This document shows, piece after piece, positions 1-32,749 of a DNA stretch of 32,749 nt (its first letter is position 1; every line of letters starts with the position of its first letter). The translations under genes were made by a program, and so were the position numbers. The stretch is from contig PABV01000035.1 of the NCBI GenBank assembly GCA_002699425.1, forward strand, positions 2,701 to 35,449, read 5' to 3'. The notes under the pieces were generated by a model that saw only the letters and a program-made list of their open reading frames with translations, did not search any database and was not told the DNA's origin. This DNA comes from Methanobacteriota archaeon (GTDB taxonomy: Archaea; Thermoplasmatota; Poseidoniia; Poseidoniales; Poseidoniaceae).

Positions 1-3000
1 TCGACTAAACCGGCCACCTTCGTCATGGAATTATCCGAATCATCATCATCTATATCGTATGGAGCCATGCAACCAATCGTTGCTTTGATGGTGGTGCCTT
101 CTGTAATGGATTCGGGCCGATCGATACGAATAATCGGTGCATAAGTACTCCCAGAAATATCAACATAGGCAGTATATTCCCAGGTCCCATCTACCTCTTC
201 GATGACCAATGAACAAACCCCAGATTGTACCAAGCCTTGATTAAGTCGTGAAATACCTACTGTGATGAATTCAGAATCAATGCTAAAGGTGGCCACGCCA
301 ATATTCCAACCTGATTCACGTGACATCATAGTTGATTGTCCACTTGCTAGTTGAATGCCGAGGCTATCACTGACTTCGTAAATAACGTCAACTGAACCAG
401 GGGCAGGGTCCCAATCGACGAAACTTAGATTGACTGTTCGGTTTTTCCCGGCAAGCAATTCGATGGTAGATTGTTGTAAGAGTTCCCCTCGACTTGAGCG
501 TAAAATCAGATTAATCTGAGCCTCAGAATCTGGAGATGCTTCGATAAAACATGATACCCAGTTTTCTGATATTCGCTCAAGACCTAATTTCTCAGTGTTG
601 GGTGAAAGCAATGAACATTGGGCAGAATGGGCAGGAATATTTCTTCCGTCTGCGTGGATTGTAAGTTGATCATCACCGGCAGATAGGGAAATATTTTCTC
701 GTAGGTTATCGAGCGTAATCATCCAAGAATTTTCATCGATATTTCCTTTTTCAACCGAAGCCAAAATCGAATTTGGGTTATGCAACTCTACGGATTTCAA
801 ACTGGTTTGATATCCTGAGATCACAGGAGAAGTTGCAAAGGTAATATTGGCATGTCTTATCTGGATTGGCCAATCTATGGTGCCAATTAATGGGTGTGTG
901 ATTGAAATCGTCATCCCAAAACCGGACTTATCCCATTCGCTATCTGCAAATAGTTCAACAGGAATCCCCTTTATTTCTCCAGGTGATAGCACAAGCGATT
1001 CTGACACTGAGGTTGTCCAGCCTTCAGGTTTGGCCGATAATTGAATCTGCAATATGGCGATATCATTGCCTTGGTTGTGGACCCATGCCGCAGGCATACC
1101 TCCATTTTCATTTACGTACCAATAACCAGCATTCCCAATCTCTATGTTTGGAGCCGTACCTACTCTTAGCGGTACTTCTTCGACCACTTGCCCAGCTCCA
1201 TCACCGTTTGAAATCCTGATCCTAACTACGCCGATTTCACCTGCAAGTGACCTCTCGGGAGGTGTTGCAAAAAAGGTCACAAGCGTTTGCTCCCCTGGTT
1301 TGACAACAGATCCATTCTTCGGCAAAGTGACATTCCAGCCTTCTCCTGCTTTGGTAAACCAAGGGCTGGAAGGACTATTGCCACGTTGTTCGACAATCAG
1401 CGTGATGTTTCCTCCTTCGGGAGGAACCTCAAGTGATGCATTTGATAGATTGAAACGCCATCCGGCGATTTCGCTGATGTTAAAAGTGAGTAGAATTTTT
1501 TCCTCCAATAACAGAGAGTCAGAATAAACACTTAGGTTAAGGTAAGTTTTTCCAAAGGCCCATGCTGTTGATGGTATCTGGATTTGAAATCCTATACTCT
1601 GCGATTGATTTATTTGAAGGGCAGTGGTTTGAATGGTGAAATCCTCCCACGTGCTTAGATCTTCTGTATTTCTTTCATGCTCATATTGTGAAACAATGGT
1701 AATGTTGTCTTCTGCATTCCCGGTATTCTTTGCTGTGAGCGCAAGCGATAAGGTTTCACCAGGTATCACATCAAATGCATATCCTTCAGCGATGTCAAGA
1801 TCCCAACGATGATCTGGTCTTGCTTGAACGGTTAAGTTTGCCACGTGCGTTGCTTCTTGGTCATTCACCGAAGTCCATGTGAATTGGAGAGGAAAACTTT
1901 CTCTTGCAGGTATCTCCGCTGAGAGTGTGACCCAGATTGGCATGAATGTATAGGCTCCTGCAGACAGAGTCTTCATTGGTTCTGGGATGTCGAAAGCGAC
2001 GGTTGGTGCTGAGGAAAAATTGCCTGCAAGTGATTGTCCAGTCAAGGTAAAGGTGTCTTCTCCATTTCCTGGATTTTCGAGTTTGAGGATGATTTTTGTA
2101 GCTTCACTTACATTGAATGTTGCGGGTGATGCAGGACTTACAACCGAGGCTTGAGAACGGAATACCTGTAGTACATGCAAAGAAATATTCAGGTTGTGAG
2201 TCTCTAAGTTATTTGCCGTGAGGTTGAAAAAGTGGCGATTTGGAGGTGTGTTTTCAGGTAGGGAAAGGTTGATCCAACCTATTGCTAAACCACTTCCTTC
2301 AGCTACAATTGTTTGCCCTTCTATTGAAAAATCACCGCCGTAAGTCCATATCCATCCTTCGTTGACCATCCCTGAACTGGTAAGCGTCCACGAGATGTTA
2401 TCATTTCCTTGCAGATCAACTTCAATAGGCCATGAGAGGGTTGATGCAGGTATGGTGCGGATGTGTGGTTGAGGTGAACTTACTTCCCATGCATGCATCA
2501 CCACAATTTGTACTTCACAAATTTGTTCCAAACCATATCCAATACAAATTGTCAAATCAAATGATGTTGAGGTTACTTTAGCAACTTGAAGAGTGATGTA
2601 CATTTCAACGGATTCACCTGGCTGGAGTTCGAGGTCTACGACTTCACTTCCTTGCTGGTCGAGCAAGCGAGGAGTAGTTCCCCACGAAGATGCTGAAAAA
2701 TCGATGGAGGAAGTGCTTTCTGGAGCATTACCCAAATTTTCAATTCTTACCCAAGCCTTCGCATCGTGGTTTAATCTTCCTCCTCCTTCACTGATGCTTA
2801 AGCCAGAAGGTCCTTCCATCGCCAATCCTCTGGTTCTGAAGACCTCAATGGGTAGAGCAACAGTCGTAGAAATTGATGCATCATCATCTAAAGTGAGTGT
2901 GAGTGTCACAATACCAGACTCACCTCCTAATGCATCATTTGGCACACCAGCTTCAAAGATGAGGGAAACGGGTGTATCCCGCTCTAGGGTTTGTTGATAG

Positions 3001-5159
3001 GCATATCCTTGCATTAAAGAAAAACTCCAATCTTCGTCAAGGTTAGAAGAATCAGCGGACAAGGTCCATGTTCCGGTTCTCGAGCCGGTTGATGTGAGAA
3101 GAATTTCGACAGGTTCTGTTTGTCCTGGCTGAACTCTTGTTACTTCAGAAGGCGTGGAAATTTGAGAAACAAATGGCTCTACAACAGATAAATTGACTGA
3201 AACTTGGTCGTTGTCATATCGGGTCTGCGTGATGTTTTGATTTGGATCTAGTACCAGAGAAAAAGTGTGTTCACCTAACTCTGCAGTTATCTCTACACTG
3301 AATGTGACTGGTCCCCCTTCGCCAGATGGAGAGACCGGTTCCGCAATATCTACTCGATGTCTTGCAATTTCCTGTCCATTTCTTAACAACACAGCATCAA
3401 CAGGCTCATCAGTTGAAGTGGTTCCAATATTGGAAAATAGTCCGCTAACAATCAGTTCTTCACCAGGGTCTGGGTCGATAGGGCTGAATCCGATTCCTCT
3501 ATCATCTGCAAGGGGTGCCAGATCGGGAAGCGATTCGGATACGAGCGTATCACCCCATAGGATGTCCAGATAACCGTCTCCATCAAGGTCAGCCACTGCT
3601 GGTGCTGACCACATTCGATGGTTGGTGTCTATTGGACTGGACCATGCACTATTGATGTCAGCAGGTGCACCTGAATCGCCATCAAAAGCAAATACCCTAC
3701 GTCCAAATCCTACTATGACCTCATGAGGGTCTTGTCCATCCAAATCTAGAACGATGACAGGTGAAGCAGCAATTTCATCATTGTCATTTCCATTACTGCC
3801 CCGGTTCATGACTTTGACCCATTCTTTAAGCGGTGGGTCGAGTGTTAAATCATGACACCCAACCATGCCCTCACGGTTGAATGAGACCGATGAAGTGGAG
3901 TACCATGTGACCCAACATAAACGGTCTGTAATGCCATCTTCGTCGGTATCGACTGGTGTCGGCATTGCGTCTGCATAGCCATTTTGGGCTCTAAATCTAA
4001 AAATTTCATCTGTACTCGTTAATTCAAATCCTACAAATTGTGCTCCGTAACCATTGTCTCTACCATTGGTGTCACTTGGCAGCGTCACGATCATTTCTGG
4101 AGCAGCATCGCTGTCCAACTGGGTAACAACCGGTCCTGGTAATTTCAGACGAGGAGCATCATTGTCGCTATCAGTTCCTGAAATGCTGACACTATCCCAA
4201 TCTAATGAGCCTGAACTCCCGTCGATTTTCCACAACCACATGCTTCCGCTGTTGGCGTTAATGGTTGTGAGGACCACGCATCCTGTTGAATCATCAAGTG
4301 CAGCAAAACTTGGGTCGCTCGGGTGTGTGCCTCGGTCAAGTGTAACTTCCCAGTCTGTTTCTGGTGGGCCCTGTAGTATGAGCGGGAGGGCGACAACGGT
4401 CGGATAATCGGTGTTTTGGTGGACTGCAGCCAAGACGAGTTCTGGAGAACCATCCATCGACAAATCTGCCAATAGCGGCTGGGTGACGGCGCGATGACCT
4501 ACTTGTGAAACAGGGAGGTGCGGGCTTGGTGCTGAGAGTCGCAGGTCGTTATCAGTCCAAGTCCACAGTTTCTGGTTGACATTGTCATTGCTCACCCATC
4601 CTGATTCTTCACAAGTTAATCTGGGTGACCAAACGTCCACGTTTAGTGCGCTATCCGTATCATAGACGACAATGACTTCATTCATCCCATCATCGTCGAT
4701 ATCGATGATGATAGGAGTGGCTCTGATCCTTAAGGCAGAACCAAGATTTACATCCCATGCTACTTTTGCAGAGTCTCCATCGATGATGGAGAGATGTCTG
4801 TCCCCGCTGTCAGAATCTCCAACTGTTCGAGTCATCACAGCAAAGAGACTATGATAGCCACAGCGCTCTAAAGCAGCGTCTGGACGGCTTATGGACTGAC
4901 TGAAATTCCCAATGACGCTGCTGTAACTATCCACCTCATCTGCTCCGTCAAATGCTTGCCAGTTTATGATTGGTGATTCGATGGTTGACATGGAGTCTGT
5001 ATTATGGTCGGGCGGACTGAAATCATGTTCAGGATTTCTTCCATACTGAGCCCATGGTTGCTCCTCGCTGTCCCATTTCGTAGACTCTGCAGCAGAAAGA
5101 GCAGGTGATAGCAAGGATGTGGTCAGTAATATACAGACCAGAAATCCCGGTTTAGCCAT
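1..5159 (-). CDS. Giant secreted FG-GAP / CARDB / Ig-like repeat protein (C-terminus outside window)
   Basis: The minus-strand frame stays open from an ATG at 5159 to the window edge, giving at least 1719 residues. The start MAKPGFLVCILLTTSLLSPA is a typical signal peptide ending near an ALSAAES cleavage region. Roughly residues 30-540 contain repeated Asp-rich FG-GAP/VCBS-like motifs, for example DIDDDGMNEVIVVYD (about 151-166), QLDSDAAPEMIV (about 345-360) and VADLDGDGYLDILWGD (about 520-535). These suggest a calcium-binding beta-propeller. A CARDB-like segment follows (about 555-640), then many Ig/NEW3-like beta-sandwich repeats with recurring 'PGET/PGEQ', 'NxGN' and 'N-x-T/S' patterns. 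This suggests an extracellular surface or adhesion protein; the substrate is unknown. No membrane anchor or sorting signal can be judged because the C-terminus is missing. An AT-rich TATA-like stretch at about 5200-5210 fits a promoter for it. Confidence 0.85.
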   Translation of the reverse strand, partial: MAKPGFLVCILLTTSLLSPALSAAESTKWDSEEQPWAQYGRNPEHDFSPPDHNTDSMSTIESPIINWQAFDGADEVDSYSSVIGNFSQSISRPDAALERCGYHSLFAVMTRTVGDSDSGDRHLSIIDGDSAKVAWDVNLGSALRIRATPIIIDIDDDGMNEVIVVYDTDSALNVDVWSPRLTCEESGWVSNDNVNQKLWTWTDNDLRLSAPSPHLPVSQVGHRAVTQPLLADLSMDGSPELVLAAVHQNTDYPTVVALPLILQGPPETDWEVTLDRGTHPSDPSFAALDDSTGCVVLTTINANSGSMWLWKIDGSSGSLDWDSVSISGTDSDNDAPRLKLPGPVVTQLDSDAAPEMIVTLPSDTNGRDNGYGAQFVGFELTSTDEIFRFRAQNGYADAMPTPVDTDEDGITDRLCWVTWYSTSSVSFNREGMVGCHDLTLDPPLKEWVKVMNRGSNGNDNDEIAASPVIVLDLDGQDPHEVIVGFGRRVFAFDGDSGAPADINSAWSSPIDTNHRMWSAPAVADLDGDGYLDILWGDTLVSESLPDLAPLADDRGIGFSPIDPDPGEELIVSGLFSNIGTTSTDEPVDAVLLRNGQEIARHRVDIAEPVSPSGEGGPVTFSVEITAELGEHTFSLVLDPNQNITQTRYDNDQVSVNLSVVEPFVSQISTPSEVTRVQPGQTEPVEILLTSTGSRTGTWTLSADSSNLDEDWSFSLMQGYAYQQTLERDTPVSLIFEAGVPNDALGGESGIVTLTLTLDDDASISTTVALPIEVFRTRGLAMEGPSGLSISEGGGRLNHDAKAWVRIENLGNAPESTSSIDFSASSWGTTPRLLDQQGSEVVDLELQPGESVEMYITLQVAKVTSTSFDLTICIGYGLEQICEVQIVVMHAWEVSSPQPHIRTIPASTLSWPIEVDLQGNDNISWTLTSSGMVNEGWIWTYGGDFSIEGQTIVAEGSGLAIGWINLSLPENTPPNRHFFNLTANNLETHNLNISLHVLQVFRSQASVVSPASPATFNVSEATKIILKLENPGNGEDTFTLTGQSLAGNFSSAPTVAFDIPEPMKTLSAGAYTFMPIWVTLSAEIPARESFPLQFTWTSVNDQEATHVANLTVQARPDHRWDLDIAEGYAFDVIPGETLSLALTAKNTGNAEDNITIVSQYEHERNTEDLSTWEDFTIQTTALQINQSQSIGFQIQIPSTAWAFGKTYLNLSVYSDSLLLEEKILLTFNISEIAGWRFNLSNASLEVPPEGGNITLIVEQRGNSPSSPWFTKAGEGWNVTLPKNGSVVKPGEQTLVTFFATPPERSLAGEIGVVRIRISNGDGAGQVVEEVPLRVGTAPNIEIGNAGYWYVNENGGMPAAWVHNQGNDIAILQIQLSAKPEGWTTSVSESLVLSPGEIKGIPVELFADSEWDKSGFGMTISITHPLIGTIDWPIQIRHANITFATSPVISGYQTSLKSVELHNPNSILASVEKGNIDENSWMITLDNLRENISLSAGDDQLTIHADGRNIPAHSAQCSLLSPNTEKLGLERISENWVSCFIEASPDSEAQINLILRSSRGELLQQSTIELLAGKNRTVNLSFVDWDPAPGSVDVIYEVSDSLGIQLASGQSTMMSRESGWNIGVATFSIDSEFITVGISRLNQGLVQSGVCSLVIEEVDGTWEYTAYVDISGSTYAPIIRIDRPESITEGTTIKATIGCMAPYDIDDDDSDNSMTKVAGLV

Positions 5160-5275
5160 TCTCAAACCTTTTCACCAGTAAGGTATCAGAAACTCAGAGT
5201 ATGTTATGCTTTGCCTGATTCGGGCTCTTAGGACGCGTATTGTGTGCCCTATTTTCAGCGTCAAGTAACGCACGG

Positions 5276-5284
5276 CTTAAATAA
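5276..5284 (+). promoter_or_regulatory. TATA-like box of the rpo7 cluster
   Basis: CTTAAATAA is centred near 5280. In archaea transcription starts about 25 bases downstream of the TATA centre, here about 5303-5306. That is downstream of the GTG at 5294 and almost exactly at an in-frame ATG (5303). Position and composition are the only evidence. Confidence 0.5.
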
Positions 5285-5370
5285 CGGCCCAAGGTGGGCG
5301 AAATGGCTTCGGTCACTTCCCTCCTGAGGATTGCCGGTGAAGGACGGATGGATTACCATCTGTTTTCGCT

Positions 5371-5392
5371 GCCTCTGGGAACCCGAGGAGGC
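5371..5392 (+). promoter_or_regulatory. Shine-Dalgarno of rpo7 inside a possible hairpin
   Basis: GAGGAGG (5385-5391) lies 7 bases before the ATG at 5399 and decides that start. The same bases can pair upstream: CCTC (5372-5375) with GAGG (5385-5388), and GGG with CCC around a tiny AA centre. A leader hairpin could therefore mask the ribosome-binding site. The pairing is visible; any regulatory use is inference. Confidence 0.4.
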
Positions 5393-5398
5393 AATACC

Positions 5399-5947
5399 AT
5401 GTACAAGGTTATCACCAAGGAAGACACAATCCGAATACCAGCAGAGTATATGCGGAGGGGGCACAGCCTGAATCAGCATATCGACCGTCTGGCAGCATCT
5501 GCATTTGAAGGTCGGTTTGATGAAATGAACCGATTTATTCTGGTTACCGCAAATCACGAACCACTCGGTCGAGGAAGAATCATCCACGGAGATGGTGCTG
5601 TTTACCAAGAAGTTCGTTTTGATGCGCTCCTGTACTGCATGGATGATTATGAAGTCGTCGAAGGTGCTGTCAGTGAAGTGAATGAATTCGGTGCATTCGT
5701 TCGAATTGGTCCTATGGAAGCTCTCCTCCACAAATCGCAAATCATGGAAGATCACGTTGACATAAATGTGGGAATGAACATGGTTGAAGGCCGAAAGACA
5801 GGAAAGAAGATTGGCGTGGGAGACAGTGTTCGAGCACGTATTGTATCACTTTCTCCAGATACAAGCGACCCTCGTCGCTCAAAGATTGGATTAACATGCA
5901 AGCAAACAGGATTGGGATGCCATACCTGGCTTGAGGAAGAGAGGTAG
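5399..5947 (+). CDS. rpo7: DNA-directed RNA polymerase subunit Rpo7 (RpoE')
   Basis: This is the archaeal RNA polymerase stalk subunit (Rpb7 homologue). It forms a heterodimer with Rpo4 and helps open-complex formation and RNA binding. The start MYKVITKEDTIRIPAEYM is the canonical Rpo7 N-terminus. The tip domain is followed by an S1/OB fold containing EGAVSEVNEFGAFVRIGP and LLHKSQI (residues about 83-115). The length of 182 residues is normal. The ATG at 5399 is chosen because of the canonical N-terminus and the strong GAGGAGG site. The frame is open upstream to an ATG at 5303, which would add 32 residues. It leads the spt4 - rps24e - rps27ae cluster, a gene order known in archaea. Confidence 0.95.
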   Translation: MYKVITKEDTIRIPAEYMRRGHSLNQHIDRLAASAFEGRFDEMNRFILVTANHEPLGRGRIIHGDGAVYQEVRFDALLYCMDDYEVVEGAVSEVNEFGAFVRIGPMEALLHKSQIMEDHVDINVGMNMVEGRKTGKKIGVGDSVRARIVSLSPDTSDPRRSKIGLTCKQTGLGCHTWLEEER

Positions 5948-5957
5948 GTGAATTACG

Positions 5958-6161
5958 ATGCCAAAGAATCCATTTGCATGTGCTGAATGTCATCTCATCC
6001 TCACGGATGGTAAAGATCAATGCGACCGATGTCCATCGGCGCAGGTATCTTCAGATTGGACCGGTTATGTCGTGATCATGAAACCAGGTCGCTCAGAAAT
6101 AGCTCAAAGACTTCAAGTCGATCGACCCGGAACGTATGCGCTAAAGGTGAATGTTCGTTAG
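5958..6161 (+). CDS. spt4: Transcription elongation factor Spt4 (RpoE'')
   Basis: This is the 67-residue zinc-binding partner of Spt5. The Spt4-Spt5 complex clamps RNA polymerase and increases processivity. Four cysteines form the expected zinc ribbon, CAEC (residues 8-11) and CDRC (22-25). They are followed by the conserved W-x-G-Y-V-V-I-M core (residues 34-41, as in DWTGYVVIMKP) that contacts Spt5. It starts 10 bases after rpo7, so the two are almost certainly co-transcribed. The length matches archaeal Spt4. Confidence 0.95.
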   Translation: MPKNPFACAECHLILTDGKDQCDRCPSAQVSSDWTGYVVIMKPGRSEIAQRLQVDRPGTYALKVNVR

Positions 6162-6172
6162 GAGATGAAAGT

Positions 6173-6499
6173 ATGGAAATCGTAGATAGAAGAGAAAACG
6201 CATTGCTAAAGCGCGTCGAAATTGAATTCATCATTCGACATGAGAACCAGCCTACACCCACTCGTAAGTCCATGACAGAATGGTTAAACAAACTTGAGCC
6301 AGGATCCAAAAAAGAATTGGTCGTTATCAAGGATGTAACCACCAGGTTTGGACGAGCGCAGACCACCGGTATCGGGCTTATTTACCAAGACGCTCATGCC
6401 CTTTCGGTTGAACCCACGTATGTTCATGACAAACTTTCTACTCTGAATCCAGCAGCAGAAGGATCCAATGAAGCCGAAGGTGGTGAATCCAGTGAGTGA
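6173..6499 (+). CDS. rps24e: Ribosomal protein S24e
   Basis: A small-subunit ribosomal protein found in archaea and eukaryotes. The start [19 protein letters not shown] and the central stretch [20 protein letters not shown] are characteristic. The ATG at 6173 is preceded by GGAGATG about 6 bases upstream; the frame is open further upstream but lacks family similarity there. The tail is acidic and low in complexity ([13 protein letters not shown]) and overlaps the start of the next gene by 32 bases. The length of 108 residues is normal for archaeal S24e. Confidence 0.95.
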
Positions 6500-6662
6500 T
6501 GGTCCAAATGCAAGCGCAAAGTGGTCAAAATATGGCACGGATGATGGCAAACTTGTCCGCAAGGCTGAGTTTTGTCCCGAATGCGGACCAGGTGTCTTTC
6601 TCGCAGTTCACAAAGATCGTAAATCATGTGGACGCTGTGGATACATGGTCAAACTTGAATGA
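6468..6662 (+). CDS. rps27ae: Ribosomal protein S27ae
   Basis: A zinc-ribbon small-subunit ribosomal protein. The pattern [25 protein letters not shown] gives CxxC (residues 36-39) and CxxC (about 54-57) around the GPGVFLA signature. At 64 residues it is slightly longer at the N-terminus than usual. An AAGGA site before the ATG at 6468 supports that start, but in-frame GTGs at 6480, 6483 and 6492 would shorten the overlap with rps24e. The coding overlap in two frames is unusual for such conserved genes and confined to both proteins' variable ends. Last gene of the cluster; it ends one base before the stop of a convergent gene. Confidence 0.93.
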
Positions 6663-6663
6663 T

Positions 6664-7572
6664 TTACTCTTCTTCGGCTTCGATGCCCAAAAACGAGTCG
6701 ATTTGGTTTTGATTATCGATCACTAACCAGTGGCTTTGTTTCAATAACTGAACCGGTAAATCTTTTCTCTTATATTCACCAACCGGATTGAAAGTAAGGT
6801 CTCTTGACCAAGAAATGATTTTCCAACCTTGGTCCCAGACAGCGTCTCTTACCGGTTCTCCAATTTTTGCTATGAGGCTTGTTTCATCGAGATGCCACCA
6901 AATGTCGCCATTTGCAGAACAAAGGAGGTGTCCATTGCCCTTGAACACCTGAACGATATGGTCTTGAATATCTAAATCTGATTCATCAAAGAGTTCTCCA
7001 GTTTTTTTGCTTAAACGCACTAATCCTCCTCCACGACTCCACACGTTGAGGTATTCGTCAGATGTAAGCGAGAGCAACTCATCACTTCGTGGTCGCTTTT
7101 GGAGGGTTAAGTAGGTTGGAATTTCTGCTCGCCATTTCTCATTTGCATGGACGTCAAGAGCATATATGCCTCTGGTCCACAATGCGAAATACACGTTTTC
7201 TTCATCACATGTCATTGCGACAGGTTCACTGTCAAGCGTATGTGACCATGTAGCTCCAGCGACTTGGAGTGGTGAGGCATTACCTTGCGCTCTTAAGTCG
7301 CCTCTTCGAGGTCCTTGTTCAAAACGCTCGTCCAAAGATATAGCCGCCATACGTGCTAATCTTAGTTCGTGGTCGACCCACGTCGCTACAAGATGGTTTT
7401 TTATGACCACTGCATTGGTAATGCTGATTGGAAAAGGGTGGGATACGTGAGTCTCATTCAACCAACGTATGCCTCCATCAACATCAATGACGAGATGACG
7501 TTCACCATATGCTAACACTTTCCATGGTGCGGCAAGTGAGGATGACATGATGTCTGCAACGGCTTCGCCCAT
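6664..7572 (-). CDS. Hypothetical protein, probable beta-propeller-like
   Basis: I recognise no named family. The protein (about 302 residues) has recurring short beta-strand patterns with W and D/G turns, for example HLVIDVDGGIRWLN, NVYFALWTRGIYALDVHANEKW and HLLCSANGDIWWHL. This spacing resembles WD40/PQQ-type propeller blades. No signal peptide or TM segment is visible, so it is probably cytoplasmic. The start chosen is the ATG at 7572; an in-frame GTG at 7617 would add 15 residues. An ATAATAATA stretch near 7606-7614 sits about 25-40 bases before the ATG and could be its TATA box, favouring the shorter form. It converges on rps27ae with a one-base gap and diverges from dtdA. Confidence 0.75.
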   Translation of the reverse strand: MGEAVADIMSSSLAAPWKVLAYGERHLVIDVDGGIRWLNETHVSHPFPISITNAVVIKNHLVATWVDHELRLARMAAISLDERFEQGPRRGDLRAQGNASPLQVAGATWSHTLDSEPVAMTCDEENVYFALWTRGIYALDVHANEKWRAEIPTYLTLQKRPRSDELLSLTSDEYLNVWSRGGGLVRLSKKTGELFDESDLDIQDHIVQVFKGNGHLLCSANGDIWWHLDETSLIAKIGEPVRDAVWDQGWKIISWSRDLTFNPVGEYKRKDLPVQLLKQSHWLVIDNQNQIDSFLGIEAEEE

Positions 7573-7625
7573 GTGAATGCTACGTTTACCGTCAATGTCT
7601 TTTGCTATTATTATCACGGACTGAC

Positions 7626-8552
7626 ATGGTCGTGCTGATTGCTGTCAGTTCTGGTGACGTTGCCTCTTACCACCAAGCCGACTGTTTGTTGACAATGGGT
7701 GATTGGGATGATTTGCCCGATGTAGAGCACCAACGAGCCTGTGCTCGTCACCATGTGCGAATGTGGTGGTTACCGGATGGATGTTTGTGGGAAGACCATC
7801 TAGATCTGCGTTGGCAACAAGCCACAGGCGAGGTCGTGGATGAGGTGATTTTCCCTTCACGTCATTCCGCTGCTTCGGGTCAAGCCAGTCTTACGCTGCA
7901 TCCGATTGGAGTCATGCAACTTGGTAAGGATGAGGATCCTCCTTATGGCGGGAAAGCGGGGGATTGTCCTCCTCCTTCCCCTCGATTAGGTCCATGGTGG
8001 CGAGAATTATTGAAACATGGTTCTGAACTTGAATCCTTTTCACTCTCACTAGAAACTACTCATCATGGTCCTTGGTTGAAAGTACCAAGTTTGTTTATTG
8101 AGATTGGTTCCACTGAAGACACATGGGGTCATATGGGTGCTGCAGAATTATTGGCGGGGATCATATGGAGGGGACTTGGTCTAGAAGATGGTGTGTTGCC
8201 TTCACTTTGGCCTGGCGAAGGAGTCGTAGTGGTGACATTAGGTGGAGGTCATTATGCACCAAGAGCCAACAAACTTGCCGCCATTCCTGGCGTATGGCTT
8301 GGCCACATGCTGGCTAATTATGCCCTTCCTTTTGAGACACCTGAACATGAAGGTGCGATGCCTTCAGGGAATTGGTCACAATCGATACATGCCGCTATTT
8401 CATCTACCAGAGATGCCTTCCCAGGTGGTCATGTGGTTGCAACACTTGAGCGAAAATCCTTCAAGGCTTGGCAAAGAAACGCTATCATCGAATATCTGAC
8501 GTCACTTGATGTTCCAGTTGTAAGAACCAAGGACATCGAAGCATTGGTTTAA
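7626..8552 (+). CDS. dtdA: D-aminoacyl-tRNA deacylase, DtdA/GEK1 type
   Basis: This archaeal/plant zinc-dependent enzyme hydrolyses D-amino acids from mischarged tRNA. Family signatures are intact: FPSRHSAASG (about residues 75-84), a THHGPW...PSLFIEIGSTEDTW block in the middle, and GGGHYAPR near residue 205. The ATG at 7626 gives the expected MVVLIAVSS first strand; an upstream TTG at 7602 is in frame but would overlap the divergent gene's promoter region. The length is 308 residues. It is followed after 13 bases by proline dehydrogenase, so the two may be co-transcribed, though no functional link is obvious. Confidence 0.92.
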   Translation: MVVLIAVSSGDVASYHQADCLLTMGDWDDLPDVEHQRACARHHVRMWWLPDGCLWEDHLDLRWQQATGEVVDEVIFPSRHSAASGQASLTLHPIGVMQLGKDEDPPYGGKAGDCPPPSPRLGPWWRELLKHGSELESFSLSLETTHHGPWLKVPSLFIEIGSTEDTWGHMGAAELLAGIIWRGLGLEDGVLPSLWPGEGVVVVTLGGGHYAPRANKLAAIPGVWLGHMLANYALPFETPEHEGAMPSGNWSQSIHAAISSTRDAFPGGHVVATLERKSFKAWQRNAIIEYLTSLDVPVVRTKDIEALV

Positions 8553-8565
8553 TGACAATCGTCAA

Positions 8566-9567
8566 GTGTTGCCTCCTCTTGCTCAGTTCATGGTGGGAGC
8601 CATCTCTCGATTAATCGTGGGAATGACCGTTCGCATGCCAAAATGGTTTGTGCGTTGGGTTTCACGAAGGTACGTGGCTGGTTCTTCTCTTGCTGATGCG
8701 GTAAAGGTCATGAAGCGACTTGAAAAAGAGGGTGCTTGCTTCACGGTTGATGTGCTTGGTGAGGAGATTTCAACCATGGAAGAGGCTGCATATTTTCTTG
8801 AAGAATATCAACGATTGATCGATGCAATTATTGAAAATAATTTACCATCTAACATCTCCATTAAACCAACGGCATTTGGATTACTAATTGACAGAGAATT
8901 GGCTATGAAAAACATCGAACAATTAGTGCAAAAAGCTGCTGATCATGACATGTTTGTGCGATTGGATATGGAAGATCATCGAGTTACTGAAGATACGATA
9001 CAGGTTGTGTTTGATTTGCATGCCAAGGGCATCACCAATGTGGGCTGTGTCCTTCAAGGCAGACTACATCGAACGCTTGATGACATCTCTCGATTTGAAA
9101 AAACGCTCGGGCCAGCAACCGATTTCCGGATATGCAAAGGTATCTATCTCGAGCCAGAGGAGATGGCATACACAACTCGTCAAGACATCATTGAAGCCAC
9201 AAATCGTTGCATTGACTCCATGATTGCATCAGGATCTTATGTTGGCATTGCCAGCCATGATCATCCAGTTATCAACCACTCATTGCAGGCTTTGCGTGAG
9301 GCTGGCATGAAACCTAATCAGGAAGATCCACGTCCAAATGCAGGGAAATCCAGACATCTCAAAGGACCCGGTTATGAGTTTCAGATGCTGTTAGGTGTAA
9401 GGGGCCCATTGCGAAGAAAATTAGCAAAAGATGGCCATATGACACGTGTTTACATACCATATGGAGAGAAATGGTATGAGTATTCAATCAGAAGATTACG
9501 AGAAAACCCTACCATAGGTACTCAGGTAGCCAAGGCTTTTTTGATGCCTTGGACCAATCGGCCATGA
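8566..9567 (+). CDS. Proline dehydrogenase
   Basis: A FAD-dependent enzyme oxidising L-proline to pyrroline-5-carboxylate, first step of proline catabolism. The (beta/alpha)8 signatures are present: SIKPTAFG, RLDMEDHR, CVLQGRL, FRICKGIYLEP, ASHDHPVI, EFQMLLGVR and the C-terminal RVYIPYGEKWYEYSIRRLREN with the substrate-binding Arg pair. At about 330 residues it is the short monofunctional form rather than a PutA fusion. The start is uncertain: a GTG at 8566 and an ATG at 8590 are both in frame and neither has a clear ribosome-binding site. No P5C dehydrogenase gene lies in the window. Its stop abuts that of the convergent HVO_0476-like gene with no gap. Confidence 0.9.
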   Translation: MLPPLAQFMVGAISRLIVGMTVRMPKWFVRWVSRRYVAGSSLADAVKVMKRLEKEGACFTVDVLGEEISTMEEAAYFLEEYQRLIDAIIENNLPSNISIKPTAFGLLIDRELAMKNIEQLVQKAADHDMFVRLDMEDHRVTEDTIQVVFDLHAKGITNVGCVLQGRLHRTLDDISRFEKTLGPATDFRICKGIYLEPEEMAYTTRQDIIEATNRCIDSMIASGSYVGIASHDHPVINHSLQALREAGMKPNQEDPRPNAGKSRHLKGPGYEFQMLLGVRGPLRRKLAKDGHMTRVYIPYGEKWYEYSIRRLRENPTIGTQVAKAFLMPWTNRP

Positions 9568-10335
9568 TTAGATCCGCTTCTTTTTCTTACGCTGCATGTT
9601 GCGTCTTGCTGGCTTTTGTTCAGGCTTATTGGCTATCTCTTTTTTGATGGGGTTTGGATTATATCCTAGCCTTCCTTCTTTCCATGCTTGTCTTCTTTCC
9701 TTTTCAGTTCTCGGCTGACGTGGTTTTTCTTCTTGCTTGACTTCATGAAGGTAGACTCGCTTTATGTTTTGGGCGGTTACCGTTCCTTTCATTGTCCGTC
9801 CTTCTCCCGTATGAATGGCTCTGATTCTCCAGGTCTCTCCAGCAAAATCATACAAGCTGCCGCCTTTGAAAGTAGTATCTCTGGGTACATTAACATGGGA
9901 ACTGATGGAAACTTCACCTTTGGTAAGGGTTAATCTCACACGTAAAACATCCGCTCGCGTAGCATTGATTCGAGAAATCTTTGAAGCGAGAAGGGATTTC
10001 CTTGATTGGTTTTCCTTATCTTCAATTCGATTTATTTCCCACATGGCTTCAGCCTGTTCAAAAAAATCACCTATGCTTAAACGCTCATCTGCATCGATGT
10101 CGATTTTGACTAATTCGGTAGATGGTCCTTCACTGAGGATAAAAGGAATCTCAACAGCACGAGGAGGACGAACTTGGATGGTATGAACCTTGGAACAGGT
10201 GAGGCAACGAACGAGATAGTCTGTTCCCGAACCTTTCGCTTGTTCTTTGAGGATATCGTGGCCTGTGATATCATCACAGGATGGACAATCAGCACCAATA
10301 CCCGCATCATCTTCAGGTTCCGGCATATCCTCCAT
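9568..10335 (-). CDS. HVO_0476-type archaeal zinc-finger protein
   Basis: From the ATG at 10335 the protein is 255 residues. It begins with an acidic leader and a zinc ribbon, CPSC (C17, C20) and CLTC (C44, C47). A beta-rich middle follows (about 60-200), then a strongly basic, Lys/Arg/Gln/Pro-rich tail ending in RKKKKRI. This arrangement matches the archaeal HVO_0476 zinc-finger family, whose function is not established. The basic tail suggests nucleic-acid or ribosome contact, which is inference. An in-frame TTG at 10389 would add 18 residues; the ATG is preferred because it leaves room for divergent promoters before 10414. Confidence 0.85.
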   Translation of the reverse strand: MEDMPEPEDDAGIGADCPSCDDITGHDILKEQAKGSGTDYLVRCLTCSKVHTIQVRPPRAVEIPFILSEGPSTELVKIDIDADERLSIGDFFEQAEAMWEINRIEDKENQSRKSLLASKISRINATRADVLRVRLTLTKGEVSISSHVNVPRDTTFKGGSLYDFAGETWRIRAIHTGEGRTMKGTVTAQNIKRVYLHEVKQEEKPRQPRTEKERRQAWKEGRLGYNPNPIKKEIANKPEQKPARRNMQRKKKKRI

Positions 10336-10413
10336 GACTTCGGCCGGTGAACCATTGGCTTTGTATTTGCCGGGAAAGGGAGGGTTCAAGTTTGTGAGGC
10401 CTCACCCAATACC

Positions 10414-11106
10414 ATGAGTGCAGCATTTTTTGAGACTTTGCTGGTTCCCGACAAAGAACGTCCTCGGGAAGAGCCAGAAGTTGCTGCGAATATTGGCATT
10501 CAATTACAGCATATGGGCATGGCTCATTGGTCCGTTTCGGTCATACGTCGCCTTCGTGATGCAATCGGTCGATTGCATCCAAAAAACGTTCTTGAATTTG
10601 GAGGAGGTATTGGTTACCGTTCTGCTTGGCTCATGGATCTCTTTGAGAATCCAGAACATCAGCCAGAATCCTACACAATTGTAGAGGAAGGTTCCAGATT
10701 TGGCATCATCATAAAACGCCTTCTCGATCGATATGATGCACTCAACTGGGCAAAAGTCGTGGTTGGAGATCCATTGATCATGCTTGGGGAAGTGAAAGCG
10801 TGGATCGCTGCTGGAAAACCCGATGATAACCCCCCGCTACCCACTCCAAGTGATTGTATTATTGTGGACACATCTCCTGAAAAACAATTATCGTTATTGG
10901 ATTCAGCATTACCGTTATTGACTGAAGAAGGGGTTTTGTTTACCTTCGAGCCCCCGGTCCCGGTTGGAGAACTAGAAGAAACCGACCCATCTGTTATCGA
11001 TTTCAATGCATGGATTACATGGGTAAAAAATGTCCAACAAACTCACTATCTCGCATTTACACCACTTCATGAAGGTACACTTGTAACGCTCATGCCTAGG
11101 ACTTAA
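10414..11106 (+). CDS. Class I SAM-dependent methyltransferase
   Basis: The protein has 230 residues with a Rossmann-type fold. Motif I is VLEFGGGIGYRS (residues 59-70), and an acidic ribose-binding position ends strand 2 (YTIVEEGSR, E91/E92). A motif IV-like strand is CIIVDTSPEKQ (about 147-158). The layout resembles small-molecule or catechol-type O-methyltransferases, but the substrate cannot be told. It is divergent from the HVO_0476-like gene and ends 4 bases inside the 3' end of the convergent subtilase gene. No signal peptide or TM segment is seen. Confidence 0.8.
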   Translation: MSAAFFETLLVPDKERPREEPEVAANIGIQLQHMGMAHWSVSVIRRLRDAIGRLHPKNVLEFGGGIGYRSAWLMDLFENPEHQPESYTIVEEGSRFGIIIKRLLDRYDALNWAKVVVGDPLIMLGEVKAWIAAGKPDDNPPLPTPSDCIIVDTSPEKQLSLLDSALPLLTEEGVLFTFEPPVPVGELEETDPSVIDFNAWITWVKNVQQTHYLAFTPLHEGTLVTLMPRT

Positions 11107-12278
11107 TCTTGCCCAGCAGCAGTGATCAATGCTTCAACTTGCAGCAATCCATAACCATAGTAATCATCATGTCCATTTTGGCTTGCTTTTGGTTTCACTG
11201 AGGCTTGAATCCATTCTTTGATAGTTTCTACGCTGGATTCGCTTCCTCCTTGAGCGCCATCAGGTTTCCATTCAGGGTGTGCTTCAAACATCAGAGCAAT
11301 GGCGCCAGAAACGTATACGGTGGCAGCACTTGTTCCACTTGCATAACCCCATTGACCATCGGGTATAATCACAGGAACTTGTTCACCGGGAGCGACCAGT
11401 TCTGGTTTTTGATTCGGGTCAAATCGAGGAAGCATTGGTGGAATTAATCTACCGTTATTGTCTCCAACAGATGATCCTTCCCAAATGTTTCCTTGTGTAT
11501 CAACCGCTCCGACGCAAATGGCATTTTCTACAATCCCTGGGCTCGCAACATCATTATCATCGCCAGATTCACCATCATTTCCAGCGGCAGCGACGACCAC
11601 GATGCCTAGTTCGAGAGCATTTCCAACCGATTCCTCGCTATCACTTCCTCCAAAAAAGGCAGGAACACCACTCGGTGCACCTCCAAGTGAGAGAGAAATC
11701 ACGTCAGCATTACTATTACTACACCAATCAATCGCCTCTGCAACGGTGGCATCTGAACCAGTTCCATCAGCTGGCAAGGCTTTGGCTACAAGTAGGTCAA
11801 CATCAGGTGCAAGCCCTATGAAATACTGCTGTGCAACCAGTATTCCAGCCATCATGGTTCCGTGTCCATTATCATCATAAGGGTCAGGAATGGAAGAAAC
11901 AAAATCTTTCCAACCGATAAGATTGATTCCCTCAAATTCAATGTGGTTCATATTAATTCCAGTATCTACAATACAAACAGTCACACCGTTTCCGGTAAGT
12001 GTAACGTTATCTGATTGAATGAGTGTATCGAATTCATCATGCAATTCGACACTCATCGCAGATGGGCCAGAGGTGATACCTCCACCAGTAAATCCACTGA
12101 TAGCCCAAATAGAGAGTCCAATAAATCCAACGAATAGGAGAAAACTTAGTCCCTTTTGAACAAAGGCCATATCTTCGGGCAAACTTTGGGAATTTTGTTT
12201 TGGTGGTGCGACAAGGGTTGCTACCATTTGCTGCGTGTCTTCATCCATCTTTTCAATTGATGGTGAATCATTTTGCAT
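11103..12278 (-). CDS. Membrane-anchored subtilisin-like serine protease (S8)
   Basis: The protein has 391 residues. A cytoplasmic N-terminal segment of about 43 residues precedes one hydrophobic helix (about 44-61), so the catalytic domain should face outside. The S8 triad is complete: D105 (VDTGIN), H139 (NGHGTMMAG) and S317 (GTSAATVYVSG), with the oxyanion Asn at N234 (AAGNDG). The residue after the catalytic Ser is Ala where most subtilases have Met, and there is no obvious long propeptide. Both are mild departures. It is the third gene of a minus-strand operon, 6 bases after the cysteine desulfurase gene. A role in degrading extracellular protein is plausible for a heterotrophic planktonic archaeon. 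Confidence 0.92.
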   Translation of the reverse strand: MQNDSPSIEKMDEDTQQMVATLVAPPKQNSQSLPEDMAFVQKGLSFLLFVGFIGLSIWAISGFTGGGITSGPSAMSVELHDEFDTLIQSDNVTLTGNGVTVCIVDTGINMNHIEFEGINLIGWKDFVSSIPDPYDDNGHGTMMAGILVAQQYFIGLAPDVDLLVAKALPADGTGSDATVAEAIDWCSNSNADVISLSLGGAPSGVPAFFGGSDSEESVGNALELGIVVVAAAGNDGESGDDNDVASPGIVENAICVGAVDTQGNIWEGSSVGDNNGRLIPPMLPRFDPNQKPELVAPGEQVPVIIPDGQWGYASGTSAATVYVSGAIALMFEAHPEWKPDGAQGGSESSVETIKEWIQASVKPKASQNGHDDYYGYGLLQVEALITAAGQD

Positions 12279-12284
12279 GTCATT

Positions 12285-13505
12285 TCACCCAAGTGCTTCA
12301 ACGGCTTCGACCAAGGTCTCAGCAAATCTCTTGACTTCTTCTTGAGTATTGTAGAAATAAGCACTCGCTCTCAATGAGCCGTTCTGAAGACCCTTGTTAT
12401 GGAACCAAGAATGAACACAATGCATTCCAGATCGAACGAGAACATCTGCTGCATCATCAAGCAATACCGCCATGTCGTGTGGGTCAAGATTGTCAAAGAG
12501 AATCGAACAAATTCCACTTCGTAATTCTGCTTTTCGAGGTCCGATAAGAGATAGTCCTTCGACATCTTTGAGTATGTTTGTCATGGTTCTGTTGAGAGCG
12601 ATTTCTTTTTCATGGACTGCGTCAAGATCAAGCGACTGCATGTAAGATACTGCTGCTTCTGTGCCGACAATCCCTGCATAATGACCTAATCCGCCCTCAA
12701 AACGAGCAGGTGGTTTTGACCAAGTATAGCCTTCGTAGGTCGAATGATCAACAGTTGAGCCACCAGAGGTAATCGAGCGCATATTTTCGAGCAAATCCAT
12801 GCGTCCCCAAAGTCCACCCATGCCGCTTGGCCCCATCATTTTGTGAATTGAAAAAGCCATGAAATCGATACCAAGTTCTTGAACATCTACCTTCATGTGA
12901 GGTGTGGATTGAGCACCATCAAGGCAAACCATTGCACCATGGTCTTTAGCAATCTTTACGACTTCTTTGACGGGTAAATGGACACCATCAAGGTTGCCTA
13001 CGTGACTCATTGAAACCATTTTCAATCTCTTGCCTGCATTTGCGCATGCATGTTCAAACGCCTCTAGGTCGAACGTATTGTCTGCATGGCTGGTAACAAT
13101 TTGATGGTCAACACCTTGTTCTTGCTCCAATTGGAGCCAAGGTACCAAATTGGAGTTGTGCTCTCTGTCGGTGGTTAATATGACATCACCTTTTTCCCAT
13201 TGAAGACCTTTGGCCACTTGATTGAGGGAATGAGTTGCGTTCTTGGTGAAAATAATTTCATCAACAGACGGCGTATTGAATAATTCAGCAAGTTTATTCC
13301 TTGCAATGGACATGTGTCTTGTGACTTTGGTTGCATATCGGTGTACAGAACGTCCACCACAACCAGGGTTAAGTTCGTAATAATCTTTGATCGCATTGAC
13401 GACTGAGTCCGGTCGAAGTGTCATACAAGCATTATCCAAATAAGCAGGAGGAGATTCTCCTCGCAGTGTAGGGAAATCCTCTCGATTCTTTTCAAACATC
13501 ACCAT
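12285..13505 (-). CDS. SufS-like cysteine desulfurase (class V aminotransferase)
   Basis: A PLP enzyme expected to take sulfur from cysteine for Fe-S cluster or thiolation pathways. The PLP lysine is K222 in FSIHKMMGPSG, the cofactor-binding Asp/Gln are D196 and Q199 (CLDGAQST), and the persulfide cysteine fits C363 in RSGMHCVHSWF. It aligns with the SufS/CsdA branch by the GRSVHR motif near residues 51-56 and a length of 406 residues. The ATG at 13505 overlaps the previous stop by 7 bases; an ATG at 13499 is also possible. Either way translation is likely coupled to the upstream membrane protein. No suf genes adjoin, so the physiological acceptor is unclear. Confidence 0.9.
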   Translation of the reverse strand: MVMFEKNREDFPTLRGESPPAYLDNACMTLRPDSVVNAIKDYYELNPGCGGRSVHRYATKVTRHMSIARNKLAELFNTPSVDEIIFTKNATHSLNQVAKGLQWEKGDVILTTDREHNSNLVPWLQLEQEQGVDHQIVTSHADNTFDLEAFEHACANAGKRLKMVSMSHVGNLDGVHLPVKEVVKIAKDHGAMVCLDGAQSTPHMKVDVQELGIDFMAFSIHKMMGPSGMGGLWGRMDLLENMRSITSGGSTVDHSTYEGYTWSKPPARFEGGLGHYAGIVGTEAAVSYMQSLDLDAVHEKEIALNRTMTNILKDVEGLSLIGPRKAELRSGICSILFDNLDPHDMAVLLDDAADVLVRSGMHCVHSWFHNKGLQNGSLRASAYFYNTQEEVKRFAETLVEAVEALG

Positions 13506-14683
13506 GCCTCCACATTAGGAAAGAAGTCAAGAACAGATGCATTAAGGCCACAGGTCGCACATGTAACTCGACTTGGAAGTTTCTTATTGCATGATTGGCA
13601 CTTTTGTCCCGGAACACCATTGCCGTCACAACCCTCTTTCTCACAGTCGAGTATGATTTCACCCTCTATGGACCTTTGTGCTTGAATTGGCGCCGAGCAT
13701 GTAGGACACATACCCGATGAAGTGTTCGCCTTTTCTGCAACAGAAACGGTTTCAATTTCACCTTCAAGAGTCCGTGTGGCAGCCTTGGTTCGAACCACCG
13801 TCTCCTTTCCTAACATGCGTTGAGGGTACCACAGCATGGCCAAGAGAAGAAAGATCCCAGCAAATCCAGAGATGGTATGGATGACCAAGGTTCCGGTTCG
13901 ATCCGCCATGCGATCAGCAATGAAATGAGCGCCAGACCATGCATTGATGTTGATGATTATCAACCAGGTGATTAACAACACGCCCCATCCTTTGAGACTG
14001 TGTTCTTTTACCGCTATTTCCATCACTCTTACATCATCATCAAGATGATGTTCTTGGACATGCAAATCACGAGTTTCTGTCACGGCTTTCCAGAAAAAGT
14101 ATGAGAAAAAAATCGCAATCGCCATGAGAACGATTCCACCGAGCATGTCACCTGTGTTGAACTCAAATGGAAAATCAGGAGATGTGATGTGAAAGAGCAT
14201 TTGAGCGCCCATGAGCGAGCCCCAAACGATCATCAAATTGATCAAATGTCCACGCATAATCGGCATAATCATGGTTGCCTGCATCATGAACCACAACCAC
14301 AAGACGATGGATAGCATAATTTGAAAGAATCCAAATCCTCCAACGCTCGATAACCCATCCATTCCCGTTACTTTGGCGTTGCCTCCTGAGAAAGTCTCAC
14401 CCGAAAATACACCCAAGGAAAAGGCTAACACTCCAGTAGCTAAAGCCATCCAGTGCTCAAGTTTCCATTCAGCAAACATCAATTTGAACTGAAAGGCTAA
14501 TTCATGAAGAATGAGGTCAACGCTGGCTAATTTTGGATGCCACTTTTCAGTTTTGAATCCCAAGTTGATGTCTCCGAGCCGAAATGGTAAGGCTTCGTCA
14601 CCATGAGGCTCGATAACTGGGCCGGCGTCAACGGTCGCTTCAAGCATCACGTTTTCGCCCATGTAATAGGGCAGGCTTGACAT
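13499..14683 (-). CDS. Polytopic membrane protein with C-terminal zinc ribbons
   Basis: I do not recognise a named family. The protein has 394 residues and about six TM helices (roughly 77-97, 117-137, 146-164, 178-198, 232-248, 263-285). A cytoplasmic tail with eight Cys follows: CPTC (326-329), C347 and C352, then CQSC (362-365) and CATC (375-378). This looks like two zinc ribbons. A His/Asp-rich loop lies at about 205-220 (HVQEHHLDDD). It is first in an operon with the cysteine desulfurase and subtilase. The ATG at 14683 lies about 23 bases from a TATA element at 14702-14709, consistent with leaderless translation. Confidence 0.85.
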   Translation of the reverse strand: MSSLPYYMGENVMLEATVDAGPVIEPHGDEALPFRLGDINLGFKTEKWHPKLASVDLILHELAFQFKLMFAEWKLEHWMALATGVLAFSLGVFSGETFSGGNAKVTGMDGLSSVGGFGFFQIMLSIVLWLWFMMQATMIMPIMRGHLINLMIVWGSLMGAQMLFHITSPDFPFEFNTGDMLGGIVLMAIAIFFSYFFWKAVTETRDLHVQEHHLDDDVRVMEIAVKEHSLKGWGVLLITWLIIININAWSGAHFIADRMADRTGTLVIHTISGFAGIFLLLAMLWYPQRMLGKETVVRTKAATRTLEGEIETVSVAEKANTSSGMCPTCSAPIQAQRSIEGEIILDCEKEGCDGNGVPGQKCQSCNKKLPSRVTCATCGLNASVLDFFPNVEAW

Positions 14684-14701
14684 GCTTTGAGTTCTTTGTC
14701 C

Positions 14702-14709
14702 ATATAATC
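14702..14709. promoter_or_regulatory. Shared TATA element of a divergent gene pair
   Basis: ATATAATC reads as TATAAT on plus and ATTATA on minus. Its centre is about 23 bases from the minus-strand ATG at 14683 and about 40 bases from the plus-strand ATG at 14746. One element could therefore position both transcripts, leaderless to the left and with a leader of roughly 15 bases to the right. It is the only good TATA candidate in the 62-base gap. Confidence 0.55.
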
Positions 14710-14745
14710 ACAAAGATTCAAGTTCCAAGTACTTCTCGAACCTCC

Positions 14746-15369
14746 ATGGAAACCACCACCTATGTTGTTGGAGGTATGTCATGTGGCAATTGTGTTGCAA
14801 AATTATCCGGAGCCTTGGAATCGGTGAGCGGCGTTTCATCTATCGAGGTTGAAGTGGGACTGGCCAAAGTGAATCACGATGGTGCAGAAATAAGCGATAT
14901 TGAAGGAGCGATCACCGCATCAGGATTTACAGTTGGTAATGATTTTGATTGGCGAGACGGAGCGGTGTGGAAGCAGTCTGCTCACAACACAAAATGGTGC
15001 CTTATTGGTTGCTCAATTGGTGATTTGGGTACCATCGCATACTTTCAGTTCATTTGGACTGACTCCGGTTGGTCAACCATGGCCATCATGATTCTTGCGA
15101 TCATTAATGGATTGTTGACATCCATCGCTTTGGAGACTTTCATTTTGATGCGTCAATTGCCATTCAATGAAGCCTTTCGAACGGCTATGGGTATGTCGCT
15201 AATATCGATGATCGCCATGGAGGCAGCCATGAATGTTACCGATGTCCTCATCACTGGTGGAGCGATGTTGACTTGGTATGCGGTTTTACCCATGTGGATT
15301 GCCGGTTTCTTGACGCCATGGCCTTACAATTATTGGCGATTGAAGAAGTACGGCCTTTCTTGCCATTGA
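14746..15369 (+). CDS. HMA heavy-metal domain fused to DUF4396 membrane domain
   Basis: The protein has 207 residues. Residues 1-64 are a heavy-metal-associated domain with the copper-type GGMSCGNC motif (C13, C16) and the usual beta-alpha-beta spacing. The rest is a four-helix membrane domain with FILMRQLPFNEAFRTAMGMS, METs-rich helices (ISMIAMEAAMN) and the ending TPWPYNYWRLKKYG. This is the DUF4396 pattern, often found with HMA. The combination suggests copper or other soft-metal handling at the membrane; the direction of transport is unknown. The ATG at 14746 is chosen because upstream in-frame sequence (from 14677) would overlap the divergent gene and has no family match. Confidence 0.87.
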   Translation: METTTYVVGGMSCGNCVAKLSGALESVSGVSSIEVEVGLAKVNHDGAEISDIEGAITASGFTVGNDFDWRDGAVWKQSAHNTKWCLIGCSIGDLGTIAYFQFIWTDSGWSTMAIMILAIINGLLTSIALETFILMRQLPFNEAFRTAMGMSLISMIAMEAAMNVTDVLITGGAMLTWYAVLPMWIAGFLTPWPYNYWRLKKYGLSCH

Positions 15370-15379
15370 TGCAATATTC

Positions 15380-17074
15380 TTACCAGAAAAACGGAATGAT
15401 TGACGAGACGAGCATCAATAGCGGAACGATAATTGCTTCTGTGGTTGAGCGAAGTGATGACAACAGGCTGAATTCAGTGCCTCGGTTTAATTTTGTCTCC
15501 ATACCCACGTCTTTGTTTCCACGAACGATAAGTTGGGCATTTGGAATAGACCCATCAAGGCCTTCTTCCTTTTCATCATCTTTTCTGGTTTCAACTCTTC
15601 CAAGACAATAAACGGGGTCTCCTGCTCCGAAAACATGCACTGTCCAACGCCATTTTCCTCCACCCCATCGATGCAAACTGCCACCGTAATCCATCTTCTC
15701 CCAACTACTTGGGTCAACCAAGATACCTCCTGTACCATCATGAAGCATGAAAGGGACGCTTGCATTTTCCTTTCGACGAGTTTCCCATGAACAAGTGCGA
15801 TCCTCGCCAGAACCTCTGCAAACATGTTCTTCCTCGACCCATTTGTAGGCGACAGCCCCTTCGACCAATCTTGATTCGTCACCTCCTACGTTGAATGAGA
15901 GTGTGCCCTCTGGCCCTGGTCTTACTTGACCAACAAGTTCAGCGGCTCCAACAGCGACGCTTCTCACTTTACTTGTTGGTGTATCGATGATATTGTGGAC
16001 CAACTTCCAACGTTTGAATGCTAGGTATGCCCAAATGATCGTGAAAATAACCAATCCAAGTCGCATCACATTTCCTGCAAACCAATGAAAACCACTGCCA
16101 TGACGTGCTAATAGGTCACTCGCCAACCATGTTGTGGCAGTAATGAAAATAATGCCATTGATTGAATAAAGTGTAAAGGTAGCAGGAGATGGTGTTCCAA
16201 CTTTTATAGGGTGTTCATCGATCAATTCACTTCCTTCATCCGCCATGTAAGGATTTTCAGACCAAATTGTGTGATTCGGGACTGATAAAATCCATGAAGA
16301 TTCATCATTTGACCTAACTGGACCTTTGGAAGGCTCAAGTGCACCGGGTGAACCATGAAGATGAATCATGTCCCCACTCAATTTTCTAATTTTCTTCAAA
16401 TCGGAAGATAGCGAACTGGGAGTGGTGACCATCATCAGCACAGAACCTATCGCAGTAGTCAATAATGCAATCCTCTGCATGTCTTCTCTACCTGTTTTTT
16501 CAGGTGCATCTAATCCTTCTTCCGCAGCGGAAAGTAACCACAAATCATTTCCTTGTTTGAGTAAAAATAAGTTAACAACATCTCCTTGAGAAATTTCCCA
16601 ATCATCTGTGGGGCAATCTCGTTCAAAAGCATTGAATTCAGGAGAGAGTTCTCGGTACCATGTGATATTGAAACTCGAACCATTAGATGGCAAAATCATG
16701 ATGCTTCCATGTTCATATCCATCGGTATTGGATTGCCAATTTCCCTCATCATCTTGGCTGCAATAACCAGTGGCTATGATGCCATCTTGAATTTCTCCAC
16801 TAAGGAGAAGATATGCCCCTGTTTCATCGCTTTTAAATCCCTTGCCAAGTAATCGAACCTCATTCGAAGTGACTTCATCAGGGTGCATGTTGTAGGCTTC
16901 ATTTGTTGGAGCGATGTCAGGAATGGTCAAGGAAATCCAAAATAATATTCCAGTTACTAGGAAACATACAATGCCAATGAACCAGGCAATCATTTGTCTT
17001 CCGCTGTTCGGTAATGTCAGCTGAAAGAGTCCATGATTCAGGGACCGGAGATCGGGAGTAGTACTGTCTTCCAC
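15380..17074 (-). CDS. Membrane protein with GIDE-like domain
   Basis: The protein has 564 residues. Likely TM helices lie at about 29-51, 200-218, 302-325, 334-354 and 545-562, with an extracytoplasmic domain (about 52-195) that carries several N-x-S/T sites and paired Cys. Residues about 363-500 resemble the GIDE domain of mitochondrial MULAN/MAPL: TPTSKVRSVAVGAAELVGQV, then VAYKWVEEE and FMLHDGTGGILVDPSSWE. No RING finger follows, so ligase activity is not implied. Bacterial and archaeal GIDE proteins are poorly understood. The gene stands alone, converging on the HMA-DUF4396 gene with a 10-base gap. The GIDE assignment is by motif recognition. Confidence 0.75.
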   Translation of the reverse strand: MEDSTTPDLRSLNHGLFQLTLPNSGRQMIAWFIGIVCFLVTGILFWISLTIPDIAPTNEAYNMHPDEVTSNEVRLLGKGFKSDETGAYLLLSGEIQDGIIATGYCSQDDEGNWQSNTDGYEHGSIMILPSNGSSFNITWYRELSPEFNAFERDCPTDDWEISQGDVVNLFLLKQGNDLWLLSAAEEGLDAPEKTGREDMQRIALLTTAIGSVLMMVTTPSSLSSDLKKIRKLSGDMIHLHGSPGALEPSKGPVRSNDESSWILSVPNHTIWSENPYMADEGSELIDEHPIKVGTPSPATFTLYSINGIIFITATTWLASDLLARHGSGFHWFAGNVMRLGLVIFTIIWAYLAFKRWKLVHNIIDTPTSKVRSVAVGAAELVGQVRPGPEGTLSFNVGGDESRLVEGAVAYKWVEEEHVCRGSGEDRTCSWETRRKENASVPFMLHDGTGGILVDPSSWEKMDYGGSLHRWGGGKWRWTVHVFGAGDPVYCLGRVETRKDDEKEEGLDGSIPNAQLIVRGNKDVGMETKLNRGTEFSLLSSLRSTTEAIIVPLLMLVSSIIPFFW

Positions 17075-17124
17075 AAGATGTGGACATCAAGTCACTACAT
17101 CATTTCATCGATGCGGTGTTTTGT

Positions 17125-17211
17125 TGGCGCCGAGAGAGAGATTTGAACTCCCGAGGGAACGGGCCCACGCGATTTCCAGTCGCGCGCACTACCAGGCTAT
17201 GCGATCTCGGC
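17125..17211 (-). tRNA. tRNA-Ser (anticodon GGA)
   Basis: The minus strand folds as a class II tRNA. The acceptor GCCGAGA pairs with TCTCGGC, and the D-stem is GCAT/GTGC. The anticodon stem CGCGA/TCGCG encloses a seven-base CTGGAAA loop. A long variable arm has a GGG/CCC stem, and the T-stem GGGAG/CTCTC encloses TTCAAAT. The discriminator is G, as in serine tRNAs, and CCA is encoded (17125-17127). No intron is present. An AATTAAAC box about 30 bases upstream could be its promoter. Confidence 0.95.
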
Positions 17212-17277
17212 TTTGACTTGCGGACCAACCTTTTCCGTTTAATTGCGCCGATTGGGTTTTTTCTATTTCCGAATCGG

Positions 17278-17283
17278 TTATAT
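17278..17283 (+). promoter_or_regulatory. TATA box of tRNA-Thr
   Basis: TTATAT is centred about 28 bases before the first base of mature tRNA-Thr at 17309, the usual archaeal TATA-to-start distance. Confidence 0.55.
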
Positions 17284-17308
17284 CAACTCGGTAGGTCGCC
17301 CCCTTTGC

Positions 17309-17383
17309 GCCACCGTGGCTTAGTGGTATAGCACCTCATTGGTAATGAGGAGGTCGCGAGTTCGATCCTCGCCGGTGGCTCCA
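17309..17383 (+). tRNA. tRNA-Thr (anticodon GGT)
   Basis: A complete cloverleaf. The acceptor is GCCACCG/CGGTGGC, the anticodon stem CCTCA/TGAGG encloses TTGGTAA, and the T-stem GCGAG/CTCGC encloses TTCGATC. The discriminator is T and CCA is encoded at 17381-17383. There is no intron. It is divergent from tRNA-Ser. Confidence 0.96.
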
Positions 17384-17398
17384 GATTCACTCAGAAGT

Positions 17399-17428
17399 TC
17401 TGAAATGCCAATTTTTTCATATTTCAGA
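17399..17428 (+). terminator. Possible terminator after tRNA-Thr
   Basis: Arms TCTGAAAT (17399-17406) and ATTTCAGA (17421-17428) are perfect inverted repeats. The 14-base loop contains a T6 run (17412-17417). Archaeal RNA polymerase terminates at T-tracts, so the T run alone may be the functional part. Confidence 0.45.
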
Positions 17429-17468
17429 GGTGAAACATTAAGAGTCTGTTTTCCTCATTATTGACTAA

Positions 17469-17485
17469 CAAAGGCTAAGCCTTTG
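17469..17485. repeat. Perfect 17-bp palindrome before small coiled-coil gene
   Basis: CAAAGGCT-A-AGCCTTTG is a perfect inverted repeat with a one-base centre. It ends 7 bases before the ATG of the 57-residue gene. Such a tight centre favours a DNA-binding site for a dimeric protein over an RNA hairpin; both are possible. Confidence 0.5.
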
Positions 17486-17492
17486 GGATGGG

Positions 17493-17666
17493 ATGCAGAT
17501 GCAAAAGAGCGAAGCGACACGTGTAAAGGAATTACAAAAAGAAGTTGAATCACTGAAAGATTTAGTCAATAGTTTACTATCGGTTATTTGTGAAGAGCCA
17601 GATGGTGTTCAAAGTGGGAGTGCGCCGATGATGGCGGGTGCGCCCCGTGAAGGCATGTGCATGTGA
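17493..17666 (+). CDS. Small coiled-coil protein, 57 aa
   Basis: The frame runs ATG at 17493 to TGA at 17666. It starts MQMQKSEATRVKELQKEVES, continues with a heptad-like helix (LQKEVESLKDLVNSLLSVI) and ends in a Gly/Ala/Met-rich tail finishing MCM. It has one internal and one near-C-terminal Cys. I recognise no family. A clean frame, a typical amphipathic helix and fit exactly between the tRNA and the RtcB stop (0 bases apart) argue it is real. It may oligomerise through the helix; any function is unknown. Confidence 0.6.
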   Translation: MQMQKSEATRVKELQKEVESLKDLVNSLLSVICEEPDGVQSGSAPMMAGAPREGMCM

Positions 17667-19175
17667 TCAACCTTTGACTACGATCATCGGTTTGACTCTT
17701 GCAATTGGTTTTGCTAAGCCAGCAGCTTGTGTTTTTGCAATAACCTCGTCAACATTTTTGTAAGCATCTGGAGCCTCTTCTGCCAAGGTTTCAATTGAGT
17801 TTGCTTGGACATGAACTCCTTTTTGAGCTAATTCTGCAGCGAGTGCCTTTCCATCAATGCTACGTTTTGCCTTTGTTCTTGATAACACTCTGCCAGCACC
17901 GTGACAAGATGACTGAAATGCTCTATTGCCAGTTAAGCCCTTCATGATATACGAGGCTGTACCCATGTCTCCGGGCACCAAAACGATCTGCCCGGGTTCT
18001 GCTTTGGTAGCACCTTTTCGATGAACCCAGCATTGACATGATTCGCCGTGAACGACGTGTGTCTCTTTCTTTGCAAGATTATGCCCGATGTCATATAACA
18101 CTCTGGCTTCGCCATCTTTTCCTAGTTCTGCTTTCAATCCATCCCTTAGTCGTTGGGTAAGTGCGGAACGATTGGCGAAAGCAAAGTTGGCTGCGGCATT
18201 CATCGCATCAAGATATGCTTCACCTTCTGGACTGTGAACTGGTGCGGCTGCAAGTTGGCGGTCAGCGATTGTAAAATCCCATTCCTCATTATGAAATCGG
18301 TTGTTTCTTTGCTTGTATGTTCGCTCCAGACTGCGCACGTGATCGGTGCAGACTTGATGTCCTAATCCTCGAGATCCAGAGTGAATCATCGCCACTACTT
18401 GACCCTCAAATAAGTCTAATTCTTTCGCTTCATCAGTTGCATTTTCAACAATTTGTAATTCGAGAAAGTGATTGCCTGAACCAAGAGTTCCCAAGGATCT
18501 CAACCCACGTTGTTTAGCCCTTGTAGAAAGAGTCCCATCGGTTTCTAATTGGCCTTTGGATTCCAAATGGGCCAAATCTTCGGCCAAACCATATCCTAAT
18601 TCGGAGGCCGCTTTTGCGCCTTCACTCACCAATTGATCAAGGTCTTGCTCGCCAATATCAACACCGCCTTTGCCAGAAGCACCCGCTGGAATACGTCCTT
18701 TGAGCCTTCGAGAAAGTCGAGCCAGATCATTGATGTCATCTTTTGTGATATCAAGGGCTAGTGCTCGAACACCACAATTGATGTCAAATCCGACACCACC
18801 TGGAGAGATGCTACCTCCTAAATCCCCCCATTCGACTTTTGTCGCTACGACGCCGCCGATTGGAAACCCATAGCCATGGTGCCAATCAGCCATCGCCCAT
18901 GCCTCGCCAACAATACCTGGAAGGGATGCGGTATTGACCAATTGTTGGACAGACCTTGGCTCACCCTTGTGTAAAACGTCGTCAAGGTCTGCAACCATCA
19001 TGGCATCGACATGCATGTCACCGTGCTTTTTGATGCGAACCAAACCAGATGAATCCTGTTCGGCAAAGCGTTGCCATTGATACTCCTTCACGACCAGCGG
19101 GAGGTCGAGATATTCTTCATATCTTTGGATATCGGGCGACGGATTGAAAGAGCCTTGCCCATCATCTTGGAACAC
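17667..19175 (-). CDS. rtcB: RNA-splicing ligase RtcB
   Basis: This Mn/GTP-dependent ligase joins 2',3'-cyclic phosphate and 5'-OH RNA ends and seals tRNA halves after intron removal in archaea. All key motifs are seen: MADWHHGYGFPIGG, GVGFDINCGVR (metal Cys), LGSGNHFLELQ, IHSGSRGLGHQ and SSCHGAGRVLSR with the guanylylated His. The length from the GTG at 19175 is 502 residues, close to the norm. The frame continues to ATGs at 19247 and 19277, but those would overlap the divergent alaS start by 60-90 bases, and that region does not look like RtcB. A GTG at 19091 is a shorter alternative. The genomic link to tRNA genes and AlaRS fits a tRNA-biology neighbourhood. Confidence 0.93.
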   Translation of the reverse strand: MFQDDGQGSFNPSPDIQRYEEYLDLPLVVKEYQWQRFAEQDSSGLVRIKKHGDMHVDAMMVADLDDVLHKGEPRSVQQLVNTASLPGIVGEAWAMADWHHGYGFPIGGVVATKVEWGDLGGSISPGGVGFDINCGVRALALDITKDDINDLARLSRRLKGRIPAGASGKGGVDIGEQDLDQLVSEGAKAASELGYGLAEDLAHLESKGQLETDGTLSTRAKQRGLRSLGTLGSGNHFLELQIVENATDEAKELDLFEGQVVAMIHSGSRGLGHQVCTDHVRSLERTYKQRNNRFHNEEWDFTIADRQLAAAPVHSPEGEAYLDAMNAAANFAFANRSALTQRLRDGLKAELGKDGEARVLYDIGHNLAKKETHVVHGESCQCWVHRKGATKAEPGQIVLVPGDMGTASYIMKGLTGNRAFQSSCHGAGRVLSRTKAKRSIDGKALAAELAQKGVHVQANSIETLAEEAPDAYKNVDEVIAKTQAAGLAKPIARVKPMIVVKG

Positions 19176-19186
19176 CGGGTGAGAAA

Positions 19187-22033
19187 ATGACCCTTCCAGC
19201 CATCGAACTTGATGTATTCCATGAAAATGGATACCAACGGAAGCCATGTCGTGTGACTGGCTTATGGTTTTGGACATGCGATTCGAACCGTGATACCTGT
19301 GGTGATACTCACGAAGATGAATATACCTTCATCGGTAATCCTCTTATCGCAGGTTACTCATCATTGGGTAAAGAGCTCAAGGACCAAATGCGTCAAGCCT
19401 TTTTGGGATTTTTTGAACAAAGAGAACACACTGCGATTGAACCATACCCCGTTTTAGCAAGATGGAGGGACGATATCCATCTAACCATCGCTTCAATCGC
19501 TGATTTTCAACCGCACGTGACTTCAGGTATGGTAGAGCCACCGGCAAACCCTCTGGCTATTTCACAACCTTGTATTCGTCTTACTGATGTTGATGCTGTT
19601 GGGCATTCTGGCCGCCATTTAACCACCTTTGAAATGATGGCACATCACGTTTTCAATCGACCAGAGGAAGGAAAGACTCACTATTGGATGGATACTTGTG
19701 TGCGTTATTGTCATTCAATGTTGTGTGATACGTTTGGTATCGATCCAAAAGATGTGACTTATGTCGAGAATCCATGGTCTGGAGGTGGCAATGCTGGACC
19801 TGCAGTCGAAGTGATTGTGGGTGGGCTTGAACTTGCTACACTCGTTTTCATGAACCTTGAAGAACATCAGCAAGGTGATGTTGAAATTAAAGGTCTCAAA
19901 TACCGAGAAATGCCCTTGCAAATTATCGATACAGGGTATGGGCTTGAACGCTTTTGTTGGGCAGCAGCAGGAACGCCAACGATTTACGAGGCCATTTATC
20001 CAGAAACGGTGACTTGGCTCAAAGAAAAGGTAGGTTTTTCAGGAGATACTGTGGGTTTGGATGAGTCATCTCTGGCTCAATTACTCTCTGAAATGAGTCG
20101 ATTGAATGGTATCATGAACATCGAAATAGGTTCTGATGGAGAAGCATTGCAAGAGATGATGCTTTCAAGGCTCAAAGAAAGAGGCGTGGATATCGATGTG
20201 GAGACTTATCTCAAAGTGACCGAACCTTTGAGTCGAATATTTGCAATACCTGACCATTTACATGCTCTGGCCAATATGCTTGGTGATGGCTTGGTGCCTT
20301 CAAACGCAAAAGCCGGTTATTTGGCAAGAATGCTCGCTCGCAGAATCTTGCGAATGCGGGATGATCTGTCACTTGATATGAGTTTGCCAGATCTAATGAA
20401 TCATCATCTCGATCACCATTTTGGTGGCGAAGATATGAAGCAAACCAGACAAGGGATGTTGACCATTCTCGATGGTGAAGAAAAGCGATACCAAGAGATG
20501 CTTCGAAAAGGCGAGCAGGTTGTCAAAACACAACTCAAAGATCTCGCTCCTGATGCTTCTCAAATTCCGGATGAAATTCTGTTTAATCTCAATGATTCAC
20601 ATGGTTTAGCCCCTGATGTGGCCGTATCCTTTGCACAACGATTTGGTTGGCCCAAAGTAAGATTGCGGACCGGTTTCATGGCTGAAATGGCAGAAAGACA
20701 CGCCTCTCAGGCTAAAGAAGCCGCAAAGGGAGGTAGTTCGAGTGAATTTGATCTCACTCTACCTGAATTGCCAGAGACTGAGCCATTGTATTACGAGGAT
20801 GTCATGAAAGACGTGTTTGAGGCCAGTGTTTTGGCCTCGATGTCTTTGCCCAATGAACATCCCTCTGGTGCCACCCACGGTATCGTGCTCGACAGATCTT
20901 GTTTCTATCCAGAAGGAGGTGGCCAAGAAGCAGATTACGGACGGCTTTCTTCCAATTCTGCAAGTCATCAAGTGCTGGATACTCAAAAAATCGGTGATCT
21001 CATCGTACACCTTACTTCTGGTCCTTTTGAGATAGGGGATTTGGTAGAGGGCCGAATCGATTGGAATAGAAGGAAGCAATTGATGGACCATCACACCGCC
21101 GTGCACATCGTTGGAGGTGCAGCACGTCGTCTTCTAGGACCTCACATCTACCAGGCAGGGGCGAATAAATCTGTGGAAACGGCTCGGTTGGATATTACAC
21201 ATTACCGACGTTTGACAAGAACTGACCTCGATGCGATTGAATCTATGGCCAATGAGGTCGTGCAACAAGTTCACCGCACCGAGAAAATGACGCTTAATCG
21301 TAAAGATGCTGACAAGAAATTTGGCTTTGATTTGTACCAGGGAGGGGCTCCAAAAGGATCCGATATTCGTATACTCAGGATTTCTGACCATGATATACAG
21401 GCCTGTGGAGGAACGCATCATGATGAGCCAAATCGAATTGGAAGCATTCGTATCATCCGTTCAACAGCCGTTCAAGACGGTGTTGAGCGATTACATATCG
21501 TAGCGGGTCAGGCTGCCATTGATTATTCAAGAGACCAAGAGCAATGTTTGAGAGAAACTGCAGATACATTTGGCGTGGCTACTCAGGACCTGCCAAAAAC
21601 TGCTGAGCGATTCTTTAGCGAATGGAAAGAGCAGCGAAAGCGGATTGAACAATTGGAAGCAGAAATCGTTCGATTGCGAACTTCAGGAGGCGGTCAAGAT
21701 ACCAAAGAAATTGATGGTGTCCGCATCGTTATCATGGAGGTTGACGGAGATCTCAAACAAATGACAAAGATGCTCAAGGAACTTACGCTCGATGGTAGCA
21801 ATCCAACTCTCGCAGTTCTTGGTAGTCGTGATGGTGGAGGCAAACTGATGGTAGCATGCACCGAAAATTCAGTTGCAGCACAACGCTATAACGCAGGCGA
21901 GGTTTTGAAGCACATTGCTCCACACATCCGTGGAGGTGGCGGTGGAAGACCAACCTTTGCACAAGGAGGCGGCTCTTACCCAGAAGGATTAGACGCAGCT
22001 TTGGAAGCGGCAAAACAACTCATAGAATCATGA
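19187..22033 (+). CDS. alaS: Alanyl-tRNA synthetase (archaeal type)
   Basis: This enzyme charges tRNA-Ala and edits Ser/Gly mischarging. The 948-residue protein starts with the archaeal N-terminal zinc-like region (ENGYQRKPCRVTGLWFWTC...CGD) and FIGNP. The class II core follows, with ARWRDDIHLTIASIADFQPHVTSG and GRHLTTFEMMAHHVFN. The editing domain has DHHTAVHIV (HxxxH, about residue 635) and CGGTHHDEP (CxxxH, about 742). A short coiled segment leads to the DHHA1-like C-terminus ending GGGGRPTFAQGGG. The ATG at 19187 is required to include the conserved first strand. The last 14 bases overlap the end of the convergent Nudix gene. Confidence 0.97.
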   Translation: MTLPAIELDVFHENGYQRKPCRVTGLWFWTCDSNRDTCGDTHEDEYTFIGNPLIAGYSSLGKELKDQMRQAFLGFFEQREHTAIEPYPVLARWRDDIHLTIASIADFQPHVTSGMVEPPANPLAISQPCIRLTDVDAVGHSGRHLTTFEMMAHHVFNRPEEGKTHYWMDTCVRYCHSMLCDTFGIDPKDVTYVENPWSGGGNAGPAVEVIVGGLELATLVFMNLEEHQQGDVEIKGLKYREMPLQIIDTGYGLERFCWAAAGTPTIYEAIYPETVTWLKEKVGFSGDTVGLDESSLAQLLSEMSRLNGIMNIEIGSDGEALQEMMLSRLKERGVDIDVETYLKVTEPLSRIFAIPDHLHALANMLGDGLVPSNAKAGYLARMLARRILRMRDDLSLDMSLPDLMNHHLDHHFGGEDMKQTRQGMLTILDGEEKRYQEMLRKGEQVVKTQLKDLAPDASQIPDEILFNLNDSHGLAPDVAVSFAQRFGWPKVRLRTGFMAEMAERHASQAKEAAKGGSSSEFDLTLPELPETEPLYYEDVMKDVFEASVLASMSLPNEHPSGATHGIVLDRSCFYPEGGGQEADYGRLSSNSASHQVLDTQKIGDLIVHLTSGPFEIGDLVEGRIDWNRRKQLMDHHTAVHIVGGAARRLLGPHIYQAGANKSVETARLDITHYRRLTRTDLDAIESMANEVVQQVHRTEKMTLNRKDADKKFGFDLYQGGAPKGSDIRILRISDHDIQACGGTHHDEPNRIGSIRIIRSTAVQDGVERLHIVAGQAAIDYSRDQEQCLRETADTFGVATQDLPKTAERFFSEWKEQRKRIEQLEAEIVRLRTSGGGQDTKEIDGVRIVIMEVDGDLKQMTKMLKELTLDGSNPTLAVLGSRDGGGKLMVACTENSVAAQRYNAGEVLKHIAPHIRGGGGGRPTFAQGGGSYPEGLDAALEAAKQLIES

Positions 22034-22736
22034 GCGCTGCACGGTCAAAACTTGAAACGGCGACATTAATGGCTTCATCAAAAGAAAACCAAGCATAATC
22101 AGCAATCTCTCCTTCTTTGGGTTTAATCTCATCATCGGAGCCCAACCAATTTGCTATGTAAGTGAAGGAAACGAATGAAATCCCTTCTCTTGAAAAAATT
22201 CTTTGAGAAATAACGGGGGCATCATCGCTTGTTTCTACAACAATACCCATTTCCTCAAGTGCCTCTCTGACACATCCTTTAGAGGGATGTTCATCATGGT
22301 CCATGTATCCTCCTGGTAATGTCCAGTGTCCCACAAATGCTCCTCGTTCTACTTTACCCATGAGGACTTTTTCCTCTTTATTGATAATCATAATTTTAGA
22401 AACCAGGCGATGAATAGACCGATAGATGGCTTCTCTTGCAATAGGGTGAACCGCATTGTCACTGATGCAATCATCTTTCCATGCCCATTGCTCGGGCCAA
22501 TCAACCTCAGGATGTGCTTTGATGACTTCTATTCCAAGAATGTGAAATTGATTTTTTTGTGTCCATTTGAGACCCAATGCCTCTGCTTCTTCAATGGAAG
22601 GTAAGCGAATGGAGACCGGTCCTAGATGATTGGGAGTTGGCACTTGGGGCCCCTTGCCTTTTTCATCTACGAGCAGAACCTTCCCGTCGTGCTCAAGATA
22701 AACAACACATGAGGGGTGCTCCATTATCCTCGCCAC
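22020..22736 (-). CDS. Nudix hydrolase with N-terminal extension
   Basis: The protein has 238 residues. The Nudix box is exact at residues 143-165: G-x5-E-x7-REALEEMGI, in PGGYMDHDEHPSKGC and onward. About 105 residues precede the catalytic domain, with a strand-rich segment (VVYLEHDGKVLLVDEKG). This is longer than in minimal Nudix enzymes, and resembles NudC-like or ADP-ribose hydrolases with an extra N-terminal domain. The substrate cannot be assigned. The GTG at 22736 overlaps the RmuC stop (TAGTG), implying coupling; the ATG at 22724 is an alternative. Its 3' end overlaps alaS by 14 bases. Confidence 0.88.
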   Translation of the reverse strand: MARIMEHPSCVVYLEHDGKVLLVDEKGKGPQVPTPNHLGPVSIRLPSIEEAEALGLKWTQKNQFHILGIEVIKAHPEVDWPEQWAWKDDCISDNAVHPIAREAIYRSIHRLVSKIMIINKEEKVLMGKVERGAFVGHWTLPGGYMDHDEHPSKGCVREALEEMGIVVETSDDAPVISQRIFSREGISFVSFTYIANWLGSDDEIKPKEGEIADYAWFSFDEAINVAVSSFDRAALMIL

Positions 22737-23968
22737 TATTCACTATCGTTTGAATCACTCGCACTCTCGTGGTGTTGATTGGCTTCCTCGAGTAAATTTT
22801 TTGAAATCTCTTTGGTTACTTTGGCCCCTAATTGTTTCAGATTATCCGTTCTCTTGAGCACATTGCCTCTCCCTTCTACCAGTCTTTCCATTGCCTGATG
22901 ATAGGCATCAGTTGCTTGATTGAGTTCATGACCTATTTTTTGAAACGAGTCTAAGAATCTCACGATTTGGTCATGCAGTTTTCCTGACTCTTCAATCAGT
23001 CTTGCTTGATTCTTGGTTTGCGCTTCACGCTTCCATAATTCTTTGATCAAAAGTAAAGTCGTCACAATTGTACTACCTGTGACAATTCGAACATGATTGC
23101 TGGATGCAAATTCCATATAGAGGTCCGGGTGCAATTTCATGGCTGCACTAAATGCACTTTCCAATGGCACGTACATCAAAACAAACTCTACCGTATTGAT
23201 CCCTTCAAGAGTATGGTAGTTTTTCGAAGCCAAATCCTTGGCGTGATTGCGTATGGATTGACAGTGGTCTTTGAGTGCAGATTCCATATCTGCATCCTCT
23301 TCGGCGTTAACGTATCGCTCCCAAGCGGTTAAACTTACTTTTGAATCGATGATGATTTGTCTGTTTTCAGGTAATTCGATGATAAAATCGGTACGAGGTC
23401 TGGTTCCATCGGCTTGTGAGAATGAAGTTTGGGTTTCATAATCCGTTCCTTTTTGGAAGCCAAGTGATTGTAGTAAGTTTTCCAAAACTAACTCGCCCCA
23501 AGCGCCTTGGGCTTGTGAATCTGCCTTCAAGGCTCGAGTCAGGTTACTCGTTTCATCAGATAACTTGAGTCCTAATTTGGCTACATCTCCTATTTTTTCT
23601 TCAAGTCTGGCACCACGGTCAATGGAATCTTTCTCGATTTTTTGTATATTTTCAGCATACTCTTTTAGTGACTTCGATAGAGATTCTGTAGCGCTTGAAA
23701 ATGCATTCTCTTTTTCAGCATCTGCCTTGGCAACAGCCTGTTCGAAAGCCGATTTCGCCAATAAGGTGAAACTGTCTTTCATGACGGATTCGTACTCTTT
23801 GAGGGAGTCATCTCTGGCCCTTTCTTTTTCTTCAGCAGCAGCGAGTTTTAGACTGGATTCCATTTGTGCCTCGAGGACTATTTTTTTCTCTCGCTGCATC
23901 ATCAAAAACCAAACAATGAAACCCACTAAAATCCCAACGAGAAGGTAATAAATAATCTCCATAGTCAA
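22736..23968 (-). CDS. rmuC: DNA recombination protein RmuC
   Basis: The protein has 410 residues: an N-terminal TM helix (about 5-24), a long Glu/Lys/Ala-rich coiled coil (about 25-150), then the RmuC nuclease-like domain. Domain signatures are GAWGELVLENLLQSLGF, DFIIELPENRQIIIDSKVSL, EFVLMYVPLESAF and STIVTTLLLIKELW. In bacteria RmuC limits inversions at short repeats and links to recombination; the enzyme activity is inferred from its PD-(D/E)XK-like fold. It is mainly a bacterial family, so its presence in an archaeal genome suggests transfer. It is co-transcribed with the Nudix gene. A second ATG lies two codons downstream. Confidence 0.92.
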   Translation of the reverse strand: MTMEIIYYLLVGILVGFIVWFLMMQREKKIVLEAQMESSLKLAAAEEKERARDDSLKEYESVMKDSFTLLAKSAFEQAVAKADAEKENAFSSATESLSKSLKEYAENIQKIEKDSIDRGARLEEKIGDVAKLGLKLSDETSNLTRALKADSQAQGAWGELVLENLLQSLGFQKGTDYETQTSFSQADGTRPRTDFIIELPENRQIIIDSKVSLTAWERYVNAEEDADMESALKDHCQSIRNHAKDLASKNYHTLEGINTVEFVLMYVPLESAFSAAMKLHPDLYMEFASSNHVRIVTGSTIVTTLLLIKELWKREAQTKNQARLIEESGKLHDQIVRFLDSFQKIGHELNQATDAYHQAMERLVEGRGNVLKRTDNLKQLGAKVTKEISKNLLEEANQHHESASDSNDSE

Positions 23969-24057
23969 TCCCGTTTGGGTGCAGGATGCCAGCGGTTTTT
24001 GAACCCATGCATGAAAATAAGTGTATGATTCAAGTATGAGTCCTTCTAGGCTCCAGT

Positions 24058-24762
24058 ATGCAGGTGAGACAACTCAACGAAGGAGTTTGGGCGAGAACCT
24101 ATCTTGTGATTTGTGATGAAACAAGTAAGGCTGCAATCGTTGATCCTGTTTGGGACTATCTTGACACATATGGGCCACATCTTGAAGGTCTTGATCTGAT
24201 ATATGCGCTTTCAACTCACACTCATGCCGATCATATATCTGGATCTTTCGCTTTGAGCGAAAAGTATGGTTGTCCATACGTCATGCACGCTTCATCCGCC
24301 TGTCTCCAAGTCACAAAATACGTGAACGATGGTGATGAATTGCCACTGGGTCACATGAATTTGCGTTTTCATCATGTGCCAGGGCATACTTCTGATTCAA
24401 TGATTATCGAGGCTGGTGATTATCTCTTCACCGGTGATTTCCTCTTCAATGGTGACGGTGGTGTTGGACGCGATGATCTGCCAAGTGGCCGACTTGCAGA
24501 CCACTGGGATTCAATGAAGGTGATGGATCGGTTTAGCGATGAGGCTTTTGTATGCAGCGGCCATGAACCCCCTGAAGTAGAGGCTTCTACCTTGGGATGG
24601 AATCGTGAAAATAATCCTATATTCTCACTCGCCTCGTTTGATGATTATGTTCAATGGCAAAATGAATCCACACAGCGCCTTGGTGCTGTCTCAAAGATTA
24701 AGATAGCCTTACCAGCAAATATTTTTGCAGAAGTCCCAGAAAATATCCCTTGGCTCAGTTAA
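24058..24762 (+). CDS. ETHE1-like metallo-beta-lactamase fold hydrolase
   Basis: The protein has 234 residues with a complete MBL metal set: H54-x-H56-x-D58-H59 (STHTHADHISG), H110 (VPGHTSDS), D127 (FTGDFLF) and H169 (CSGHEPPEV). The sequence around THTHADHISG and FTGDFLF resembles persulfide dioxygenase (ETHE1) and glyoxalase II-like proteins. No rhodanese domain follows. The likely role is persulfide or thioester hydrolysis/oxidation, inferred. The ATG at 24058 lies about 40 bases after an AAAATAAG TATA-like stretch (about 24013-24020). It converges on the 400-residue membrane protein with 4 bases of overlap. Confidence 0.87.
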   Translation: MQVRQLNEGVWARTYLVICDETSKAAIVDPVWDYLDTYGPHLEGLDLIYALSTHTHADHISGSFALSEKYGCPYVMHASSACLQVTKYVNDGDELPLGHMNLRFHHVPGHTSDSMIIEAGDYLFTGDFLFNGDGGVGRDDLPSGRLADHWDSMKVMDRFSDEAFVCSGHEPPEVEASTLGWNRENNPIFSLASFDDYVQWQNESTQRLGAVSKIKIALPANIFAEVPENIPWLS

Positions 24763-25961
24763 TCACTTAATGGATTTTCAGGAGCTGAGATGCCTTTTTC
24801 AGCCATGCTTGGCAAACTTTCGAGATCTGCAAACGTCATGGTCCTTGGTGAGTGTTTATTCGCCTCAATTCGCTCTTGCATTGACATCCTAATATTGAAT
24901 TGAATTTTCCCTCGTGAACGTGTCAAATCATATGATTGTGGGTCAATATATTCAATGGCTTGTTCTTCAAATTGTCCCCGCACCTTATCGCCTCTAAACA
25001 TCGCATATCCCCATTGAAAGGAAACCCCCACGACCGCTGCGCCATAGAGTACCATGAGAACTACTGCTGAGAACAAAACAGGGTTTCCAACCCGTGCTTC
25101 GAGTAGCAAATCTCTCCCGAGTAAAAACAACAGACCAACACCTACCAATGGCTTAATGTTACTTTCTAACCAATTTTGAATTGGGATTAACTTTGCTTGA
25201 CCTAGATCGGCCAACACCAAATCAGATTCTAAGGCGGTTGATATAATGCCGATGCTGCCAAGAAGGATGATGTATAGGAAACTGGAAATGATGATTTCGA
25301 TGATAAGTGAGTCAAGTTGGAATATCCAGTGAACGATTAGCCATGCGAATAAGCCCAGAAAAACACCCTGTGGAACCTTGTGAAATCTCACCAAATGCTG
25401 ACTTAATTCCTCTCGTTTTCCTTGGCTTTGGTTGTGTCCTCTTGCAGGAGATGGAATGTGAATGATTTGCATTTTTAGCCATGTTTCAAATAATTTGAGT
25501 ACTCGAATCAGTATCTTTTGCTTGATGAGTAACTGCTCAAGAATGATTAGAACTGGAAATCCAATAATCATTACAGGCAAAGCCATGAAAAACGCTAACG
25601 GTAATACCAATAGTGCTGGCAATAACAAAAAGTGGGTAATTTGCAAGGGATAGAGTAAATCCGCTTCTATGAGTCTTGCCTTTGAGGCTGTTAACTGTAA
25701 ATTTTTGGCGATGTCATCTAACTCCTCTCGGAACTGTTCCACGATCATACCTGCGTGGATAATGCGATTGACGTGTTGACGGTAAGTATTCTCTTCATGG
25801 CTTCTACCTACTACATAACGCCAGATTAGCCTCGCTGGGATGGCTATGAGTAGAGGCACTAGCAAGAGGCCCACCGACCAGAAAAGTGTGCTCACCTCAA
25901 CTTCACTCATCATGCTTAGCGAATCGCTCTGAACGTAAGAAGATTCATGGGCATTCGACAT
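24759..25961 (-). CDS. Polytopic membrane protein of unknown function
   Basis: The protein has 400 residues. Hydrophobic helices lie at about 23-43, 108-146 (two), 198-216, 218-243, 270-284 and 295-316. An amphipathic cytoplasmic region with many charged residues (about 50-100) and a soluble C-terminal tail of about 80 residues are also present. I recognise no family. The helix pairs split by cytoplasmic domains recall TadC/GspF-like platform proteins only loosely, and I do not claim it. The ATG at 25961 is 12 bases from the divergent serA-like start, so both transcripts may be leaderless or nearly so. Confidence 0.75.
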   Translation of the reverse strand: MSNAHESSYVQSDSLSMMSEVEVSTLFWSVGLLLVPLLIAIPARLIWRYVVGRSHEENTYRQHVNRIIHAGMIVEQFREELDDIAKNLQLTASKARLIEADLLYPLQITHFLLLPALLVLPLAFFMALPVMIIGFPVLIILEQLLIKQKILIRVLKLFETWLKMQIIHIPSPARGHNQSQGKREELSQHLVRFHKVPQGVFLGLFAWLIVHWIFQLDSLIIEIIISSFLYIILLGSIGIISTALESDLVLADLGQAKLIPIQNWLESNIKPLVGVGLLFLLGRDLLLEARVGNPVLFSAVVLMVLYGAAVVGVSFQWGYAMFRGDKVRGQFEEQAIEYIDPQSYDLTRSRGKIQFNIRMSMQERIEANKHSPRTMTFADLESLPSMAEKGISAPENPLSD

Positions 25962-25973
25962 TTTCTTATCGAT

Positions 25974-26945
25974 ATGGCAAAGGTAGCGGTGACCGATGGC
26001 CTAGAAAAAAAAGCCATCTCCCGACTAAAGAGAGCCAAACATGAGGTCATTGAACTCAATGTTTCAGCCAAAGAATTGAGAGCAGGGGCACTCAACGAAT
26101 TTGAAGCCGTCATTGTGAGAGGTGCCACAAAATTGACTCAGAAAGTCATCAATGCTTCTCCTAACTTGCGAGTAATTGCTCGGGCAGGAGTTGGCGTGGA
26201 CAATATCGATCTAGATGCCGCATCAGATGCTGATATTATTGTCATTAATGCGCCATTAGCAAGTACGCAATCAGTAATCGAACTCACCATTTCTCATTTG
26301 TTGGCATCGGTAAGATACGTGCCGCAAGCAGACAGAGCCATGCGTGGAAAAAAGTGGGCAAAAAAAACGCTCGTTGGAACTGAACTGAAAGGCAAGAGGC
26401 TTGGTTTGATTGGATTTGGAAGAATTGGGCAAGGCGTTGCAAAAATCGCATCTGCACTGGGAATGGAAGTGCATGCTTATGATCCATATCTTTCAGAAAA
26501 AGTCGCAAAGCAACACGGTGCGACCCTCCACAAAAATATTGATGCTTTGTTTGAGAGATGTACACATATTTCCGTGCACTGTAATTACAGTGAACAAACG
26601 CACCACTTGGTGAATGCCGAAAGAATTCAAGCCATGCCAGATAAGGGGCCAGATGGTGTATTGTGTGGAAGGCATCTGGTTAACTGTGCCCGAGGTGGCA
26701 TTGTCGATGAAGATGCGGTGTCTGATTTATTGAAGTCGGATTTACTGACCTCCGCAGCATTAGATGTGTTTGAACAGGAACCTCCTGATTGGTCACATCC
26801 ATTATTCAAACAGGGTGGTTTTCATGGTACTCCTCATATTGGGGCCTCGACACTTGAAGCCCAACAGAGGGTTGGTCTTGATATTGCAAAAGGTGTCATC
26901 TCAGTGTTAAAGGGCGAGAAGCCAAAGCATTGTGTAAATCGATGA
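25974..26945 (+). CDS. serA: D-3-phosphoglycerate dehydrogenase-like (2-hydroxyacid dehydrogenase)
   Basis: An NAD-dependent D-2-hydroxyacid dehydrogenase, probably the first step of serine synthesis. The Rossmann motif GLIGFGRIGQGVA (about residues 143-155) and D in HAYDPYL are present. Catalytic residues are Arg in NCARGGIVDE, Glu in DVFEQEPP and His in TPHIGASTLEAQ. RAGVGVDNID is the family signature. It has 323 residues and no ACT domain, so allosteric serine feedback is unlikely. The ATG at 25974 is preferred over the upstream in-frame start at 25947, which would overlap the divergent gene. Specificity for phosphoglycerate is inferred. Confidence 0.87.
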   Translation: MAKVAVTDGLEKKAISRLKRAKHEVIELNVSAKELRAGALNEFEAVIVRGATKLTQKVINASPNLRVIARAGVGVDNIDLDAASDADIIVINAPLASTQSVIELTISHLLASVRYVPQADRAMRGKKWAKKTLVGTELKGKRLGLIGFGRIGQGVAKIASALGMEVHAYDPYLSEKVAKQHGATLHKNIDALFERCTHISVHCNYSEQTHHLVNAERIQAMPDKGPDGVLCGRHLVNCARGGIVDEDAVSDLLKSDLLTSAALDVFEQEPPDWSHPLFKQGGFHGTPHIGASTLEAQQRVGLDIAKGVISVLKGEKPKHCVNR

Positions 26946-27527
26946 TCAACGTTTGAGCATCCATCCCACAAACACGATTTCGATTGCTACCAGCACAAAG
27001 AGAAAACCACTACCACCACTAATGTGGGCTTCGTAGGTGAGATCAAAATCACCACTGTAATCTTGTCCTTGTTGGGCCTCTATTTGTGAGAATGGAGGTG
27101 GAAATCCATCATCTTCATCGTCATCTTCTTGAGTATCTTCAGGGCCACCTACTAGGATGTGGATGGCTTGACCATCTGGTTGCCATGCAAGTGCATCGCC
27201 GGTTCCAGGTCCTCCTGCTACGAAGGAGATTTGGCTATCGCATGCAACGACTTCGGCACCGTTATATGCCGTACTTTTTTCTAACCCAGCATAGGTTTCT
27301 TCATTGATTATTCCTATCCAAACGGTGCTGTCACTCCATGTCAGATCTAAATCAACATCAACCAAAGCTCCCGAAGACGGAATTGATACAGGCTCAGAGG
27401 TTACTGCACAAATACCATCTGAGGGTTTGGGAATATCTTCAATCGTATCGCTGACAGTCCATCCTATCAATGATCCAATAATCAATACACCAATTAACAG
27501 AGATATGATAGATTTGAATGCGGACAC
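26946..27527 (-). CDS. Small two-TM protein with acidic linker
   Basis: From a GTG at 27527 the protein has 193 residues. It has an N-terminal signal-anchor (about 5-25), an extracytoplasmic beta-rich domain with two Cys (ICAVTSEP and VACDSQ), and an acidic stretch EDTQEDDDEDDG near residue 135. A C-terminal TM (about 172-190) ends WMLKR. No family is recognised. The frame is open upstream to a TTG at 27587, which would overlap the dinB leader. The GTG is preferred because it starts right at the hydrophobic segment, and a CAAATAAAG stretch (27543-27551) lies about 20-25 bases before it. It ends directly against the serA-like stop. Confidence 0.65.
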   Translation of the reverse strand: MSAFKSIISLLIGVLIIGSLIGWTVSDTIEDIPKPSDGICAVTSEPVSIPSSGALVDVDLDLTWSDSTVWIGIINEETYAGLEKSTAYNGAEVVACDSQISFVAGGPGTGDALAWQPDGQAIHILVGGPEDTQEDDDEDDGFPPPFSQIEAQQGQDYSGDFDLTYEAHISGGSGFLFVLVAIEIVFVGWMLKR

Positions 27528-27599
27528 AGTTATTCCAAGGGGCTTTATTTGATAAGTTTGACAATCAAATTCAAAGACCTCAGACAATTTTTATGCTTC

Positions 27600-28721
27600 A
27601 TGGCAAAACGTATTCTGATCCATTGTGATCTTGATGCGTTCTTTGCTTCGGTTGAAACTATTCACCATCACCTCGATGAGAGTCGTCCGCTCATCATAGG
27701 CTCAGATCCGCAAAATGGTCATGGAAGAGGCATTGTTTCAACTTGTAATTATGCGGCCAGAAAGTTTGGTGTTCGTTCGGCCATGCCGATTTCTGAAGCT
27801 TGGCGTCGATGTCCTGGTCCTCCAATGGGTGAGGCGATCTACATGCAAGGAACGAGAGGACTGTATGCTCGTGCGAGTAGGAAAGTGATGCAAATCTTAC
27901 AAAGTGTTGGTGGACCATTCGAAAAAGCATCTATTGATGAAGCATACATGGACGTTACAGAAGCGGTTGGAGGTGATTGGGATCAAGCCATCAAATGTTG
28001 TACTGATTTACAACAAGAAATACATGCCAGTTTGGGACTTACCGCATCATTTGGAATTGGTCAAACCAGGATTCTTGCCAAAATGGGTAGTGAAGTGAAC
28101 AAACCAAATGGAATACATCGAACGCTACCTGACGAAATTGAATCATTCCTGGGTCCTCGCAGTTTGAGAGAAATACCCGGTATTGGACCTAAAACCTCCA
28201 CAAAACTTGCTGAATGGGGCATTGAAACCATTGGTGATGCGATGCAAGAGGGGATTCTAACCCTTGGAAGGCATGTTTCAGAACGCTTTGCTGAATGGCT
28301 TTTTCAAGTCATTGAAGGTGAATCAAGTAATGATGTGAGTCTTTTACGTAGTCGAAAGTCAATTGGAAAAGAAACGACTTTTCCTAAGGATTTGATGGAT
28401 GAAGAACTCGTTCTTGAACACTTAGATTCACTGGTCATAAAAGTCATGGAAAAGGCAAGGAAAGAAGGCATATCTGGTCGACTTGGAGAAGTTAAAATCC
28501 GCTACAAAGGATTTGAAACACACTCGTATGGTAAAAGTATTCCAGTAGCGATGGATGACGTTGATGTATTTTTACGAATAAGTCGACAATTATTCGCACA
28601 TTTTGTGCAATCTGGTAGGCCGATTCGATTGATTGGATTTAGATTGGGTAACCTCTTTCAAAGTTCAATTAAGCAAACCACACTCGACCAAATTCTTGAC
28701 GCGAGCCTCGAAGAAGAATAA
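27600..28721 (+). CDS. dinB: Y-family DNA polymerase IV (DinB/Dpo4-like)
   Basis: A translesion polymerase for damaged templates. The start MAKRILIHCDLDAFFASVE is the canonical DinB N-terminus with the first catalytic Asp, and SIDEAYMDVT holds the Asp-Glu pair. The helix-hairpin-helix thumb motif EIPGIGPKTSTKLAEWGI is at about residues 190-207. The little-finger domain fills the C-terminus to 373 residues. No recognisable PCNA-interacting peptide is seen at the very end (ILDASLEEE). The ATG at 27600 gives the family start; in-frame sequence upstream to 27549 is not conserved. Confidence 0.95.
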   Translation: MAKRILIHCDLDAFFASVETIHHHLDESRPLIIGSDPQNGHGRGIVSTCNYAARKFGVRSAMPISEAWRRCPGPPMGEAIYMQGTRGLYARASRKVMQILQSVGGPFEKASIDEAYMDVTEAVGGDWDQAIKCCTDLQQEIHASLGLTASFGIGQTRILAKMGSEVNKPNGIHRTLPDEIESFLGPRSLREIPGIGPKTSTKLAEWGIETIGDAMQEGILTLGRHVSERFAEWLFQVIEGESSNDVSLLRSRKSIGKETTFPKDLMDEELVLEHLDSLVIKVMEKARKEGISGRLGEVKIRYKGFETHSYGKSIPVAMDDVDVFLRISRQLFAHFVQSGRPIRLIGFRLGNLFQSSIKQTTLDQILDASLEEE

Positions 28722-28737
28722 TGTATTCCAATATTTC

Positions 28738-29367
28738 TCAATTCACTGGAACTGGAGGTCCTTGAAAGAGAAAACCAATCCACAATAGAGTTAACAGAAT
28801 ACCACTGACCGTGAAAATTCTCTTTCCAATCTTTGGATCGGTGAAATAGTCGTTTAATCGATGACCAAAGAAGGTCCAACCGATCATAGCAGAAACACAA
28901 ACTGTAAGCGAAATGAATACAATGATGCCAATTCCAATCATGCCTCCGCCAAATGGTTGCATAAATTGAGACATCATGATGATGATGAAGGCCCATTCTT
29001 TTCCATTGACATATTGCATCAGTATACCCGTTTTGAGGCCAAGTAGAGCCTCGTTTTTATCCACAACAATCTTGCTGGGATTAATTCTAAACATCGCCAA
29101 GGCCATGAGGGCTAAAAAAACCATCCCAATCCAATGTAATACTTGTAATGCCTTTGCGTTATCTTCAAGATTATGAACGAGAATTCCCACAAATAACTCT
29201 ATTGAAATGAATCCGATTACCATGCCACCAATGAGTTTGATGTTGCTTTTTCTTCCAAATAGTCCACTATGGGTGAAACAAGTCAATGCATTGGGACCGG
29301 GGGTGATCAAGCCGATTCCCAAAAGAATCAAGATCTCAATTAAAGCAGTAAATGCATCCACAGACAT
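28738..29367 (-). CDS. LysE/RhtB family amino-acid exporter
   Basis: The protein has 209 residues with about six hydrophobic helices. The LysE-type N-terminal motif GIGLITPGPNAL (about residues 17-28) fits the G-x3-G-x-GPN pattern. Helix 3 and the long basic-Asp loop (FRINPSKIVVDKNEAL) also fit, as do TM4-TM6 with GWTFFGHRL. These transporters export amino acids or related compounds; the substrate is not readable. It stands alone, converging on dinB with a 16-base gap. Confidence 0.87.
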   Translation of the reverse strand: MSVDAFTALIEILILLGIGLITPGPNALTCFTHSGLFGRKSNIKLIGGMVIGFISIELFVGILVHNLEDNAKALQVLHWIGMVFLALMALAMFRINPSKIVVDKNEALLGLKTGILMQYVNGKEWAFIIIMMSQFMQPFGGGMIGIGIIVFISLTVCVSAMIGWTFFGHRLNDYFTDPKIGKRIFTVSGILLTLLWIGFLFQGPPVPVN

Positions 29368-29498
29368 TTCACCAAAGACTACTCCATAAGATTTCAGTAT
29401 TGATGGAAGGAATATAAGTTATTTTGTCATATATTTTTGGTAAGGAAAACTGGTTGAGTTTAAATTGATGAACAGTAAGCACCAATCGAGGCCAAGAT

Positions 29499-29921
29499 AT
29501 GTCATCAGTCGATATGCTCATTGAAAAACTAAATCAAGCACTTGCTTTTGAATTACGTGCAATAAACATGTATGCGCATTATGCAGCCTATGTTAATGGC
29601 ATTCATCGAATCCATCTCAATCCTCTATTTACTACTGAAGCAACCGAATCCATTCAACACGCCAATATTGTTAGGGGAGCAATTGTAAAATTAGGTGGTA
29701 TTTGTGTAACAGAAAGGCATGATTCAGAGATTGTTCATACGGAGAATTACAACGAGATGCTAAAATTTGCTCTAGATACTGAAAAGTATGCAAGTGAATT
29801 ATACCACGGGATATTGCAGAGTGTTGAACAAATAGGCGATGATGAACTTTTTGACTCCATTGAAGGTATTTATTTCTCCGAACTGCGAAGCATTGAAGAA
29901 ATGCGGATGTTAATCCAATAA
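29499..29921 (+). CDS. Ferritin-like / bacterioferritin-like diiron protein
   Basis: The protein has 140 residues, predicted all-helical with a four-helix bundle pattern. Carboxylate/His positions recur as in bacterioferritin/Dps-like proteins: E18 (LAFELRAINMYAHY), E47/E50 and H54 (ATESIQHAN), E95 (DTEKYASELY) and E128 (YFSELRSIEE). The E-to-H spacing in helix 2 is one residue longer than in classical Bfr, so the exact ligand set needs an alignment. A role in iron storage or oxidative protection is likely. A TTTAAATT box near 29459 could be its promoter. No TTTAGG palindrome lies upstream, but the gene sits directly before the iron-type operator array. Confidence 0.8.
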   Translation: MSSVDMLIEKLNQALAFELRAINMYAHYAAYVNGIHRIHLNPLFTTEATESIQHANIVRGAIVKLGGICVTERHDSEIVHTENYNEMLKFALDTEKYASELYHGILQSVEQIGDDELFDSIEGIYFSELRSIEEMRMLIQ

Positions 29922-29967
29922 GTCCGTCATTCAAATTGATTTTGAATTCGGCAACCACTGGCTAGGT

Positions 29968-29983
29968 TTTAGGGAAGCCTAAA
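29968..29983. promoter_or_regulatory. DtxR/IdeR-like operator 1
   Basis: TTTAGG-GAAG-CCTAAA, perfect 6-bp arms. The half-site resembles the TTAGG/CCTAA core of DtxR/IdeR metal-repressor sites. Confidence 0.65.
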
Positions 29984-29992
29984 TTTATATAT
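29984..29992 (+). promoter_or_regulatory. TATA box 1 between operators 1 and 2
   Basis: TTTATATAT follows operator 1 directly. The expected start is near 30015, at the end of operator 2. Confidence 0.5.
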
Positions 29993-29999
29993 GGCAATA

Positions 30000-30015
30000 T
30001 TTAGGTGACCCTAAA
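30000..30015. promoter_or_regulatory. DtxR/IdeR-like operator 2
   Basis: TTTAGG-TGAC-CCTAAA, perfect arms, exactly 32 bases after operator 1. Confidence 0.65.
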
Positions 30016-30016
30016 T

Positions 30017-30024
30017 TAATATAT
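30017..30024 (+). promoter_or_regulatory. TATA box 2 between operators 2 and 3
   Basis: TAATATAT occupies the same offset in the second 32-bp module as TATA box 1 does in the first. The expected start is near 30047, leaving a leader of about 37 bases to the ATG at 30085. Confidence 0.55.
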
Positions 30025-30031
30025 GATGGTT

Positions 30032-30047
30032 TTTAGGCCCCCCTAAT
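30032..30047. promoter_or_regulatory. DtxR/IdeR-like operator 3
   Basis: TTTAGG-CCCC-CCTAAT, one mismatch in the arms, again 32 bases after the previous operator. It overlaps the predicted start from TATA box 2. Confidence 0.55.
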
Positions 30048-30053
30048 CTGGGA

Positions 30054-30069
30054 GTTAGGGCTCCCTAAA
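30054..30069. promoter_or_regulatory. DtxR/IdeR-like operator 4
   Basis: GTTAGG-GCTC-CCTAAA, one mismatch in the arms, 22 bases after operator 3 and just before the ribosome-binding site AAGGAAG (30071-30077). Confidence 0.5.
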
Positions 30070-30084
30070 AAAGGAAGTGAAAAA

Positions 30085-32283
30085 ATGAAAACAAAAATAA
30101 TTATGACCGTTATGATGCTCTTTAGTGCAGCATTTATTGGTTGTTTAGGCGAGGATGAGAGTGTATCAGATAGTAGTTCTGATGTTATAGAAAAGTGCCA
30201 AGGAGATAAACTTGTGATTGCATATGATGTGAAAGATGATATGACTGCTGATTCTCTGGACAACCCAAACAGAATTTCTGAATACTTGTGTGAAAAATTG
30301 GGAATGGATGTTTCAATCTATGATGTAGGTAGTACAGGTATTGCCATGGAAGCACTCCGATTCGGTAATGCAGATATTGCCATGAACATTGACGGCGGTC
30401 CTGCTTGGGTTGGTTGGAATGCCTATGGCTTGGAAGTCATGGCTGCAGATACAAAAGATGATGGTAGAGCATATTACGATGCACATGCTTGGGTTCATGC
30501 AGATTCAGAGATGGCGCTAGCCGCAAAGGATAACGATCCCACAACAGATCCGTTTGCATTATTGCAAGGAAAAACATCTTGCCATACAGGATGGTTAAAA
30601 TCAGCAGGCATGTTGATGCCTATGGGTTACCTCATCGGAAACGGATATGCAAACGTCGTTGGAGATATGAACGAAACCGAAACTCTACGAGGAACAATCA
30701 ACGATTTCTTTGACGGAAGTAAAAGTAATGGCAATCCAGCCTCAATTCCAGATTCTGGAGCTCTATACTCTGGATACTCGGGTGCATTAGAATGCTTGAG
30801 CAGTGGATATGGAGACGTCGCATTTGCTAAAGACTCAACTGTAGGTAGTTATTGTAACAATGAAGTAGCTACTGACAATGAAGAATGGTGTTTGGATGTT
30901 GATAACTACTATGCTCTACCAAAATTCGGTTCTTCTCCAAGTCACTCTGTGATGTTTAATGACGATGTGCTAGATGATGACAAGGAAGAAAAAATTAGAA
31001 ATGCCCTTGTGCAAATGGAGAACGATTCTCAGGGTCTGAAGATTTTGCAGGAAGTACTTGGTACTGATTCCATGGTATCGACAGACGCAAACACACACTT
31101 AGGGACGTATGGAAATGCTCTACAAAACATTCCAGGAATCTCAAGCAAATATGGCAACGCATTTGTCGATGGCGCAGCAACTGCTCCAATAAAATCGACA
31201 ATCAACATTGCATATTATCTGGCCGATGATTCCTCTGCCAATGCAAATGCGATTGGTATGGCTGATCGATTGGCAAGCGATTTAGGAGTAAATGTAAACC
31301 TGTATGATGTATCTTCTGAGGGGATGATTGTCCAAGCACTAAGGTTTGGTCAGGCGGATATTGGATTCATGGAAGGGGGTCCAGCATGGATTGGATGGAA
31401 AGAATATGACTTATCCGTCCTAGCAGTTGAAACAACCACTTCTTCAGGCGACACTTATTACAACGCCTCTGCATGGGTGCTAGCAAACTCAACAATGGCT
31501 CAATACCATCTTGACGATGATCCAACTACCGATCCGTTTTCTGAATTAGCAGGAAAAACCTCTTGCCACACTGGCTGGTTAAAGTCTGCTGGTATGTTGA
31601 TGCCAATGGGATACCTTATCGGAAATGGATACGTAAATCCTGTCGGAGATGCAGATGATATCAATTCTCTCAGAAATACCATTGATGCTCACTTTGATGG
31701 TTCCACAAGTAACGGAAATGCAGCCTCTATTCCTGAATCAGGTGCTCTATATTCTGGTTACGGCGGAGCAATTGAGTGTTTGAGTAGCGGTTATGGTGAC
31801 GTGGCTTTTGCGAAGGGCGATGACTTTAGCACTGTTGACAAATACTGCAACAATGACAATGCTTCAGATAACGAAGAATGGTGTTTGCCAATCGGGGATT
31901 ACGTGCAGTTGCCTTCTTGGGGCCAATCTCCAAGTCATCCAGTAATGTATAATTCTGAAAAGCTAGATGTACATACAAGAAATGCAATTCTGAATGCAAT
32001 GTTAAGTTGGAATGATGAGATGTGGGTTCAGGATTACGCAATTGGTGGCCAAACGTATACTGGATGTTACAATACTGTGACTCATGTGGTTGCAGATATC
32101 CCCCAAGTTCAATGTGGTGGAGAAATTTTGTCAACTGTAACTTCAAAGGGCTACGGTCTAAAAGCAGGGAATAGTCAAAATCACTTAGGAAGTTACTCCA
32201 GTCTTCTTGCTGCCATACCTGGTCTCTCCGAATATTTCCATGGAGAGAAGTATGGAATCGATGACGCAGAAAATTCCGCTTAA
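30085..32283 (+). CDS. Bilobal transferrin-like lipoprotein (iron ABC substrate-binding candidate)
   Basis: The protein has 732 residues. The signal MKTKIIMTVMMLFSAAFIGC ends in a lipobox, so Cys20 is probably lipidated. Two tandem homologous lobes follow (about 35-365 and 370-725). Each carries motifs known from animal transferrins: GKTSCHTG, a Y-S-G-Y-x-G-A-x-E-C-L block running into GDVAFAK, and SPSH. Residues matching the Fe(III) ligands Asp/Tyr/Tyr/His are D103, Y131, Y231, H287 in lobe 1 and E430, Y459, Y559, H618 in lobe 2. Anion-site Thr is kept (T168, T496) and Arg is Lys (K172, K500). Cys166/Cys237 match a transferrin disulfide. An alternative is a PhnD-like phosphonate binder of the same fold. 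The ABC ATPase downstream and iron-type operators upstream support iron uptake. Confidence 0.8.
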   Translation: MKTKIIMTVMMLFSAAFIGCLGEDESVSDSSSDVIEKCQGDKLVIAYDVKDDMTADSLDNPNRISEYLCEKLGMDVSIYDVGSTGIAMEALRFGNADIAMNIDGGPAWVGWNAYGLEVMAADTKDDGRAYYDAHAWVHADSEMALAAKDNDPTTDPFALLQGKTSCHTGWLKSAGMLMPMGYLIGNGYANVVGDMNETETLRGTINDFFDGSKSNGNPASIPDSGALYSGYSGALECLSSGYGDVAFAKDSTVGSYCNNEVATDNEEWCLDVDNYYALPKFGSSPSHSVMFNDDVLDDDKEEKIRNALVQMENDSQGLKILQEVLGTDSMVSTDANTHLGTYGNALQNIPGISSKYGNAFVDGAATAPIKSTINIAYYLADDSSANANAIGMADRLASDLGVNVNLYDVSSEGMIVQALRFGQADIGFMEGGPAWIGWKEYDLSVLAVETTTSSGDTYYNASAWVLANSTMAQYHLDDDPTTDPFSELAGKTSCHTGWLKSAGMLMPMGYLIGNGYVNPVGDADDINSLRNTIDAHFDGSTSNGNAASIPESGALYSGYGGAIECLSSGYGDVAFAKGDDFSTVDKYCNNDNASDNEEWCLPIGDYVQLPSWGQSPSHPVMYNSEKLDVHTRNAILNAMLSWNDEMWVQDYAIGGQTYTGCYNTVTHVVADIPQVQCGGEILSTVTSKGYGLKAGNSQNHLGSYSSLLAAIPGLSEYFHGEKYGIDDAENSA

Positions 32284-32312
32284 AGTGTAAATTACTTGAA
32301 TTTTTGACAAAT

Positions 32313-32519
32313 ATGTGGGCAGCCGATTCAATACCACCGTCCTCTGGTATTGGATCGGCTGCAATTAATTGGCACAGTAAGTTACACAGAACACGATTAG
32401 ATAATCACTCAATTGAAATAGAAGAGGCAATGGCAACAAAACACTCACAATACTCTTCTGCCGACTGGAACAGTAATTACCAAATTTCGGATAAAATAGA
32501 CTGGATGAACATAAATTAG
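32313..32519 (+). CDS. Doubtful small ORF, 68 aa
   Basis: An open frame starting MWAADSIPPSSGIGSAA and ending KIDWMNIN fills the gap between the transferrin-like gene and the ABC ATPase, ending 12 bases before the latter. Its first 17 codons coincide with the long inverted repeat, which makes the peptide itself near-palindromic. It is polar, without TM or Cys, and matches nothing I know. It may be an untranslated spacer. Confidence 0.25.
   Translation: MWAADSIPPSSGIGSAAINWHSKLHRTRLDNHSIEIEEAMATKHSQYSSADWNSNYQISDKIDWMNIN
32319..32362. repeat. 44-nt inverted repeat (18-bp stem) inside the iron operon
   Basis: Left arm GCAGCCGAT-T-CAATACCA and right arm TGGTATTG-G-ATCGGCTGC pair over 18 positions, with one U-G wobble and an 8-base loop. 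It lies 35 bases after the stop of the transferrin-like gene. It could stabilise the upstream mRNA 3' end, attenuate readthrough or act as a DNA site. Confidence 0.7.
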
Positions 32520-32531
32520 CAGAGGCCTGAG

Positions 32532-32749
32532 ATGTCTGAACCAATAGATGTACATGTGCAACTCAGAAACCTTTCTGTTGGTTATGATTCAGATTTAATT
32601 TCTGGAATCAATCAGGTCGTCAAATCTGGTGAAATAATTTCAATAGTCGGGGTATCTGGGATCGGAAAAACCACTTTACTACGGACGATAGCAGGATTAA
32701 TCCAACCGTTATCTGGTGAGGTTAGTACTCTGGTTCCAAAAAGAGGAGG
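32532..32749 (+). CDS. ABC transporter ATP-binding protein (N-terminal part)
   Basis: The first 72 residues of an ABC ATPase run off the window. MSEPIDVHVQLRNLSVGYDS is the usual first strand, and the Walker A motif GVSGIGKTT (residues 40-48) is followed by LLRTIAGLIQPLSGEV. The Walker A has V and I where most have P and C/S, a mild variation. The pattern fits the importer ATPases of the nitrate/sulfonate/iron type. As the next gene after the lipoprotein it is probably its transport ATPase; a permease is expected beyond the edge. Confidence 0.9.
   Translation, partial: MSEPIDVHVQLRNLSVGYDSDLISGINQVVKSGEIISIVGVSGIGKTTLLRTIAGLIQPLSGEVSTLVPKRG

Follow-up and report, generated by a model that had tools for sequence, protein, structure and literature searches.

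A two-lobed transferrin-family lipoprotein of Poseidoniales-type archaea, probably the binding protein of an iron-regulated ABC importer

The window, by which we mean the whole 32,749-nucleotide stretch of archaeal DNA that was analyzed, contains an uninterrupted open reading frame that starts with ATG and encodes a lipoprotein of 732 amino acids (Table 1). SCHTG, GDVAFAK, and SPSH each occur once per lobe of the protein, as does a G-Y-x-G-A-x-E-C-L block, which reads GYSGALECL in one lobe and GYGGAIECL in the other, and the two lobes share 174 identities over 310 aligned positions (56%). The tandem arrangement that had been proposed in a sequence-only reading of this DNA, with all of these motifs shared by the two lobes, was therefore found in full. 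The ferritin-like protein encoded directly upstream has relatives that adjoin one-lobed members of the same family at two other loci (L056 and L060). Elsewhere in the window, genes for tRNA-Ser (GGA) and tRNA-Thr (GGT) lie on opposite strands (17125-17383).

Table 1. Features of the transferrin-family locus, in coordinates of the window.
Feature	Coordinates	Strand	Evidence and details
Ferritin-like protein, 140 aa, directly upstream	29499..29921	+	PF00210 E=1.9e-17, 63.9 bits, cut-off 24.5
Predicted IdeR/DtxR-type operator 1, TTAGGGAAGCCTAA	29969..29982		Consensus in PMC8464063
Predicted IdeR/DtxR-type operator 2, TTAGGTGACCCTAA	30001..30014		Match to TTAGGNNNNCCTAA
Predicted IdeR/DtxR-type operator 3, TTAGGCCCCCCTAA	30033..30046		Match to TTAGGNNNNCCTAA
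Predicted IdeR/DtxR-type operator 4, TTAGGGCTCCCTAA	30055..30068		Match to TTAGGNNNNCCTAA
Transferrin-family lipoprotein, two-lobed, 732 aa	30085..32283	+	PF00405 E=2.3e-32; PF12974 E=9.4e-28; top PDB matches lactoferrin/ovotransferrin
Signal peptide, with lipobox FIG-C20 at its end	30085..30144	+	G19 and C20 invariant among 21 bilobal relatives aligned
Lobe 1	30205..31158	+	D103, Y131, Y231, H287; anion-site T168, K172; Cys pair C166/C237; alignment columns, AlphaFold2, Foldseek
Lobe 2	31159..32280	+	E430, Y459, Y559, H618; anion-site T496, K500; Cys pair C494/C565; alignment columns, full-length model
ABC transporter ATPase gene start, cut by contig end	32532..32749	+	72-aa open ORF; 52% identity with the ATPase that follows the L034 homologue

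The relationship of the protein to transferrins, which had been suggested from its motifs, is supported by profile, pairwise, and fold searches and by a tree. Bacterial proteins of the PhnD type do not pass these tests. Its best Pfam family is Transferrin (112.9 bits against a cut-off of 20.3), followed by PF12974, the family of phosphonate-binding solute-binding proteins (97.6 bits, cut-off 27); PF12974 is also significant but is not the better match. Such a second match would be expected if the archaeal family descends from PhnD-type solute-binding proteins. PF00405 also scored above its cut-off in all one-lobed and two-lobed relatives scanned with Pfam. When the PDB was searched with phmmer, lactoferrin and ovotransferrin were the best solved relatives of the 732-residue protein (E about 1e-21), and a family profile of 30 rows, nearly all of them one-lobed, reached ovotransferrin at E=2.4e-48 and had solely transferrin-family chains among its best 60 matches. 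Scores of this order lie well beyond what chance would give.

Structure prediction had been proposed as another check of the relationship. The AlphaFold2 model of lobe 1 (pLDDT 93.1, pTM 0.89) was compared with the PDB using Foldseek, and ranks 1 to 47 were all occupied by transferrin-family lobes (best E 8.8e-15, TM 0.56-0.66), with PtxB, which binds phosphite, coming next; the highest TM, 0.66, was obtained against the iron-loaded open N lobe of ovotransferrin. The best 50 fold matches of the two-lobed model (pLDDT 83.2, pTM 0.78) were likewise all transferrins, while the full-length TM was about 0.3 (0.28-0.44; best 0.44, melanotransferrin), a value to be read with the limited confidence of inter-lobe placement at this pTM. 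In the models, the individual lobes fit transferrins and it is the packing between them that appears to differ. Because the lobe packing of melanotransferrin also differs from that of serum transferrin (PMC7804310), packing like that of serum transferrin does not seem essential for membership in the family.

The residues expected to hold iron were located by aligning 82 lobes of the family to four lobe segments of metazoan origin, from ovotransferrin and lactoferrin. The eight ligands proposed in the sequence-only reading fall exactly on the columns of the D60/Y92/Y192/H253 type in transferrin, with Glu in place of Asp in lobe 2. Strict D/Y/Y/H is found in 28 of the 31 single lobes, 18 of the 25 N lobes, and 15 of the 26 C lobes, and E/Y/Y/H occurs in four further C lobes, among which is lobe 2 of the protein studied here. 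The anion-site Thr is near-invariant across family lobes, the anion-binding Arg is replaced with Lys in most of them, including both lobes of this protein, and the Cys residues of SCHTG and ECL are invariant. In transferrin, replacement of the Asp ligand with Ser does not abolish iron binding, and in serum transferrin single mutants of the anion-site Thr and Arg are impaired in binding whereas the double mutant loses it (PMC7804310). Judging from these mutants, E430 and K172/K500 may weaken iron binding but would not exclude it. Two-lobed copies that have lost the iron ligands in both lobes were also observed, most of them behind FEA1-type genes (L035, L056, L057, L058, L059, L060, and L074), which means that not every family member can bind iron in the manner of transferrin. 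Most of the genomes with such degenerate copies also hold an intact one-lobed copy, and the degenerate protein behind FEA1 genes may, as a speculation, serve as a docking partner.

The promoter of the gene contains four perfect TTAGGNNNNCCTAA palindromes between positions 29969 and 30068, where shuffled sequences are expected to give 0.01 per window. TTAGGNNNNCCTAA is the exact 14-bp consensus of iron-dependent regulators of the IdeR/DtxR type (PMC8464063), and a gene for a DtxR-family repressor (PF01325, C26:28335) is present in the source genome. Six sites were found in the 1.91-Mb assembly, against four for the reversed control pattern; the fifth lies just before a gene for an FEA1-type lipoprotein on contig 21 (L094:1-463), which is cut by the contig start, and the sixth (C47:31340), located inside a reading frame of 1401 amino acids, is probably due to chance. 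Across the family, TTAGGNNNNCCTAA stands directly upstream of 22 of 32 genes, compared with 2.4% of random windows of the same loci, and most of the remaining genes follow an FEA1 gene that bears it. Among the independent indications of iron, the match to the iron-box operator is the strongest.

The neighborhood of the family members is that of an ABC transporter. The protein had been guessed to feed an ABC importer, and the guess is borne out by the truncated ATPase gene downstream and, for 24 of 32 family genes, by an ATPase of the ABC type and a PhnE-type permease that lie no more than 2.6 kb away, mostly directly downstream; the permease tested scored above the PhnE cut-off. No permease gene was found in the assembly of the source genome, which is 88% complete and in which the contig ends in the ATPase gene. 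In several relatives, a gene for an FEA1-type lipoprotein (NF038033, E=2.9e-107), belonging to an algal iron-assimilation family, directly precedes the two-lobed gene, and ferritin-like, GSDH, or GDPD genes are found close to several of the one-lobed copies. At L056, L057, L058, L060, L072, L074, L097, and L099, the gene after the one-lobed copy encodes a lipoprotein that resembles glucose/sorbosone dehydrogenase (PF07995), and a small GDPD-like gene often comes before the one-lobed copy.

Family matches were obtained in 43 of 59 related genomes and in 74 of 293 genomes of the phylum; 14 control genomes gave none. The named relatives belong to Thalassarchaeaceae, Poseidoniaceae, and other Thermoplasmata MAGs. 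The family takes a one-lobed form of about 320-380 amino acids and a two-lobed form of about 700-815 amino acids, which occur side by side in several genomes; a two-lobed member of 815 amino acids (L073:2565-5009) has an insertion of about 95 residues in lobe 1. Outside Thermoplasmatota, the family was looked for in plasmid, phage, and viral collections. Phages and viral contigs gave no match, so carriage by them was set aside. Plasmid 2 of Natronococcus occultus SP4 encodes a distant, frame-broken relative without the Cys pair, flanked by a DtxR-type regulator on one side and an ATPase-PhnE pair on the other (L104:7162-10540). PhnD-type proteins encoded on alphaproteobacterial plasmids (L105-L108), whose genes adjoin a cytochrome c peroxidase gene, have Tyr, Tyr, and His on the ligand columns and lack the Asp and SCHTG; they are possible further intermediates.

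From the homology, fold, ligand columns, operon, and iron-box operators computed here, together with the gene for the DtxR-family repressor, we infer, with a probability of roughly 0.8, that the protein is a PhnD-type ABC binding protein of an iron importer, which carries a transferrin-type site for Fe(III) and an anion and is regulated by iron. The importer would have the layout of PhnCDE phosphonate transporters, consisting of the binding lipoprotein, an ATPase, and a PhnE-type permease, and in this family a ferric site of the transferrin kind would have evolved from the cleft with which a PhnD-type protein binds its anion. Fe(III) would be held in each lobe by two Tyr residues, His, and Asp, the last being Glu in lobe 2, while a synergistic anion, presumably carbonate by analogy, would rest on Thr and Lys where a helix begins, and a putative disulfide would link the segment of SCHTG to that of ECL. 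Anchored in this way, the lipoprotein might capture Fe(III) on the outer side of the membrane, whereupon each lobe would close and the metal would be passed to the permease for transport into the cell. Once iron is sufficient, a repressor of the DtxR/IdeR type would switch off the operon. The most likely function would seem to be high-affinity capture of Fe(III), with a synergistic anion, at the membrane on behalf of an ABC importer whose expression is repressed by iron.

Other readings of the protein were also considered. One, which we regard as unlikely, is that it serves metal uptake by binding a ferric complex with another anion such as phosphate, or another hard metal (Mn, Ga, or Al), rather than Fe(III)-carbonate. 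A different anion could be favored by PhnD ancestry and by the substitution of Lys for the anion Arg, and the regulators of the DtxR family include Mn-sensing members, but the operator equals the consensus of the iron type of IdeR/DtxR, and the FEA1 and ferritin-like neighbors also point to iron. It is less probable still that the protein is an ordinary phosphonate, phosphite, or phosphate binding protein of an ABC transporter with a superficial look of transferrin. The match to PF12974, the PhnC-like ATPase and PhnE-like permease, and the position of PtxB as the first non-transferrin fold match would all suit such a protein. The NCBIfam models of PhnD type, however, stayed below their cut-offs (33.3 against 261.1 bits for TIGR03431, 57.5 against 112.05 bits for TIGR01098), and neither the Asp, nor the SCHTG block, nor the Cys pair is present in PhnD-type proteins. 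As controls, four bacterial binding proteins of the PhnD type matched PF12974 at about 1e-55 and gave no match to PF00405 at E up to 1, and one such protein searched against the PDB retrieved structures of the PtxB/HtxB/ArrX/PhnD type only; with the controls failing the transferrin tests in this way, an ordinary PhnD protein was rejected. The iron-box operator common to this gene and the FEA1-type genes, and the ferritin-like neighbor, also speak against it. Least probable of all is a eukaryotic transferrin gene gained by horizontal transfer or present as contamination: although metazoan lobes branch beside the deepest archaeal lobes, where the branching is weakly placed, the gene lies within an ABC operon in an archaeal genome assembled as one contig (G011) and in many others, a spread and context for which contamination was rejected, and the family has kept strong similarity to PF12974 and the PhnE partner, with one-lobed proteins as its deepest members.

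A tree built from 44 lobes splits the archaeal and metazoan ones from PhnD-type proteins with support of 100/100, and 29 Poseidoniales-type lobes are split from metazoan lobes with support of 95/97; the junction of the metazoan lobes with the deepest archaeal lobes is weakly placed, being limited by long branches and partial metazoan segments. It follows that the two-lobed form arose independently of the animal one, through a lobe duplication separate from that in animals. The sequence-only reading had also held that such a protein bears on the descent of transferrins from periplasmic binding proteins. The archaeal family does bear on this question, but the idea itself had already been published, since McQuaid 2018, according to PMC7676907, traced transferrin and phytotransferrin to a shared origin within the phosphonate-binding proteins. 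The literature searched contained no account of the archaeal transferrin family, its operon, or its operators; automatic Pfam annotations may exist. One scenario, which we put forward tentatively and hold to be somewhat short of an even chance, is that eukaryotic transferrins derive from this prokaryotic lineage. Transferrin would then have started out as the one-lobed lipoprotein of a PhnCDE-type iron importer, which had its ferric site before animals arose, and at least two independent doublings would have followed, one in marine archaea and one in the animal line.

The family would represent an intermediate, in which the predicted ferric site of transferrin is built on a PhnD-type binding protein that still has its ABC importer attached. 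A two-lobed relative of transferrin in common uncultured archaea of the ocean makes a prokaryotic root of transferrins directly testable, and the coexistence of one-lobed and two-lobed forms within single genomes offers a direct test of what is gained by lobe doubling. The findings also suggest a route by which Poseidoniales-type (Marine Group II) archaea acquire iron in iron-poor water. If the capture of iron depends on carbonate, which is possible, this would matter under ocean acidification.

Among known iron-binding systems, the FbpA-type ferric-binding proteins of bacteria resemble the archaeal protein by analogy, as ABC binding proteins for Fe(III), and no match to them was listed for it in Pfam, NCBIfam, or PDB sequence scans. 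Phytotransferrin/FEA1 (PF07692, NF038033) shares the role in iron assimilation, and archaeal lipoproteins of the FEA1 type have the same operator and frequently belong to the operon, but it is a separate family, and PF07692 was not among the Pfam families listed for the 732-residue protein. The PhnD/PtxB/HtxB-type proteins (PF12974) of PhnCDE importers agree with the archaeal family in fold, operon partners, and profile similarity, and several of them even possess the first ligand Tyr, while they differ in the residues and the PF00405 match described above. The metazoan transferrins (PF00405), which include serum transferrin, lactoferrin, ovotransferrin, and melanotransferrin, differ from the archaeal family in that the latter is an ABC-operon lipoprotein with Lys for the anion Arg, retained PhnD-like character, independent doubling of its lobes, and a modeled inter-lobe packing of its own (TM 0.28-0.44); they nevertheless share with it the D/Y/Y/H columns, SCHTG, GYxGAxxCL, and GDVAFxK, as well as the matching Cys pair and the lobe fold.
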